64,000 nucleotides of DNA, from contig NZ_KB905370.1 of NCBI RefSeq assembly GCF_000378985.1, positions 62,001-126,000 on the forward strand, given 5' to 3'. Of the stretch, positions 1 to 64,000 are shown piece by piece. The first letter of the stretch is position 1, and each line of letters begins with the position of its first letter. Source of the stretch: Ensifer sp. BR816 (GTDB lineage: Bacteria > Pseudomonadota > Alphaproteobacteria > Rhizobiales > Rhizobiaceae). A program made the position numbers and the translations under genes. The notes beneath the pieces are model-generated. The model was not told where the DNA came from. It made no database searches and was given only the letters and a program-made list of their open reading frames with translations.

Positions 1-272
1 GTTGCTTCAAAAAGCGCATTCATGTCTCCGAATAAGATACGCGCTCCAGCGCGGCGCGTACCGGCGGAACGTTCCGAGTTGTCCAGAGTATCGTTATTTG
101 CGCGCGTTCGGGCAATCTCGGAACACCATCATTACGCATTTGTAATGAAAGCAGAATTTGTTGACCGCATCATGGCGCGACCGCACGCCGGCGCTGGACG
201 ATCCCTGTTTACAGCCGCCGCGGCTCGGCTATTCTGTCCATGAAACCGGACGTTGAAACGCGGGAGAGGCAC

Positions 273-1094
273 ATGTGCGATGCATGCGTGATCGAATCGG
301 TAAAACAGCAGATGTTGTCGCGGCGCGGCTTCTTCCGTGCCGCCGCGGTTGGAACGGCGGGCGCCGCGGCCGCCGGCATCGGGGTAGCGTCGCCGGCCCT
401 CGCTGCCGGCCATGCGAACGTCACCGACCTTACCCATGAACTCCATGAAGAGTTTCCGACTTTCTTCGGCCAGCAGCAGTTCTTCCGCGAGCAGAAGTTC
501 AACTTCGCCGAACACACCTTCAACCTGTTCGAGCTCCGGGTGAACGAACATACCGGCACGCATGTCGACGCGCCGCTGCATTTCTCCGCCGACGGCCTGT
601 CGGTGGCCGAGCTGCCGGTCGAAAAACTCGTCGTGCCGCTCTGCGTCGTCGACATTCGCGAGAAGGCCGGGGCCAACCCCGATGCGCAGGTCACGCCGGA
701 CGACATCAAGGCGTGGATCGCCGCCAATGGCGACATCCCGGAAAATGCCTGCGTCGCGATGCTTTCCGGCTGGGCCGACCATGTCGTCACGGAAAAGTTC
801 CGCAATGCCGATGGCGAAGGCAAGCTGCACTTCCCGGGTTTCCATGTCGAAGCCGCCAAGTTCCTGCTCGAGGAGACGAAGGCAGCCGGCATCGCCGTCG
901 ACACGCTCTCCCTCGACCATGGCATTTCACCGGATTTCGCCACCCATCGCGCCTGGCTGCCGGAGGGGCGCTGGGGGCTGGAGGCCGCGGCCAATCTCGA
1001 CAAGCTTCCGGCCAAGGGCGCAACGCTCGTCCTCGGCGCGCCGAAGCACCGCGGCGGCACCGGTGGTCCGGCGCGCGTCTTCGCCCTCGTTTAG
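273..1094 (+). CDS. Tat-exported cyclase-family (PF04199-type) metal-dependent hydrolase
   Basis: A 273-residue protein whose N-terminus carries a twin-arginine signal (SRRGFFRAA, residues 16-24) followed by an alanine-rich hydrophobic stretch and a likely cleavage near residue 44, so it should be exported folded to the periplasm. The HTGTHVD motif at residues 93-99 is the metal-binding signature of the cyclase/kynurenine-formamidase-like family, which hydrolyses amides or cyclic esters; the substrate cannot be read from the sequence. I chose the ATG at 273 over the in-frame ATG at 240 because a GGGAGAGG ribosome site sits just before it and the signal peptide is then normally placed. The next gene, an AhpD-like protein, follows after 21 bases and is probably co-transcribed. 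Confidence 0.8.
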   Translation: MCDACVIESVKQQMLSRRGFFRAAAVGTAGAAAAGIGVASPALAAGHANVTDLTHELHEEFPTFFGQQQFFREQKFNFAEHTFNLFELRVNEHTGTHVDAPLHFSADGLSVAELPVEKLVVPLCVVDIREKAGANPDAQVTPDDIKAWIAANGDIPENACVAMLSGWADHVVTEKFRNADGEGKLHFPGFHVEAAKFLLEETKAAGIAVDTLSLDHGISPDFATHRAWLPEGRWGLEAAANLDKLPAKGATLVLGAPKHRGGTGGPARVFALV

Positions 1095-1115
1095 GAACCG
1101 CGATAAAGGAGCACC

Positions 1116-1547
1116 ATGAGCACCGTCACCCCGCCGCTCGATCCGGAAACCGACCCGCGCGTCAAGGCGGTATTCGACGACATACGCGCCACGCGGAAAT
1201 CGGACTTCATCAACAATATGTGGCTCTGGCTCGCCTTCGATCCGGATCTGCTGGAGCGCACTTGGGCGGAGGCCAAGGCGGTGATGGCGACGCCCTCGGC
1301 GCTCGATCCGCTGGTGAAGGAGATGCTCTATATCGCCGTCTCCGTCACCAATGGCTGCGGCTATTGCATCCATTCGCACACGGCGGCCGCCAAGGCGAAG
1401 GGCATGAGCGAGGCCGAGCACGCCGATCTGCTGCGCGTCATTTCGCTCGCCGCCAAGACCAACCAGCTGGCGACGGCGCTGCAGGTTCCCGTCGATCCTG
1501 TCTTCGACGCGACGCTCCACCGACAGCAGATCAAATTGCAGTCCTAA
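1116..1547 (+). CDS. Carboxymuconolactone decarboxylase / AhpD-family protein
   Basis: A 143-residue cytoplasmic protein with the AhpD-type redox motif CGYCIHSH: cysteines 81 and 84 and histidine 88. Proteins of this family act as alkylhydroperoxidase-like thiol reductants or as gamma-carboxymuconolactone decarboxylases; the intact CxxC with a following histidine favours the peroxidase-like type. An AAAGGAG ribosome site precedes the ATG. It lies 21 bases after the exported cyclase-family hydrolase and before uvrD, with about 100 bases and no clear terminator between it and uvrD. Whether it works with the upstream hydrolase is unknown. Confidence 0.8.
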   Translation: MSTVTPPLDPETDPRVKAVFDDIRATRKSDFINNMWLWLAFDPDLLERTWAEAKAVMATPSALDPLVKEMLYIAVSVTNGCGYCIHSHTAAAKAKGMSEAEHADLLRVISLAAKTNQLATALQVPVDPVFDATLHRQQIKLQS

Positions 1548-1650
1548 AACACCAGTCTTTCCACAGGCTTGCCCAGATCCGTCGAGACTCCGGAATAAAA
1601 GAAGAACATCCTTTCTGGCCTTTCGGTCCCGAATCACTACATTGGGCCGC

Positions 1651-4275
1651 ATGAGCAAAGGTTTCGACGACATTCCCTTCTTCGATGAGGAGCCGGCGCC
1701 GCGCAAACCTGCGCCTGCCGCCGGCGGCATCGCCGCGCGCGCCATGGCCGCCCGCGACAAGGCGCAGCGGCCGGACTATCTCTCCGGTCTCAACCCGGAA
1801 CAGCGAGAAGCTGTGGAAACGCTGGATGGCCCGGTCCTGGTGCTTGCCGGCGCCGGCACCGGCAAGACGCGGGTGCTCACCACCCGCATCGCCCATATCC
1901 TGTCGGCCGGCCGCGCCTACCCGTCGCAGATCCTCGCAGTGACCTTCACCAACAAGGCGGCGCGCGAGATGAAGGAGCGCATCGGCGTGCTCGTCGGCCA
2001 TGCGGTCGAAGGCATGCCCTGGCTCGGCACCTTCCACTCGATCGGCGTCAAGCTCCTGCGCCGCCATGCCGAACTCGTCGGCCTGAGGTCCGATTTCACC
2101 ATCCTCGATACCGACGACGTCGTGCGCCTGATCAAGCAGCTCATCCAGGCCGAGGGCCTCGACGACAAGCGCTGGCCGGCCAAGCAGTTCGCCGGGATGA
2201 TCGACACCTGGAAGAACAAGGGCCTCGACCCGGCGCAGATACCCGAGGGAGACGCCCGCGCCTTCGCCAACGGCAAGGGCCGGGAGCTCTACGCCGCCTA
2301 CCAGAACCGGCTGCTGACGCTGAACGCCTGCGACTTCGGCGACCTGCTGCTGCATCCGATCCGCATGTTCCGCGCCAACCCGGACGTGCTCAAGGACTAT
2401 CACGACAAGTTCCGCTATATCCTCGTCGACGAGTATCAGGATACCAACACGGCGCAATATATGTGGCTGCGGCTTCTGGCGCAGCGGCCGCAAGCTGCCC
2501 GGGAAAAAGACCCCTCCCCAACCCCTCCCCACGAGGGGGAGGGGCAGGAGCGTGTGGCCGCCTCCGGCACCCAATCGGAACACAGAAATGAACGCCAGTC
2601 GGCGCGGCAATCTAGCCCCTCCCCCTTGTGGGGAGGGGTTGGGGAGGGGAAATCCCGCAGCACGACCGAGGCGAAACCCCATGTCAACATCTGCTGCGTC
2701 GGCGACGACGACCAGTCGATCTACGGCTGGCGCGGTGCCGAGGTCGATAATATTCTCCGCTTCGAGAAGGATTTTCCCGGCGCCAAGGTCATTAAGCTCG
2801 AGCGCAACTACCGCTCGACCGAGCATATCCTCGGTGCCGCCGCCCATCTGATCGCCCACAACGAGGGCCGGCTTGGCAAGACGCTCTTCACCGAGCGCAG
2901 TCACCCGGACGACGAGAAGGTGCATGTCCATGCGGCCTGGGATTCCGAAGAGGAAGCCCGCGCCGTCGGCGAGGAGATCGAACAGCTCCAGCGCCAGAAG
3001 CACAATCTGAACGACATGGCGATCCTGGTGCGCGCCTCCTTCCAGATGCGCGAATTCGAAGACCGCTTCGTCACGCTCGGCCTCAATTATCGCGTCATCG
3101 GCGGGCCGCGCTTCTACGAGCGCCTCGAAATCCGCGACGCCATGGCCTATTTCCGCCTCGTCTGCCAGCCGGCCGATGACCTCGCCTTCGAGCGCATCAT
3201 CAACACGCCGAAACGCGGGCTGGGCGACACGACCGTTCGCAACCTACACGATTATGCCCGCGCCCGCGATGTCCCGATGCTGGCCGCCGCTACCGAGATC
3301 ATCGAAACCGACGAGCTGAAGCCGAAGGCGCGCAAGGCGCTCTTCGACGTCGTCACCGATTTCCGCCGCTGGCAGACGCTGCTCGAAACGACGCCGCATA
3401 CGGAGCTTGCCGAGCAGATCCTCGACGAAAGCGGCTACACGGCGATGTGGCAGGCGGACAAGTCGGCCGAGGCGCCGGGACGGCTTGAAAACCTCAAGGA
3501 ACTTATCCGCTCGATGGAGGCCTTCGAGTCGATGCGCGGTTTCCTCGAGCATGTCGCGCTCGTCATGGATGTCGAGCAGAACGAGGACATGGATGCCGTG
3601 TCGATTATGACCCTGCATTCCGCTAAGGGCCTGGAATTCGACACCGTCTTCCTGCCTGGCTGGGAGGAAGGCCTCTTTCCGCATCAGCGCGCTCTCGACG
3701 AGGGCGGCCGCGCCGGCCTCGAGGAGGAGCGCCGCCTCGCCTATGTCGGCATCACCCGGGCCAAGCGCCGCTGCCATATCTGGTTCGTCTCGAACCGCCG
3801 CATCCATGGCCTCTGGCAGTCGACGATGCCGTCGCGCTTCCTCGACGAGTTGCCGATCGACCATGTCGAAGTCGCCGAGCAGGACGTCTCCTATGGCGGC
3901 TACAATCGCGGCGGTTACGGTCAATCGCGCTTCGACAAGGCCGACCCATTCGAAAACACCTACCAGACGCCCGGCTGGAAACGCGCTCAGCAGCATCGCA
4001 CGGACGCCACCCGCGACAACTGGGGCAGCCGCTCCGGCCATGCCGTCGAGCGCATCGGCTACGGTGAATCAGGCCCCCGAACCCGCACCATCGAGGGCGA
4101 GTTGATCGCCAAGTCGACGACCGCAGAACCCTCGCGCTTCAGTGTCGGCGACCGCGTCTTCCACCTCAAATTCGGCAACGGCAACATTGCCGCGATCGAA
4201 GGCAACAAGCTGACGATCGATTTCGACCGCGCCGGCCAGAAGCGAGTGCTGGATGGCTTTGTGGAAAGGGTGTGA
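1651..4275 (+). CDS. uvrD: UvrD/PcrA-type ATP-dependent DNA helicase with an in-frame palindromic insertion
   Basis: A superfamily 1A 3'-5' DNA helicase of 874 residues, acting in nucleotide excision and mismatch repair. Visible motifs: Walker A GAGTGKT near residue 67, motif II DEYQDTN (D260 onward), motif III VGDDDQSIYGWRG near 350, then SAKGLEFD and GITRAKRR in the second RecA-like domain, and a C-terminal Tudor-like tail typical of PcrA. The ATG at 1651 is preferred to the TTG at 1642. Between motifs II and III, roughly residues 284-339 are low-complexity (PSPTPPHEGEG and SPSPLWGGVGEG) and are encoded by a 139-bp palindrome-ended repeat. Without that segment the length would be about 820, nearer the family norm. 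The frame stays open, so the protein is probably made with the extra loop. Confidence 0.93.
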   Translation: MSKGFDDIPFFDEEPAPRKPAPAAGGIAARAMAARDKAQRPDYLSGLNPEQREAVETLDGPVLVLAGAGTGKTRVLTTRIAHILSAGRAYPSQILAVTFTNKAAREMKERIGVLVGHAVEGMPWLGTFHSIGVKLLRRHAELVGLRSDFTILDTDDVVRLIKQLIQAEGLDDKRWPAKQFAGMIDTWKNKGLDPAQIPEGDARAFANGKGRELYAAYQNRLLTLNACDFGDLLLHPIRMFRANPDVLKDYHDKFRYILVDEYQDTNTAQYMWLRLLAQRPQAAREKDPSPTPPHEGEGQERVAASGTQSEHRNERQSARQSSPSPLWGGVGEGKSRSTTEAKPHVNICCVGDDDQSIYGWRGAEVDNILRFEKDFPGAKVIKLERNYRSTEHILGAAAHLIAHNEGRLGKTLFTERSHPDDEKVHVHAAWDSEEEARAVGEEIEQLQRQKHNLNDMAILVRASFQMREFEDRFVTLGLNYRVIGGPRFYERLEIRDAMAYFRLVCQPADDLAFERIINTPKRGLGDTTVRNLHDYARARDVPMLAAATEIIETDELKPKARKALFDVVTDFRRWQTLLETTPHTELAEQILDESGYTAMWQADKSAEAPGRLENLKELIRSMEAFESMRGFLEHVALVMDVEQNEDMDAVSIMTLHSAKGLEFDTVFLPGWEEGLFPHQRALDEGGRAGLEEERRLAYVGITRAKRRCHIWFVSNRRIHGLWQSTMPSRFLDELPIDHVEVAEQDVSYGGYNRGGYGQSRFDKADPFENTYQTPGWKRAQQHRTDATRDNWGSRSGHAVERIGYGESGPRTRTIEGELIAKSTTAEPSRFSVGDRVFHLKFGNGNIAAIEGNKLTIDFDRAGQKRVLDGFVERV
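2511..2649. repeat. 139-bp palindrome-ended repeat element inserted in frame in uvrD
   Basis: Two 35-nt arms, 2511-2545 and 2615-2649, are inverted copies of each other with a single mismatch. Each is built of CCCCTCCCC/GGGGAGGGG blocks, and they flank a 69-nt centre of different composition. Weaker complementarity continues outward (CTGC..GGGA against TCCCGCAG). The arm sequence resembles a repeat I remember as common between genes in rhizobial genomes; that is recollection, not a search. It resembles the behaviour of Rickettsia palindromic elements, which also insert in frame. Confidence 0.85.
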
Positions 4276-4287
4276 GGGAAAGTGCCC

Positions 4288-4749
4288 TCAAATCACCATC
4301 CGGTACATCACGAAGCCGGATTTCTCCGCCACCTTGTCGTAGAGCCGCATCGACTTGACGTTCGTCTCGTGCGTCAGCCAGTAAACACGCGAGGTGCCCG
4401 CGCGCCTCGCTGCGTCGAAGACCCCGTTGATCAGCGCCTCGCCGACCCCGCCGCCGCGCGCCGCCTCGTTGATGAAGAGGTCCTGGAGATAGCAGTTCGG
4501 CTGGATTGCGGTGGTGGTGCGGTGAAAGATGAAGTGAGTGAGCCCGACCAGCCGGCCCTTCTTCTCTGCAACCAGCGCATGCATCGGCTCATAGGCGTCG
4601 AAGAAGCGCGACCAGGTCATGCCGGTGATGTCCGGTGCGAGCGCGCTGTCGCCCGCGCGTCCGTAAAAGGCATTGTAGCCTTCCCAGAGCGACAGCCACT
4701 GATCATAGTCGCTCCGGACGACCGGGCGGATGGAGAGGTTTTCACTCAT
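4288..4749 (-). CDS. GNAT-family N-acetyltransferase
   Basis: A 153-residue protein with the GNAT fold: an N-terminal strand IRPVVRSDYDQW, a central LVGLTHFIFH segment, and the acetyl-CoA loop region ending in RGGGVGEALINGVFDAARR, followed by VYWLTHETN. It should transfer an acetyl group from acetyl-CoA to an amine on an unknown small molecule or protein. The reading frame is open to 4848, but the ATG at 4749 gives the normal GNAT start and a typical length. It converges on uvrD with only 12 bases between the stops, and it is read in the same direction as the phosphoribosyltransferase gene upstream. Confidence 0.8.
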   Translation of the reverse strand: MSENLSIRPVVRSDYDQWLSLWEGYNAFYGRAGDSALAPDITGMTWSRFFDAYEPMHALVAEKKGRLVGLTHFIFHRTTTAIQPNCYLQDLFINEAARGGGVGEALINGVFDAARRAGTSRVYWLTHETNVKSMRLYDKVAEKSGFVMYRMVI

Positions 4750-4834
4750 TGTCGAACCTACCGGAAGGGCCGTTACGGGGCGCCAGCATAACCCTTGATA
4801 TCGGCGAGGTCCATGCGCAGCCGCACGCCGTCCG

Positions 4835-5527
4835 TCACTGATTTTCAACCGAACCCGCCGAGGCGATTTCTTCGCCTTTCACGCGCCGCATCAGTGCGAT
4901 CACCTCCGCGTCGGTGGTTTGCTCGAAGTCGTCGTAGTAAATGCTGACGGCGTGAAAAGGGTGAGGCGTTGCCAGGCAGATCACCCGCTCCACTTGCCGG
5001 CGAAGGCTGGCGATCGCGCTCGGCGGAGCCACCGGGACGGCGACCATAAGCGCCGTGGCCCCCGCCTTCCGGAGCGCCTGAACGGCGGCCCTTACCGTGC
5101 CGCCGGTGGCGATCCCGTCGTCGACGATGATGACATTGCGCCCCTCCGGCGAAACGCGCGGCCGGTCCCCGAGGTAAAGCCTGCGGCGACGCTCCAGTTC
5201 GAGGCGCTGGCGTGCAGTTTCGGCCTCGAGATAGGCCTCGGACGGCTTGACCAGGCGCATCGCCTCGGCGTTGAGGACCACTTGTGGTTCGTCGCCATCG
5301 ACAAGTGCGCCGAGGCCGAACTCGGCATGTCCCGGAGCGCCGATCTTCCGCACGATCAGGAGCTCGAGCGGGGCACCGAGGATCGCCGCCGCCTCGCAGG
5401 CAACCGGCACGCCGCCGCGCGGCAGCGCCATCACAAGCGGATCGGCGAAGCCCTCCCGCGCGATCGCCACGCCGAGCCTTCGGCCTGCGTCGATCCGGTC
5501 TGAAAAGCAGAGGTTCTCATGGGACAT
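4835..5527 (-). CDS. Phosphoribosyltransferase-family protein
   Basis: A 230-residue cytoplasmic protein with the type I phosphoribosyltransferase PRPP loop VIIVDDGIATGGT, and an N-terminal LPRGGVPVACEAA segment typical of the stand-alone PRTase-like proteins found near stress genes. The substrate base is unknown; these proteins are usually annotated only as phosphoribosyltransferase-like. An ATG at 5527 preceded by a GGAG is chosen over upstream in-frame starts, whose translation is arginine/proline-rich and does not look like protein. The gene ends 86 bases before the acetyltransferase start. The basal PRTase fold seems complete. Confidence 0.82.
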   Translation of the reverse strand: MSHENLCFSDRIDAGRRLGVAIAREGFADPLVMALPRGGVPVACEAAAILGAPLELLIVRKIGAPGHAEFGLGALVDGDEPQVVLNAEAMRLVKPSEAYLEAETARQRLELERRRRLYLGDRPRVSPEGRNVIIVDDGIATGGTVRAAVQALRKAGATALMVAVPVAPPSAIASLRRQVERVICLATPHPFHAVSIYYDDFEQTTDAEVIALMRRVKGEEIASAGSVENQ

Positions 5528-5800
5528 GGCGCACGCTCCGGACCATCGTCTGACGATGCATATCGCAAGGGCGATCGGCCATTCAGGCTCCATGGATCGA
5601 CCGAGACCCTGCCCTCCTGGACCTGGACCCATTGACCCGGTCCGAGATTTTCGTTCGCAACCAATGCGAGAAAGGCAGAACGCTCAAATTGCAGCGAATT
5701 TGGCCGGCCTTCGTTAATACGGCACCGCTACGAATTTGATCACGCATACCGCTGGCCCGAAAGCCAACCTTTGTATTTTAGCACGACAGGCCGTTTCGAA

Positions 5801-7036
5801 ATGAGCATTTTTCCTGCCATATCGGTCATTGCGCTTTTGGCACTCCTGCCCGCCCTTCTACGCCTGCGAAGCTCCGAAGCCTTGGGCGCCCGGGAATTCT
5901 CGATCGCATGCGCACTATCCGCGATTGCAATGCCTCTCCTGCTGGCGGCGACGTCGTTGCACGTGCCGCTGGTCGCCATGCCCGGCTATGCGGCGTTGAT
6001 AGCTGCCTTCTGCGCCCTCCTTTTTGGCCTTCGCCGGCTCATGGACGCAAGGATTTCTACCGGCGCCTGCGCCGCACTCACATCTGCGGCAGCCGCGGCC
6101 GGGTTTCTTATCGGTTTGAGTGGTCAAGACAGCTTCGGTGGACGCATGATCGTCATCACGGGCTGCGGCGCCGCTTTCCTCGTCGTCATCGGCCTGCCAA
6201 GCCTTGACGGGCGGGCGAAAGACAACCCAACGTTCCGGGCCGCGGTTATCGGCTTGCTGACGATCGCCTTTGCGGGGCTGGTCAACGCCGTGGGTTCCAC
6301 GCCGGAAACGTCGCTTGGCCTCACCGCCTTCCCCGCGTTCATCTTCGAATTTTCGCTCGCCTTCCTGCAGATCGTCTTCCTCCCCGCCCTTTTCGTCTCC
6401 ATGATCCTGACGATTGAAAATCGCGTCATCGCCGGCCTGAGGACGATGCTCGCTCGCGACCCGCTGACCGGCGCAATGTCGCGCAGAGCGCTGATCGAAG
6501 ACGGAGAACGGGCGCTCGCCGACTGCCTTGGTCATCAGCGGCCGGCAGCTTTCCTCCAGCTCGATCTCGATTATTTCAAGCAGATCAACGACCACTACGG
6601 CCACGCTTGCGGTGACATGGCGCTCTCCCATTTCGTGGAGACGGTTTCAGTATTTCTCGATGGGCTCGGTATTTTCGGACGGATTGGCGGCGAGGAATTC
6701 GGGATCCTGCTGCCGGACCATACGGAAGAACAGGCGGCAGCCGTCGCCGAGGCGATCTGCCGCACAGTGCGCGATACGCCGGTCGGCCGGGCGCATCAGC
6801 GCATCCGCTTGACGGTCAGCATCGGCATCGCCGCCGCAGCGCCCGGCGACACGATCATGGACGTGATGATCCGCGCGGACCTGGCGCTCTATGATTCCAA
6901 GGCCGATGGACGTGATCGCTGCTCGATCGCCAAGCATCGCCAGATCGATGCCAGCGCCCGGGCACTTGCTGCGGCCGCCGCGCAGTTGCGACAGGCCGGC
7001 TTCGTCCAACAGGAGCAGTTGCGACAGACCGCATGA
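5801..7036 (+). CDS. Membrane-anchored diguanylate cyclase (GGDEF)
   Basis: A 411-residue protein whose first ~210 residues are strongly hydrophobic and hold five to seven transmembrane helices, followed by a cytoplasmic GGDEF domain beginning at RDPLTGAMSRR. The active-site loop is GGEEF at residues 296-300 (RIGGEEFGILLPD), which keeps the residues needed to make cyclic di-GMP from two GTP. The inhibitory I-site RxxD expected five residues before the loop is absent, since the sequence there is LDGLGIFGR, so product feedback may be weak. There is no EAL domain. The ATG at 5801 is chosen over a TTG at 5771. It stands alone between a divergent phosphoribosyltransferase gene and a CreA-family gene. 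Confidence 0.88.
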   Translation: MSIFPAISVIALLALLPALLRLRSSEALGAREFSIACALSAIAMPLLLAATSLHVPLVAMPGYAALIAAFCALLFGLRRLMDARISTGACAALTSAAAAAGFLIGLSGQDSFGGRMIVITGCGAAFLVVIGLPSLDGRAKDNPTFRAAVIGLLTIAFAGLVNAVGSTPETSLGLTAFPAFIFEFSLAFLQIVFLPALFVSMILTIENRVIAGLRTMLARDPLTGAMSRRALIEDGERALADCLGHQRPAAFLQLDLDYFKQINDHYGHACGDMALSHFVETVSVFLDGLGIFGRIGGEEFGILLPDHTEEQAAAVAEAICRTVRDTPVGRAHQRIRLTVSIGIAAAAPGDTIMDVMIRADLALYDSKADGRDRCSIAKHRQIDASARALAAAAAQLRQAGFVQQEQLRQTA

Positions 7037-7121
7037 GGCGCCGAAGCAACACGGGCTCCCGGCGTCTTGCATTGCCAACGCTACCACCTATGTGAACGGT
7101 GCTGCCCATTGGAGGATACCC

Positions 7122-7622
7122 ATGTCCCGCCGCACCCGCACCCTGCTTCTCGCCGCCTCCCTCGCCCTGTCGGCCACGGCCGCCCTGCCCGCCCGCGCCG
7201 AGACGGTCGGCAAAGTCGGCGTCGACTGGCTCGGCAACGATATCAAGATCGATGCGGTGCGCGACCCGAAGGTCAGCGGCGTCACCTGCCACGTCACCTA
7301 TTTCGACCGCAGCGTCATCGACCGTCTGAAGAACGGCAACTGGTTCGAGGATCCCTCGAACAATTCGATCGCCTGCCGCCAGACGGGGCCGATCAGCATC
7401 GGCGACATCGATCTTTCGAACGAAGGAGAGGAAGTTTTCCGTTCCGGCCTGTCGCTGATCTGGAAGGACCTCCTGGTGACCCGCATCTACGACAAGGCGA
7501 ACGACACGCTGATCTATTTGGCGCACTCGCGTCAGATAACGGACGGGTCGGCGAAAATGTCGATTACGACCGTGCCGCTCTTCGGCCAGACGGTCACCTG
7601 GGAAAAGGGCCAGCCCCAATAG
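7122..7622 (+). CDS. creA: CreA-family periplasmic protein
   Basis: A 166-residue exported protein. A Sec signal peptide covers about the first 26 residues (MSRRTRTLLLAASLALSA, cleaved after ARA). The mature part carries the features I know from CreA: an opening GKVGVDWLGNDIKIDAVRDPKV, a cysteine pair (in VTCHVTYFDR and NSIACRQTGPI), and VFRSGLSLIWKDLLVTRIYD. CreA is widespread in proteobacteria but its function is unknown. A GGAGGA ribosome site at 7111-7116 fixes the start. It stands alone; the two small secreted proteins that follow are on the other strand. Confidence 0.85.
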   Translation: MSRRTRTLLLAASLALSATAALPARAETVGKVGVDWLGNDIKIDAVRDPKVSGVTCHVTYFDRSVIDRLKNGNWFEDPSNNSIACRQTGPISIGDIDLSNEGEEVFRSGLSLIWKDLLVTRIYDKANDTLIYLAHSRQITDGSAKMSITTVPLFGQTVTWEKGQPQ

Positions 7623-7697
7623 AGACCGCCGTCGCGATCGATCGCGGCGGCGGTACAGAGGTCTTCAAAGCGAGACGAAAGCTGATCGCTCAAGCCC

Positions 7698-8000
7698 TCA
7701 GGGCGTCGGCGGGATAATGCCGCGATAGTACTGGCCCTCGCCGGCCTCGTACCTTTCCTGATAAGTCATACCCCTGCTGGGGGAAACGCGCTGGCCGTCG
7801 ATGCTGCCCGTCGGCATGACATCGACATTCGACGGAGCGGCCCTACGGGGCATCAGCACACGCGTGCTGTTCTGCGTCCCGGGAGGGTTGTTCGCATCAA
7901 TGCCTTGATAATAACTGTCCGCAAGGGCCGGCGCGGCAACACCAGCAAGCGCGGACGAGAGGACGAATGCGGCGAATGAAGTTCGTAGAGAAACTCTCAT
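7698..8000 (-). CDS. Small secreted protein, paralogue A of a tandem pair
   Basis: A 100-residue protein with a clear Sec signal peptide (hydrophobic AAFVLSSALAGVAAPALA, cleaved before DSYYQG). The mature chain is short and polar: YYQGIDANNPPGTQN near the start, PTGSIDG in the middle and GQYYRGIIPPTP at the end. I do not recognise a family. The neighbour at 8276-8659 has the same order of motifs, so the two arose by tandem duplication. It should be periplasmic or extracellular. Confidence 0.65.
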   Translation of the reverse strand: MRVSLRTSFAAFVLSSALAGVAAPALADSYYQGIDANNPPGTQNSTRVLMPRRAAPSNVDVMPTGSIDGQRVSPSRGMTYQERYEAGEGQYYRGIIPPTP

Positions 8001-8275
8001 GGCGTTAGCTCCTATCTCCGTTCAGCATCCTCGCCTCCAGACGGATGCAAAGTGGCAGCATACGGCCTCCTAACGGATGCTGCAGTTACCAGCATAACAC
8101 CTTTCAAAGCGCTGGCTTCCTTCGACCAGTCAATGTTTCGTCACGTTTGCTCATGCAACCGTGAAGCAGATTAAGCAACTTTAACTTGACGCATAGCTTT
8201 GCCCGCTGCGGTTACGCCGCTGCCTTGTCGCCGAACACCAGGGATGCGCTGACCGGATGCCGGGCTCTCAGCGAA

Positions 8276-8659
8276 TTAGGGAACCGGAGCCGGAGGGATG
8301 ATACCCTGGTAGTAGTCGCCCTGACCGCCACCCTGATACTCGTTCTCGTAGTGCTCGCGAATCTCGGAGGGGGATTGGCCGTAAATGCCCAGCGGCACAG
8401 GCTCAACATAAATGCTGCCCGTCGGTGCCGGGTCGACATAGATACTGCCGGTCGGTGCCGGATCGACATAGACATCGCGCTCGACATAGTAGGGGCTCTC
8501 AACCATGGGAACGAACATCGATCCTCTGTTCTGGGTCCCCGGCGGATGATGCGGGTCGATACCCTCATAAAAGCCGTTCGCAAAGGCCGGTGCGGCAGCG
8601 CCGGCAAGAATGGATGAGAGGGCAAATGCGGCGAATGATGCTCTCAGCGAAACTCTCAT
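8276..8659 (-). CDS. Small secreted protein, paralogue B with internal PAPTGSIY repeats
   Basis: A 127-residue protein with a Sec signal peptide (AAFALSSILAGAAAPAFA, cleaved before NGFYEG). It repeats the plan of the downstream paralogue: FYEGIDPHHPPGTQN, then PTGSIYVDP, then GDYYQGIIPPAP. The middle holds a short internal tandem array, VDPAPTGSIY twice and a degenerate third unit VEPVPLGIY, which explains most of the length difference. The family is unknown to me. The ATG at 8659 matches the position of the paralogue's start; an upstream in-frame ATG at 8686 would add nine residues in front of the signal peptide. Confidence 0.65.
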   Translation of the reverse strand: MRVSLRASFAAFALSSILAGAAAPAFANGFYEGIDPHHPPGTQNRGSMFVPMVESPYYVERDVYVDPAPTGSIYVDPAPTGSIYVEPVPLGIYGQSPSEIREHYENEYQGGGQGDYYQGIIPPAPVP

Positions 8660-8868
8660 GGCATTGCTCCTGTGTCCGTTCAGCATCCGGCTCGAGCGGG
8701 ATGCTGCGGCTGTCAGTATAAGGCTTCCTCACCGATGCTGCACTTGCCATAACTCGTTTCCGGTGCAGGTGTTCCTCGCTGGCGCCTACGGCAACTGGTC
8801 ACTTTCGCTCATTCAACCGTGATCGGGATCGCGCGCTTGCCCGAGCTGTCTCTTCCCTATTGTGAAAG

Positions 8869-8897
8869 CAAAAAGGGGCCCGCTCTCGCGGACCCTG
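8869..8897 (-). terminator. Rho-independent terminator after cheW
   Basis: On the minus strand GGGTCCGC and GCGGGCCC pair around a GAGA loop with one G-U pair, followed by a run of T (CCCCTTTTTGC). It sits about 30 bases past the cheW stop and closes the mcp-cheW unit. Confidence 0.75.
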
Positions 8898-8925
8898 GAG
8901 GAATGGGCGCGGTTGTCGGTTGAAG

Positions 8926-9390
8926 CTATGCGGCCTGGGCCAATTCGTCGGCAATGACGGTGTCGAGGTTGAGGAAGCAGACCATCGATTTCTCGAGGGC
9001 GACGATACCGCGGCAGAAGGCCCGCTGGGCTTCCGGGATGATCTCCGGCGCCGGCTGCAGGTCTTCGCTGCGGATCGTCATCATGTCCGAAACCTGCTCG
9101 ACCAGAAGGCCTACCAGCTTGCCGGCGATGTCGGTGACGATGATCGCCGAACGCTCCGACGGCTCGGTCATCTTCATGCCGAGCCGGCACGCCATGTCGA
9201 TGACGGGGATCACCGCCCCGCGCAGGTTGATGAGACCGAGCACATAGGGCGGCGTGTGCGGCATCGGCGTCACCGGCGCCCAGCCGCGGATTTCGCGGAT
9301 CGCCATGATGTCGATGCAGAACTCCTGGTCTCCCAGATGGAAGGAGACGATTTCGAGATAGGCGCCGGACTGCTTGATTGCGTTGCTCAT
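8926..9390 (-). CDS. cheW: CheW chemotaxis coupling protein
   Basis: A 154-residue CheW-domain protein covering the whole family length: YLEIVSFHLGDQEFCIDIMAIREIRGW at the start, then YVLGLINLRGAVIPVIDMACRLGM, the characteristic NLRG region, and LVGLLVEQVSDMM. CheW links receptors to the CheA kinase in the membrane-associated array. The ATG at 9390 has GGAAGAA before it and lies two bases past the stop of the chemoreceptor gene upstream, so the two are translated together and probably work as a receptor-coupler pair. No cheA or cheY is in the window, so this is an accessory cheW outside the main che operon. Confidence 0.92.
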   Translation of the reverse strand: MSNAIKQSGAYLEIVSFHLGDQEFCIDIMAIREIRGWAPVTPMPHTPPYVLGLINLRGAVIPVIDMACRLGMKMTEPSERSAIIVTDIAGKLVGLLVEQVSDMMTIRSEDLQPAPEIIPEAQRAFCRGIVALEKSMVCFLNLDTVIADELAQAA

Positions 9391-9392
9391 GA

Positions 9393-11471
9393 TCAGAATT
9401 CTTCCCAATTGTCACCGGAGGCCGTGGCGGAAGGCACGGAGGCCGATGTGTTCCCGAAAGCACCCGCCAGCTTGCCCATGAGCGCTTTGGCGGGAGATGG
9501 AGCCGGACGGGTGGACGCCTGTGCGGCCACCGGTTGGCGAAGCGCCACGGGTCTTGCGGCCACCGCCTTGCCGGAGTTGGCCTGAATGTTGGGCCTTGCC
9601 GGGCTTGACTTGATCGACGGCGCTGCTGCTGCAGGAGCGGCCGCGCGCATTGCAATTTCGCTTGCCTGCCCGTTGCGGAATTGGCTGAGGATCTCGCTGA
9701 GCTTCTCCGCATCCTGGGCGAGCGTATGGCTGGCCGCATTGGTCTCTTCGACCATGGCGGCGTTCTGCTGCGTCATCTGGTCGAGCTGGGTGACTGCAGC
9801 ATTGATCTCGTTGAGCCCGGTCGACTGTTCGCGCGCCGCCTGCACGATTGTGCTCATGTGTTCGTTGATGCGCACGACATTTGCACCGATACGTCCGAGC
9901 GCGTCACCGGTCGCCTGGACCAGCTTGACGCCGGTTTCGACCTCGTTGCCCGAGCGCGACACCAATGCCTTGATGTCCTTCGCGGCACCGGCGGCCCGTT
10001 GCGCCAGTTCGCGGACCTCCTGGGCGACGACGGCAAAGCCCTTGCCGGCCTCGCCGGCCCGCGCCGCCTCGACGCCGGCGTTGAGCGCCAAGAGGTTCGT
10101 CTGGAAGGCGATCTCGTCGATGACGTTGATGATCTTACCGATCTCGTTGGATGCCCCCTCGATGCGGGCCATGGCGGAGATGGCCTCCCCGACGATACGG
10201 CCCGATTCCTCGGCGTTGACGCGCGTCTCGCCGACCATACGGCTCGCCTCCTCGGCGCGGTTGGTCGCGGTTTTGACCGTAACGGTGATCTCCTCCAGTG
10301 CTGCCGATGTCTGCTCCAGCGATGCCGCTTGCCTTTCCGTCCGCCGCGCCAGGTCGTCGGCGGCGCTGCGCATCTGCCGGCCGTTCGAGTCGATCGAGAC
10401 CACGTTCTCCTTCACGTTGCTTAGAACATGGCTCAGCCGTTCGACCGCGTTGTTGAAGTCGCGGCGCAGCGTGTCGAGACCCTCCTCGAAGGGCTGGTGA
10501 ATGGTAACGGCGAGATTGCCTTCGGCAAGCTGATTGAGCGCCCGGCCGAGAGCGTCCACAGCCGCCTTGATGCGACCGACAACCTGCTCGCGCTCCGCAG
10601 CCTGGCGCTCGCGCTCCTGCTCCATCTCTCCGCGGCTTGCCGCGGCATTCTGTTCGAGCGAGCGCTTTTCCATTGCCGCGGCGCGGAACAGGTCAACCGA
10701 GCGGGCCATCTCGCCGATTTCGTCGCCGCGGTCGAGGGCAGCGACGGCCGAGGTCAGATCGCCGGAGTGGATGCGCTGCATGCTGTCGCGCAGCCCGAGA
10801 ATACCCCGGCGAAGCGCATTCCCGTGGAACCAGATCAGCCCCAGCATGCCGGCCATGGCCAGGATACCCACGGCGGTTTGCAATAGCAGCGCGTGGCTTG
10901 ACGCGACGCGCGCTTCCTCGGTGCGCTCCGTGGCGAGGTTGGCCGCGGCATCCGTGATTTCGGTCAGGAGGGCATTCATGCGCTCACCACCGCCGTCGAT
11001 CGCGTCGTCCAGGCGAGCGAATTCCTCCGTCGGCGCGCCGTCCTCCACCAGTTTCTTCAAGTCGACTTCGATCGCCTTGCGGAGTGCGGCGAGATCGGAT
11101 CCGAAACTTGCGAGCTGCCCGGATTTGCCAAGTAGCCGCGCCAAGGCCTCGAGATCGGGCATCTGGGCGTCGAGCAGGGCGAGCGACTCCTTGATCTGCG
11201 TTGCCCGTTCGGGCTGGATCCTGCCCTCTTCGCGGTCGATGATCGTATCCATCGCGATGAGCACCAGTTCGATACTGGCAAACCGCATGTCCTCGGCGAT
11301 TTTCATGCCGTTTTCTGCGACGATCGCCTTCTCGAGCGCGGCTTCGGAGCGGCTGTTCTGGTAGAAGCCGACGCCGAGCACGCAGCCAAAACCGAGAAAG
11401 GCCGCTGCTGCGAGCGTCGCCAGCCGTTGGCTGACAGAAAGGGTGCGCGTTTCGGAAGGAGACGTGGTCAT
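9393..11471 (-). CDS. Methyl-accepting chemotaxis protein with tandem HAMP and CheR-binding tail
   Basis: A 692-residue transmembrane receptor. A first membrane helix lies near residues 17-37, a helical periplasmic sensor runs to about 190, a second helix is near 195-215, and a HAMP domain follows. A second HAMP-like unit (ALNQLAEGNLAVTIHQP) comes before the signalling coiled coil. The conserved hairpin tip reads IDEIAFQTNLLALNAGVEAARAG (quoted in parts: FQTNLLALNA, EAARAGEAGKGFAVVA). The last residues are NWEEF, matching the NWETF-type pentapeptide that tethers the methyltransferase CheR, so it can probably adapt by methylation. Ligand unknown. It is followed immediately by cheW. Confidence 0.93.
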   Translation of the reverse strand: MTTSPSETRTLSVSQRLATLAAAAFLGFGCVLGVGFYQNSRSEAALEKAIVAENGMKIAEDMRFASIELVLIAMDTIIDREEGRIQPERATQIKESLALLDAQMPDLEALARLLGKSGQLASFGSDLAALRKAIEVDLKKLVEDGAPTEEFARLDDAIDGGGERMNALLTEITDAAANLATERTEEARVASSHALLLQTAVGILAMAGMLGLIWFHGNALRRGILGLRDSMQRIHSGDLTSAVAALDRGDEIGEMARSVDLFRAAAMEKRSLEQNAAASRGEMEQERERQAAEREQVVGRIKAAVDALGRALNQLAEGNLAVTIHQPFEEGLDTLRRDFNNAVERLSHVLSNVKENVVSIDSNGRQMRSAADDLARRTERQAASLEQTSAALEEITVTVKTATNRAEEASRMVGETRVNAEESGRIVGEAISAMARIEGASNEIGKIINVIDEIAFQTNLLALNAGVEAARAGEAGKGFAVVAQEVRELAQRAAGAAKDIKALVSRSGNEVETGVKLVQATGDALGRIGANVVRINEHMSTIVQAAREQSTGLNEINAAVTQLDQMTQQNAAMVEETNAASHTLAQDAEKLSEILSQFRNGQASEIAMRAAAPAAAAPSIKSSPARPNIQANSGKAVAARPVALRQPVAAQASTRPAPSPAKALMGKLAGAFGNTSASVPSATASGDNWEEF

Positions 11472-11719
11472 CTAAGTGGCAGTCCGTGGCAATGGACCTG
11501 CCCAGCGCGAGCGCGGTCCTCCGTTGCGATCGATGCGGATAACCGGGCTCGATCAACCGGATGACCTCATGTCATATCGAAGTGGTGCACTTCTCCGCGT
11601 CTGCCGACAGTGTCAAAGAGACCTTAAACATTCGCTAATACACGGCCCCACATTCCCTCTAAACGCCCTGATCGGGCTGGACCTCTATCTTTGCCATTTC
11701 GGGATGCTATGATCGCCTC

Positions 11720-11878
11720 ATGCGCACGGACACGAAACGATCGCTTTCTCCCCTCGTCCTCACCCTTCTCACGGGTGTATTCGCGCTGGTCTGCCTGTTC
11801 GCTTTCCAGGGCTGGCTTGCCCATGGCGCGGATATCTTCCTGTCGCTCGCCCAGACGGGCGTTTCTTGGTGCTTCTGA
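11720..11878 (+). CDS. 52-residue single-pass membrane protein
   Basis: A short open frame, ATG at 11720 and TGA at 11876-11878. The product begins with a basic MRTDTKRSLS, followed by one hydrophobic helix (LVLTLLTGVFALVCLFAF) and a short tail ending SWCF. The charge pattern predicts the N-terminus in the cytoplasm. I recall similar tiny proteins near sco1 in rhizobia but cannot check it. The ribosome site is weak. It lies about 150 bases before sco1 on the same strand. Confidence 0.5.
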   Translation: MRTDTKRSLSPLVLTLLTGVFALVCLFAFQGWLAHGADIFLSLAQTGVSWCF

Positions 11879-12031
11879 GAGAAATCCGGCACGAGGTCGG
11901 GAGTAATCTTCCGATGCTGAGGCAGGAAATGGCTGCGGCAATTGTGCCTTTGCGCCGCCCGCGACGACGCGCTATCAAAGCCTCGTGTTCATCGACGGCC
12001 GGCAATCGGCCGCAACAGACCGGTGGCAATG

Positions 12032-12631
12032 ATGAAATCGATACGCATCGTCCTCTGGGCAGCCATACTCGTGATGGTGGCCATCCTCGGCTGGCTCACT
12101 TACGACATGACCCAGCCGAAGCAACAGGCATCCTCCGGCCCATTCGGCGTGCCCTTCACGCTGGTTGCCCAGAACGGCCAGCCGATCACCGAGAAGGCGT
12201 TCGCCGGCAAGGCGACCGCGCTCTTCTTCGGATTCACGCATTGCCCGGAAGTCTGCCCGACGACACTGTTCGAACTCAATGGCTGGCTGGAAAAGGTCGA
12301 TCCCGAGGGCCAGAGGCTGCAGGCCTATTTCGTCACGGTGGACCCGGAACGCGATACGCCGGAAATCCTCGGTCAGTACGTCTCCAACGTGTCGAAACGC
12401 ATCACCGGCATTTCCGGCCCCCCGGACAAGGTGCTCGAAATGGCCAAGGGCTACCGGGTCTACTTCAAGAAGGTGCCGGTCGACGAAGCTAAGCCTGATG
12501 GCGACTACACCATGGACCACACGGCTTCGGTCTTCCTGATCGACGCCGACGGAAAGTTCACCGGCACGATCTCCTATGGCGAAAACCCCGAAACCGCCGT
12601 CAAGAAGCTCGAAAACCTCGTAAGGGGTTGA
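12032..12631 (+). CDS. SCO1/SenC-family copper chaperone
   Basis: A 199-residue protein anchored by one N-terminal helix (IVLWAAILVMVAILGWLTY) with a thioredoxin-like domain outside the cytoplasm. The copper-binding CPEVC motif has cysteines 71 and 75, and the third ligand is histidine 163 in DHTASVFLID. SCO proteins deliver copper to, or reduce, the CuA centre of cytochrome oxidase. Two ATG codons overlap in tandem (12029 and 12032) after a GGTGG, so the start is uncertain by one residue. A terminator follows directly after the stop. Confidence 0.92.
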   Translation: MKSIRIVLWAAILVMVAILGWLTYDMTQPKQQASSGPFGVPFTLVAQNGQPITEKAFAGKATALFFGFTHCPEVCPTTLFELNGWLEKVDPEGQRLQAYFVTVDPERDTPEILGQYVSNVSKRITGISGPPDKVLEMAKGYRVYFKKVPVDEAKPDGDYTMDHTASVFLIDADGKFTGTISYGENPETAVKKLENLVRG

Positions 12632-12650
12632 CGGCAGCTCCATAGCCTCG

Positions 12651-12676
12651 AAAGTGCCGGTCATCCGGCACTTTGC
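12651..12676 (+). terminator. Terminator after the sco1-family gene
   Basis: A perfect 10-bp stem, AAAGTGCCGG with CCGGCACTTT, has a TCAT loop and is followed by TTTGCGTTTG. It begins 20 bases past the stop. Confidence 0.75.
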
Positions 12677-12759
12677 GTTTGTGCGCCAATCATGTTAGCG
12701 GCGGAGCCCGCGCGCCTGAACGAGGCGCGAAGGCCGTTGGGCAGCCGAAGGGAAGAACC

Positions 12760-13635
12760 TTGAGCGAGATACGTCTTTTCGTCACCACCACCGAGAAGCA
12801 GGCGGCAGCCGTACTCGACGTCATCAGCATGATCTTCGAAGACGATGGTTACGCCGTTGCGACGATGGAAATCGACGAGAAGCGCGACATCTGGGAAGCC
12901 TCCGTCTACATGATGGCGGACGAAGAGGAGAGCGTCGGATGCCGCCTTGCCGATGCGCTCGCCGCCGAATTCTCTCACCTTCCGATCGAGCGCGAGGTGC
13001 TGCCGGAGATCGACTGGATCGCCAAGTCTCTGGAAGGCCTCGCACCGGTGCGCGCCGGCCGTTTCGTCGTCCACGGCTCCCATGATCGCGACAAGGTGAA
13101 GACCGGCGAGATCGCCATCGAAATCGATGCCGGGCAGGCCTTCGGCACCGGCCACCACGGAACGACGGCCGGCTGCCTGGAAATGCTCGCCTCCGTGACC
13201 CACGCACGTCGCATCCGCAACGTCCTCGACCTCGGCACCGGAAGCGGCGTGCTGGCGATTGCCGCCTGGAAGCTCCTGCATGTACCGGGGCTCGCAACCG
13301 ATATTGATCCGATTGCTACCCGCGTCGCCGCGGAGAACGCGCGCCGCAACGGCGTCGCCGCCGGCCTGACCTTCGCGACGGCACCCGGTTTCCATTCGAC
13401 GACCTTCGGCGCACACGGTCCCTTCGATCTCATCATCGCCAATATTCTGGCGCGGCCACTGATGAAGATGGCGCCCCAGCTCGTCGCCAACCTCGCCCCC
13501 GGCGGCTCGGTCATCCTTTCCGGCATCCTTGCCGAACAGCGCTGGAAGGTGCTCGCCGCCTATAACGGCCAGCGGCTCAGGCATGTTCGGACGATCTGGA
13601 GAAACGGCTGGGTGACGATCCACCTGACGCAGTAG
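12760..13635 (+). CDS. prmA: Ribosomal protein L11 methyltransferase
   Basis: PrmA methylates lysines and the N-terminus of ribosomal protein L11, using S-adenosylmethionine. The 291-residue product has the N-terminal substrate-recognition domain and a C-terminal class I methyltransferase: the GTGHHGTTAGCLEML segment that precedes the SAM fold, motif I DLGTGSGVLAIAA at residue 157, acidic TDIDPIA, and the catalytic-loop NILARPL. I place the start at TTG 12760 because GAAGGGAAG lies just before it and the product then begins MSEIRLFVTTTEKQA as in homologues. Earlier in-frame starts overlap the preceding terminator. It is a single gene followed by a strong hairpin. Confidence 0.95.
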   Translation: MSEIRLFVTTTEKQAAAVLDVISMIFEDDGYAVATMEIDEKRDIWEASVYMMADEEESVGCRLADALAAEFSHLPIEREVLPEIDWIAKSLEGLAPVRAGRFVVHGSHDRDKVKTGEIAIEIDAGQAFGTGHHGTTAGCLEMLASVTHARRIRNVLDLGTGSGVLAIAAWKLLHVPGLATDIDPIATRVAAENARRNGVAAGLTFATAPGFHSTTFGAHGPFDLIIANILARPLMKMAPQLVANLAPGGSVILSGILAEQRWKVLAAYNGQRLRHVRTIWRNGWVTIHLTQ

Positions 13636-13648
13636 GCTTGGCCCCTCA

Positions 13649-13726
13649 CTACAGCGCCGTGCGTCTTATCAGACGTAATCAGACGTACAAAGGACGCTGC
13701 GGCACTTAGAATTGCTGGATGTTTTT
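13649..13726 (+). repeat. Rhizobial intergenic palindromic repeat, truncated copy A
   Basis: CTACAGCGCCGTGCGTCTTATCAGACG ... AAAGGACGCTGCGGCACTTAGAATTGCTGGATG (quoted in parts) matches the first half of the complete copy at 25643-25746 and then breaks off. AGACGTAATC is followed by a second AGACGTA, a small internal duplication. Confidence 0.7.
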
Positions 13727-13764
13727 GACCGAGCGGTGCAAGGCTTGTTCGGCAGCCCAAAATG

Positions 13765-13802
13765 AAAAGGCCGCCCGATCCATCATGGAGGGCGGCCTTT
13801 TC
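13765..13802. terminator. Strong symmetrical terminator between prmA and the small RNA
   Basis: AAAAGGCCGCCC and GGGCGGCCTTTT form a perfect 12-bp stem with A and T tails on the two sides, so it can stop transcription in either direction. It serves prmA on the plus strand and can back up the minus-strand RNA terminator next to it. Confidence 0.85.
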
Positions 13803-13950
13803 GAAACAAAGGCGATGCCGGAGCATCGCCCGCTGGCCGGCTTTTGACCGACCATGCCCGCGAGCTTGAGGAGGAGGAGCGCTCGAGCGGGCTCTACCGT
13901 TCCGAAATTGGCCGCCTTGAGGGAGGAGGAGAACAGACGACCAACTATCT
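13803..13950 (-). ncRNA. Probable alpha-r14 / 'cuckoo'-type small RNA with anti-Shine-Dalgarno loops
   Basis: On the minus strand, a 9-bp hairpin (13936-13944 with 13908-13916, TTGGTCGTC against GGCGGCCAA with two G-U pairs) shows CCTCCTCCC in its loop (complement of 13921-13929). A second hairpin (13857-13865 with 13881-13891, stems CCCGC and GAGC) shows CTCCTCCTCCTC in its loop. A perfect 8-bp stem GGCGATGC/GCATCGCC at 13811-13830, followed on the minus strand by TTTGTTT, closes the unit. Paired hairpins with CUCCUCCC-type loops define the alphaproteobacterial cuckoo family, to which the S. meliloti alpha-r14 RNAs belong; they bind ribosome sites of mRNAs. The 5' end is estimated. Confidence 0.62.
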
Positions 13951-14210
13951 CGGAACTGCAGTCTTTTGAACTGCCGGACCTTCGTCCGCGTTCGTTGGCG
14001 CCCTTATACCCTATCATTTCAATAGAGAAAGATACACCGGCGCATGGGAGCCATGCAGACCGCGCATATGTATGACAAATCGGAGGGAATCGTTAGCCGC
14101 TCGGCCTGTTGCTCATGGCAGGATGTCGCCTCTTTCCCCCGAAGCGCCGTTTCCGCTAACATGGTGCAACCTTCCCTGCGGTTCCCCGCCAAGCCCTATT
14201 GGAAATAATC

Positions 14211-16046
14211 ATGTTTCAATCCTTCGAAGTCACCTCCACGCCCCAGTTCGGCAAGGAGCGGGCCACCGCCTTGCGTGCCGCCTTCGCGCCGCTCGGCATC
14301 GACGGCTTCCTCGTGCCGCGGGCCGACGAATTCCAAGGTGAATACGTGCCGGCCTCATCCGAACGGCTCTCCTGGCTGACCGGGTTCACCGGTTCGGCCG
14401 GTATCGCTCTCGTCACGCAGCGTGAGGCGATCGTCTTCGTCGATGGACGTTACGTAACCCAGCTGAAGGAACAGGTGGACGGCAACGTCTTTTCCGGCGG
14501 CGACCTCGTCGGCAAGCCGCCGCATGTCTGGCTGGAGGCGCAGGCGCCGAAGGGTTTCCGGCTCGGCATCGATCCCTGGCTGCACACCGCGGCGGAGGTC
14601 CGGCGTCTCGAAAAGGCGCTCGCGGCAATTGGCGGCGCGCTCGTCTTTCTCGACCACAATCCGCTCGACCGGCTCTGGACGGACAGGCCTGCCACTCCCC
14701 TCGGCCGCGTCGCCATCCAGCCGATCGAGCACGCGGGACAGTTGGCCAAGGACAAGATCGCCACGATTGCAGCAAGCGTCGCAAAGGCCAAGGCGACGGC
14801 GGTGATGCTGACCGACCCCTCCTCCGTCGCCTGGACCTTCAATATCCGCGGCAGCGACGTGCCGCACACGCCGCATCCGCTGGCACGCGCCATGATTCAT
14901 GCGGACGGCCGCGCCGAGCTCTTCCTCGACAAGCGCAAGACCGGCATCGAGCAGGAGGCCTATCTGACCCAGCTTGGGGATATTCTACCCCCTGGCGATC
15001 TCGACGGCCGGCTCGCGGCCCTCGCCGCGACCGGCGCGGCGATCATGATCGATCCAGACCTCGCTCCCTTTGCGATCGGCGAACTGATCCGGTCGAAAGG
15101 CGGCTCCGTGATCGAGGCGACCGACCCCGCGCGGCTGCCGCGCGCCTGCAAGAACCCGGCGGAGATCGCCGGTTCGGTGCGCGCGCATCTGCAGGACGGC
15201 GCGGCGATGGTGGAATTCCTCGCCTGGCTGGACAAGACCGAGCCGGGCAGCGTCACGGAAATCGGCGCGACGAAGAAGTTGGAGGCGGTGCGCACAGCCG
15301 CCGGCGAGCGCATGCAGAACCCGCTGAAGGACATTTCCTTCGACACGATCGCCGGCGCCGGCTCGCACGCCGCGATCATGCACTACCGCGTCACCACGGA
15401 CACTGACCGACCGATCGAGCCGGGAACCATGTTCCTGATCGACTCGGGTGCGCAATATATCAACGGCACGACCGACATCACCCGCACCGTCGCGATCGGC
15501 GCCGTGCCGGAGGAGCAGAAGCGCTTCTTCACCTTGGTGCTGAAGGGTATGATCGCAATCAGCACGGCGCGCTTCCCGACGGGGTCGCGCGGTGTCGATC
15601 TCGACCCGCTCGCCCGCATCGCACTCTGGAAGGCGGGTGCCGACTACGCGCACGGCACCGGCCACGGCGTCGGCTCCTATCTCTCGGTTCATGAAGGCCC
15701 GCAGCGGATCGCCCGGCTGGCGACCCAGGAACTGTTGCCCGGCATGATCCTTTCCAACGAGCCCGGCTATTATCGCCCCGGCGCCTTCGGCATCCGTATC
15801 GAAAACCTCGTTGTGGCCCGGGAAGCCGCAGCAATCGCCGGCGGCGATCTGCCGATGCTCGGCTTCGACACGCTGACCTATTGCCCAATCGATCGACGGC
15901 TCGTCCTGCCGGCCCTTTTGAGCGACGAGGAACTTGCCTGGCTCAACGATTATCATGCCGAAACGCGGGACAAGCTCATGCCGCTCATCGCCGGCGACGA
16001 TACGCGCCAATGGCTGGCGGCCGCAACGGAACCCGTTTCCCGTTGA
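14211..16046 (+). CDS. pepP: Xaa-Pro aminopeptidase (aminopeptidase P, M24B family)
   Basis: A 611-residue cytoplasmic metallopeptidase that removes the first residue when proline is second. It has two creatinase-like N-terminal domains (LVPRADEFQGEYVP, LTGFTGSAG) and a C-terminal pita-bread domain. All five metal ligands of M24 enzymes are present: D411 and D422 (IDSGAQYINGTTDIT), H485 (GTGHGVGSYL), E517 (SNEPGYY) and E531 (IRIENLVV). The length is that of the long, three-domain eukaryote-like form common in rhizobia. The ATG at 14211 follows a weak GGA. Its promoter region shares the space with the divergent small RNA. A hairpin follows the stop. Confidence 0.93.
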   Translation: MFQSFEVTSTPQFGKERATALRAAFAPLGIDGFLVPRADEFQGEYVPASSERLSWLTGFTGSAGIALVTQREAIVFVDGRYVTQLKEQVDGNVFSGGDLVGKPPHVWLEAQAPKGFRLGIDPWLHTAAEVRRLEKALAAIGGALVFLDHNPLDRLWTDRPATPLGRVAIQPIEHAGQLAKDKIATIAASVAKAKATAVMLTDPSSVAWTFNIRGSDVPHTPHPLARAMIHADGRAELFLDKRKTGIEQEAYLTQLGDILPPGDLDGRLAALAATGAAIMIDPDLAPFAIGELIRSKGGSVIEATDPARLPRACKNPAEIAGSVRAHLQDGAAMVEFLAWLDKTEPGSVTEIGATKKLEAVRTAAGERMQNPLKDISFDTIAGAGSHAAIMHYRVTTDTDRPIEPGTMFLIDSGAQYINGTTDITRTVAIGAVPEEQKRFFTLVLKGMIAISTARFPTGSRGVDLDPLARIALWKAGADYAHGTGHGVGSYLSVHEGPQRIARLATQELLPGMILSNEPGYYRPGAFGIRIENLVVAREAAAIAGGDLPMLGFDTLTYCPIDRRLVLPALLSDEELAWLNDYHAETRDKLMPLIAGDDTRQWLAAATEPVSR

Positions 16047-16075
16047 GTCAGCTGGGTATCTGATTAAGTCGATAG

Positions 16076-16123
16076 GGAGGCCCGGCGGCGTGGGCTGGGG
16101 CTACAGGGGGCAGCCGGGCCTCC
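16076..16123 (+). terminator. Hairpin after pepP
   Basis: A perfect 11-bp stem, GGAGGCCCGGC with GCCGGGCCTCC, encloses a 26-nt loop 30 bases past the pepP stop. It lacks a T run, so it may protect the 3' end rather than terminate by itself. Confidence 0.5.
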
Positions 16124-16289
16124 GTTGGGAGGATTGAAGTCTCAACCAACAAGGCCGTTATATGCACCCCGACGCTTCCGTGTAACCCGAGAATTTTACT
16201 GGATTACACAGTTCACACGAGATTTCTGGACGAAACTCGCCGTGAACGGCGCTTTCGATAGGCCATTCGACGCCTCGATCGGAGCTGAA

Positions 16290-16312
16290 GAGCCGGGACG
16301 AACCCGGCTTCT
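16290..16312 (-). terminator. Short hairpin after the small periplasmic protein gene
   Basis: GCCGGG-ACGAA-CCCGGC lies five bases past the stop of the minus-strand gene. The stem is strong but the T run is poor. Confidence 0.45.
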
Positions 16313-16316
16313 CCAT

Positions 16317-16556
16317 TCAGATTCCGAGCATTTTCTTTGCTTCGCCAAGTGCTGCCTCCGACCCGGCGTGATCGCCGGCCTGGTGCAACTGCTCGCCCTT
16401 CGCCCGCAGTTCCTTGACCTTGGCCATGTCGGCATCGGAAAGGGAAGCATTCGGCAGGGCCGCGTCGATTGCCGCCATCTGGGTGGGGCAGGAGTTGGCA
16501 AATGCAGCGACAGGCGCGAGCGCCAGCGATAAGGCAATAATGATCCGGGTAATCAT
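16317..16556 (-). CDS. Small periplasmic protein
   Basis: A 79-residue protein with a signal peptide (ITRIIIALSLALAPVAAFA, cleaved before NSCPTQ) and a short helical mature chain with a LSDADMAKVKELRAKGEQLHQAGDH segment (quoted in parts: ADMAKVKELRAKGEQ, HQAGDHAGSEAAL). The helical pattern resembles a single helical hairpin or one TPR-like unit. Similar small proteins occur in rhizobia without a known role. The ATG at 16556 is chosen because the signal peptide starts there; the frame upstream is open to 16598 without a plausible leader. Confidence 0.65.
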   Translation of the reverse strand: MITRIIIALSLALAPVAAFANSCPTQMAAIDAALPNASLSDADMAKVKELRAKGEQLHQAGDHAGSEAALGEAKKMLGI

Positions 16557-16746
16557 GGTCGCTCCTCCACGGCCGGAGGGACATTGCCTCTCCGGCAACG
16601 AGAGGATGATAATCCATGAGCCGGCTTACGCCAATGGCGGGTGGCTAGCGACAGCATTTTGCAAACAGGTGGAATCATCTGACGTCGCACAAATGCGGCA
16701 ATGACAGATAGAGCCACGGCGCGAGCGTATGTGAGGGCGTCCTGCT

Positions 16747-17055
16747 CTAAAGAACCAGATGCCGGATCACCATCACCACGATCCAGCCGATGAGCAGCAT
16801 CCGCAGCGTCGAGAAGCGGAGCCCCGCGGCAAAGGCGACGAACATCGAAGCGGCCACGTCGAAACCGCCATAGACGAAGGCAGGAGCCACGAGCGTCGTC
16901 AGCACGGCCGCCGGAACGGCGTTCAGCGCCGCTTCGAGCCGCGGGGGAATGTGCTTTAGCTGGGTGATCAGCACATAGCCGCCGACCCGCGTGGCGAAGG
17001 TGGCGACCGCCGCGGCGATGATCAGATAGATCAGGTTGAGGTGCTGGGCGTCCAA
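16747..17055 (-). CDS. azlD: AzlD-family branched-chain amino acid export subunit
   Basis: A 102-residue membrane protein with three to four helices, including IYLIIAAAVATFATRVGGYVL, PAAVLTTLVAPAFVYGG and MLLIGWIVVMVIRHL (each quoted in part). AzlD is the small partner of AzlC in LIV-E exporters of valine, leucine and isoleucine analogues. It begins three bases after the azlC stop, so the two subunits are coupled in translation. Confidence 0.9.
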   Translation of the reverse strand: MDAQHLNLIYLIIAAAVATFATRVGGYVLITQLKHIPPRLEAALNAVPAAVLTTLVAPAFVYGGFDVAASMFVAFAAGLRFSTLRMLLIGWIVVMVIRHLVL

Positions 17056-17058
17056 GGC

Positions 17059-17775
17059 TCAGGCCTCCCTTTCGACGGCGGGAATGTCGCTCGCCGGCCG
17101 CTCCAGCGGCAGGCAGGCGGCGAGCAGCACGCCGGCGAGCGCGCCGATGCTGACATGCCAGGGCGAGCCGACGAAATGCATCGCCAGAACGGAGGCGCCG
17201 GCGCTGGCCGCGACAACGGGCAGAAACCGGTCGCGCTTGCGGAAGCCGAGCACCAGCCCGAGGAAATAGATCGGCAAGAGCACGTCGATACCGATCACCC
17301 TCGGATCGCCAATCAACTGTCCGAAGACAGCCCCTATTGCCGTGGTGATGAGCCAGGGGAAATAGATGATCAGGCCGAAGCCGAGATACCAGGAAAAGCT
17401 GACCGGGAGCCCGCGCTCGGCCCGCCTTTCGCTCTCCGCATATTGCGGATCGATCAGCAGGAAGAAGGCGAAGAACTTCTGGACCGGCGTGAAGTGACGG
17501 ATGTTCCTGGCGATCGAGGCCGAATAGAGCACGTGCCGGAAGTTGACGGCAAAGACCGAAAGCACCACCAGCCAGGGCTGAACATTGTTGCCGAACAGCT
17601 CGATGCCGACCATCTGGCTGGCGCCGGCATAGACCATCGCGCTCATGAAGACGGCGTCCGCAATGGTAAAGCCGTTGTCGACGGCCAGCGCCCCGAACAG
17701 CGCGCCGAAAGGCGATGCCGCTACCATGATCGGGAAGCCGCCGCGCACGCCGTCGCGGAATTCGTCTCTGTCCAT
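17059..17775 (-). CDS. azlC: AzlC-family branched-chain amino acid exporter
   Basis: A 238-residue polytopic membrane protein of the LIV-E family. Visible family features are PIMVAASPFGALFGALAVDNG, then YAGASQMVGIELFG and NFRHVLYSASIARNI (each quoted in part), with five to six helices. It exports branched-chain amino acids together with AzlD, encoded three bases downstream. The ATG at 17775 gives the family start MDRDEFRDGVRGG; an open frame continues to 17868 but codes an unlikely leader. Confidence 0.9.
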   Translation of the reverse strand: MDRDEFRDGVRGGFPIMVAASPFGALFGALAVDNGFTIADAVFMSAMVYAGASQMVGIELFGNNVQPWLVVLSVFAVNFRHVLYSASIARNIRHFTPVQKFFAFFLLIDPQYAESERRAERGLPVSFSWYLGFGLIIYFPWLITTAIGAVFGQLIGDPRVIGIDVLLPIYFLGLVLGFRKRDRFLPVVAASAGASVLAMHFVGSPWHVSIGALAGVLLAACLPLERPASDIPAVEREA

Positions 17776-17908
17776 CGATGTCCTCCCGTCGGAGCCCGAC
17801 GCGCGAGCGGCGCTCGCAAGTTCTTCGTGCGGGACAGATAGGCCCTCAAGGAAGCCGCGACAATTCAATTACACTGATGCAGTGATTGAATTTTATGATG
17901 CTGGAAGG

Positions 17909-17936
17909 GCCGCGGCGTGACACTTGCCGCCGCGGC
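17909..17936. terminator. Hairpin after panB
   Basis: A perfect 9-bp stem, GCCGCGGCG with CGCCGCGGC, has a 10-nt loop seven bases past the panB stop. There is no T run on the minus side, so terminator activity is only likely. Confidence 0.45.
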
Positions 17937-17942
17937 ATAGTC

Positions 17943-18764
17943 TTAGCGCTTCACCTGGAACGTATGCTCAATGCCCGGGAAGGTGCGGGCCTTGACCTCG
18001 CTGGCATAGTCTTCCACCGCCTTCGAGATCGCCGGGGCGAGCTCGGCGAAATGCTTGACGAAGCGCGGCTTGAAATCGTTGAAGATGCCAAGCATGTCGT
18101 CGGACACGAGGATCTGGCCGTCGCAGGCAGGCGACGCGCCAATCCCGATGGTCGGGCAGCGCAGCGTCGCGGTAATCTCGCGGGCGACCGGCTCGACCGT
18201 GCCTTCGACGACGATCGCAAAGGCGCCGGCATCGTCGATCGCCTTGGCGTCGCGGCGAATCTTCGCCACTTCCTTCTCGTTGCGGCCGACCGAGCGATAG
18301 CCGCCGGTCGTGTTGACCAGCTGCGGCATCAGCCCGACATGGCCGAGCACCGGAATGCCGCGGCTGACGAGGAAGTCGACCGTCTCGGCCATTTCCGCGC
18401 CGCCCTCGAGCTTGACCGCGCTGCAGCCGGTTTCCTTGAGGATACGTGCGGCGCTGCGGAAGGCCTGTTCCTTCGATTCCTGATAGGAGCCGAAGGGAAG
18501 GTCGATGACGACGCAAGCGCGTTCGGAGCCGCGCATCACCGCCTGACCATGGGCGATCATCATATCGAGAGTGACGCCGACCGTCGTATCAAGGCCGTAG
18601 AGCACCATGCCGAGCGAATCCCCGACCAGCAGGAAATCGACATGCGGGTCGAGAAGGCGCGCGATCGGCGTCGTATAGGCGGTGAGACTGACGATCGGGC
18701 GTTCGCCTTTCAAGGCTTCGATACTGGCAGGGCTTAGCCGCCGCTTCGTGGTTTGGACGCTCAT
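17943..18764 (-). CDS. panB: 3-methyl-2-oxobutanoate hydroxymethyltransferase
   Basis: PanB catalyses the first step of pantothenate synthesis, adding a hydroxymethyl group from 5,10-methylenetetrahydrofolate to ketoisovalerate. The 273-residue protein has the usual TIM-barrel motifs: [31 protein letters not shown] (metal aspartate), [26 protein letters not shown] and [15 protein letters not shown]. It follows panC with two bases between stop and start, so panC-panB form an operon. The product feeds PanC after reduction by a ketopantoate reductase that is not in the window. Confidence 0.96.
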
Positions 18765-18766
18765 TC

Positions 18767-19642
18767 TCAGGCAACCTTTGCAAAACGGGCGGAATTTGGA
18801 GCGATGACGCGATTGTCGAGCAGCTTGGTCGTGCCAAAGCGGACGAAAAGCAGGAGCAGCACCGGTTTGTCGCCGATCTCGCTCACCGGTTCGAGCGTTT
18901 GCGGGTCGCGCAGCGCCACTACCTCAGGGCGGGCCAATGGCTCGCTCGACAGGAATTCGGTGACGCCCTTTTCGACCACGGCCGGATCGGTGGCGCCGCT
19001 CGCGATCAGCCGCTCGGCCTCATCCAGGGCCCTCGGCACGATCGCGGCGCCACGGCGTTCGTCGGCGCTGAGATAGACATTGCGCGACGAACAGGCGAGC
19101 CCGTCGGCCTCCCGCACCGTCGGCACGCCGACGACGGTGACCGGCTGGGCGAGATCCTCGACCATGCGGCGGATGATCTGGAGCTGCTGGAAATCCTTCT
19201 CACCGAAATAGGCGCGGTCCGGCTGGACGATATTGAAGAGCTTGGTAACGACCGTCGCAACGCCGGCGAAGTGGCCGGGCCGAACCGAACCTTCGAGCTC
19301 GGAGCCGAGCTTCGGCAGGTCGACCATCGTTTCCATCGGATGCGGATACATGTCCGCGACGCCCGGTGCGAAGAGGAAATCGACGCCGCCTTCGGTCAGC
19401 ATATTTTCGTCACGGGCGAGATCGCGCGGATATTTGGCCAGATCCTCGTTCGGACCGAACTGCAGCGGATTGACGAAAATGCTGGCGACGACCACGTCGT
19501 TTTCACTGCGGGCGCGGCGTACGAGCTCCATATGGCCGACATGAAGGTAACCCATCGTCGGCACCAGGCCGATCGTCTTGCCCGCACGCCGGTGGTCGGC
19601 AAGGGCCGCGCGCAATTCGGCGATGGTGGTTATGGTCTTCAT
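18767..19642 (-). CDS. panC: Pantoate-beta-alanine ligase
   Basis: PanC joins pantoate and beta-alanine with ATP to give pantothenate. The 291-residue protein shows the nucleotidyltransferase motifs: [20 protein letters not shown] with the HVGH signature (quoted: [11 protein letters not shown]), [24 protein letters not shown] and SSRNVYLS (the KMSKS-like part). The ATG at 19642 begins [14 protein letters not shown] as in homologues; the frame upstream to 19747 has no coding character. It is first in the panC-panB operon. Confidence 0.96.
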
Positions 19643-19772
19643 CTCCGGACCCTCCAATCCGCCGGGGCGGGATATATACGCCCCGCTCCGCTGATATGGC
19701 GCGTAGCCAGCCCCGCGAAAAGGCAAATGCACAAATTTTGGGTGCAAGGTCTATCTTGTGCAGCGCAAAAAC

Positions 19773-19967
19773 ACAAATGGATTTGGTAGGGCGGCCGATG
19801 CGGTTCCGATCTTGATCTACTACTCCAGCAGCACCCTGCTTCCGGCGAAGACCCGCGTCTTCGTCAATTTCGTCGCCGAGCATTTCAAGCGAAACCCGCT
19901 CGCCGAGCGCTTCGCCGCAGCCTCGGCTGATCAGGCACTTGAAAGCCGCAGGCCCGACGCCAGATAA
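19773..19967 (+). pseudogene. C-terminal remnant of a LysR-family regulator
   Basis: The plus-strand frame reads DAVPILIYYSSSTLLPAKTRVFVNFVAEHF (quoted: IYYSSSTLLPAKTRVF, VNFVAEHFKRN) and ends in a stop at 19965-19967. This is the pattern that closes the effector domain of LysR-type regulators (a Y-SS-LPAK-R-F-DF-AE-F line). No helix-turn-helix or remaining effector domain lies upstream, where the panC promoter region begins. It is therefore a decayed fragment of about 60 codons. It lies in the only gene-free stretch of about 400 bases between panC and the VOC gene. Confidence 0.6.
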
Positions 19968-20042
19968 ATGCCCTCCCACCTGTCGGCAGAGAGCATTTGC
20001 CTTCGTCCTTGACAATATCAACATCCCAACGAGGAGCACCCC

Positions 20043-20447
20043 ATGCGCATGATTTTCGTCAACCTGCCGGTCAAGGACCTGAAAGCATCGAGGACCTTTT
20101 TTTCTGCCCTCGGCTACAGCTTCAACGAGCAGTTCTCGGATGACACGGCTGCCTGCATGGTCATCGACGACAATATCTTCGCCATGCTTCTGACGGAGCC
20201 GAAATTCCGCAGTTTCATCACCGGCGAGATCAGCGACACGTCGAAGGGCACCGAGGTGATCACCGCCCTCTCCGCCGCAAGCCGCGCAGAATGTGACGAC
20301 ATGCTCGCCAAGGCACTCGCCGCCGGGGCCAAGCCCTGGAAACCGGCGATCGACTACGGCTTCATGTACGGCATCAGCTTCCAGGACCTCGATGGCCACG
20401 TCTGGGAGTTCATGTGGATGGATATGTCGGCGCAACAACAGGGCTGA
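20043..20447 (+). CDS. VOC (glyoxalase/bleomycin-resistance) superfamily protein
   Basis: A 134-residue protein with the paired beta-alpha-beta-beta-beta modules of the vicinal oxygen chelate fold: an opening MIFVNLPVKDLKASRTFFSALGY (quoted: FVNLPVKDLKASRTFF), and a closing ISFQDLDGHVWEFMWMD with the usual late glutamate ligand. Such proteins may be lyases, dioxygenases or drug-binding proteins; the function cannot be told. A GAGGAG ribosome site is placed seven bases before the ATG. It stands alone, followed by an inverted-repeat element. Confidence 0.83.
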   Translation: MRMIFVNLPVKDLKASRTFFSALGYSFNEQFSDDTAACMVIDDNIFAMLLTEPKFRSFITGEISDTSKGTEVITALSAASRAECDDMLAKALAAGAKPWKPAIDYGFMYGISFQDLDGHVWEFMWMDMSAQQQG

Positions 20448-20471
20448 TCGGCAGGGTACAAGAGAATCTCT

Positions 20472-20690
20472 CCGCGCCGCCGACGCGGCGCGGCTGGATT
20501 CTTGTGACAAGCGCAGGAATGAGGTGTGAGAGGAGGCGCTGCCCCACCGCAGGAAGAGCAGCGTGCCCTCCGCCTGAACCAGCAGAATGCAATTCCGCGC
20601 ACCACCAGGGTGGAAGGGGACGCGTCGGTCCCCGCATCCGTCATTCCTGTGCTTGTCACAGGAATCCAGCCACTGCGCGTCGGCGCCGTG
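20472..20690. repeat. RIME-like inverted-repeat element between the VOC gene and ligA
   Basis: The left arm, 20472-20522, contains GGCTGGATTCTTGTGACAAG followed by CGCAGGAATGA. The right arm, 20641-20690, is its imperfect reverse complement (TCATTCCTGTGCTTGTCACA, GGAATCCAGCC). Both arms end in CGCCGACGCG-type GC blocks, with about 118 bases between them. This is the architecture of the Rhizobium intergenic mosaic elements. Nothing in it looks coding. Confidence 0.75.
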
Positions 20691-20728
20691 AAAAGACTCA
20701 AGACGCGCACGCTATCGAGTGTGCCGCG

Positions 20729-23018
<2,290 letters not shown>

Positions 23019-23047
23019 GGCATTCGGCGCGAAAGAAGTCGTTGCGA

Positions 23048-24721
23048 TCAGCCGTTGCCGGCCAGCAATCGCGCCGCCGCCGCCCTCGCTTCCTCGGTGA
23101 TCGAGGCGCCGGCGAGCATGCGGGCGATCTCCTCGGTGCGCGCCTCATCGTCCATGCGGGCGACACGTGTCGCGATCATCTCGGCCTTTTGCGCCGATGG
23201 CCCCTTGGAGATCAGCAGGTGCGTCGCGGCGCGCGCGGCAACCTGCGGCGCATGCGTGACGGAAAGCACCTGGACGGTCTTCGAAAGGCGCTTCAGTCGC
23301 TGGCCGATGGCATCCGCCACGGCACCGCCGACGCCGGTATCGATCTCATCGAAGACGAGCGTCGGCGCCGAGCCCCGATCGGCAAGCGCCACCTTCAGCG
23401 CCAGGAGGAAGCGGGAAAGCTCGCCGCCCGAGGCCACTTTCATGATCGGCCCCGGACGCGTGCCGGGATTTGTCTGCACATGGAACTCGACGACATCGAT
23501 GCCCTCGGCCGAAGGCGAATTGGGATCGCTTGCGACCTCGACCATGAACCGGGCGCGCTCGAGCTTCAGTGCCGGCAGCTCTGCCATGACCGCTGCCGAG
23601 AGCGCGGTGGCCGTGTTGTGGCGTTTCTCGGAAAGCGATCGGGCCGCAGCATCGAAGGCCGTCCTCGCCTCTCCCACCTGTTTTTCGAGCTGCTTCAGTT
23701 TCTCCTCGCCGGCGTCGAGGTCGGCGAGATCGGCGATCATCCTCACGGCAAGTGCCGGCAGTTCGGTGACCGGCACCGAATATTTGCGGCTGGCGGCACG
23801 GAGCGCGAAGAGCCGCTCCTCGACGCGCTCCAGTTCCTTCGGGTCGAATTCGGTGTTTCGCAGCGCCCGCTCCACCGCCATCTGCGCGTCGGAAAGCTGG
23901 TTGAGTGCTGTGTCCAAGAGCTCTACGGTCTCTTCCAGCAGGCCCGGCGCCTCGTGGCTCTTGCGCTCGAGCCGCCGCACCAGCGAGGCGATCAGCGGTA
24001 CCGGCGAAGCATTGCCGTTCAGGAATTCGGACGCTTCGCTGATGTCGCCGGCGATGCGCTCGACCTTCATCATCCGCGCCCGGCTCTCGGCCAGTTCCTC
24101 TTCTTCGCCATCGCGCGGCGCCAGCGTCTCCAGTTCCTCGACCGAGGCGCGCAGATAATCCGCCTCGCGCGCGGCAGCCTCGACGCGCTCGCGGTGCTTC
24201 TTCAGCCCCCGCTCGGCGTCCCGCCAGGCACGGTAGAGCGCCGCGACCTCTTGCGCCGGCTCGGTGGTGCCGCCGAAGGCGTCGAGCAACGCGCGGTGCG
24301 CGTCGATGTCGACAAGCGCCCGGTCATCGTGCTGGCCGTGAATTTCGACGAGCACTTGCCCCGCCTGGCGCATCAGTTGCACGCTCACCGGCTGGTCGTT
24401 GATGAAGGCCTTGGTCCGGCCATCCGCCGATTGCACGCGGCGGAAAATCAGGTCGCCGTCGTCGTCGATGCCGTTTTCGTGCAGGAGGATCCGCGCCGCG
24501 TGGCCTGGCGGCACGTCGAAGACCGCAGTCACCTGCCCCTTGTCCTCGCCATGGCGCACGAGCGAACCGTCGCCGCGGCCGCCGAGCGCCAGCGACAGGC
24601 TGTCGAGAAGGATGGATTTGCCCGCGCCGGTTTCACCGGTCAGCACCGAGAGCCCCGCGTCGAAGCTGAGGTCAAGCCGTTCGATCAGGACGATATCGCG
24701 GATCGAGAGCTGCGCGAGCAT
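23048..24721 (-). CDS. recN: DNA repair protein RecN
   Basis: RecN is an SMC-like ATPase that acts early in repair of double-strand breaks. The 557-residue protein has an N-terminal Walker A GETGAGKS at residues 29-36, a long coiled-coil middle, and a C-terminal ABC signature and Walker B (ASGGELSRFLLALKV, PTLVFDEIDTGVGG), followed by LSVTHAPQVAARA. It starts with MLAQLSIRDIVLIERLDL. It follows bamD by 36 bases on the same strand. That pairing (bamD-recN-ligA after lpxC) is usual in Rhizobiales. Confidence 0.96.
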   Translation of the reverse strand: MLAQLSIRDIVLIERLDLSFDAGLSVLTGETGAGKSILLDSLSLALGGRGDGSLVRHGEDKGQVTAVFDVPPGHAARILLHENGIDDDGDLIFRRVQSADGRTKAFINDQPVSVQLMRQAGQVLVEIHGQHDDRALVDIDAHRALLDAFGGTTEPAQEVAALYRAWRDAERGLKKHRERVEAAAREADYLRASVEELETLAPRDGEEEELAESRARMMKVERIAGDISEASEFLNGNASPVPLIASLVRRLERKSHEAPGLLEETVELLDTALNQLSDAQMAVERALRNTEFDPKELERVEERLFALRAASRKYSVPVTELPALAVRMIADLADLDAGEEKLKQLEKQVGEARTAFDAAARSLSEKRHNTATALSAAVMAELPALKLERARFMVEVASDPNSPSAEGIDVVEFHVQTNPGTRPGPIMKVASGGELSRFLLALKVALADRGSAPTLVFDEIDTGVGGAVADAIGQRLKRLSKTVQVLSVTHAPQVAARAATHLLISKGPSAQKAEMIATRVARMDDEARTEEIARMLAGASITEEARAAAARLLAGNG

Positions 24722-24757
24722 CCGGTGTCATATCTTCCTTGGGAAGCGCTGAGGCAA

Positions 24758-25624
24758 TCAGGCGCCGATGAGTTTCTTGCCCGCGCGCGCGATCCAGGAC
24801 GTGCCGCTTTCGCGCGGTTCGAGACCGCCCGACTGCAGCAGCTTGTAGGAATCGGCGTACCACTGGCTGTCCGGGTAGTTGTGCCCGAGCACCGCCGCCG
24901 CCGTCTGGGCTTCGGCCGTCACGCCCATCGAGAAATAGGCTTCGACGAGACGCGCCAGCGCTTCCTCGACCTGGTTGGTGTTCGGATATTGCTCGACGAC
25001 GACGCGGAACCGGGAGATGGCGGCAAGATATTCCTTGCGCTCGAGGTAATAGCGCCCGACCTGCATCTCCTTGCCGGCGAGCTGGTCCCGGGCGAAGCGG
25101 ATCTTGGACTGCGCGTCATCGACATATTCGGAGTCCGGATACTTGTCGACCACCACCTGCATCGCCTCGATCGCCCTCTGCGCAGGCTTCTGATCCTGCG
25201 TCACCGCCGGGATCTGCTTCGTATAGGCGAGGCCCTGGATATATTGCGCATAGGCCGCGTCCTCGGACTGCGGATAGAGATTGAGATAACGGTTGGTGGA
25301 GTTGATGGCGTCCTGGTACTGGCCGTTGCGGTACGCCACGAAGGCGTTCATCACCAGTGCCTTGCGGGCATATTCGGAGAATGGATGCTGCCGGTCGATC
25401 GCGTCGAACTTGCGCCCCGCTTCCGTCGTCTTGCCGGCATTCAAGTTGGCCAGGCCCTGATTATAAAGCACTTCCGGCGGATCGGTCTCGGCGGTGAGCT
25501 TGGTAATATCGATATCCGGGTCGTTCTGGCAGGCGGTGATCAGGCTGCTGCCGGCAATAGCCGCAAGAACGACGGCGGCGACACGCGCTGATTTTTTTAT
25601 GTCAACAGAGACTGCAAGAACCAT
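24758..25624 (-). CDS. bamD: Outer membrane assembly lipoprotein BamD
   Basis: BamD is the essential TPR lipoprotein of the complex that folds beta-barrel proteins into the outer membrane. The 288-residue precursor has a signal peptide ending in the lipobox LITAC, so it is lipidated at the cysteine. The chain then carries TPR repeats: [25 protein letters not shown] and [33 protein letters not shown], and [22 protein letters not shown] (each quoted in part). The ATG at 25624 gives a normal lipoprotein signal, and a repeat element begins 18 bases upstream. Confidence 0.94.
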
Positions 25625-25642
25625 CGGATATTCCCGTTTCAC

Positions 25643-25746
25643 CTACAGCGCCGCGCGTCTTAACCAAACGCGCAAAGGTCGCTGTAGCACTTTAGATTGC
25701 TGCATGTCTCCTTACATCGAGGTCGATTTAAGGAGACATGCAGTAG
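25643..25746 (+). repeat. Rhizobial intergenic palindromic repeat, complete copy C
   Basis: Two stem-forming halves. CTACAGCG and CGCTGTAG bound the first half, with a CGCGCGTCTT/AAACGCGCAAAG-type inner stem. CTGCATGTCTCCTTA and TAAGGAGACATGCAG are perfect inverted copies bounding the second. This is the reference copy for the three others in the window. Confidence 0.85.
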
Positions 25747-25908
25747 CGGTTGGCATCCGCCAGACTTGCGCGTTTTAGAGCAAGTTGCCTCAAGACCGCA
25801 ACGTCATGATCGGCAATTCATGCAAATTTGTGACGCTCCAGCTGGTTTCCGCAGAGGACGCGCTGTTTTCCAACCCGATTCGTATTGTTTCATTACTACC
25901 CCCTCATG

Positions 25909-25933
25909 AAAAACGCCGGCCTTTCGGCCGGCG
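25909..25933 (-). terminator. Terminator after lpxC
   Basis: On the minus strand CGCCGGCC-GAAA-GGCCGGCG forms a perfect stem with a tetraloop, followed by TTTTTCAT. It lies about 25 bases after the lpxC stop and separates lpxC from bamD. Confidence 0.88.
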
Positions 25934-25957
25934 ACTGGAGAGAAATGAACTGTATTC

Positions 25958-26911
25958 TTATGCGGACCAGGGCGCAAATCCCGGGGCAGCGACCGCGACC
26001 AATTCGCGGGACCGCGTGCGCTGGCGCTGGGATGCGGTTTCGACAACCTCGTAGGCCGTCGGGTCGCTCAGAAGAGCCTTGAGCGCGTTGGCATTCATCT
26101 TGTGGCCGCCGCGATAGGAGCGATAGCATCCGAGGAACGGCGCGCCTGCAAGCGAAAGGTCGCCCACGGCGTCGAGCGTCTTGTGGCGGACGAACTCGTC
26201 CGCATAGCGAAGACCCTCGACATTGACGACCGTGTTGTCGTCGGAGATCACCACCGAATTTTCGAGCGACGAGCCAAGCGCAAAGCCGGCAGCCCACAGC
26301 CGCTCGACGTCGCGCATGAAGCCGAAGGTCCGCGCCCGCGACAGTTCCCGCTTGAAGACCGCCGGTGTCATGTCGCCCTTCCAGGCCTGGCGACCGATCA
26401 GCGGGCAGTCGAAATCGATCTCGACCTCGAAGCGCATGCCGTCATAGGGCGTGAACTCCGACCAGGACGCGCCCGATTCGATGCGGACCGGCTTGAGGAT
26501 GCGGATGTAGCGGCGCTTGACCGCGAGCGCCTGGATCCCCGCCTGCTCGATGGCGTCGATGAAAGGCTCGGAACTGCCATCCATGATCGGCATTTCCGCG
26601 CCATTGACTTCGATCAGCAAGTTGTCGAGGCCAAGCGCGTAGACCGCCGCCATAACATGCTCGATGGTTGCGATCGACGTCGCCGGCGAAAGTCCGAGGA
26701 CGGTGCACAGATCCGTGTTGCCGACCTGCGACGAAACGGCTCTGAACTCGCTCACGCGCCCGCCGGCAAGAACCCGCTGGAAGACGATCCCGGCATCCGC
26801 CTCGGCCGGATGGAAGGTGATCTCCACCTCGGCACCGGAGTGAACGCCAATTCCCTTGAGAGTTATCGGGCTTGCAATCGTTGTCTGAAACCCGAGCAGT
26901 TCGATTCCCAT
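25958..26911 (-). CDS. lpxC: UDP-3-O-acyl-N-acetylglucosamine deacetylase
   Basis: LpxC is the zinc enzyme that commits UDP-acyl-GlcNAc to lipid A synthesis. The 317-residue protein shows the family motifs: TLKGIGVHSG at the start, SIATIEHVMAAVYALG with the first zinc histidine (quoted: TIEHVMAAVYAL), EMPIMDGSSEPF, and FVRHKTLDAVGDLSLAG with the other zinc ligands. It follows ftsZ with a terminator between, so it is probably transcribed mainly from its own promoter in the 328-base gap upstream. Confidence 0.96.
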   Translation of the reverse strand: MGIELLGFQTTIASPITLKGIGVHSGAEVEITFHPAEADAGIVFQRVLAGGRVSEFRAVSSQVGNTDLCTVLGLSPATSIATIEHVMAAVYALGLDNLLIEVNGAEMPIMDGSSEPFIDAIEQAGIQALAVKRRYIRILKPVRIESGASWSEFTPYDGMRFEVEIDFDCPLIGRQAWKGDMTPAVFKRELSRARTFGFMRDVERLWAAGFALGSSLENSVVISDDNTVVNVEGLRYADEFVRHKTLDAVGDLSLAGAPFLGCYRSYRGGHKMNANALKALLSDPTAYEVVETASQRQRTRSRELVAVAAPGFAPWSA

Positions 26912-27239
26912 TCTCTCGTCACTTTCAAATCAATACCGGCCGAAGCCAAACTCTTGCGGGGCGCCGCGACGATCAGCGCAGACCTACCGATCGTGACCCG
27001 GCAGCTGTCGGCCGAAGACACGTTCTTCGAACTGCAGCGTCCGATGGAATCGCATGCGTCCCCTATCCGATGTTGAAAATAAGAGTTCGGAGGCACCATT
27101 CCAAATCACTGTTCGTTTCGCTTTGTTACGCAATTCATATGCGCACAATGGAAATCTCAACCCATTGAATCAAAACGAGAAAGTGAAAATGCCCGGGCTA
27201 ACGCCCGGGCACCGGCAAGGTGAGGGAACGGCTCGCGAA
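26912..27239 (-). promoter_or_regulatory. Intergenic region holding the lpxC promoter
   Basis: No gene is visible in these 328 bases. The AT-richer part, about 27060-27180, is the likely promoter zone for lpxC, which would have a leader of more than 150 bases. I could not fix a convincing -35/-10 pair. The ftsZ terminator occupies 27184-27211. Confidence 0.4.
27184..27211 (-). terminator. Terminator after ftsZ
   Basis: On the minus strand TGCCCGGGC and GCCCGGGCA make a perfect 9-bp stem with a 4-base loop, followed by TTTTCACTTT. It lies about 30 bases past the ftsZ stop. Confidence 0.88.
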
Positions 27240-29018
27240 TCAGTTCGATTGACGGCGCAGGAACGCCGGAATCTCAAGCTGATCGTCTTCTTGCGAGCGC
27301 ATTTGCGGCGCTGCGCGACCATGATCGTCGAGCTGACCGCGACGCGGCGCATAGAGGCTCGCCTCCGGCGACAGCGGGCGGCGCTGCTGGGAAGCGGCAC
27401 TCGGCGGCGCCGATGTCATGTCGGACGCGACGTTCTGGCTTTCCCGCTCACGCAGCCCGAGCGAGCTGGTGATGCGGTTGAGCAGGCCCATCGGACCCCG
27501 CTCTTCCTGAAGCGCGGCCGCCGGCTGCGCGCGGTGGTCGATCTCGGCCTTCACGACGGGCGGAAAGTCCTCGACCTTCGGCATGCGCACCGGCTCGGCC
27601 TGCTGGCGCACGACCGGGGCGGGTTCCTGGCGGACCGGCTGCGGTTGGAACTGCGGCTGGGCCTGAGCCTGGATCGGCGCTTCGACGGGCCGCGGCATCG
27701 GCTGCGGCGCGCGGGCTACGGGAGCGGCCTCCACCGGAGCGGCGCCGGCAAAGAGCTTGCTCTGCGGGCGAAAGGCCTCTTCCTGGACCTGTGGGGCCGG
27801 TGCAGCGACCTGTGCCCGGGTTGCAATGTCGAGTTCACGCTCCATTTCGGCCTCGCGGATCGCAAGTGCGATCGGATCGACCTGCTGAACCGGCTGTTGG
27901 ACCGGCTGCGGGGCGATCTGCTGGACCGGCTGTTGCGCGACTGGCTGTTGCAGGACGGGCTGCTGCGGGGCCGGAATGGCGACAGACGGACGAACGATCG
28001 GCTTCGGCGCTACCGGGCGAAAGTCGGCGGAACGGCCGGCAACCTCCGCAGCTCCACGATCGATACCGGTTGCGACCACCGAGACCCGGATCAGGCCTTC
28101 GAGGTCTTCGTCGAAAGTGGCGCCGAGAATGATGTTGGCGTCCGGATCCACTTCCTCGCGGATGCGCGTTGCCGCCTCGTCCACCTCGAAGAGGGTGAGG
28201 TCGCGGCCGCCGGTGATCGAGATGAGCAGGCCTTGCGCGCCCTTCATCGAAGTTTCGTCGAGCAGCGGGTTGGCGATCGCCGCTTCCGCGGCGGCCATGG
28301 CACGGCCTTCGCCGGATGCCTCGCCGGTGCCCATCATGGCACGGCCCATTTCGCGCATCACCGAGCGGACGTCGGCGAAGTCGAGGTTGATGAGGCCTTC
28401 CTTGACCATGAGGTCGGTGATGCAGGCGACGCCGGAATAGAGAACCTGGTCGGCCATGGCGAAGGCGTCCGCGAAGGTCGTCTTGTCGTTGGCGATCCGG
28501 AAGAGGTTCTGGTTCGGGATGACGATCAGGGTATCGACCGACTTCTGCAGGTCGGCAATGCCCTGGTCGGCGATGCGCATACGGCGCCCGCCTTCGAACT
28601 GGAAGGGCTTGGTAACGACGCCGACGGTCAGGATGCCCTTGTTGCGGGCCGCCTGGGCGACGATCGGCGCAGCGCCCGTGCCGGTACCGCCACCCATGCC
28701 GGCGGTGACGAAGCACATATGCGTGCCCTGCAAATGATCGATGATCTCATCGATGCATTCTTCGGCAGCCGCGCGGCCCACTTCCGGCTGCGAGCCAGCA
28801 CCGAGACCTTCGGTAACGGCGACACCCATCTGGATGATCCGTTCGGCCTTGGTCATGGTGAGCGCCTGCGCATCCGTGTTGGCGACCACGAAATCGACGC
28901 CCTGGAGGCCCGCGGTGATCATGTTGTTGACGGCATTGCCGCCGCCGCCGCCGACGCCAAAGACCGTGATACGGGGCTTCAGCTCGGTAATGTCCGGCTT
29001 TTGCAAGTTGATGGCCAT
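27240..29018 (-). CDS. ftsZ: Cell division protein FtsZ
   Basis: FtsZ is the tubulin-like GTPase that forms the division ring. The 592-residue protein has the N-terminal GTPase core with the tubulin signature [23 protein letters not shown] and the T7 loop [12 protein letters not shown] long linker rich in glutamine, proline and alanine (about residues 320-540, with runs such as [14 protein letters not shown]) follows, then the conserved C-terminal peptide [12 protein letters not shown] that binds FtsA. The long linker is typical of the rhizobial FtsZ1. It follows ftsA by about 100 bases and is closed by its own terminator. Confidence 0.97.
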
Positions 29019-29119
29019 AGTACCGTTCCTTCTCTTTCTCTGGCCGCCTTGCCGAGCCGGCCAAATCTTTAAAACTCAAATACCCGTCTTGCCCGGCGCC
29101 ACACTTGCGCCGGCGGAAC

Positions 29120-30451
29120 TCAGAAACTCTCTTTCAACCACTGGCCCATTCGGGCGATACGGCTGTTGCCGCCGCCGAAGGCGGAGAGCATGCCGCCCTG
29201 GCTGGCATGCGTCTCGAGATCGGCGACCTGCGGATAGATCATCAAACCGACGGCCGTGGAGAATGCCGGACCCTTGGCGGCCGCCGGCAGGCCCGAAACG
29301 CCGAGTGGCCGGCCGATGCGGACGTTGCGCGCCAGGATCCGCCGCGCCGCTTCCGGCAGGCCGGTCAACTGGCTGGCGCCGCCCGTCAGCACGATGCGCT
29401 TGCCGACGATCGGACTGAAACCGGACCGTTGGATGCGGTCCCGGATGAGTTCCAGCGTTTCCTCGATTCGGGCGCGGACAATGCGCGAGACGAGCGCGCG
29501 CGGCACATGGGTCGGCTGGTCGCGGTCGTCCTCGCCGATCGGCGGCACGGAAACGATATCGCGCTCGTCGGCGCTGTTCGGAAGTGCCGAGCCGTGCACG
29601 ACCTTCAGCCGCTCCGCATCCTCGATCCGCGTCGACAGTCCCCGTGCCAGATCGGTCGTCACATGATGGCCACCCAGGCTGACGGCATCCGCATGGACGA
29701 GCTTGCCCTCGGCGAAGACCGAGATGGTCGTCGTGCCACCACCCATGTCGATCGCCGCGCAGCCGAGCTCGACCTCGTCGTCGACGAGTGCGGCAAGGCC
29801 GCTGGCATAGGGCGTGGCGACGATGCCTTCGACCGAGAGATGCGCGCGGTTGACGCAAAGCTCGAGATTCTTCAGCGCGGCCCGTTCGACGGTCAGTACA
29901 TGCATGTCGACGCCGAGGACGTCGCCGAACATCGCCAGCGGGTCGCGGATGCCGCGCTCTCCGTCCAGCGAGAAGCCGGTCGGCAGCGAATGGAGGATTG
30001 CCCGATCGGTCCTGAGCGACTGCTGGCCGGCGGCGGCGAGCACCTTCTTGAGGTCGTTCGCGTCGACCTCCTGCCCGCCAAGGTCGATCGTCGCCGTATA
30101 GACGTCGCTCTGCAGGCGGCCGGCCGAGACATTGACAATGAGGCTGTCGATCGTCAGCCCGGCCATCCGCTCGGCTGCATCGACGGCAAGCCGCACGACG
30201 CTTTCGGCGGCATCCAGGTCAGCGATCACGCCGTTCTTCACGCCGCGCGATTTCTGGTGGCCGATGCCGATGATCTCGATATTGTGGGTGCGGCCGGGCA
30301 GGATCTGGCTCTCGGCGCGCGGCGTCAGCCGGCCGATCATGCAGACGACCTTGGTCGAGCCGATGTCGAGCACCGAAACGACGTGCGACCGCTTCGAGGA
30401 AAGCGGCTTCAGGCGCGGAAGGCCAAAATTGGCGGACCCGAACAGACTCAT
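29120..30451 (-). CDS. ftsA: Cell division protein FtsA
   Basis: FtsA is the actin-like protein that ties FtsZ to the membrane. The 443-residue product has the phosphate-binding VLDIGSTKVVCMI, the 1C domain region, a second nucleotide loop AIDMGGGTTTISVF and VLTGGASQLTGL. It ends with an amphipathic segment (ARMGQWLKESF) that should be the membrane-targeting helix. Its ATG overlaps the ftsQ stop by four bases, so the two are coupled in translation. Confidence 0.97.
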   Translation of the reverse strand: MSLFGSANFGLPRLKPLSSKRSHVVSVLDIGSTKVVCMIGRLTPRAESQILPGRTHNIEIIGIGHQKSRGVKNGVIADLDAAESVVRLAVDAAERMAGLTIDSLIVNVSAGRLQSDVYTATIDLGGQEVDANDLKKVLAAAGQQSLRTDRAILHSLPTGFSLDGERGIRDPLAMFGDVLGVDMHVLTVERAALKNLELCVNRAHLSVEGIVATPYASGLAALVDDEVELGCAAIDMGGGTTTISVFAEGKLVHADAVSLGGHHVTTDLARGLSTRIEDAERLKVVHGSALPNSADERDIVSVPPIGEDDRDQPTHVPRALVSRIVRARIEETLELIRDRIQRSGFSPIVGKRIVLTGGASQLTGLPEAARRILARNVRIGRPLGVSGLPAAAKGPAFSTAVGLMIYPQVADLETHASQGGMLSAFGGGNSRIARMGQWLKESF

Positions 30452-31377
30452 ATCCGCTTCTCCTGCTCCTTCAGCATCTTCTCCCTCGCCTTCAGCGCCA
30501 CTTCCCGGCGCGCAACCGCTTCCGGCGTGAGTTGCACGGTCGTACGGTCCTCAAGCCTCAGATCGACGGCAGCGATATCGCGCTCGAGAAGCTGGTGACC
30601 CTCTTCCATCTCCGCGAGAACCCGCATCGCCCTGGCGACATCCTTCTCGGGAAGCTTGACGACAATGCCGGTGTCGAGGCGCAGATCCCAGCGCCGGCTC
30701 GCGACACGCACGAAGGCCCTTACGCGCGAGCGGAACTCCGGCCAGCGGGAAAACTCGTCGTAGAAGGCGGCCGCCGCCGTCTCGGCATCGCGGCCGACGA
30801 AGAGCGGCAGTGCGGCGAATTTGTTGTCGCGCAAGGGAGCGATCACGCTGCCGCTGCGCTCGATAAGCGACAGGTCCGACCCGTGCTGCCATATGCCGAA
30901 GGCCCGGCGCTCCTTGAGGTTCACCTCGATGGTCGCCGGATAGACCTTGCGCACGGTGACGCTTTCCACCCACGGCAATTCGCCGATCAGGCGGCGCGCC
31001 TCGGCGATATCGAGCGCCACGAGCGAGGTCGTTCCGTCGAGACCGAGCTGCTGGAGGATGTCGATCTCCGAGGTCTGCTCGTTGCCGGAGACCCGGACGT
31101 CTTCGATGGCAAAGCCGGCAGCCGTCGTCGACGCCTGCGCGAAGTTCTGCGTGTGGCCGCCGAGCGACATGCCGTAGAGGCCGGTCGCCAGAAGAAAGGC
31201 GGCAGCGGAAAAGGTACCGGTATGAGCCGGGAAACGGACGCGGCCGGCACCAAGGCTGACCAGGAAGCGGACGCCCTTGCGCAGCGGGCGCGGCAACACG
31301 AATGCGTCATCACCCTCGGCGGCGACGCCGAGCGAAGGACGAACCCTTCTGCCCCTTCTGCCCCTCAACGCAAGCAC
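30448..31377 (-). CDS. ftsQ: Cell division protein FtsQ
   Basis: FtsQ is a bitopic divisome protein with a periplasmic POTRA domain. I place the start at GTG 31377, which has GGAGGA eight bases before it and gives 309 residues; a further in-frame GTG at 31398 is less well served. One membrane helix ([17 protein letters not shown]) follows a basic cytoplasmic segment, then POTRA ([20 protein letters not shown]) and the FtsQ domain ([13 protein letters not shown]). The 5' end overlaps the ddl 3' end by 13 bases and the 3' end overlaps ftsA by four. Confidence 0.94.
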
Positions 31378-32291
31378 GATGCGTCCTCCACGATCCACCT
31401 TAGAAACTCACCAAACTGAAGGCCCGCATGCTGCGCCATTTCTGGCACCAGGGAGGTCGGGGTCATGCCGGGCTGCGTGTTGATCTCCAGCCAGATCAAC
31501 TCGCCCTCGCCATCGCCACGATCATCGAGACGGAAGTCAGATCGGCTGACGCCGCGGCAACCGATCGCCTGATGCGCCTTCACCGCCAAGGATTGTATTT
31601 TTTGGTAAATATTTGGTGAAATCCGCGCCGGAATGACATGCGTCGAACCACCTTTTACGTATTTCGAATCATAGTCGTAGAAGGCGTGGCCCTGCGGAAT
31701 GATCTCGGTGACGCCAAGCGCCACGTCGCCCATGACGCCGCAGGTGAGTTCGCGGCCGGCAATGTAGCGTTCGACCATCACCCGGTCGCCGTAGCGCCAT
31801 TCGCTGGAGGTAATGACCTGCGGCGGATGCGACTGGTCTTCCTTGACGATGACGACGCCGAAGCTCGACCCCTCACGCACCGGCTTCACCACATAGGGCG
31901 GCTTCATCGGGTGAGCGTTACCGAACGCGCGGCGATCCATGATCAATGCCTCGGCAACCGGAATGCCGGCGGCCTTGGCGACGTGCTTCGCCTGCGCCTT
32001 GTCCATGGCAAGCGCCGAAGCCAGCACACCGGAGTGGGTGTAGGGGATCTCGAGATACTCGAGAATACCCTGGATCGTGCCGTCCTCGCCGAACGGCCCA
32101 TGCAGCGCATTGAAGACGACATCCGGACGCAACTCTGCGAGGACGGCAGCCACGTCACGCCGGACATCGACGCGGGTGACGCGATAGCCCTCGGCTTCCA
32201 AGGCATCCGCGCAAGCCGCCCCGGAAGACAGGCTCACCGGCCTCTCCGAGGAAAATCCGCCCATCAGGACAGCAACATGCCTGCCGCTCAT
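31365..32291 (-). CDS. ddl: D-alanine-D-alanine ligase
   Basis: Ddl joins two D-alanines with ATP to give the dipeptide that MurF adds to the peptidoglycan precursor. The 308-residue ATP-grasp protein shows [56 protein letters not shown], the metal-binding [17 protein letters not shown], and a C-terminal tail. The family's Y-S residues appear as [15 protein letters not shown]. It is the first gene of the ddl-ftsQ-ftsA-ftsZ subunit and has its own promoter space of 300 bases upstream. Confidence 0.96.
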
Positions 32292-32397
32292 TTAGACCCC
32301 CAAACAGTACGCCACTATCGCAAAGCTTGCTTGCGTCTGGCTGTTTCCATCAGCCCCGAGTCGCGAGATCTCCGCGTAGGGCCACTACAACGACATT

Positions 32398-32427
32398 ATG
32401 GTTAATGAATCGTTTACTTTGGTTAAC
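32398..32427 (-). promoter_or_regulatory. CtrA-like half-sites and a GANTC site before ddl-ftsQAZ
   Basis: On the minus (coding) strand TTAACCAT (complement of 32398-32405) and GTTAACC (complement of 32421-32427) lie 15 bases apart, with GATTC, a CcrM methylation site, at 32407-32411 between them. TTAACC is the half-site used by the cell-cycle regulator CtrA in alphaproteobacteria. They lie about 107-136 bases before the ddl start. Confidence 0.5.
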
Positions 32428-32535
32428 TCTTGTTGCGGGGGCGCTGTCTGCCCTCAACAGAATCAACCCGTATCAACGGCTTCGCGGCTGAATCGGCACT
32501 TTCTATGGCGGCGGTTACGGCTAAGCGCGGAATGC

Positions 32536-32570
32536 AAAAGGGGCCGCGACGTATCTCCGTCGCGGCCCCC
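32536..32570 (-). terminator. Terminator after murB
   Basis: On the minus strand GGGGCCGCGACG-type and CGTCGCGGCCCC arms pair perfectly over 12 bp, followed by TTTTGC. It closes the mraZ-to-murB part of the cluster 23 bases past murB. Confidence 0.85.
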
Positions 32571-32592
32571 GTTCACTTGAGCTTTTTTCGCC

Positions 32593-33567
32593 TCAGCCCG
32601 CAGCGCGGCCGAGAAACTCCTTGATCTCGTAGCCCGGCATGAATTTGCCGATCCGCTTGATCTCCCATTCGAGCTTGATGCCGGAATGCTCCAGCACTTG
32701 CGCGCGCACCGTCTCGCCGAGATATTCGAGCTCGTAGCCGCTCGCCTGGCCGGTGTTGATCATGAAGTTGCAGTGGAGCGGCGACATCTGGGCCCCGCCG
32801 ATCATCATGCCGCGGCCACCGGCCTCGTCGATCAGCTTCCAGGCCGAATGGCCATCGGGATTCTTGAAAGTGGAACCGCCGGTTTTCTCGCGGATCGGCT
32901 GTACCGTCTCGCGATGCTGGCGCACCGCATCCATGTCGTTGCGGATCTTCGCCTTGTCTTCCGGAAAGCCTTCGAAGATCGCATGCGTGAAGATCAGATC
33001 CTTGGCCGCGGCGGTATGCCGATAGGAATAGCCCATATCGGCATTGCTCAAAACATGCCGGTTGCCCTTGCGATCGACCGCGTGGACCTCGGCGACGCGT
33101 TCCCGCGTCTCGCCGCCGTTGGCGCCAGCGTTCATCCTCAGCGCGCCGCCGATCGAGCCCGGTATGCCATAGTAGAAGTAAAAGCCGCCGATGCCATGGT
33201 CGAGCGCCATGGCCGCGATGTTCTTGTCCGGGCAGATCGCCCCCGCCTTGATGCGGTTCTCGCCGACGATCTCCAGATCGCCGAAGCCCTTGGCGGAAAG
33301 GCGAATGACGACCCCTGGAATACCCCCGTCGCGCACCAGCAGGTTCGAGCCGACGCCGATCACCATCACCGGCACCTCCTCCGGCACCAGCTTGAGGAAA
33401 GCGACCAGATCATCCGTATCGTGCGGCTGGAACATCAGCTCGGCAAGCCCGCCCGCACGAAACCAGGTCACGCGGTCCATCGGGGCATCGGGCGTGATTC
33501 GACCGCGAATTGCACTGACGCCGCTTCCGAGCGCGTCCAGGAGTTTCTGACCGTTAACCTGCTTCAT
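32593..33567 (-). CDS. murB: UDP-N-acetylenolpyruvoylglucosamine reductase
   Basis: MurB is the flavoenzyme that reduces UDP-GlcNAc-enolpyruvate to UDP-MurNAc. The 324-residue protein has the FAD-binding [20 protein letters not shown], the [20 protein letters not shown] segment, [16 protein letters not shown] (each quoted in part) and the catalytic serine in [21 protein letters not shown] (quoted: [10 protein letters not shown]). The short type I loop is kept. It lies three bases after murC, so murG-murC-murB are one transcription unit. Confidence 0.96.
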
Positions 33568-33570
33568 GCT

Positions 33571-34980
33571 TCAACTTCCTGAAATTTCCGCGAGTTCCCT
33601 GGGAAGCGCCGCGGCCCAATAGGTGATGCTGCCAGCCCCCAAGAGAACCACAAAGTCGCCCGGCTGCGCAATCTTCGAGACGACCGGTGCCAGCGTTTCC
33701 TGGCCGGTGAGGTAGCGAGCGTCGCGGTGGCCGGCGGCCTTGATACGATTGACGAGCGCTTCGGAATTGACGCCGTCGATCGCGTCCTCGCCTGCCGCAT
33801 AGACCGGCGCGATCAGAATGGTATCGGCATCGTTGAAGCAGGAGGAGAAATCCTCGAACAGGCTCGACAGGCGCGAATAGCGGTGCGGCTGGTGCACGGC
33901 GACGATGCGCCCCTGGCAGGCCTCGCGCGCCGCCCTCAGGACCGCCTTGATCTCCACGGGATGATGGCCGTAGTCGTCGAAGATACGCGCCCCGTTCCAT
34001 TCGCCGGTAAGCGTGAAGCGGCGCTTCACGCCGCCGAAGGAGGCAAGTCCCTTGGCGATCGCCGCCGGCTCCATCCCGAGACGCTGGGCGACGGCGACGG
34101 CTGCGGTGGCGTTCGAGACGTTGTGGCGGCCGGGCATCGGCAGGCGCAGGCCCTCGAGCTGAATCACCTGGCCGGTGCGACGGCGGCGGATCTCGATGTC
34201 GAAGACGGAGGTTGCGCCGTCCATCCGGACATTGTGATAGCGCACATCGGCTTGCGGGTTCTCGCCATAGGTCACGACCTTGCGGTCCTCGATCTTGCCG
34301 ACCATGGACTGGACTTCCGGATGATCGAGGCAGAGTACACCGAAACCGTAAAAGGGCACGTTTTCGACAAACTGCCGGAAGGCCGCGCGCACGGCGTCGA
34401 AATTGCCGTAATGGTCGAGGTGCTCCGGGTCGATATTGGTGACGACGGCGATATCGGCCGGAAGCTTCAGGAAGGTACCGTCGGATTCGTCCGCCTCGAC
34501 GACCATCCACTCGCCTGCCCCCATGCGCGCATTGGTGCCATAGGCATTGATGATGCCGCCATTGATCACCGTCGGGTCGAGACCGCCGGCATCGAGCAGC
34601 GCCGCGACCATCGACGTCGTCGTCGTCTTGCCGTGGGTGCCGCCGATGGCGATCGCATTGCGGAAGCGCATCAGCTCGGCCAGCATCTCGGCGCGGCGCA
34701 CCACCGGCAGGAATTTTTCGCGCGCCGCAATCAGTTCGGGATTATCCTTCTTGATCGCCGTCGAGACGACCACCACCTCGGCATCGCCGAGATTTTCCGC
34801 CTTGTGACCGACCGAGATCTTGATGCCCTTTTCGCGCAGACGCTGCACATTGGCGCTGTCCGATTGGTCCGAGCCCTGCACCCGGTGGCCGAGATTGTGC
34901 AGCACCTCAGCGATGCCGCTCATGCCGATGCCGCCGATCCCAATGAAATGTACCAGCCCGATCGTCTTCGGCATTTTCAT
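33571..34980 (-). CDS. murC: UDP-N-acetylmuramate-L-alanine ligase
   Basis: MurC adds L-alanine to UDP-MurNAc with ATP. The 469-residue protein shows the N-terminal [19 protein letters not shown], the ATP loop [17 protein letters not shown], the central [11 protein letters not shown] and the C-terminal domain with [10 protein letters not shown]. The set of motifs is complete for a Mur ligase. Its ATG overlaps the murG stop by four bases. Confidence 0.97.
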
Positions 34981-36098
34981 GAGCGTGCTTCCTTGAACTT
35001 GGCGACTGTCGAGCCGCTGGCAATAGCCTCTACCAGGGACGCAAGCAAGCGCGCGGCGTCCGGTTTGCCGGTTTCCCGGGCGTTCGCGGCCATCTGCGCC
35101 AGCGCCTCGGGGTTGTTCATGGCGTCGGAAAGGATGCCCGCGAGCCGCTCGGCGCTGAGCTCCGCCTGGGCGATGACCCGCGCCCCACCCTTGGCGGCAA
35201 GTGCTGCGGCATTCGCCGCCTGGTCGTGATCGAGCGCGTAGGGATAGGGAACGAGGACGGCCGGGCGGCCGATCGCCGACACCTCGGAAACGGTCGAGGC
35301 CCCGGAGCGGCAGACCACCAGATGCGCCGAGGCGATCCGCGCGGCCATGTCGGTGAAGAACGGCGACACTTCCGCCGGGATGCCGAGCTTGTCATAGGCG
35401 GCGGCGACGCCTTCCCGATCCTCGGGGCGCGCCTGTTGCGTCACCTTGAGCCGCTGGCGCTGCCCGTCGTCGAGACGGCAGATCGCTTGCGGCACGGCCT
35501 TCGAGAAAAATTGCGCCCCCTGGCTGCCGCCGAAGACGACGAGATGGAATGGGCCACCATCCGACGCCGCATAGGCGACCCTCGCCGCATCCAGCACCGC
35601 GGGGCGGACAGGGTTTCCGGTCATCACGGTCTTCGCGGCAAAGGCGCCCACCCTCTCGGGAAGAAAACCGCCCGCAATCGCCTGCACCCGCGAAGCCAGC
35701 ATCTTGTTGGCGCGCCCCATCACGGCATTCTGCTCGTGGATCAGCGACGGAACCCTCATGCCGGTCGCGGCAAGCAGCGGCGGCACCGTCGGATAGCCGC
35801 CGAACCCGACGACCGCCCTGGGTTTGTGACGGGCAATCAGACGCCGCGCAGCGCGCAAACCGGTCCAGAGTTTCCAGGCCGATTGCGCCAACTTGATCGG
35901 GTTCTTCGAACCGATCGTCGCAGAAGGCACGACATGCACCTCGTCGGCCGGAAATTTTCCCGCATAGCGCTCGGCACGGCTATCGGTCACCAGATGCACG
36001 GCGTAGCCGGACGCCTTCAGCTCGTGCGCAAGCGCCTCCGCGGGAAAGAGGTGCCCGCCGGTCCCACCGGCGGCAAGAAAAATGATGCCCTTGTCCAT
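34977..36098 (-). CDS. murG: UDP-N-acetylglucosamine transferase to lipid I
   Basis: MurG adds N-acetylglucosamine to lipid I to give lipid II on the cytoplasmic face of the membrane. The 373-residue GT-B protein has the G loops [18 protein letters not shown] and [29 protein letters not shown], and the donor-binding [24 protein letters not shown] (each quoted in part). It lies three bases after ftsW and overlaps murC by four. Confidence 0.97.
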
Positions 36099-36101
36099 GT
36101 C

Positions 36102-37256
36102 TTACTCCGCCGGCACTCCGATGCCGGATCGAAAGAGGCTGCGCTCCACCGCGCGTTTCTCCGGCCGGTGACGGGTGAGCGCCAGGACGAAGCCGGCGGT
36201 CACGCAGATCGCCACCATCGACGAGCCGCCATAGGAAATCAGCGGCAGCGTCATGCCCTTGGCCGGGAGCAGTTCGAGATTGACGCCGATATTGATCATC
36301 GACTGGATGCCGATCTGCAGCACTAGGCCGGCGACGGCAAAGCGGTTGAAATCGTTGCGTTCGCGGAAAGCGTGGTTGAGCCCGCGCATGACCAGGAAGG
36401 CGAAGATCAGCACGATCACCATGCAAAAGATGATGCCGAACTCTTCTGCGGCCACCGAGAAGACGAAGTCGGTGTGGCTATCGGGAATGATGCGCTTGAC
36501 GATACCCTCGCCCGGGCCGCGGCCGAACCAGTCGCCGCGGATGATGGCATCGCGCGCCGTATCCACCTGGAACGTGTCGCCCTCGCCGGTCATGAATCGG
36601 TCGATACGGCCGGCGACGTGCGGCAGCATCGTATAGGCGACGAAGAAGCCGCCCGCGGCCGCCCCGGCCAGCACGATGATCCAGAGCCACGGCATGCCGG
36701 CCATGAAGAACATGCCGCCCCATACCGCTGCAGTGAGAATCGTCTGGCCGAGATCCGGCTGGGCGACGAGCAGCGCGCCGACGATGCCGAAGAGCAGGAT
36801 CGACAAGAGGTTGCCGGGGATCTCCGGCTGCTTGGCGTGCTCGGCAAAAAGCCAGGCGCAGACGACGACGAAGGCCGGCTTCATGAACTCGGACGGCTGG
36901 ATCGAAATGCCGGCGATCGAGATCCAGCGGAGCGAACCCTTGACCTCCTCGCCCACGAAGAGAACGAGCACCATCATGCCGAGCGATGCAGCGAGCAGGA
37001 TGATCGCCGCGCGCCGGACCTGCCGCGGCGACAGAAAGGATATGCCCACCATCACCACGAGCGACGGCAGGAGGAAGACCGCGTGACGCTTGACGAAGTG
37101 GAAGCTGTCGAGCCCGAGCCGCTCGGCGACCGGCGGGCTGGCGGCGAAGGAAAGCATGAAGCCGACGCCCATCAGCAGGATGAAGGTCGCCAGGAAGAAC
37201 CTGTCTATCGTCCAGAACCAGTCGGCCACGGGGCCACGTTCGGCTCGGCTTACCAT
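36102..37256 (-). CDS. ftsW: Lipid II polymerase / division protein FtsW
   Basis: FtsW is the SEDS-family glycosyltransferase that polymerises septal peptidoglycan together with FtsI. The 384-residue protein has about ten membrane helices and the family motifs WISIAGISIQPSEFMKPAFVV, VAQPDLGQTILTAAVW and LPLISYGGSSMVA (each quoted in part). The ATG at 37256, after GGGACA, gives the usual length; the frame is open far upstream to 37664 but there it is only the shadow of murD. It lies between murD and murG. Confidence 0.96.
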   Translation of the reverse strand: MVSRAERGPVADWFWTIDRFFLATFILLMGVGFMLSFAASPPVAERLGLDSFHFVKRHAVFLLPSLVVMVGISFLSPRQVRRAAIILLAASLGMMVLVLFVGEEVKGSLRWISIAGISIQPSEFMKPAFVVVCAWLFAEHAKQPEIPGNLLSILLFGIVGALLVAQPDLGQTILTAAVWGGMFFMAGMPWLWIIVLAGAAAGGFFVAYTMLPHVAGRIDRFMTGEGDTFQVDTARDAIIRGDWFGRGPGEGIVKRIIPDSHTDFVFSVAAEEFGIIFCMVIVLIFAFLVMRGLNHAFRERNDFNRFAVAGLVLQIGIQSMINIGVNLELLPAKGMTLPLISYGGSSMVAICVTAGFVLALTRHRPEKRAVERSLFRSGIGVPAE

Positions 37257-37336
37257 CTGTCTGTCCCCTTTTCCGGCGCACCATACGCCAACTTCCGAAA
37301 AACCCGGCTCCGACGCGCCTGTCCAGGCGTCGTGCG

Positions 37337-38728
<1,392 letters not shown>

Positions 38729-38733
38729 CTCGC

Positions 38734-39834
38734 TTACCGCAGCTTGAGGGTCGAGAGGCCGACCATCGCCAGAATGACTGCAACGATCCAGAAGCGGATC
38801 ACCACCTGGCTCTCCGTCCAGCCCTTCTTCTCGAAGTGATGGTGGATCGGCGCCATCAGGAAGACGCGCTTGCCGGTACGCTTGAACCAGAAGACCTGGA
38901 TAATGACCGACAGCGTCTCGATGACGAAGAGCCCGCCGATGATGATCATGACGATCTCGTGCTTGGTCGCGACGGCAACGGTGCCGATCAGGCCGCCCAG
39001 CGCAAGCGAGCCGGTATCGCCCATGAAGATCGCCGCCGGCGGGGCGTTGAACCACAGAAAGCCGAGCCCCGCCCCGATTACGGCGCCGAGAATGACGGCG
39101 AGTTCGCCGGTGCCGGGCACGAAATGGATCTGCAGGTAGTTGGCGAACACCGCGTTACCGGCGAGATAGGCGATCAGCCCGAAGGCGGCGGAAGCGATCA
39201 TCACCGGCACGATGGCGAGACCATCGAGACCGTCGGTCAGGTTCACGGCATTGCCCGCGCCGACGATGACGAAACCGCCGAAAAGCACGAAGAAATAGCC
39301 GAGATTGAGCATCAGGTCCTTGAAGAACGGGAACGCCACGGACGACCCGAAAGTGGAGCCTGCCGTTCCGGTCGAAAGCGCCGCACGCATCATGAAGAAA
39401 ACCGCAATCGCGGCAATCACGAATTCGATGCCGAGGCGCGCCTTGCCGGAAAAGCCCTTGTCCGACTGCTTGGTGACCTTGAGATAATCGTCGTAGAAGC
39501 CGATTGCGCCGAAGCCGAGCGTGACGAGCAGCGTCGACACGACATAGATGCTCGAGAGGTCGGCCCAGAGCAGCGCCGAGCCGACGATGCCGGCGAGGAT
39601 CATCAGGCCACCCATGGTGGGCGTGCCGGCCTTCTTGAAATGCGTCTGTGGCCCGTCGGCACGGATCGGCTGACCCTTGCCCTGGCGGATGCGCAACGAG
39701 GAAATAATGGCCGGGCCGAACAGGAACACGATCAGGGCGGAGGTGAAGAGAGCTGCACCCGTGCGGAAAGTGATGTAGCGGAAGAGATTGAAGAATTGAA
39801 AGTGGTCCGCCAGTTCCACGAGCCAGATCAGCAT
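38734..39834 (-). CDS. mraY: Phospho-MurNAc-pentapeptide transferase
   Basis: MraY attaches phospho-MurNAc-pentapeptide to undecaprenyl phosphate, making lipid I. The 366-residue membrane protein has ten predicted helices and the catalytic signatures [20 protein letters not shown] (the DD pair), [13 protein letters not shown] and [11 protein letters not shown], then the [13 protein letters not shown] histidine box. It is separated from murF by 137 bases, in which I see no gene and no clear terminator. Confidence 0.97.
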
Positions 39835-39971
39835 AAGGGACCTTCCCCAAAGGTTTAGAATCGGACATCGTCCAACAGAATCATCTGATAGACGATACCC
39901 ACTTGCACTTGACTATGTTAGGCCATTTCCCCTGGCCGAGGCCTTATCCACCAGCATTGGTGGCAACGCCG

Positions 39972-41405
39972 TTATACTTCCCCCGCTTCGGCCAACTCTT
40001 GCGGATAGGCATCGAGAAGCGCCTGAACGATCTTGGCGCAACCGGTGCCCTTCGACGACTTGACCATTACGACGTCGCCGGCGGCGACGGCGCCGAGCGC
40101 GTAGGCGATCAGGTCGCCCACGGCCTCGCGGTGCACGACCGAAATCTCGGCCGGCAAAGCGTCGCGCAGATGCGCCATGTCGGGACCGGCGAGCCAGATG
40201 TCGGTTATGCCCGCCTGAACGAGCGGCTCCGCCAGAGCGGCGTGTACGGCCGCGGAATGCTCGCCCATCTCCAGCATGTCACCGAGGATCGCGATACGGC
40301 GGCTGCCGGCAGGCGGCTCGGCGTCGCGCAGCAGGGCGATCGCCGCCCGCATCGACGCCGGGTTGGCATTGTAGCTTTCATCGATCAGCGTCAGGTGGCC
40401 GGCGCCAATCCTGAGGCGATGCCGCAAGCCGCGACCCTTTTCAGGCTGCATGGTGGCGAGCGAGGCAATGACGCGGTCGAGGTCCGCGCCGGCGAGCTGC
40501 GCGGCGGCAATCACCGCCAGGGCATTCTCGGCGATATGCCGTCCCGGTGCGCCGATCGTCACCTCCAGCGTCCTGCCGCCGATTCCTGCCCACAGGACGG
40601 AACGCTCCGCTCCCCCGGCGAATTCGATCAGCCGATATTCCGATTTGGGATTTGCGCCGAAGGCGTGGATGTGGCTGACGCCCGCCGCCACGGCTGCCCT
40701 TTCGAGGATGTCGAACTGCGGGCTGTCGCGGTTGATGACCGCGTGGCCGCCCTTGACGACGCCCTCGAAGATCTCCGCCTTCGCCGAGGCAATCTCGTCA
40801 AGACTGGCAAAGTTGCCAAGATGCGCAGCGGCAATGCTGGTCACGACGGCCACATGGGGACGCACCATCGCGGTCAACGGCCGGATCTCGCCATGGTGAT
40901 TCATGCCTATCTCGAAAATGCCGAAATCGGTCGTCTCCGGCATGCGCGCAAGCGTCAGCGGCACACCCCAATGATTGTTGAAGGATGCGACGGAAGCGTG
41001 GACCCGCCCGAGCGGCGACAGGACATGCCTCAGCATCTCCTTCGTCGTCGTCTTTCCGACCGAGCCGGTGACGGCGATGACTTTCGCCGCACTCCGGTCG
41101 CGCGCGGCGCAACCGAGGCGGATCATCGCCTCCAAGACATCGTCGACGACGATCATCGGCGCGATCAGGCGCCCGAGCGCCGGGAGCTTTCCTTCGCTGA
41201 CGACGAGCAATGAGGCTCCGTTGGCAAGCGCGATTCCCGCATAGTCATGGCCATCGACGCGATCGCCCCGGATCGCGAAAAAGGCCTCGCCCTTTTCAAT
41301 CGTGCGGCTGTCGATCGAGATGCCGATGATACCTTCGGGCAGGTTGCCGACCGGGCGGCCGTTCATGGCCGCCAGGAGATCGCTGCATGTCCAGAGCCAG
41401 TTCAA
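39972..41405 (-). CDS. murF: UDP-N-acetylmuramoyl-tripeptide-D-alanyl-D-alanine ligase
   Basis: MurF adds the D-Ala-D-Ala made by Ddl to UDP-MurNAc-tripeptide. The product has 477 residues with the ATP loop VTGSVGKTTTKEMLRHVL, SFNNHWGVPLTL, EIGMNHHGEI, and DESYNANPASMRAAIALL near the middle. I place the start at TTG 41405, one base after the murE stop, giving MNWLWTCSDLLAAM; an ATG at 41441 would overlap murE by 35 bases and add an unlikely basic leader. Confidence 0.94.
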   Translation of the reverse strand: MNWLWTCSDLLAAMNGRPVGNLPEGIIGISIDSRTIEKGEAFFAIRGDRVDGHDYAGIALANGASLLVVSEGKLPALGRLIAPMIVVDDVLEAMIRLGCAARDRSAAKVIAVTGSVGKTTTKEMLRHVLSPLGRVHASVASFNNHWGVPLTLARMPETTDFGIFEIGMNHHGEIRPLTAMVRPHVAVVTSIAAAHLGNFASLDEIASAKAEIFEGVVKGGHAVINRDSPQFDILERAAVAAGVSHIHAFGANPKSEYRLIEFAGGAERSVLWAGIGGRTLEVTIGAPGRHIAENALAVIAAAQLAGADLDRVIASLATMQPEKGRGLRHRLRIGAGHLTLIDESYNANPASMRAAIALLRDAEPPAGSRRIAILGDMLEMGEHSAAVHAALAEPLVQAGITDIWLAGPDMAHLRDALPAEISVVHREAVGDLIAYALGAVAAGDVVMVKSSKGTGCAKIVQALLDAYPQELAEAGEV

Positions 41406-41406
41406 C

Positions 41407-42867
41407 TCACCGCCCTCCCAGCGCCTTGCGTACTTCCGCATGATCGGAGAACGGCAGCGTCACGGAGCCGATCGTCTGCCCTTCCTCGTGTCCCTTGCCC
41501 GCAACGATCAGCGTATCACCGGCCTTCAGCATGCCGACCGCAGTACGGATCGCCTCGGCGCGGTCGCTGATTTCGGTGGCGCCCCTGGCACCGGCCATGA
41601 TCTCCGAACGGATCACCTCGGGAATTTCCGAGCGCGGATTGTCATCGGTGACGATCACTATGTCCGCCAGCCGAGCGGCAACTTCACCCATGATCGGACG
41701 TTTGCCCTTGTCCCGGTCACCGCCGCAACCGAAGACGATGATGACCCGGCCGGTGGTGAACGGGCGCACCGATTCAAGCACGTTTTCGAGTGCGTCGGGC
41801 TTGTGGGCGTAATCCACATAGGCAAGTGCACCGTCCGTCGTCTGCCCGACGAGTTCCAGCCGGCCGGATGCGCCCTGCAGCTTTTCGAGCGCCGAGAAGG
41901 CGGTCTTCGCCTCAATCCCGGTGGACATTGCGAGGCCGGCGGCGACAAGCGCGTTGGCGACCTGGAAGTCGCCGGCGAGCGGCACGTGGATTTCGAAGAT
42001 GTCGTCGCCGACATGGACTTCCGCCGACTGCTTGTGACGGAAATGCTCGACCCGCTTCAAGCTGATGAAATCGCCATTGCGGCCGACGGTACGCACGTCA
42101 TGCCCCGCCTTCCTGGCCGCGGCGATCGCCTCGCCGGACCATTGATCGTCGGCAAAAATCACCGCCGGCGAGCCCTTGGGCAGGAGCGCGCCGAAGAGGC
42201 GCATCTTCGAGGCCATGTAGTGCTCGACGGTCGGATGATAGTCCATGTGGTCGCGGCCGAGATTGGTAAAGGCGGCGGCGGCCAATCGGACACCGTCGAG
42301 CCGGCTCTGGTCGAGGCCGTGGCTCGACGCCTCCATTGCCGCGTGGGTCACGCCCTCGTCGGCGAGCTCGGCAAGCAGCTTGTGCAGCGACACCGGATCC
42401 GGTGTCGTCAGCGAGCCGTAGTCGTTGCGGCCAGGCGCCGTGACGCCGGTCGTGCCGATCATTGCCGCCGCAAGGCCGGAATGCGCCCAGATCTGCCGTG
42501 TAAAGGAGGCGACCGACGTCTTTCCCGCGGTTCCGGTCACCGCCACCATCGTCTCGGGCTGGCGCCCGTAGAAGCGGGCCGCGGCCCGTGCCAGGAACCG
42601 GCGCGGGTCGGAAAGCTCGAACACCGGCGCGCCGGTCTCCGCGCCGGCCCCCTTTGCGGCAATCACGGCCGCCGCGCCGCGCGACAGGGCATCGGCGATA
42701 TAGGCCGTGCCGTTCGCCTTGGTCCCGGCGACGGCGACGAAGAGATCGCCCGCCTTGACCTGCCGGCTGTCGGCGGTGATGCCGGCAATCTCAATCGCCG
42801 AGGCGTTGCCCGTCAGTTGCGCCGAAAGTTCCGGGAAATTCGTTCCCGCCAGGTCCGTGATCTTCAT
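41407..42867 (-). CDS. murE: UDP-MurNAc-L-Ala-D-Glu-2,6-diaminopimelate ligase
   Basis: MurE adds the third residue of the stem peptide. The 486-residue protein has the N-terminal [16 protein letters not shown], the ATP loop [29 protein letters not shown] and the DDNPRSE motif, which marks enzymes that use meso-diaminopimelate, as expected of a Gram-negative. The ATG at 42867 is preferred to a GTG at 42876; they differ by three residues. It lies 67 bases after ftsI. Confidence 0.96.
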
Positions 42868-42934
42868 GAACTGCACGTCTCACACCGATATCGATCCGCC
42901 GAAATCGCGAATCGTCCGCATTCTCATTTCACGG

Positions 42935-44683
42935 TCAATAAGACACAAGCAAGGCAGAACCGTCTTCTCCGAATTTCGGTTCGACGCCGAGCAGCGGCGC
43001 CGAGCGACTGATGATGTCGCGCACCATCGGCGCGGCGTTCGAGCCAGCGGTGCGCCCTCCGCCCTCGCCGGTCGTCGGCGCATCGATGAAGGTCAGCACG
43101 ATGTACTTCGGATCGTCGATCGGAAAGGCCGCAAGGAAGGCGTTGAAGTTCAGGTCGTTCGAATAGCGGCCGTTGACGACCTTGTCGGCCGTGCCGGTCT
43201 TGCCGCCGACGTTGAAGCCCGGCACCAGCGCCCGCTTGCCGGAGCCGGCGATGCCGTTCCAGCGAAGCAGGAAACGCATGTCGTCGCTCGTGCTTTTCTT
43301 GACGACCGCCGTCGCAAGGTCGTTCGCCTGTTCCTCCGTGCGCGGCAGGAAGGTCGGCGGAATGAGCTTGCCGCCGTTGACCAATGCCGCGCCGGCCACC
43401 GCCGTTTGCAGCGGCGTGGTCGAGACGCCGTGACCGAAGGAGATGGTGATCGAATTGATCTTCTTCCATTCGCGCGGCTGGGTCGGCGATTTGACCTCCG
43501 GCAGTTCGGTCGGCAGCTTGGAAAGCAGCCCGAGGCGGGTGAGGAATTCCTTGTGCCCCGGGATGCCGATGAGGTCGGCGATCTTTGCCGTGCCGATGTT
43601 GGAGGAGTACTGGAAGATTTCCGGCACGGTCAGCACCCGGCGCTTGCCGTGGAAGTCCTTGATGGTGAAGCCACCGATGCGGATCGGCGCCCTCGCGTCG
43701 AAGCTGTCGTTGAGCGTCACCTTGCCGGAATCGAGGCCCATGGCGATAGTGAAGGTCTTGAACGTGGAGCCCATCTCGAACGTGCCGTTCGACATGCGGT
43801 TCATCCATCCCTCTTCGGCACCTTCGGCAGGCTTGTTAGGGTCGTAATCCGGCACCGATGCCATCGCCAGCACCTCGCCAGTATGGACGTCCATGACGAC
43901 AGCGCCGGCGGCGATCGCCTTATAGTTCTTCATGCCGGAATCGATGACGTCACGGACGATATTCTGGACGCGCACGTCGATCGAGAGCTTGACCGGCTCG
44001 AGCTTGGCGTCGCTGGTCATGCCGATCGCCGCGAGATCGGCGAGGCCTTGGCTGTCGATGTAGCGCTCCATGCCCGCGACGCCGCGGTTGTCGATATTGA
44101 CATGACCGAGGATATGGGCGGCAGTCGGCCCGCCGGGGTAGAAGCGGCGCTTTTCCGGGCGGAAGCCGATCCCGGGAATGCCGAGCGCCAGGATTTCGCT
44201 CTGCTGTTTCGGCGTCAATTGCCGGCGCAGCCACTGGAAACGCGAATTCGACTTGAGCTTGTTGTAGATCTCCCGGGCGTTAAGATCGGGCAGAACCGTT
44301 GCCAGCCGCTCAACCGCCTCGTCCGCATCGACGATCTTGTGCGGCTCGGCATAGAGCGAGACGGTGCGGATGTCGGTCGCGAGGATCTCGCCGTTGCGAT
44401 CGAGGATATCGGGACGCGAGGCCATGAGATTGTCGGCACGCCCGATCGAGGACACCGTCTCCGGCTGCGCCATCCCGTATTGCACCAGCCGCCCGCCGAT
44501 CACCGCATAGGCGAGACCGAAGCTCGCAATCACGATCGCAACGCGGCTTTTCGCCTGGCTGGCGCTCTTCTTGCGCGTCCCTTGGAACGTGACGTTGACG
44601 CCTGATTCCACGGGGCGGTTGTTGCCGCCGGCAGAGAAATGCGCCTTGCTCTTCAACACCATGATACGGGAGAGAAACGACAT
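42935..44683 (-). CDS. ftsI: Septal transpeptidase FtsI (PBP3)
   Basis: FtsI cross-links septal peptidoglycan together with FtsW. The 582-residue protein has a basic cytoplasmic tail, one membrane helix (VAIVIASFGLAYAVIGG), a PBP dimer domain with DILDRNGEILATDI, and the transpeptidase domain with STFK (S306, K309), YSSN and KTGTA motifs. All catalytic residues are present. Its ATG shares one base with the ftsL stop (TGATG), so the two are translationally coupled. Confidence 0.96.
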   Translation of the reverse strand: MSFLSRIMVLKSKAHFSAGGNNRPVESGVNVTFQGTRKKSASQAKSRVAIVIASFGLAYAVIGGRLVQYGMAQPETVSSIGRADNLMASRPDILDRNGEILATDIRTVSLYAEPHKIVDADEAVERLATVLPDLNAREIYNKLKSNSRFQWLRRQLTPKQQSEILALGIPGIGFRPEKRRFYPGGPTAAHILGHVNIDNRGVAGMERYIDSQGLADLAAIGMTSDAKLEPVKLSIDVRVQNIVRDVIDSGMKNYKAIAAGAVVMDVHTGEVLAMASVPDYDPNKPAEGAEEGWMNRMSNGTFEMGSTFKTFTIAMGLDSGKVTLNDSFDARAPIRIGGFTIKDFHGKRRVLTVPEIFQYSSNIGTAKIADLIGIPGHKEFLTRLGLLSKLPTELPEVKSPTQPREWKKINSITISFGHGVSTTPLQTAVAGAALVNGGKLIPPTFLPRTEEQANDLATAVVKKSTSDDMRFLLRWNGIAGSGKRALVPGFNVGGKTGTADKVVNGRYSNDLNFNAFLAAFPIDDPKYIVLTFIDAPTTGEGGGRTAGSNAAPMVRDIISRSAPLLGVEPKFGEDGSALLVSY

Positions 44684-45084
44684 CAGCGCGCCACCGAACC
44701 TGTTGCGATGTTATCGGCATTGATGACGGCCGCGATGCCGTCTTCCTTCTTGCCCTTGCTCTTCTTGTCCTTGCCCTCCTCCGGGGGCGGCACATCCGCC
44801 TTCAGCATCGGCAGTTCCTCGGGCCTGGCGAGCTGCGTCGAGGGGGTCGGCGCCAGCTGCAGATCGGCGGCGAAGGCGCCGACGAGCCGTTCCAGCCGGT
44901 TCGGCTGGGTCAGCAGCGCCCAATCGGCCTTGAGCAGGTCGATCGTGTCCTCCTCGAGCTTGATCGCGGCGTCGAGCTTGCGGACTTCCTCGAGCTTGTT
45001 CTCGGCCTGGTGCTTGATCGTGTAGGTGACCGTGGCCGCCCCCGTCATGATGACAATCAGCACGATATCGAGCGTTCTGAGCAT
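44683..45084 (-). CDS. ftsL: Cell division protein FtsL
   Basis: A 133-residue bitopic protein with one N-terminal helix (TLDIVLIVIMTGAATVTYTI) and then a leucine-rich coiled coil (AENKLEEVRKLDAAIKLEED, quoted in part) and a charged proline-rich tail. That is the plan of FtsL, which forms a complex with FtsB and FtsQ. Sequence conservation in the family is low, so the call rests also on the position between rsmH and ftsI. It starts six bases after the rsmH stop. Confidence 0.9.
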   Translation of the reverse strand: MLRTLDIVLIVIMTGAATVTYTIKHQAENKLEEVRKLDAAIKLEEDTIDLLKADWALLTQPNRLERLVGAFAADLQLAPTPSTQLARPEELPMLKADVPPPEEGKDKKSKGKKEDGIAAVINADNIATGSVAR

Positions 45085-45090
45085 CGTTTC

Positions 45091-46116
45091 TTAGCCCCCT
45101 AGTCTGGCAAGACTCGCCAGCTCCGGCAGGTTGAAAATGGACTGATCATCTCCCGGCGACCGAGCCTCCGTGCGGATGCCGGCTCTTAATTTCGCCGATC
45201 GGGCGCGCGGATTGCGGGACGCTTCATCCTCGCTCGCCGCAACCATAGGCTTGCCGACTGGCGTGAAGGTTGCGTCCCGAGCGGTCACCAGCGGAAGGTG
45301 ACGTGACCCGCCCGCTTTGCCCGAGCGGTCCTGGAAGAATGTCTTGACGATCCTGTCCTCAAGCGAATGAAAGGTGACGATGACGAGCCGCCCGCCGGGC
45401 TTCAGCACGCGCTCGGCGGCAAAAAGCGCATTGGCGAGTTCGCCGAGCTCGTCGTTGACGAAGATGCGCAGCGCCTGGAAGACGCGCGTCGCCGGATGGA
45501 TCTTGTCCTTGGCCTTGCGTGGCGTCACCGTCTCGATGAGGTTGGCGAGATCACGGGTCGTTTCGAAGGGCTGCCCGGCACGGCGCTTCTCGATCGCACG
45601 CGCGATGCGGCCCGCCTGCTTTTCCTCGCCCAGGAATCCGAAGATGCGAATGAGATCGGAGACCTTAGCCCGATTGACGACATCGGCGGCCGAGACGCCG
45701 GCACCCGACATGCGCATGTCGAGCGGCCCCTGCTTCTGGAAGGAGAAGCCACGCTCCGCCTCATCGATCTGCATGGACGAAACGCCGATATCGAGCACGA
45801 CGCCGTCGAGCCCGCCTTCCGGCGCATGGTCCGCCAACTCGGAAAAACGCGAATGGATGAGCTTGAGTCTTCCCCCGGAAGCGGCCACCATCGGCTGACC
45901 CGCAGCGATCGCCGTCGGGTCGCGGTCGAGCGCGATCACGTCGGCACCCGCATCCAGGATCGCGGACGTATAGCCGCCGGCGCCGAAGGTGCCGTCGAGA
46001 ATGACCTTGCCGGACGCCGGAGCAAGAGCCGCCAGCACCTCGGCGAGCATGACGGGAATGTGACGAACCGGTCCGCCTTCGGCTTCAGAAGCTCTGTCGC
46101 CTTGATCCGTCACCAT
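45091..46116 (-). CDS. rsmH: 16S rRNA C1402 N4-methyltransferase
   Basis: RsmH (MraW) methylates N4 of C1402 in 16S rRNA with SAM. The 341-residue protein has [14 protein letters not shown], the SAM motif [38 protein letters not shown] (quoted: [16 protein letters not shown]), [18 protein letters not shown] and [12 protein letters not shown]. The ATG at 46116 gives the usual start; the frame extends much further upstream only as a shadow of mraZ. It lies 14 bases after mraZ. Confidence 0.96.
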
Positions 46117-46130
46117 TCCGCCTCTCCACA

Positions 46131-46571
46131 CTATTGCGGACGCAGGCCCCGCTGCTTGCGCCCCTCCCGGGCCTCCGCCTGCGCCCTCGCAAACGCCTGC
46201 GGCTCCCAGAGCTGAAAATGATCGCCCCGCCCGACGAAGGTCACGTCGGTCGAAATGCCGGTGAAGTCGCGGATGAAATCCGTCACCATCAGCCGGCCCT
46301 CCGGGTCGAGCCTCACGAAGACGCCGCCCCCGTGAACGAGGAGCGACATCTGGTTGGCCGCATCCGAAAACGGATCCTCGGCCGCCATCTGCCTCTCGAA
46401 CCGATCCAGAAGCTCCGGTCCGCCGACGCTGATTGCCGGAAAGACGAAGTCCTGGAAACAGTATAGCTCTCGCACCCCCGCCTCCGTAAGCGCGGCGCGA
46501 AAGGCCGAAGGAACGGAAACCCGCCCCTTGGCATCGATCCGGTTCGTAGCATGTGACAAGAAGCGGTTCAT
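46131..46571 (-). CDS. mraZ: Transcriptional regulator MraZ
   Basis: MraZ is an AbrB-fold DNA-binding protein that represses the dcw operon in E. coli, where it binds TGGG repeats. The 146-residue product has two MraZ domains, each with the DxKGR or DPEGR turn: [19 protein letters not shown] and [17 protein letters not shown]. It is the first gene of the dcw block. Four ATGGG repeats with a 10-bp period lie 176-210 bases before its start and are the likely operator. Confidence 0.95.
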
Positions 46572-46746
46572 GACGCGAAACGGCCGCCCCCACGTGACGG
46601 GCCATGGTCATCGGCCCGCGCGAACATTCGCCTGCACGCACAAAAGACCCCCGCCGGACATAAGCATGTCCGCCTGAACCTTCCGAGGAAGGAACACTGG
46701 AATTTTGCGATGATGGGCCACGACGCGGCCCTTGCGCAGTACCATT

Positions 46747-46781
46747 ATGGGATAACATGGGACCAAATGGGCGTCAATGGG
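46747..46781. promoter_or_regulatory. mraZ box: Four-copy ATGGG array, candidate MraZ operator
   Basis: ATGGG occurs at 46747, 46757, 46767 and 46777 on the plus strand, exactly 10 bp apart, with unrelated 5-bp spacers. This matches the published description of the E. coli MraZ site (TGGGN repeats with 5-bp spacers, three copies) but has four copies. On the coding strand of mraZ the units read CCCAT. Confidence 0.72.
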
Positions 46782-46860
46782 AGAAGCCTGGAAACAGCCT
46801 CGCGGATGATCAAATATTGATAGGTTGTTAAGTTTAACAAAGGGTTACGATCGGACTGCT
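46782..46860 (-). promoter_or_regulatory. Likely mraZ promoter zone
   Basis: This AT-rich stretch just upstream of the ATGGG array reads on the minus strand GTAACCCTTTGTTAAAC, a GTAA-N7-TTAA arrangement close to the CtrA consensus TTAA-N7-TTAA, then TTAACAACCTATCAATATTT. A promoter here would put the ATGGG array in the downstream transcribed part and give a leader of nearly 200 bases. The exact -35/-10 cannot be fixed by eye. Confidence 0.4.
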
Positions 46861-46976
46861 AATGCCTTGGAATCCCGCGCAAAAGCAGTGCACAAAGTGT
46901 ACCTAGGGCGCGACCGAAGGCCCGCCGTTCCCCGGCGTCGACGCCCGAAACCGCACCCTGAACGCTAAGAAGTAAA

Positions 46977-47376
46977 ATCGCCAGTTGGCCTGTAAGCCGG
47001 GTTCTGTATGGCTCCACCTTCGAAGAGGCGGAACGTGGCAGCCATTCATCTGGGACTGCGCTTGCGCACAGCCTCGTGCAACCCACCCGGATGACGGACC
47101 TGGAAACAGGCTGGGCTTACGCCCGTGTCATCCCTATTCGGTCTTGCTCCCGGTGGGGTTTACCGTGCCGTCCATGTCGCCATGTCCGCGGTGGGCTCTT
47201 ACCCCACCCTTTCACCCTTACTCCGCAGGCGGAGCGGTTTGCTTTCTGTGGCACTTTCCCTGGGGTCGCCCCCGCCGGACGTTATCCGGCACCGTGTTTC
47301 CGTGGAGCCCGGACTTTCCTCACCCCGCGGCCTTTCGGCACCTGCGGGGCGCGGCTGCCCGGCCAACTGGCAGAGG
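46977..47376 (-). ncRNA. rnpB: RNase P RNA
   Basis: The catalytic RNA that matures tRNA 5' ends. On the minus strand the 5' arm GCCAGTTGGCC (complement of 47362-47372) pairs with the 3' arm GGCCAACTGGC (46980-46990) as P1. The universal core GAGGAAAGTCCGGGCTCC follows the 5' end, and ACAGAACCCGGCTTACAG lies near the 3' end, both hallmarks of bacterial type A RNase P RNA. The length of about 400 nt fits. Ends are accurate to a few bases. It lies upstream of mraZ in the same direction. Confidence 0.95.
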
Positions 47377-47442
47377 CTCATTAACCGACCGGGTAAGCTA
47401 GCGCCAGAAAAATCGACGCTTTCGCTTCTCTGCACCGGCCGC

Positions 47443-48630
47443 TCATCGGTAGGCGATCGCGAAATCGGTCTCGTATTCGCCAGCATCGAGCCGACCGTCC
47501 ATCACCAGCGCCGCACCCAGCCGGCCGATCTCGTCGGAGCTTTTGGCCGCTTGCCCGTTGCCGCCCGTGAGCACGGCGATGCGATCGCTTACAAAGCCTA
47601 TGTAAGGATAGCCGTGCGGCGTGAACGCCGTGACGCAAGGCGAACGATGCGTCGAAACCGGTCTGAAGCGCGGGACTGTATCGGCCAGCACCGCATGCAG
47701 GTGATCGGCCGCCTCGGCGCTGGCGCTGCCACGGAACCATTCCCTGATTGCCGGTTCGCCGGCAAGGATCCGGTCCGTCGGATCGCCGCCGATCTTGATG
47801 TAGTGTTTGCCGTCGGCATAGGCAACCGGCGGCAGAAGATAGTAGCTTTTCTCCTGCTCGGGCGCCGCGCCGATCAGTGACGGCATGCCATGAAATCGGG
47901 CGAGATCCTCCGCCGCGACTTGCGCGAACAGCACCGTGCGCGCCTTCACCACCAGATCGATCGGTCTCGGCAGCAGCGCGGCTGATACCGAAAAGCCGCC
48001 GGCGGCGATGAGAACGCGTCCAGCGCGCACCGACCGACGGTCAAGTGTGGTCACGACGACCGAATCCCCGGCCTCTTCGACAGCTACCGCTTCGAAGCGG
48101 ATCACCCGCGCACCGGATTTCTCCGCGGCGATCGTCTGGGCACGCACCAGCGCCCGGGGATTGATATATCCGGCGCCGCGCGCCTCATGAATCCCCGCGT
48201 AGCCGCGCGGAAAGCGGAACCAGGGAAATCGGTCCGCGAGATCGTCGCTCGGGATCAATGGCGCATCGACCCCGAGCCGGTCGCGAGCCTGCGCCACCTT
48301 CTCGAGATAGTCGAAGGCGCTTCCAGGCGCCGGCGCCGCAATCAGGCAGCCGACCTCGAAGTAGAATTCGACGCCGCTTGCCTCTGTGATTTCGGGGTAC
48401 CGATCGTTCGAGCGGCGCGCGAGACGCGCCCAGACCGGATCATTGTCGATCGTCCGGGTGATGCGGGCATTATCGTAGTGGCTGGCGAAAACGCCGCCGT
48501 GATTCGCCCAATCCTCCGGCTCGTCCGGCCCGACGAGGGCGACACGCGCACCTGCAAGGCTCAAATGGCGTGCCGCCGCAGCACCCATCATGCCCTTGCC
48601 GACAATAACGAAATCAAAGTTTTCCGACAT
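47443..48630 (-). CDS. FAD-dependent oxidoreductase of the DAO (amine/sarcosine oxidase) family
   Basis: A 395-residue flavoprotein with the N-terminal FAD-binding DFVIVGKGMMGAAAARHLSL and the C-terminal glycine motif IAVLTGGNGQAAKSSDEIG, in the arrangement of D-amino acid oxidase and monomeric sarcosine oxidase. It should oxidise a secondary or N-methyl amine and reduce oxygen; the substrate is unknown. The ATG at 48630 follows GGGGATATCC. It stands alone between rnpB and a transglycosylase gene. Confidence 0.84.
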   Translation of the reverse strand: MSENFDFVIVGKGMMGAAAARHLSLAGARVALVGPDEPEDWANHGGVFASHYDNARITRTIDNDPVWARLARRSNDRYPEITEASGVEFYFEVGCLIAAPAPGSAFDYLEKVAQARDRLGVDAPLIPSDDLADRFPWFRFPRGYAGIHEARGAGYINPRALVRAQTIAAEKSGARVIRFEAVAVEEAGDSVVVTTLDRRSVRAGRVLIAAGGFSVSAALLPRPIDLVVKARTVLFAQVAAEDLARFHGMPSLIGAAPEQEKSYYLLPPVAYADGKHYIKIGGDPTDRILAGEPAIREWFRGSASAEAADHLHAVLADTVPRFRPVSTHRSPCVTAFTPHGYPYIGFVSDRIAVLTGGNGQAAKSSDEIGRLGAALVMDGRLDAGEYETDFAIAYR

Positions 48631-48800
48631 GGATATCCCCTTGACGCTTCGCTGCGGGAATAACATGCCGCCCGGTCAATGACACCGAGTTGCTTCAAAT
48701 ATAATGTCATGCCGGAACGCGAGACCCATCCGGCCATGTCCTCGAACCCGCGGGAGTTCCAGAACCCTTGACGGCCGCCCGGCGAGCGGCTCGTTCGATA

Positions 48801-49334
48801 TCAATTGAGAATGTTCTTGACCTTGCCGCAATAGCGCTTCGACACCGGGTTCATGCGCTTGGCGCCGTGGCCGGCATTGTACTTGAGGATCGTGCCGCAG
48901 GTCGTCCCGTCCGAAAGCTCCTGGGCCTTCGCCAGATACAGCATGCCGAACTTGATGTTGGTAGCGGGATCGTAGAGGCCCTTGGCCGAACCGGAATAGC
49001 CCATCATGCGTGCCGTGGCCGGCTTGATCTGCATGAGGCCGACTTCACCGGCGCTGCCCCGGGCGCTCGCATCGAAATTGCTTTCCACCTGGACGATGGC
49101 ATGAGCGAGATCGACGGGAACGCCATATTGCTTGGCATAGGACTGGATAAGGATCGTGTATTGCGATCCGCGCGTCAGGTCGAATTGGGGAGTTGGATAG
49201 CCTGTCGTTCTCGTTACCGAGGGAATTGCAGAAGTCTTGATGGTCTTGTCGACACCCCCTGCATACGACGTACCCATCCCGGCGATGAACATGCCAAAGC
49301 ATGCCGCCGCCGCAGCAACAAACGCTATTCTCAT
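48801..49334 (-). CDS. SLT-domain lytic transglycosylase
   Basis: A 177-residue exported protein. A signal peptide (RIAFVAAAAACFGMFIAGM) is followed by a single SLT domain: AHAIVQVESNFDASARGSAG with the catalytic glutamate, GLMQIKPATARMMGY, LYDPATNIKFGMLYLAKAQ and a late YNAGHG (each quoted in part). It should cleave between MurNAc and GlcNAc in the periplasm to give 1,6-anhydro ends. The small size and single domain resemble specialised transglycosylases used to open the wall for secretion or turnover. Confidence 0.88.
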   Translation of the reverse strand: MRIAFVAAAAACFGMFIAGMGTSYAGGVDKTIKTSAIPSVTRTTGYPTPQFDLTRGSQYTILIQSYAKQYGVPVDLAHAIVQVESNFDASARGSAGEVGLMQIKPATARMMGYSGSAKGLYDPATNIKFGMLYLAKAQELSDGTTCGTILKYNAGHGAKRMNPVSKRYCGKVKNILN

Positions 49335-49558
49335 TTAGTTTGAAGTCTCCGGTCTGGGGAACTGGCCGGACGGCGCACCCCACCGTCGACCGATTTCCCG
49401 ATCGTTTTCCTTGACAGGAGCACCCGTGCTAGACGCCGCATCTCCTGCGTTGATGGACCGGAAATGAAGGGTCTATCATGGTAAACATGTGGCAAACGCA
49501 AAAAAATCGCGCATCAAAGCATCGGGGGCGCTAAATCAGGGCGATCGAAAATTGCTTC

Positions 49559-50323
49559 CTAAGCACCGAAATTCGGCAGTGCCGCAAGCAGCCGGTGCAG
49601 CGTATCGATGGTGGAAACATCGGCGATCCCGTCTACCCGTGATTGGCGGAAATGCCGCTGGAAAGCGGCCACGACGCCTTCCGTGCTCCCGCAAAAATCT
49701 CCGGTAACTTCAATGTTGTAGCCATAGAGGGAGAGCATCGACTGGAGTGCTTCGACCGGTTGCCCCCGATCGCCGCGTTGAAAAAAGCGGCCGCCGCCGA
49801 CGGGCGCCGGCTCCACCCAGTGCCCAACCCCGCGGCGAAATAGCTCATCCCAGGGAAAATTTTCTCCCGGATCGACCTTGCGAATCGGCGCCACATCACT
49901 GTGAGCGAGCACCCTTTCGGGGGCGATTTGCCAGCGCTCGCCACAGTCCCGACACAATTCGGCGACCGCCGCGATCTGCGCTGCTGGAAAGTCCGGCAGC
50001 CCCGCCGGGTGACCCGCATTGGCGATCTCGATGCCGATGGAGCAGGAATTGATGTCCGCCTCGCCCTTCCAGAAGCTCTTGCCGGCGTGCCAAGCGCGAC
50101 GCTCCTCCGGCACGAGTTGATCGATGCGCCCGTCCTCATGCACGAAGTAGTGGCTGGAAACCTGGCTTTCCTCGCGGCAGAGCCAATCGAGCGCCGAGAG
50201 CGCCGTTTCCATTCCGGTATAGTGGAGCAGGATCATGTCCGGCCGTCGTCCGCCCGCGCGCTCGCCATGATTGGGCGACGGTACGAGGCGAGCGTCCCGA
50301 AAATCGCAGGTCGTCGCGGTCAT
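49559..50323 (-). CDS. N-acetylmuramoyl-L-alanine amidase (AmpD-type) with peptidoglycan-binding domain
   Basis: A 254-residue amidase_2 family zinc enzyme: ILLHYTGM with the first zinc histidine, SSHYFVHEDGRIDQLVPEE (quoted: SHYFVHEDGRIDQL), and LAHSDVAPIRKVDPGENF with the second histidine and the aspartate. The C-terminal ~70 residues form a peptidoglycan-binding type 1 domain (PVEALQSMLSLYGYNIEVTG). No signal peptide is visible, so it fits cytoplasmic muropeptide recycling, although other exports are possible. The start overlaps the DnaJ-domain gene upstream by four bases, so they share a transcript. Confidence 0.9.
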   Translation of the reverse strand: MTATTCDFRDARLVPSPNHGERAGGRRPDMILLHYTGMETALSALDWLCREESQVSSHYFVHEDGRIDQLVPEERRAWHAGKSFWKGEADINSCSIGIEIANAGHPAGLPDFPAAQIAAVAELCRDCGERWQIAPERVLAHSDVAPIRKVDPGENFPWDELFRRGVGHWVEPAPVGGGRFFQRGDRGQPVEALQSMLSLYGYNIEVTGDFCGSTEGVVAAFQRHFRQSRVDGIADVSTIDTLHRLLAALPNFGA

Positions 50324-51027
50324 GCGGCGCGGCGTTCTCTCTCGATCGCCTCATAAGCCGCGTTCAGCACGGCCATACGATCGTTGGCGATCGCATGAAA
50401 CTCCTCCGGCACGCCGCGCGCGACCAGCATATCGGGATGGTTTTCCGAAACGAGCACCCGATAGCGCCTGCGGATATCGGTGAAATCATCCTTAGGCGAG
50501 ACGCCGAGAACCTGGTAGGGATCGCGGTCGTCGCCGTGGACATGGCGCGCCATGATGCGTTCGAAATGCGCTTCGTCCATGTTGAAGATTTCCGCAACGC
50601 GCATCAGGAAGGCGAGTTCCTTTTCGTGCACGGCCCCGTCGGATTTCGCGATATGGAAGAGCCCGTCGACGATGTCTTCGAGAATCGGGCAGTTAGGCGC
50701 GCAGGATGAGCAGAGCGACGCCATCTTCTCCGCATAGGCCTCGAAGCCTGCCACGTCCTGGCGGGCGAGATTGTAGAGCCGGGCGACGTTCTTTGCCTGG
50801 TCCGCCGGGAACTTGAAGATATCGCGGAAAGCCGCGACTTCCGCTTCATTGACGATGCCGTCGGCCTTCGCCATCTTTGCCGACAAGGCGATCATGGCCA
50901 CAGAGAACGCCACCTTGCGGCGCGTCTCCGGATCCCCTTCGAAGAGTGTACGGACCGCCTCGACCACACCGGCGAGCGCATTGCCAGTGGTCGCTACGAT
51001 CTTGAGGAGGCTATCCCAGAATGACAT
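50320..51027 (-). CDS. TerB-DnaJ domain protein (DjlA-like co-chaperone)
   Basis: A 235-residue protein. The N-terminal two thirds are a TerB-like helical domain (RRKVAFSVAMIALSAKMAKA, DGIVNEAEVAAFRDIF, KSDGAVHEKELAFLMRVAEIF). The C-terminal ~65 residues are a J domain with DPYQVLGVSPKDDFTDIRRRYR and the HPD tripeptide in SENHPDML, so it can stimulate an Hsp70. E. coli DjlA has the same order plus a membrane helix; here only a short amphipathic N-terminus is seen. The ATG at 51027 is the family start. It is coupled to the amidase by a four-base overlap. Confidence 0.9.
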   Translation of the reverse strand: MSFWDSLLKIVATTGNALAGVVEAVRTLFEGDPETRRKVAFSVAMIALSAKMAKADGIVNEAEVAAFRDIFKFPADQAKNVARLYNLARQDVAGFEAYAEKMASLCSSCAPNCPILEDIVDGLFHIAKSDGAVHEKELAFLMRVAEIFNMDEAHFERIMARHVHGDDRDPYQVLGVSPKDDFTDIRRRYRVLVSENHPDMLVARGVPEEFHAIANDRMAVLNAAYEAIERERRAA

Positions 51028-51343
51028 TAGTGCGATTGGTTCCCTATCCACGACCGAGCATGGCCCGATGTGGTGGCAAATTGCAAGCGGCCGACTGTGC
51101 CAAACGTCGCCAATGACAAGATTGTGATGGCCCCTCAATAAATCACATCGCCGTAAATCTCAAGTGAATTGGACTCATCATCCGTTTTGCTTGGCTGATG
51201 GTTCCGTTTTCAGGCATCCACAGCCTGTCATTTTATTTCCAACGGAATTGCGCTAGACCACCCCATGGTCCTTGACCCTGCGCAAAATTGAGAGCGGTCG
51301 ATCTTCTGAACGATCGCCTGACGCCAAAATCCGAGGAGGAAAC
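51028..51343. promoter_or_regulatory. Divergent intergenic region between the DjlA-like gene and pfp
   Basis: These 316 bases hold no gene. They must carry the promoters for the minus-strand djlA-amidase pair and for pfp. A CTTGACC at about 51271 could be a -35 for pfp, but no matching -10 is convincing. I see no repeat or hairpin of note. Confidence 0.4.
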
Positions 51344-52558
51344 ATGGCCAAGAAAAAAGTCGCAATGCTGACGGCGGGCGGGCTCGCGCCCTGCCTCTCA
51401 TCCGCTGTCGGCGGGCTCATCGAACGCTATACGGATATCGCCCCCGACTACGAGCTCGTGGCCTACCGATCCGGCTATCAGGGCCTGCTTCTCGCCGATC
51501 GCATCGAGATCACCAAAGACATGCGTGAGCGGGCCCATATTCTTCACCGTCACGGTGGATCGCCGATCGGCAACAGCCGGGTGAAGCTCACCAATGCGGC
51601 CGACTGCGTCAAGCGCGGCCTAGTGAAGGAAGGTGAAAACCCGCTTCGCGTCGCAGCCGAAAGGCTCGCTGCTGATGGTATCAGCATCCTGCACACGATC
51701 GGCGGCGACGACACCAACACGACTGCCGCCGATCTAGCCGCCTATCTCGGCGCCAACGGCTATGACCTGACCGTCGTGGGCCTGCCGAAGACGGTCGACA
51801 ACGACGTGGTACCGATCCGTCAGACTCTCGGCGCATGGACGGCTGCCGAATACGGCGCACGCTTTTTCGACAATGTCAGCAACGAACAGAGCGCCGCGCC
51901 GCGCACGCTCGTCGTGCATGAGGTGATGGGCCGCCACTGCGGCTGGCTGACGGCAGCGACAGCGCGCGCTTACATTCAGATGGCCGCCGGCAAGGAATAT
52001 GTCGACGGTTTCATGATGGATGCGCAGTTGAAGAACATGGACGGCCTCTATCTGCCGGAGGTGAAGTTCGATCTCGAAGCGGAAGCTGCGCGCCTGCGCG
52101 AGACCATGGACCGGAACGGCTATGTCACGCTGTTCGTCAGTGAAGGCGCCTGCCTCGACGCCATCGTCGCCGAGCGCGAAGCCGCCGGCGAGACGGTCAA
52201 GCGTGACGCCTTCGGCCACGTGAAGATCGATACGATCAATGTCGGTAACTGGTTCTCGAAGCAGTTCGCCGCCCTGCTCGGTGCCGAGCGTTCGATGGTG
52301 CAGAAATCGGGCTACTACGCCCGCTCGGCGCCCGCGAATGGCGACGACCTGCGCCTGATCCAGAGCATGGTCGACCTGGCGGTCGAGAGCGCGCTCAACA
52401 AGGTCTCCGGTGTCACCGGTCACGACGAGGACCAGGGCGGCAAGCTGCGCACGATCGAGTTCCCGCGCATCAAGGGCGGCAAGCACTTCGACACGTCCAC
52501 CAAGTGGTTCGGCGACGTCATGGACGCGATCGGCCAGACGTGGCAGGCGGCGGACTGA
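51344..52558 (+). CDS. pfp: Pyrophosphate-fructose-6-phosphate 1-phosphotransferase
   Basis: A 404-residue phosphofructokinase. Two residues set the phosphoryl donor: GGDDT at 120-124 (GGDG in ATP enzymes) and the lysine of PKTVDND at 149. Both are of the pyrophosphate type, so the enzyme interconverts fructose 6-phosphate and 1,6-bisphosphate reversibly using PPi. MGRHCGWLTA and the substrate region EGACLD are also present. Rhizobia generally lack the ATP enzyme, so this one may serve gluconeogenesis. A strong GAGGAGGA ribosome site precedes the ATG at 51344. Confidence 0.94.
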   Translation: MAKKKVAMLTAGGLAPCLSSAVGGLIERYTDIAPDYELVAYRSGYQGLLLADRIEITKDMRERAHILHRHGGSPIGNSRVKLTNAADCVKRGLVKEGENPLRVAAERLAADGISILHTIGGDDTNTTAADLAAYLGANGYDLTVVGLPKTVDNDVVPIRQTLGAWTAAEYGARFFDNVSNEQSAAPRTLVVHEVMGRHCGWLTAATARAYIQMAAGKEYVDGFMMDAQLKNMDGLYLPEVKFDLEAEAARLRETMDRNGYVTLFVSEGACLDAIVAEREAAGETVKRDAFGHVKIDTINVGNWFSKQFAALLGAERSMVQKSGYYARSAPANGDDLRLIQSMVDLAVESALNKVSGVTGHDEDQGGKLRTIEFPRIKGGKHFDTSTKWFGDVMDAIGQTWQAAD

Positions 52559-52647
52559 GCCGAAGCCCGATGAGCAGTTGACGGCTTCGCGTTTGTATGG
52601 ATCCCTCCCGATCTCGGCTGGATGCCATTCAAACGCGGAGCGCCTTC

Positions 52648-53283
52648 ATGTCTTTCGAACACTGGTTTGCATTCGTCGCCGCCTCGGCCGTGTTGCTCGC
52701 CATACCCGGCCCGACGATCCTGCTCGTCATTTCCTATGCAATCAGCCACGGGCGCAAGGCGGCGGGCGCAACCGTCGTCGGTGTAGCGCTCGGCGACTTC
52801 ACCGCGATGACAGCGTCCATGCTGGGCCTGGGTGCACTGCTGGCGGCGTCTGCGACCATTTTCACGATCCTGAAATGGATCGGCGCCGCTTATCTCATCT
52901 GGCTCGGAATCAAACTCTGGAAGGCTCCGGTCGGCGTGAGCGGCGCGAATGAGAGTGAAGCGCCGGTCGCCCAGCGGCCGCTACGGATATTCCTGCACGC
53001 CTATGCGGTGACCGCGCTCAATCCGAAAAGCATCATCTTCTTCGTTGCCTTCCTGCCGCAGTTTCTCGACCTGTCGCGGCCACTTCTTTCGCAGATGGCG
53101 ATCTTCGAAGCGACATTCCTTGCGCTCGCGGCCGCGAACGCAATGCTCTACGGATCGCTTGCCTCAGCTGCTGGAAGCGCGATTCGCAAGCCAAGTGTTC
53201 GGCGGGTCGTGAACCGCACCGGCGGCTCGCTGCTCATCGGCGCAGGGGTCCTGTCGCTCGGCCTGAAACGCGCTACGGCGTGA
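52648..53283 (+). CDS. LysE/RhtB-family amino acid exporter
   Basis: A 211-residue membrane protein with five to six helices and the LysE signature AIPGPTILLVISYAISHGRKAA near the N-terminus (quoted: IPGPTILLVISYAISHGR), then ALGDFTAMTASMLGLGAL and ALNPKSIIFFVAFLPQF. The family exports amino acids or homoserine-lactone-like compounds; the substrate is unknown. The ATG at 52648 gives the family start MSFEHWFAFV. It stands 90 bases after pfp on the same strand. Confidence 0.87.
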   Translation: MSFEHWFAFVAASAVLLAIPGPTILLVISYAISHGRKAAGATVVGVALGDFTAMTASMLGLGALLAASATIFTILKWIGAAYLIWLGIKLWKAPVGVSGANESEAPVAQRPLRIFLHAYAVTALNPKSIIFFVAFLPQFLDLSRPLLSQMAIFEATFLALAAANAMLYGSLASAAGSAIRKPSVRRVVNRTGGSLLIGAGVLSLGLKRATA

Positions 53284-53400
53284 AATTCGCCCGTCTGCTT
53301 GCCGCAACCGGCGGCATAGGTTAATGGAGATTCAAGCGCAGCGGTTGGCAGCTGCTGATTTGCAGTGGGCTGCGGGGCCCAGAAGCACGAAAGTGACCGC

Positions 53401-54429
53401 ATGGCGAAGTTCCGTATCTCCCTTTCGAAACAGGCATTTACCGCCATCGCCCTGACATCGGCGGCCATTGCCTCGGGGTGCTCCACAGTCGAGCATACAT
53501 CTCTCGAAGAATTGACAGCGGTACAGACTGTCACCCCCCTGCCGAAGCCTGGGACGGAGATGACGGCTTACGCCCTGCCAGCCCCGATCGGCGCCGCATC
53601 GAGCACTTCGGCGGCGCTCAACGCGCAGACGGCATCGGCCGCTGCCGCGCCGGGAGACGCCGCTCAGGCCGCACCGACCGCGGTCGCTGTCGCCCCCATG
53701 GCCCAAACCGGGACCATGCCGGCCTCGGATGCGACCCTCGCCTTTGCCGCCCCGCAGACCGTCGCGGTACCCACGGCCAAGCCGGGTCAGGCCTTCGAAG
53801 TGGCCATGGCAACGCCCGCCTCGGCCAATCTTGCCGCCGCGACGCCAGCGGCCGCTGAGAAAAGCGCCGAGTCGCCCGCCGCGCCGTCCCTTGGGGTCGC
53901 CGCCCTGTGGGAATCTGATTTCGACACCGGCGAACCGGTCGGCCTTGAAACGCTCGTCGCCAAACGCATGATCGTCCCGACGGAGCGGCCCAAAACAGGC
54001 GTCATCGGCTCGGCCGTCGGCGCCGTCGCAAGCGTCATTCCCGATTCGCTGAAGCTGACGAAATCCCCGACCAGTTCCAAGCCCGGGCTCGACCGGCTGA
54101 TCAAGCACTATGCCGAGCTCAACGGACTTCCACTCGAACTCGTGCACCGGGTCGTCAAGCGCGAGAGCAACTACAATCCGCACGCCTATAGCAAAGGCAA
54201 CTACGGCCTGATGCAGATCAGGTACAACACCGCTCGCGGCCTCGGCTATGACGGACCGGCCGAGGGCCTTTTCGACGCGGAAACCAATCTCAAATACGCG
54301 ACCAAGTATCTGCGTGGCGCGTGGATGGTAGCCAACAACCAGCACGACGGCGCCGTGAAGCTTTATGCCAGCGGCTACTACTATCACGCCAAGCGCAAGG
54401 GCATGCTGGACATGCTGGATATGCGTTAG
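53401..54429 (+). CDS. SLT-domain transglycosylase, probable lipoprotein with a long low-complexity linker
   Basis: A 342-residue protein. The signal peptide ends in AIASGC, a plausible though not ideal lipobox. Residues ~50-160 are a linker of alanine, proline and threonine. A C-terminal SLT domain follows: LVHRVVKRESNYNPHAYSKGNYGLMQI, with the catalytic glutamate in KRESNYNP and the GLMQIRYNTARGLGY motif (each quoted in part). The domain then ends with KLYASGYYYHAKRK. It should be an outer-membrane-anchored lytic transglycosylase. The ATG at 53401 is chosen because the signal peptide starts there. Confidence 0.87.
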   Translation: MAKFRISLSKQAFTAIALTSAAIASGCSTVEHTSLEELTAVQTVTPLPKPGTEMTAYALPAPIGAASSTSAALNAQTASAAAAPGDAAQAAPTAVAVAPMAQTGTMPASDATLAFAAPQTVAVPTAKPGQAFEVAMATPASANLAAATPAAAEKSAESPAAPSLGVAALWESDFDTGEPVGLETLVAKRMIVPTERPKTGVIGSAVGAVASVIPDSLKLTKSPTSSKPGLDRLIKHYAELNGLPLELVHRVVKRESNYNPHAYSKGNYGLMQIRYNTARGLGYDGPAEGLFDAETNLKYATKYLRGAWMVANNQHDGAVKLYASGYYYHAKRKGMLDMLDMR

Positions 54430-54537
54430 TGCATGTCGCCCAAAAGTGTGCAGCGGTTTGGGGACATCGACATGCACACGCGCTTTAGGCGGCGTCGAGC
54501 GGCCCGACAAGCAACGCGGCTGTAACTTCCGAGGCGC

Positions 54538-55905
54538 TCAATCGAGCGCCTCGATTATTTTGGCGTTCAGCTTCTGCACGTCGTAACCGGTGCGAGAGGG
54601 CGTCAGCCCGAGGCGAACGACTGCCAGCCGGAGCGAGGGAACGAGCATGATCGCCTGCCCGTCGTGCCCGAGCATCCAGAAGGCATCCGACGGAAAGTTG
54701 CCCGTCCCGGCGCGAATGCCGTTCTCCTGCAGCCAGACCTGGCCGGAGCCATAGTCGCCGCCGGAAGCAGCCGATGGTCTTCGCATGAAGGCGACATAAC
54801 CGTCCGGCAAAAGCCTCCTGCCCTTCCAGCTTCCATTCTCGAGCAGGAACTGCGCGAAGCGGGCCCAGTCCTGCGCCGTTGCATACATATAGGAAGAGCC
54901 GACGAAGGTGCCGCTCGCATCCGTCTCCATCACCGCGCTGGTCATTCCGAGCGGGCCGAACAGCGCCTGGCGTGGATAGATGAGCGCCGCAGCGGGGCTG
55001 TCGAACGTCTGCATCCACAGGCGTGAGAGGAGGTTCGTCGTGCCCGTTGAATAATTGAAGCTGGAGCCAGGCGCCGCTTCGAGCGGCCTCGACGCGGCGA
55101 AGCGGGCCATGTCGCTTTCGAGGAACAGCATCCGCGTGACATCGGTGACGTCGCCGTAATCCTCGTTGAAGGCGAGCCCGCTCTGCATTGCCAGGAGATC
55201 GGCAAGCGTGATCCGCGCGCGTTCATCGCCGCTCCATTCCGGAAGAAGGTTGGCCTTTTCCGGGTCCATGCGCCCGTCGGCGATCCGCAGCCCCACGATC
55301 GCAGCCGTGACCGACTTCGTCATCGACCAGCCGAGCAGCGGCGTATCGCCGTCCAAACCGCGGCCATAAGCCTCTGCGACCAGGCGTCCATCCTTGACGA
55401 CGGCGATCGCCCGCATGCCTGGGCCGGCGAGGTCGGGATCATCCGCCAGCTTCTGCAATGCCTGATGGATATCGGCCTTGCCTCCCTCGGGCCAATTTAT
55501 GTCCGGGCTCTGTGGAGCAGCCGCCGTACCCTCAGGCGCGTTCTCGAATGCTGACGCGGCGAGCGCCTCCATGGCGCCGCCGGCGGTGACGGTGCAGCCA
55601 AATCCCGGGCGATAGACCGCCTTGACGGGTGCGGCAAAGCCGAAGATGCGCGCCGTCGCCGCCTGCTCGTCGCGATCGACCGACACGCTGACGAACTTCA
55701 GCAGCGGATGACCGGGCGCCTGTACGTCCTCGGCGAGCACCACCTGCGGGTCGCGTCCCGCCAGAAAGACGTTGGAGCAGACGATCTTGGCGGCATAGCC
55801 ATCCCCGACCTTGAGCAGTTCAGGCGGAAAGAAAGCAAGCCAGCCGGCAACCGCCGCCACGATAGCAACGGCAAACACGCCGGTTTTCCGCAACAGACCC
55901 TTCAT
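54538..55905 (-). CDS. Serine beta-lactamase-like hydrolase (class C / esterase-type fold), membrane-anchored
   Basis: A 455-residue protein with an N-terminal hydrophobic anchor (VFAVAIVAAVAGWLAFFPPE) and a ~330-residue serine hydrolase domain. The catalytic SxxK is SMTK (S194, K197) in LLGWSMTKSV, and YST appears where class C enzymes have YxN (SFNYSTGTTNLLSRL). FWMLGHDGQAIMLVP takes the place of the KTG box, so an esterase or peptidase is likelier than a penicillin-degrading enzyme. It lies on its own minus-strand transcript, divergent from btaA. Confidence 0.84.
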   Translation of the reverse strand: MKGLLRKTGVFAVAIVAAVAGWLAFFPPELLKVGDGYAAKIVCSNVFLAGRDPQVVLAEDVQAPGHPLLKFVSVSVDRDEQAATARIFGFAAPVKAVYRPGFGCTVTAGGAMEALAASAFENAPEGTAAAPQSPDINWPEGGKADIHQALQKLADDPDLAGPGMRAIAVVKDGRLVAEAYGRGLDGDTPLLGWSMTKSVTAAIVGLRIADGRMDPEKANLLPEWSGDERARITLADLLAMQSGLAFNEDYGDVTDVTRMLFLESDMARFAASRPLEAAPGSSFNYSTGTTNLLSRLWMQTFDSPAAALIYPRQALFGPLGMTSAVMETDASGTFVGSSYMYATAQDWARFAQFLLENGSWKGRRLLPDGYVAFMRRPSAASGGDYGSGQVWLQENGIRAGTGNFPSDAFWMLGHDGQAIMLVPSLRLAVVRLGLTPSRTGYDVQKLNAKIIEALD

Positions 55906-56042
55906 AGCCGCCTCCTGCCGTCAACAACAAAACAGGTTTCCCGAAAAAGGAAAAGCCTCTTCCGCGCCCAGGCGGCCTGCTTGTGAACGCCAGTCCCCAG
56001 CCTCTTATTGACTGCGCGACCTCACGGCATACCGCGTAAATC

Positions 56043-56060
56043 CCGTCATCAAAGTGTAGT
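56043..56060 (+). promoter_or_regulatory. Weak PHO-box-like site before btaAB
   Basis: CCGTCAT-CAAA-GTGTAGT matches the rhizobial PhoB box CTGTCAT-N4-CTGTCAT at 6 of 7 and 4 of 7 positions. It lies 45 bases before the btaA start. Betaine-lipid genes are known to be induced by phosphate limitation through PhoB in S. meliloti. Confidence 0.4.
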
Positions 56061-56104
56061 CGAGTCACTCTAGAAGCGCCTCAGTTTCAACTGGATGGCA
56101 GCAG

Positions 56105-57355
56105 ATGACAGAACTCGCCCCCGATGCCGGCTTCGGCGGAAAGAATGCCAAGCTGAAGAGCGCGCTCATACAGCACAGGGCCCTGTCCTTTGCCGGCCTG
56201 TCGGAACGCCTGTTCGGGCTGCTCTTCTCCGGACTTGTCTATCCCCAGATCTGGGAAGACCCGATCGTCGACATGGAGGCCATGCAGATTGAACCCGGCC
56301 ATCGTATCGTGACGATCGGCTCAGGTGGCTGCAACATGCTGACCTATCTCTCGGCCGGACCGGCACGCATCGATGTCGTCGATCTCAATCCCCACCACAT
56401 CGCCTTGAACCGGCTGAAGCTCGCGGCCTTCCGTCACCTGCCAAGTCATAAGGACTTGACCCGGTTCCTGGCGAGCGCCGGCACACGGTCGAACGTCCAG
56501 GCCTTCGATCTCTTCATCGCCCCCAAGCTCGATGCCGCTACCCGAACCTATTGGAACGGCCGCGACATGACAGGGCGCCGCCGGATCTGCATCTTCGGTC
56601 GCAGCATCTACCGCACCGGCCTCCTCGGCCGTTTCATTGCCGCGAGCCACCTTCTGGCGCGCCTTCACGGCGTCAACCCCGCCGATTTCGTCCAGGCGCG
56701 CTCCATGCGCGAGCAGCGGCAGTTCTTCGACGACAAGCTGGCGCCGCTCTTCGACCGGCCCATCATCCGCTGGATCACCGGCCGCAAGAGTTCGCTTTTC
56801 GGTCTCGGTATCCCGCCGCAGCAATTCGACGAGCTCGCCAGCCTGAGCCAGGAAAGGTCGCTCGCCGCGGTGCTGCGCCACCGGCTCGAGAAGCTCACAT
56901 GCCATTTTCCGCTGCGCGAAAACTACTTCGCCTGGCAGGCCTTCGGCCGTCGTTACCCGCTCCCGCACGAGGGCGAGTTGCCACTTTATCTGCAGGCGTC
57001 GAGTTATGAGGCAATCCGCAACCAAACCGATTGCGTCGCGGTCCATCACGAAAGCTTCACCGATTTGCTTGGCCGCAAACCGGCGTCTTCTGTCGACCGC
57101 TATGTGCTCCTCGATGCACAGGACTGGATGACCGACCGGCAATTGAACGATCTCTGGAGCGAGATCACCCGCACCGCCGCACCGGGCGCGGTCGTGATCT
57201 TCCGCACGGCGGCCGAAGCAAGCATTCTGCCCGAGCGCCTTTCCGATACGCTGCTCGATCAGTGGCATTACGACGCGGAAACCTCGTCGAGGCTCGGCGC
57301 CGAGGACCGGTCGGCCATATATGGCGGCTTCCACATCTACCGGAAGAAAGCATGA
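56105..57355 (+). CDS. btaA: S-adenosylmethionine:diacylglycerol 3-amino-3-carboxypropyltransferase
   Basis: BtaA transfers the aminocarboxypropyl group of SAM to diacylglycerol, the first step to the phosphorus-free betaine lipid DGTS. The 416-residue protein belongs to the DUF3419/BtaA family: QHRALSFAGLSERLFGLLFS and LVYPQIWEDPIVDMEAM (each quoted in part), the SAM-binding IVTIGSGGCNMLTYLS, and DLNPHHIALNRLKLAA. It overlaps btaB by four bases, a pair typical of S. meliloti-like rhizobia. Its normal use is to replace phospholipids in the membrane when phosphate is short. Confidence 0.94.
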   Translation: MTELAPDAGFGGKNAKLKSALIQHRALSFAGLSERLFGLLFSGLVYPQIWEDPIVDMEAMQIEPGHRIVTIGSGGCNMLTYLSAGPARIDVVDLNPHHIALNRLKLAAFRHLPSHKDLTRFLASAGTRSNVQAFDLFIAPKLDAATRTYWNGRDMTGRRRICIFGRSIYRTGLLGRFIAASHLLARLHGVNPADFVQARSMREQRQFFDDKLAPLFDRPIIRWITGRKSSLFGLGIPPQQFDELASLSQERSLAAVLRHRLEKLTCHFPLRENYFAWQAFGRRYPLPHEGELPLYLQASSYEAIRNQTDCVAVHHESFTDLLGRKPASSVDRYVLLDAQDWMTDRQLNDLWSEITRTAAPGAVVIFRTAAEASILPERLSDTLLDQWHYDAETSSRLGAEDRSAIYGGFHIYRKKA

Positions 57356-58029
57356 GTGCCGCGCAGTCCGCGGGAAACAGCCACGCCCGGCTGATGGATC
57401 GGATGTATCGCTACCAGCGCTACATCTACGATTTCACCAGGAAATATTATCTCTTCGGGCGCGACACTCTGATCCGCGAGCTGGGCGTACCAACCGGCGG
57501 CTCCGTACTTGAAGTCGGCTGCGGCACGGGGCGCAACCTGGCGATGATCGGCGAACTTTATCCCGAGGCCCGCCTTTTCGGTCTCGACATCTCCGTCGAG
57601 ATGCTCGCAACCGCAAAGGCGAAGCTGCGGCGCCAGGGCCGCGCGGATGCAAACCTGCGCATCGCCGATGCCACAAGCTTCACCGCAGCCGCCTTCGGTG
57701 AGGAGGGCTTTGACCGCATCGTCATCTCCTACGCCCTGTCGATGATCCCCGACTGGCAGAAGGCGCTCGACGCTGCGATTGCCGCACTCGCCCCGTGCGG
57801 CTCGCTGCATGTCGCCGATTTCGGGCAGCAGGAGGGATGGCCCGGTGGCTTCCGCCGCTTCCTTCAGGCCTGGCTCCGGCGCTTTCACGTGACGCCGCGC
57901 GAATCGCTGTTCGACGTCATGCGCGCCCGGGCAGACCGGGACGGCGCCGCCCTGGAACTCAAGTCGATCGGCCGGGGCTACGCGTGGATCGCCGTCTACC
58001 GCCGCCCGGCCGCCAAGCAGCCGGTGTGA
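57352..58029 (+). CDS. btaB: SAM-dependent N-methyltransferase for betaine lipid
   Basis: BtaB adds three methyl groups to the amino lipid made by BtaA, giving diacylglyceryl trimethylhomoserine. The 225-residue class I methyltransferase has motif I VLEVGCGTGRNLAMIGELYP and FGLDISVEMLATAK, then DRIVISYALSMIPDW. The N-terminus RYQRYIYDFTRKYYLFGRD is the family's membrane-near segment. Its ATG overlaps the btaA stop, so the two proteins are made together. Confidence 0.94.
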   Translation: MSAAQSAGNSHARLMDRMYRYQRYIYDFTRKYYLFGRDTLIRELGVPTGGSVLEVGCGTGRNLAMIGELYPEARLFGLDISVEMLATAKAKLRRQGRADANLRIADATSFTAAAFGEEGFDRIVISYALSMIPDWQKALDAAIAALAPCGSLHVADFGQQEGWPGGFRRFLQAWLRRFHVTPRESLFDVMRARADRDGAALELKSIGRGYAWIAVYRRPAAKQPV

Positions 58030-58092
58030 TCCCGCAGGCCCTGAACGCCGGCGGTTATTCGAGAAGCCATGCAGTACCGATACAATTGGCGC

Positions 58093-58111
58093 TTGAGCTA
58101 ACTCAATTTTT
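58093..58111 (+). terminator. Short terminator-like hairpin after btaB
   Basis: TTGAG-CTAA-CTCAA forms a 5-bp stem followed by TTTTT, 60 bases past the btaB stop. The stem is short, so activity is uncertain. Confidence 0.45.
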
Positions 58112-58114
58112 ACG

Positions 58115-58164
58115 ATGATATGGTGAAAAGGAGGTAACGCCTCCCTGGGGGACATCACCATCAT
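58115..58164 (+). ncRNA. Unexplained structured RNA element before the GH25 gene
   Basis: An outer stem (ATGATATGGTGA with TCACCATCAT) encloses a perfect 5-bp inner stem GGAGG-TAACG-CCTCC, leaving a one-sided TGGGGGACA loop. The inner stem hides a strong Shine-Dalgarno. Two tiny frames are present: ATG GTG AAA AGG AGG TAA, and ATG GAA ACC ATC GCG TGA just after it. It could be a leader of the next gene, a separate small RNA, or 3' part of the btaB transcript. Confidence 0.4.
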
Positions 58165-58215
58165 GGAAACCATCGCGTGAGGCAGGATCGTCGTTCGTCT
58201 GCAAACGGAACCCCC

Positions 58216-59001
58216 ATGCGCCGGCTTCTCCTGGCTTTGCTGCCCCTCGCCACCATTCTCTCCGCCTGCACGTCGACCGACTACGACCTCGTGCGCACCG
58301 CTTCCATATCGCCGCGCTTCCAGGACACCGACCCGCAGGACTTCGGCGACCGCACGCCGCACCATCACAGCGTCCACGGCATCGACGTCTCCAAATGGAA
58401 CGGCGACATCGACTGGATGAAGGTGAAGAACTCCGGCGTCTCCTTTGCCTTTATCAAGGCGACCGAAGGCAAGGACAGGGTCGATGCGCGTTTCCAGGAA
58501 TACTGGCCGCGTGCCCGCGCCGCCGGGATCGCCTATGCCCCCTACCATTTCTACTATTTCTGCTCGAGTGCGGACGCGCAAGCCGATTGGTTCATCGCCA
58601 ATGTGCCGAAAAACGCCGTCTACCTGCCGCCTGTTCTCGACGTCGAGTGGAACGGCGAATCCAAGACCTGCCGCTACCGCCCGTCGCCGGAGACCGTGCG
58701 CTTCGAGATGAAGCGGTTCATGGACCGTCTGGAAGCGCATTACGGCAAGCGACCGATCATCTACACATCCGTCGATTTCCACCGCGACAACCTTGTCGGC
58801 GCCTTCAACGACTATCACTACTGGGTGCGTTCCGTCGCCAAGCACCCCAAGGACATCTACGTCGATCGGCGTTGGGCCTTCTGGCAATATACCAGCACCG
58901 GTGTCATTCCGGGCATCGACGGCCATACGGACATCAACGCCTTCGCGGGTTCCCCCAAGAACTGGAAGAAGTGGGTGGCAGCCGTTTCGCAAACCCGTTA
59001 G
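58216..59001 (+). CDS. GH25-family lysozyme (muramidase), lipoprotein
   Basis: A 261-residue protein with a lipoprotein signal (LLLALLPLATILSAC, lipobox LSAC). The mature chain is a glycoside hydrolase 25 TIM barrel: HGIDVSKWNGDIDW with the first acidic residue, FAFIKATEGKD, the catalytic pair region LDVEWNG, PIIYTSVDF and WAFWQYTSTG. It should cut the MurNAc-GlcNAc bond of peptidoglycan. The ATG at 58216 is chosen for the lipoprotein signal; a GTG at 58177 would add 13 residues. A structured RNA element lies just upstream. Confidence 0.88.
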   Translation: MRRLLLALLPLATILSACTSTDYDLVRTASISPRFQDTDPQDFGDRTPHHHSVHGIDVSKWNGDIDWMKVKNSGVSFAFIKATEGKDRVDARFQEYWPRARAAGIAYAPYHFYYFCSSADAQADWFIANVPKNAVYLPPVLDVEWNGESKTCRYRPSPETVRFEMKRFMDRLEAHYGKRPIIYTSVDFHRDNLVGAFNDYHYWVRSVAKHPKDIYVDRRWAFWQYTSTGVIPGIDGHTDINAFAGSPKNWKKWVAAVSQTR

Positions 59002-59010
59002 GCGGAAATG

Positions 59011-59035
59011 CCGCGCGCTTCGAGGCGCGGCGGAC
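59011..59035 (+). terminator. Hairpin after the GH25 gene
   Basis: CCGCGC and GCGCGG pair around a GCTTCGAG loop about 10 bases after the stop, followed after a few bases by TTTCTTC. It is weak as an intrinsic terminator. Confidence 0.4.
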
Positions 59036-59144
59036 CGATTTCTTCATTCGGTCATAATGCTCTGAGAAAGCACCGGCATATTGATCCCGCGATAATCGCA
59101 AGCCCGACGGCCAAGCCAAGCCGGCCGGGCCATCGAAAGGAATT

Positions 59145-60365
59145 ATGATGATTGGCAAGGCCCGCAACGCCCTTCTCACTCTCGGCCTGCTCGCACTCTC
59201 CAGCACCACGGCGCTGGCGCAGGCGCAAGCTCAGTCGCAGACCCCGCCGGTCGCCTGTGGCGGCGATCTCGCGGCCTTCCTGGAGGGCGTCAAGGCCGAA
59301 GCGGTCGGCAAGGGCATCCCCGCCGATGCCGTGGACCGGGCGCTTGCCGGGGCGGCGATAGACCAGAAGGTGCTGAGCCGCGACCGCGCCCAGGGCGTCT
59401 TCAAGCAGACCTTCACCGAATTTTCGAAGCGCACCGTCAGCAAGGCGCGCCTCGACATCGGTGCCCAGAAAATGAAGGAATATGCCGACGTCTTCGCACG
59501 CGCCGAAAGCGAGTTCGGCGTGCCGGCGCCGGTGATCACCGCGTTCTGGGCGATGGAAACGGACTTCGGCGCCGTACAGGGCGACTTCAATACCCGCAAC
59601 GCACTGGTGACGCTGGCGCATGACTGCCGCCGGCCGGAGATGTTCCGGCCGCAGTTGCTGGCGGCAATCGAAATGGTGCAGCACGGCGATCTCGACCCGG
59701 CCGCCACCACCGGTGCCTGGGCCGGGGAAATCGGCCAGGTGCAGATGCTGCCGGAGGACATCATCGCCTACGGCGTCGACGGCGATGGCGACGGCCACGT
59801 CAATCTGAAGAAGAGTGCGCCGGACGCGATTCTCACAGCGGCGAAATTCATCCAGAGCCTCGGCTTCACGGCGGGACAGCCCTGGATCCAGGAAGTCACC
59901 GTGCCGGACCAGCTGCCCTGGGAGAAAACCGGGCTGCAGCCGGGAATGACCGCCGCAGATTGGTTCGCTCTCGGAGTCGCGCCACGCGACGGCAACACCG
60001 CGCACGGCGCGCTTGAAGCCGCGCTGGTGCTGCCGCAGGGACGGAAAGGCGTTGCCTTCCTGACCTATCCCAACTTCAAGATCTATCTCGAATGGAATCA
60101 GTCGTTCATCTACACGACGTCGGCCGCCTATTTCGCCACCCGCCTCGCCGGCGCCCCGCTTTATCAGGGCGGCAATCCGGAGCCGGGCCTTGGCGACGCG
60201 GAGATGAGGGCCCTGCAAACCAAGCTGCAGGCGCTCGGCCACGACGTCGGCAAGATCGACGGCATTCTCGGCTCCGGCACACGCACCGCTTTGCAGAAGG
60301 AGCAGCTGAAGCTCGGCCTGCCGGCAGACGGTTGGGCGACGCCGGAACTGCTCCAGGCGCTTTGA
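59145..60365 (+). CDS. MltB-like lytic transglycosylase with peptidoglycan-binding domain
   Basis: A 406-residue exported protein. A signal peptide (LLTLGLLALSSTTALA) is followed by an MltB-type (transglycosylase family 3) domain: the catalytic glutamate in TAFWAMETDFGAVQGDF and the FNTRNALVTLAHD and GEIGQVQMLPEDI motifs (each quoted in part). The C-terminal ~60 residues are a peptidoglycan-binding domain (MRALQTKLQALGHDVGKIDG). AAAGGA precedes the ATG pair at 59145. A strong stem-loop follows the stop. Confidence 0.9.
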   Translation: MMIGKARNALLTLGLLALSSTTALAQAQAQSQTPPVACGGDLAAFLEGVKAEAVGKGIPADAVDRALAGAAIDQKVLSRDRAQGVFKQTFTEFSKRTVSKARLDIGAQKMKEYADVFARAESEFGVPAPVITAFWAMETDFGAVQGDFNTRNALVTLAHDCRRPEMFRPQLLAAIEMVQHGDLDPAATTGAWAGEIGQVQMLPEDIIAYGVDGDGDGHVNLKKSAPDAILTAAKFIQSLGFTAGQPWIQEVTVPDQLPWEKTGLQPGMTAADWFALGVAPRDGNTAHGALEAALVLPQGRKGVAFLTYPNFKIYLEWNQSFIYTTSAAYFATRLAGAPLYQGGNPEPGLGDAEMRALQTKLQALGHDVGKIDGILGSGTRTALQKEQLKLGLPADGWATPELLQAL

Positions 60366-60392
60366 CGCGGCAAGAAAACGGGTAGTTTCGCA

Positions 60393-60418
60393 AGAAGCGG
60401 GTGGCAGCACCCGCTTCT
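60393..60418 (+). terminator. Hairpin after the MltB-like gene
   Basis: A perfect 11-bp stem, AGAAGCGGGTG with CACCCGCTTCT, with a GCAG loop, 28 bases past the stop. The T run is missing, so it is probably a 3'-end structure with some terminator activity. Confidence 0.55.
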
Positions 60419-60502
60419 ACGCGTTAGCTTTGCGCAATCACAAATTGCCGGATTGGATACGCCGCAGGAATCCGATCCAGCTTCGATCGCAGCAGGGCAG
60501 AC

Positions 60503-61441
60503 ATGCATTCAACCGCCAGGATCGCCTCCCCGCACATGACCTTGCGCCTTTGGCTGCTGCTGACGCTGCTCGGTCTCATCTGGGGCGGCTCTTTCTTTTT
60601 CGCTCGCGTCGCGGTCGCCCATGTCCCGCCCTTCACCCTGGTGCTGCTGCGGCTCAGCCTCGCGGCCATCGCCCTGCATCTTTACCTGCGCGGCAACCAC
60701 GGCCTCTACCCGGCGCTCGCCGGGCGCTGGCGCGAGTTCCTGGTCATGGGGCTCATCAACAATGCCATTCCGCATGCGTTCATCTTCCTCGGCCAGACAC
60801 ATGTCGGCGCCGGACTTGCCGCCATTCTGAACGCAACGACACCCGTCTGGACAGTGCTGATTGCCAATGCCGCGACGGAAGACGAGAAGCTGACAGCTGC
60901 CAAGATCAGCGGCTGTCTGCTCGGACTGGCCGGCACCGTGGTGCTGATCGGGCCGAGTGCTCTCGCCGGTCTGTTCGGCGCTTCCGGCGACGTGCCGCTC
61001 TGGGCGCTCATCCTTCCGGTTCTGGCCGCTGTCAGCTATGGGTTCTCGGCCACCTACGGCAAGCGCTTCCGCGATCTGGCGCCGCCGGTGACGGCCGCCG
61101 GGCAGCTGACGGCATCGACGATCGTCATGTTGCCCGTGGCGGCCTTCGCAGACATGCCTTGGACCTTGCCGATGCCGCCCCTCTCCGCGACGCTGGCGAT
61201 CCTCGGACTGGCACTCGTCTCGACTGCTTACGCCTATATTCTCTTCTTCCGGATCATGGCGGAGGCCGGCGCCACCAACACCTCGCTGGTCACGCTGCTG
61301 GTCCCGCCGAGCGCCATTCTGCTCGGCTACCTGTTCCTCGGCGAGACGCTGCAAGCTATGGATTTTGCCGGCATGGCTCTGATCGCGGTGGGTCTCGCCG
61401 TTCTCGATGGGCGCATTCTTAGGCCTCGGCCATCGATCTGA
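60503..61441 (+). CDS. EamA/DMT-family transporter
   Basis: A 312-residue membrane protein with ten helices in two EamA repeats: LLGLIWGGSFFFARVAVAH and LLRLSLAAIALHLYLRG in the first, and LVSTAYAYILFFRIMAEAGA and LLVPPSAILLGYLFLGETL in the second (each quoted in part). The family exports amino acids, nucleotides or drugs; the substrate is unknown. A second ATG at 60536 would remove 11 residues. It stands alone. Confidence 0.85.
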   Translation: MHSTARIASPHMTLRLWLLLTLLGLIWGGSFFFARVAVAHVPPFTLVLLRLSLAAIALHLYLRGNHGLYPALAGRWREFLVMGLINNAIPHAFIFLGQTHVGAGLAAILNATTPVWTVLIANAATEDEKLTAAKISGCLLGLAGTVVLIGPSALAGLFGASGDVPLWALILPVLAAVSYGFSATYGKRFRDLAPPVTAAGQLTASTIVMLPVAAFADMPWTLPMPPLSATLAILGLALVSTAYAYILFFRIMAEAGATNTSLVTLLVPPSAILLGYLFLGETLQAMDFAGMALIAVGLAVLDGRILRPRPSI

Positions 61442-61686
61442 GGGAGAATCAAAAGGCGCCACCGGTGCAGTTCTGAGACGTTCACGGAGCGTTACAGGCG
61501 TTTACATTAACCTCCCCGAAGCAATTGTGAAAAAAATGTGGCAAGAGGAATCAAGAAGCGAATTCATATGCTTGGGCCTGTGAATATGCGAGCTTGGCAA
61601 GGGCGATTTCGCGCTGCAGCACAAGTTTCGCTTTCACGCGCCAGATTTTCGCCCTATGTTTTACCGGTCAACGCAGGGAGGATCCT
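61442..61686. promoter_or_regulatory. Region before the 25-codon peptide gene
   Basis: No conventional gene is seen. Just before the small gene lies TTTCAC, 17 bases, TATGTT (61634 onward), a fair match to a sigma-70-type promoter. Confidence 0.4.
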
Positions 61687-61764
61687 ATGGGACTTACACA
61701 TTCGTTGAATGTCCTCATGATCAGTGCAGCGTTCGCATTCGTGGCCGTGATGCTTTTCGTCTGA
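61687..61764 (+). CDS. 25-residue hydrophobic membrane peptide
   Basis: ATG at 61687 to TGA at 61762-61764. The product is almost one membrane helix (LNVLMISAAFAFVAVMLFV) after a short polar MGLTHS. A very strong GGGAGGATCCT ribosome site is placed before the ATG, with a fair promoter upstream and a hairpin terminator after it, which together make a real gene likely despite the size. I recall similar tiny proteins in rhizobia, but the function is unknown. Confidence 0.6.
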   Translation: MGLTHSLNVLMISAAFAFVAVMLFV

Positions 61765-61882
61765 GAAGAGGCCGCTTAAAGTCCAAGCCGAAAGGGACTG
61801 AAACTTTCGGAAGTCCAATTTGCAGCAATCAGGTAAGGCAGGCCGCGCCCTACGAGCACCCGGTCTGAGCTGCGAAACAGCT

Positions 61883-61920
61883 AAGCCCATGAACGGAACG
61901 CGTTCATGGGCTTTACCTTT
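61883..61920 (+). terminator. Terminator after the 25-codon gene
   Basis: AAGCCCATGAACG and CGTTCATGGGCTT form a perfect 13-bp stem with a 5-base loop, followed by TTACCTTT. It lies about 120 bases past the stop. Confidence 0.75.
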
Positions 61921-61925
61921 GGATT

Positions 61926-61971
61926 CTACAGCGCCGTGCGTCTTATCAGACGCACAAAGGACGCTGCAGCA
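61926..61971 (+). repeat. Rhizobial intergenic palindromic repeat, truncated copy D
   Basis: CTACAGCGCCGTGCGTCTTA, TCAGACGCACAAAGGACGCT and GCAGCAG repeat the first half of the complete copy at 25643-25746; the second half is missing. It is closest to copy A at 13649. Confidence 0.72.
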
Positions 61972-62007
61972 GGCTTCGCAAATATTCGGAATTCGCTCCG
62001 ACGAGAA

Positions 62008-62940
62008 CTACGCCGTGGCTACGGCTTGGTAGGACGGCGCGGTCGCGCGCCTGGCCGGCCGGCGTACATAACCAACGAGGTCACAGACGGCCGCGATGAG
62101 CGGCGAGCGGTTCATCGTGTAGAGGTGGAAGTCGCGGACGCCCCGACGCGCAAGATCGACAATCTGTTCGGCAGCGATATGGCTTGCCTCCTTGAAGCGC
62201 TCGTCCGGTTGGTCGTCGAGATGAGCGAGGCGGGAAATGATTGCATCTGGCACCTTCGACCCGCAAAGCCCGGCAAACCGTATCACCTGCGTGAGATTGT
62301 TGATCGGCAGGATACCCGGCACGATCGGGATCTGAACGCCGGCGCGCCGTACCCGCTCGAGGTAGCGCTCGAAATCGTCATTGTCGAAGAAGAACTGGGT
62401 GAGCGCTCGGGTGGCACCGCTGTCGACCTTGCGCTTCAGCATGTCGATATCGGCCGCAACATCCGGGCTCTCCGGGTGCTTTTCCGGATAGGCGGAGACC
62501 GAAATCTCGAAATCGCCACGGGCACGGAGCGCCTTGACGAGTGCTGCCGAGCTTTCATAGCCGCCTGGAAACGGCTGGTAGGCACTGCCAATGCCGCCCT
62601 GCGGGTCGCCTCTCAGCGCGACGAAATGCCGAACGCCACAGGCGATGAACTCGTCGATCACCGCATCGACCTCCGCCTTCGGCGCGCCGACGCAGGTCAG
62701 ATGCGCTGCCGTGTTGTCGATCCCCAGTTCGGCGATCATGCGCTTGACGGTCGTCAGGGAGCGCGCCTTGGTCGAACCGCCGGCACCATAGGTGACCGTT
62801 TGAAAGGCCGGCGTAAAGATCGACAGATCCGCCACGGTCTGGAAAAGCTGGATTTCCATCTCTTCGTTTTTCGGCGGGAAATATTCGAACGAAAGCCTGA
62901 GGTTGCCGCGCTCCGCGGGGTAAAGCGTCCGTGCGTTCAT
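62008..62940 (-). CDS. metF: 5,10-methylenetetrahydrofolate reductase
   Basis: MetF reduces methylenetetrahydrofolate to methyl-THF, the methyl donor for methionine synthesis. The 310-residue FAD barrel protein shows LSFEYFPPKNEEMEIQLFQT near the start, VTYGAGGSTKARSL, HLTCVGAPKAEVDAV, LRGDPQGG and TQFFFDNDDFERYLE (each quoted in part). The ATG at 62940 gives the usual start. It lies two bases after the ArsR-methyltransferase gene and is regulated with it. Confidence 0.95.
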   Translation of the reverse strand: MNARTLYPAERGNLRLSFEYFPPKNEEMEIQLFQTVADLSIFTPAFQTVTYGAGGSTKARSLTTVKRMIAELGIDNTAAHLTCVGAPKAEVDAVIDEFIACGVRHFVALRGDPQGGIGSAYQPFPGGYESSAALVKALRARGDFEISVSAYPEKHPESPDVAADIDMLKRKVDSGATRALTQFFFDNDDFERYLERVRRAGVQIPIVPGILPINNLTQVIRFAGLCGSKVPDAIISRLAHLDDQPDERFKEASHIAAEQIVDLARRGVRDFHLYTMNRSPLIAAVCDLVGYVRRPARRATAPSYQAVATA

Positions 62941-62942
62941 TC

Positions 62943-63962
62943 TCAAATTCCCCCTGCCTGTAGGCGCTGGCGCGGCAAGTCGGCCACGTCGGCAACCCGC
63001 TGGTCGCGCGCCAACCAGATCGTAACCGTCAGCTTCCCCTCTTCCGCGCCTTCCGGCGCAAGATCGGTCGTCTTCTCGAGCATCAAACCGGCCTTCTGCA
63101 GCCAATCGGTCATCGTCTGGTGCGCAAAACCGAGGCGGGCGTGAGCATGCTCGTTGCGTAGATATTCGAGACCGTGGGGGGCAAAATCGATGATCACCAG
63201 CCGCCCTCCCGACATGAGCATGCGCGCCGCCTCAGCAATCGCCGCCTCGGGATCTTCCAGGAAATGCAGCACCTGATGGATCGTCACGAGATCGAAGGAC
63301 TGGCCGTCAAGCGGCAAGTTGAAGATGTCGCCGTGGCGGATCGAGGCCTTGGTGATGCCGGCCCTGTCGAGATTGGAACGCGCCACTGCGAGCATGTCGC
63401 GGCTGGCGTCGACACCGATGCCGCGCCGGTAGAGCCCCTCGAAGAGTTGCAGGATGCGGCCGGTGCCGGTGCCGAGATCGAGCAGGCTGTCGACCGGCTC
63501 GTCGCCGACCATCGCCTTGAGGGCCATCTCGACATCGCCTTCGCTGACATGCAGCCGTCGAAGTTCGTCCCACTCGGCGGCATTGCGGCTGAAATAGGCC
63601 TGGGCCTTCTCGGCGCGCGCCTTCTTCAACGTCGCAAGCCGGGTCGAATCTCTCGCCAGGATCGCATCGTCGGCCGCCGCCGCCGCAAGCAGCTCACGGA
63701 CGAGCGCGACGCGCCCGCCCTCCTGGCGCAGACGGAAATAGGCCCAGGCGCCCTCCTGGTAGCGGTCGATCAACGCAACTTCCGCAAGCAGCTTCAGGTG
63801 CCGGGAAATGCGCGGCTGCGACTGGCCGAGAATTTCGGTAAGATCGGTAACGGTAAGGTCGCCGGCGGCAAGCAGCGCCAGGAGACGCATGCGCGTCGGC
63901 TCCCCCGCCGCTTTCAAGACGTCGACCAAGGCATCCAAGCCAAGCGATCCACGATTCGTCAT
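62943..63962 (-). CDS. ArsR-family regulator fused to a SAM-dependent methyltransferase
   Basis: A 339-residue fusion. Residues ~5-90 are an ArsR winged helix (LKAAGEPTRMRLLALLAAGD, LTEILGQSQPRISRHLKLL, ALIDRYQEGAWAYFRL). From ~150 a class I methyltransferase follows, with LLDLGTGTGRILQLFEGLY (quoted: DLGTGTGRILQL) and VTIHQVLHFLEDP. No cysteine or histidine metal-binding cluster like that of arsenic sensors is present, so it more likely senses SAM or S-adenosylhomocysteine with the methyltransferase fold. It is the first gene of the operon with metF and probably controls its own transcription. Confidence 0.88.
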   Translation of the reverse strand: MTNRGSLGLDALVDVLKAAGEPTRMRLLALLAAGDLTVTDLTEILGQSQPRISRHLKLLAEVALIDRYQEGAWAYFRLRQEGGRVALVRELLAAAAADDAILARDSTRLATLKKARAEKAQAYFSRNAAEWDELRRLHVSEGDVEMALKAMVGDEPVDSLLDLGTGTGRILQLFEGLYRRGIGVDASRDMLAVARSNLDRAGITKASIRHGDIFNLPLDGQSFDLVTIHQVLHFLEDPEAAIAEAARMLMSGGRLVIIDFAPHGLEYLRNEHAHARLGFAHQTMTDWLQKAGLMLEKTTDLAPEGAEEGKLTVTIWLARDQRVADVADLPRQRLQAGGI

Positions 63963-63978
63963 TGCCGATCCCCATCAA

Positions 63979-64000
63979 CACATAAAGATATGTTTATGTG
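63979..64000. promoter_or_regulatory. 8-bp inverted repeat, candidate ArsR-type operator
   Basis: CACATAAA at 63979-63986 and TTTATGTG at 63993-64000 are perfect inverted copies six bases apart. The site lies 17 bases before the start of the ArsR-methyltransferase gene and ends exactly at the window edge, so it may extend further. Its size and shape fit a dimeric winged-helix repressor. Confidence 0.65.

Follow-up and report, generated by a model that had tools for sequence, protein, structure and literature searches.

Does the minus strand between prmA and pepP encode a small RNA of its own and, if so, to which class does this RNA belong and which regulator drives it? The locus lies in a 64,000-nucleotide stretch, hereafter the window, of the source genome (6.95 Mb, 3 contigs). 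Here an initial annotation had placed a small RNA with anti-Shine-Dalgarno (aSD) loops at 13803-13950. Our analysis finds this small RNA to be real, conserved and encoded on the minus strand. The position and strand of the annotation were right, but the RNA is predicted to be longer, spanning about 13764-13995; the 5′ part (13951-13995), a plain third hairpin and a second terminator reaching 13764 had been missed. The names prmA and pepP for the flanking genes are those of the initial annotation. The features of the locus are listed below in the order of the forward strand.

12673-13635, plus strand: prmA, the convergent neighbour of the small RNA (tblastn)
13764-13995, minus strand: the small RNA, predicted at about 232 nt, or about 192 nt should transcription stop at the first terminator
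13764-13796, minus strand: second terminator, GGCCGCCC/GGGCGGCC (genus alignment)
13803-13831, minus strand: first terminator, GGGCGAUGC-UCCG-GCAUCGCCU followed by UUGUUUC (folding, genus alignment and terminator scan)
13835-13853, minus strand: hairpin 3, without an aSD motif (genus alignment)
13856-13892, minus strand: aSD hairpin 2, with the loop CUCCUCCUCCUC at 13879-13868
13894-13961, minus strand: aSD hairpin 1, with the loop CUCCUCCUCCC at 13931-13921
13968-13993, minus strand: 5′ hairpin, GAAC.CGGA...UCCG..GUUC (RNAalifold, 32 sequences)
14003-14008, minus strand: -10 element TATAAG (spacing from the box)
14042-14066, minus strand: putative LsrB/VtlR-type activator box, TGCG-N6-GCATGG-CTC-CCATGC (sequence motif)
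14199-16046, plus strand: pepP, the divergent neighbour of the small RNA (tblastn)

The conserved unit, as delimited in a 32-sequence alignment of the genus, runs from the box (14066-14042) through the -10 element (14008-14003) to the end of the second terminator at 13764. The 5′ end at 13995 is predicted from the spacing of the box and the -10 element, and the starts predicted from each of these agree. The RNA begins with the 5′ hairpin, continues with two that carry CUCCUCCUCC loops and a plain one, and closes with two terminators.

A conserved structured RNA on the minus strand

Conservation is the main evidence for this RNA. The loop motif alone is within chance, with five occurrences of GGAGGAGG in the window against 2.5 expected and 13 of 100 shuffles reaching five. 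The region folds with a z-score of -6.35 for 13762-13955 and of -3.59 for 13803-13950, and in both cases none of 200 shuffles is as stable. Across the genus alignment (32 sequences, 31 distinct rows), RNAalifold gives 65 pairs, and standard pairs occupy 98.9% of the 1983 cells; shifting the partner by 1-3 columns lowers the paired share to 28-49%. The initial annotation had described stems kept by G-U as well as Watson-Crick pairs and had proposed a search for compensatory changes in related genomes, and both are borne out by the alignment. Changes on both sides affect 21 cells, compared with 6.6 in shuffles (0/500 reach 21), and six pairs (17/500 shuffles reach six), with the caveat that related rows can exceed shuffles even without structure. 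The number of further pair types is no better than in shuffles (221/500). Over the same 65 pairs, 210 cells are G-U and 7 are A-C, and this large excess of G-U places the RNA on the minus strand. This strand folds better than its complement in all 32 genus sequences and in 72 of the 79 loci (32 from the genus and 47 from outside it) that make up our wider set. We rejected the idea that the RNA encodes a protein in Sinorhizobium, as neither the frame nor the start of the longest ORFs is constant across the 32 sequences.

The 5′ hairpin includes two pairs with changes on both sides in the genus alignment. The two minus-strand aSD hairpins proposed initially are present at the place given for them, as judged by sequence and folding. 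In hairpin 1, the loop is invariant in all 32 genus sequences and the stem pairs vary with compensation (C-G becomes U-A, for example, in 10 of the 31 distinct rows); across genera, its stem sequence differs widely while the loop is kept. Hairpin 2 has 10 pairs, nine of them invariant within the genus, so its structure is tested only by cross-genus comparison; the stem GCCCGC/GCGGGC corresponds to GUCCGC/GCGGAC in many other genera. Hairpin 3 is kept, with G-U changes, in 26 of the 31 distinct rows and is deleted in five. The 8-bp stem followed by a T run that had been noted at 13803 is there (GGCGAUGC/GCAUCGCC, then UUUGUUUC), at the first terminator. The second terminator, in which one pair changes from G-C to A-U in 5 of the 31 distinct rows, is absent from the output of a simple terminator scan and is possibly shared with prmA on the opposite strand. 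When the 79 loci are folded, the aSD sites are unpaired with a mean probability of 0.95, compared with 0.37 for the whole RNA; at least two CUCCUCC sites are found in 73 loci and at least one in all 79.

Distribution and synteny

Of 33 genus genomes, a DNA search found the RNA in 32 and missed it in one that is 70% complete. A covariance model built from the conserved RNA core (R1) matches 55 of 297 genomes and 22 of 109 genera of the family, with one match per genome, under the strict filters used in all searches of more than 40 genomes, where a non-match does not equal absence. Fifty-two of these 55 matches (30/30 plus 22/25; 19 genera) adjoin prmA and/or pepP. By tblastn, prmA lies in the fetched stretch of 48 (30/30 plus 18/25) and pepP in that of 50 (29/30 plus 21/25). 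At the level of the order, 12 of 397 genomes match, 11 of them from the same family (two of these below 30 bits); the single match outside the family, at 26.7 bits, is weak. The 79-locus set includes one match of 29.8 bits that is flanked by both prmA and pepP (L104) and leaves out three weak ones that have neither gene in the fetched stretch (L103, L105 and L106; 34.9, 26.8 and 24.3 bits). Matches in a spirochaete (L146) and an archaeal bin (L153) were ignored, being without prmA and pepP neighbours. In Sinorhizobium, the RNA is probably a stand-alone, single-copy element.

Relationship to Sm26/SmelC531 of S. meliloti

The RNA is very probably the counterpart of Sm26/SmelC531, with which it agrees in locus, strand and size, a comparison made by position, strand and length and not on the Sm26 sequence itself. 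Schlueter 2010 reported SmelC531 as a 238-nt minus-strand RNA at 2321050-2321287, listed as Sm26 (PMC2873474). Valverde 2008 placed Sm26 between SMc04453 (reverse) and SMc01885 (forward), aligned it with S. medicae, R. etli and R. leguminosarum, and detected Northern bands of about 200 and about 135 nt in S. meliloti (PMC2573895). In S. meliloti 1021, where rnpB is found at 2356793-2357134 on the minus strand (PMC7143759), the distance from SmelC531 to rnpB is 35,743, and in S. meliloti 4H41 that of the present RNA is 35,776; given a length difference of 56 between the rnpB annotations, the distances agree to within 0.1 kb. The order in 4H41 is prmA forward, a 108-aa ORF reverse, the RNA reverse and pepP forward. 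This arrangement suits the orientations published for Sm26, with flanking genes of opposite orientation, one forward and one reverse, if SMc04453 is the 108-aa ORF and SMc01885 is pepP. The reverse ORF between prmA and the RNA (L121, 3273-3599, minus strand) is perhaps HNH-like, as judged by eye.

Unlike the RNA described here, Sm26 was predicted in 2008 to be a longer RNA of 392 nt (PMC2573895). The Sm26-positive microarray probe maps to 2321429-2321478, 142 nt upstream of the 5′ end of SmelC531 (PMC2573895, PMC2873474), and the published Sm26 intergenic length (1270) disagrees with 4H41. Together, these three points suggest that a longer form of the RNA may exist. Among the papers searched, Valverde 2008 and Schlueter 2010 are the two that name Sm26 of S. 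meliloti, and one of them also names SmelC531. The term Shine-Dalgarno is not applied to Sm26 in the text of either (in one of them it occurs in the reference list only), and the cuckoo paper may list Sm26.

The constant synteny (52/55) would also suit a local element, that is, an antisense or terminator region tuning prmA or pepP, as would a second terminator that may serve both strands and a longer minus-strand form that, from the probe signal, may reach nearer pepP. We consider such a local role distinctly improbable: the predicted RNA at 13764-13995 overlaps neither the prmA nor the pepP coding sequence, a conserved box of its own precedes it, and in 4H41 a reverse ORF stands between it and prmA.

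Relationship to alpha-r14, cuckoo and other RNAs

The initial annotation assigned the RNA to the cuckoo class and to the alpha-r14 RNAs, and the second of these assignments fails. The Rfam alpha-r14 covariance model (RF02344, alpha-r14/NfeR1), run on the locus as had been suggested, returns no gathering-level match (18.9 bits, cut-off 58.8); three other loci of the source genome exceed the same cut-off. Alpha-r14 RNAs carry the aSD motif in all three hairpins, the terminator included (PMC10746234), whereas only two hairpins of the present RNA do so, and hairpin 3 and both terminators are without the motif. Alpha-r14 identity was rejected on this score and architecture. The two kinds of RNA are alike in having CCUCCUCC loops on stems of variable sequence, together with a terminator. 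Weak cross-scores between them (the alpha-r14 model on this RNA, as above, and R1 at 23 bits on an alpha-r14 locus) might be taken to indicate a decayed alpha-r14 paralogue. We find this scarcely credible, because the structure is well conserved, the architecture and locus are different, and the genome has true alpha-r14 loci at other places.

Two further loci score below the alpha-r14 cut-off. In the source genome, a fourth, sub-threshold alpha-r14-like locus (L035, C1:1398275-1398388, minus strand; 40.6 bits) has some of its aSD loops shortened. In locus L098, from genus g61, the terminator loop bears a third aSD motif; this locus scores 39.3 bits with the alpha-r14 model and 22.3 bits with CcsR1 (RF02791, cut-off 65.3) and is possibly a bridge between alpha-r14 and the present kind of RNA.

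The cuckoo assignment stands in part. Under the definition used here, which is that given in a citing paper (PMC4504443), the looser description fits; hairpin 1 answers it best, but hairpin 2 has a fairly conserved stem and a loop that is mostly CCUCCUCCU. The original class assignment is right in outline. We know of no Rfam model named cuckoo.

Other known RNAs were also compared. The CcsR1 model (RF02791) gives no match in 13600-14250 at E up to 5, and the present locus is not among the five loci of the source genome found with the AbcR1 model (RF02345). PmaR of Agrobacterium was rejected: in the available description, its interaction site is C-rich and not anti-Shine-Dalgarno, and it is limited to Agrobacterium and one close strain. 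A text search of R. etli and Agrobacterium surveys gave no match. The VtlR-activated small gene atu1667 of Agrobacterium (PMC7486931) was considered as a possible counterpart. Elsewhere in the window, the Rfam model for the Atu_C9 small RNA matches at 61666-61853 on the plus strand (66.9 bits, cut-off 40).

A conserved upstream box and its likely regulator

Two LsrB sites of S. meliloti provide a reference for the box. At nfeR1, the site TGCA-N6-GCAT at -72 to -60 is supported by gel shift and point mutations (PMC10746234), and at abcR1, the site GCAT-N3-TG-N3-T at -61 to -49 is supported by gel shift (PMC8844928). The pattern TGC(A/G)-N6-GCAT is found at most 450 nt upstream in 75 of the 79 loci and in 18 of 19 genera, compared with a mean of 0.9 loci after base shuffling; 28 loci have the exact TGCA form. 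Sixty-six loci have the GCATGG form of the box, and among these the distance from the start of GCATGG to TATAA is 48 nt in 46 and 49 nt in four, with TATAA absent at that spacing in 16. The distance from GCATGG to hairpin 1 is variable, at about 98 to 296. A generic sigma-70 promoter scan found no promoter.

The box in the window matches the abcR1-type site at six of seven fixed letters. The exact abcR1-type box, GCAT-N3-TG-N3-T, occurs on the RNA strand in none of the 79 loci (1.6 expected) and on the opposite strand in 31 (1.9 expected). Within the source genome, abcR1 (L041, identified by tandem order) has this box beginning at -61, and the same -61 box is seen at two further alpha-r15 loci and at L033, the one alpha-r14 locus with an LsrB-type box, which also has TGCA-N6-GCAT; it is missing at three other examined loci (L042, L032 and L034). 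The present RNA further resembles AbcR1 (alpha-r15, RF02345) in combining an upstream LsrB-type box with CU-rich motifs in unpaired regions. The dyad GCATGG-N3-CCATGC is found at three places in the whole source genome and the reversed pattern at none. At one dyad (L051, C1:2106250-2106264), the downstream ORF, which starts MLGRKVPVVTFRTRVRDE, is peroxiredoxin-like by eye. Because the box is like those of the LsrB-activated abcR1 and nfeR1, control of the present RNA by LsrB is predicted and, as far as sequence can indicate, likely.

A DUF1127-like ORF outside the genus

The initial annotation had pointed out that no DUF1127 gene lies nearby, and this is correct: the source genome has six DUF1127 matches, all hundreds of kilobases away. 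Relatives differ, in that a DUF1127-like ORF precedes the RNA in 14 of the 47 loci outside the genus, in seven genera; these ORFs were picked by eye, as were the 33 loci without one. The ORFs have 49-58 codons and are preceded by AAGGA in 12 of 14 cases; 11 of them reach 3-7 nt into hairpin 1, and the other three stop 11-17 nt short of it. No ORF is common to the 32 genus sequences. Neither Pfam (10 ORF products) nor NCBIfam (six of these) yields a significant match, to DUF1127 or to any other family. When 11 of the 14 proteins are combined into a profile, hhalign aligns it with five DUF1127 proteins of the source genome over 31 columns (E 1.7e-6, probability 90). On a tree of 52 loci, made from PrmA and PepP by a quick tree method, presence and absence of the ORF need at least five changes, three of them forced by well-supported branches, a count that cannot tell gain from loss.

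One reading of these ORFs is that the functional product throughout the family is a small protein and that the hairpins are its 3′ UTR. The AAGGA in front of most of the ORFs would fit, as would the third codon positions, which differ most in all 10 ORF pairs compared; yet amino-acid-altering codon changes exceed silent ones in three of 10 pairs, and the RNA is kept in every locus, including the 33 outside loci without the ORF and the 32 genus loci with none in common. We regard this reading as very unlikely.

The arrangement recalls the CIN1 locus, where DUF1127 genes lie next to CcsR-type RNAs; in Rhodobacter, the DUF1127 protein CcaF1 is encoded on one transcript with the CcsR RNAs and takes part in their maturation (PMC10253847). 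As in that system (ccaF1-CcsR1-4, RF02791), a DUF1127-like ORF is followed by aSD hairpins in the 14 loci outside the genus. Unlike the four CcsR RNAs, the present system has two aSD hairpins in one RNA. Its ORF is remote from DUF1127 and absent in Sinorhizobium, no DUF1127 gene cotranscribed with the RNA is found in the source genome, and an LsrB-type box is present instead of the RpoHI/RpoHII promoter of ccaF1. The present RNA is probably a branch of the CIN1 kind that stands alone in Sinorhizobium. More tentatively, a redox-controlled mRNA/sRNA hybrid may have shed its coding half in several lineages, leaving a stand-alone regulator that would be a third LsrB-driven aSD RNA beside AbcR1 and NfeR1; this one family would then display the change from mRNA to sRNA at several stages. 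In the same tentative scheme, the last DUF1127-like codons would form one side of an aSD hairpin.

Elsewhere in the source genome, the alpha-r14 RNA L033 (nfeR1-like by its box; C1:5556470-5556592, minus strand) is closely followed on its own strand by two DUF1127 genes, at 5556117-5556224 and 5555566-5555670.

Candidate targets and proposed mechanism

Two genes of the window, pfp and creA, had been named as carrying target sites. The first is upheld by GAGGAGG four bases before its ATG, but creA (the ORF near 7111, identified by eye) has only GGAGGA. Across the source genome, GGGAGGAG-N4-9-ATG occurs 42 times and the reversed pattern 13 times. Among the first 30 of these 42 sites, 27 start an ORF of at least 60 codons, and Pfam identifies among the 27 products seven periplasmic solute-binding receptors, two permeases and one MFS transporter, a share uncorrected for background; seven of the 27 are dehydrogenases or other oxidoreductases of that kind. 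This set resembles those reported for NfeR1 and the AbcR RNAs, a resemblance that any aSD RNA would share.

Mutating the CCUCCUCCC motif abolishes silencing by NfeR1 (PMC10746234), and loop 1 of the present RNA contains this motif. Its presence argues against an RNA whose main task is to hold a protein (an RNA-binding one of the DUF1127 type or other) or another RNA, with the loops serving as a binding platform and not as an antisense seed. The cotranscription of the CcsR RNAs with CcaF1, together with the DUF1127-like ORFs in 14 of 47 outside loci, would be in keeping with a holding role, and the lack of a local protein in Sinorhizobium stands against it; on balance, we consider it unlikely.

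The explanation that we favour, and as a whole consider probable, is that of a Sm26/SmelC531 counterpart that silences many mRNAs at their Shine-Dalgarno sites. It builds on the observed structure and strand, on loops that folding leaves open, on the neighbours, on a box at mostly fixed spacing and on the match in position with a known transcript. The RNA would have a promoter of its own in the interval between prmA and pepP and start at the predicted 5′ end, and the redox-sensing LysR-type regulator LsrB would probably bind the box and activate transcription. The two open CU-rich loops would pair with the Shine-Dalgarno sites of many mRNAs, those for transport receptors among them, and pairing would block translation, as has been shown for NfeR1. 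An mRNA/sRNA hybrid may be the ancestor of the locus, with its DUF1127-like frame absent in Sinorhizobium. Counting against this explanation are the lack of forward abcR1-type boxes in the 79 loci, the Sm26 probe upstream of the predicted start and the 392-nt prediction. As the loops would suit many mRNAs, target specificity is not accounted for by it.

Implications for rhizobial regulation

There is little doubt that the transcript is already known in S. meliloti, where it was reported in 2008. To this known transcript, the present analysis adds a class, an extent, a likely regulator, a link to a DUF1127-like ORF and candidate target sites. The loops could mask the ribosome-binding sites of many mRNAs, and the RNA may share a redox-controlled circuit with better-known rhizobial regulators. 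If LsrB drives the RNA, one redox sensor would control at least three RNAs aimed at ribosome sites, a division of labour that is open to experiment. Finally, the loci with and without the ORF offer a natural experiment on how a protein-coding transcript may become a regulatory RNA.
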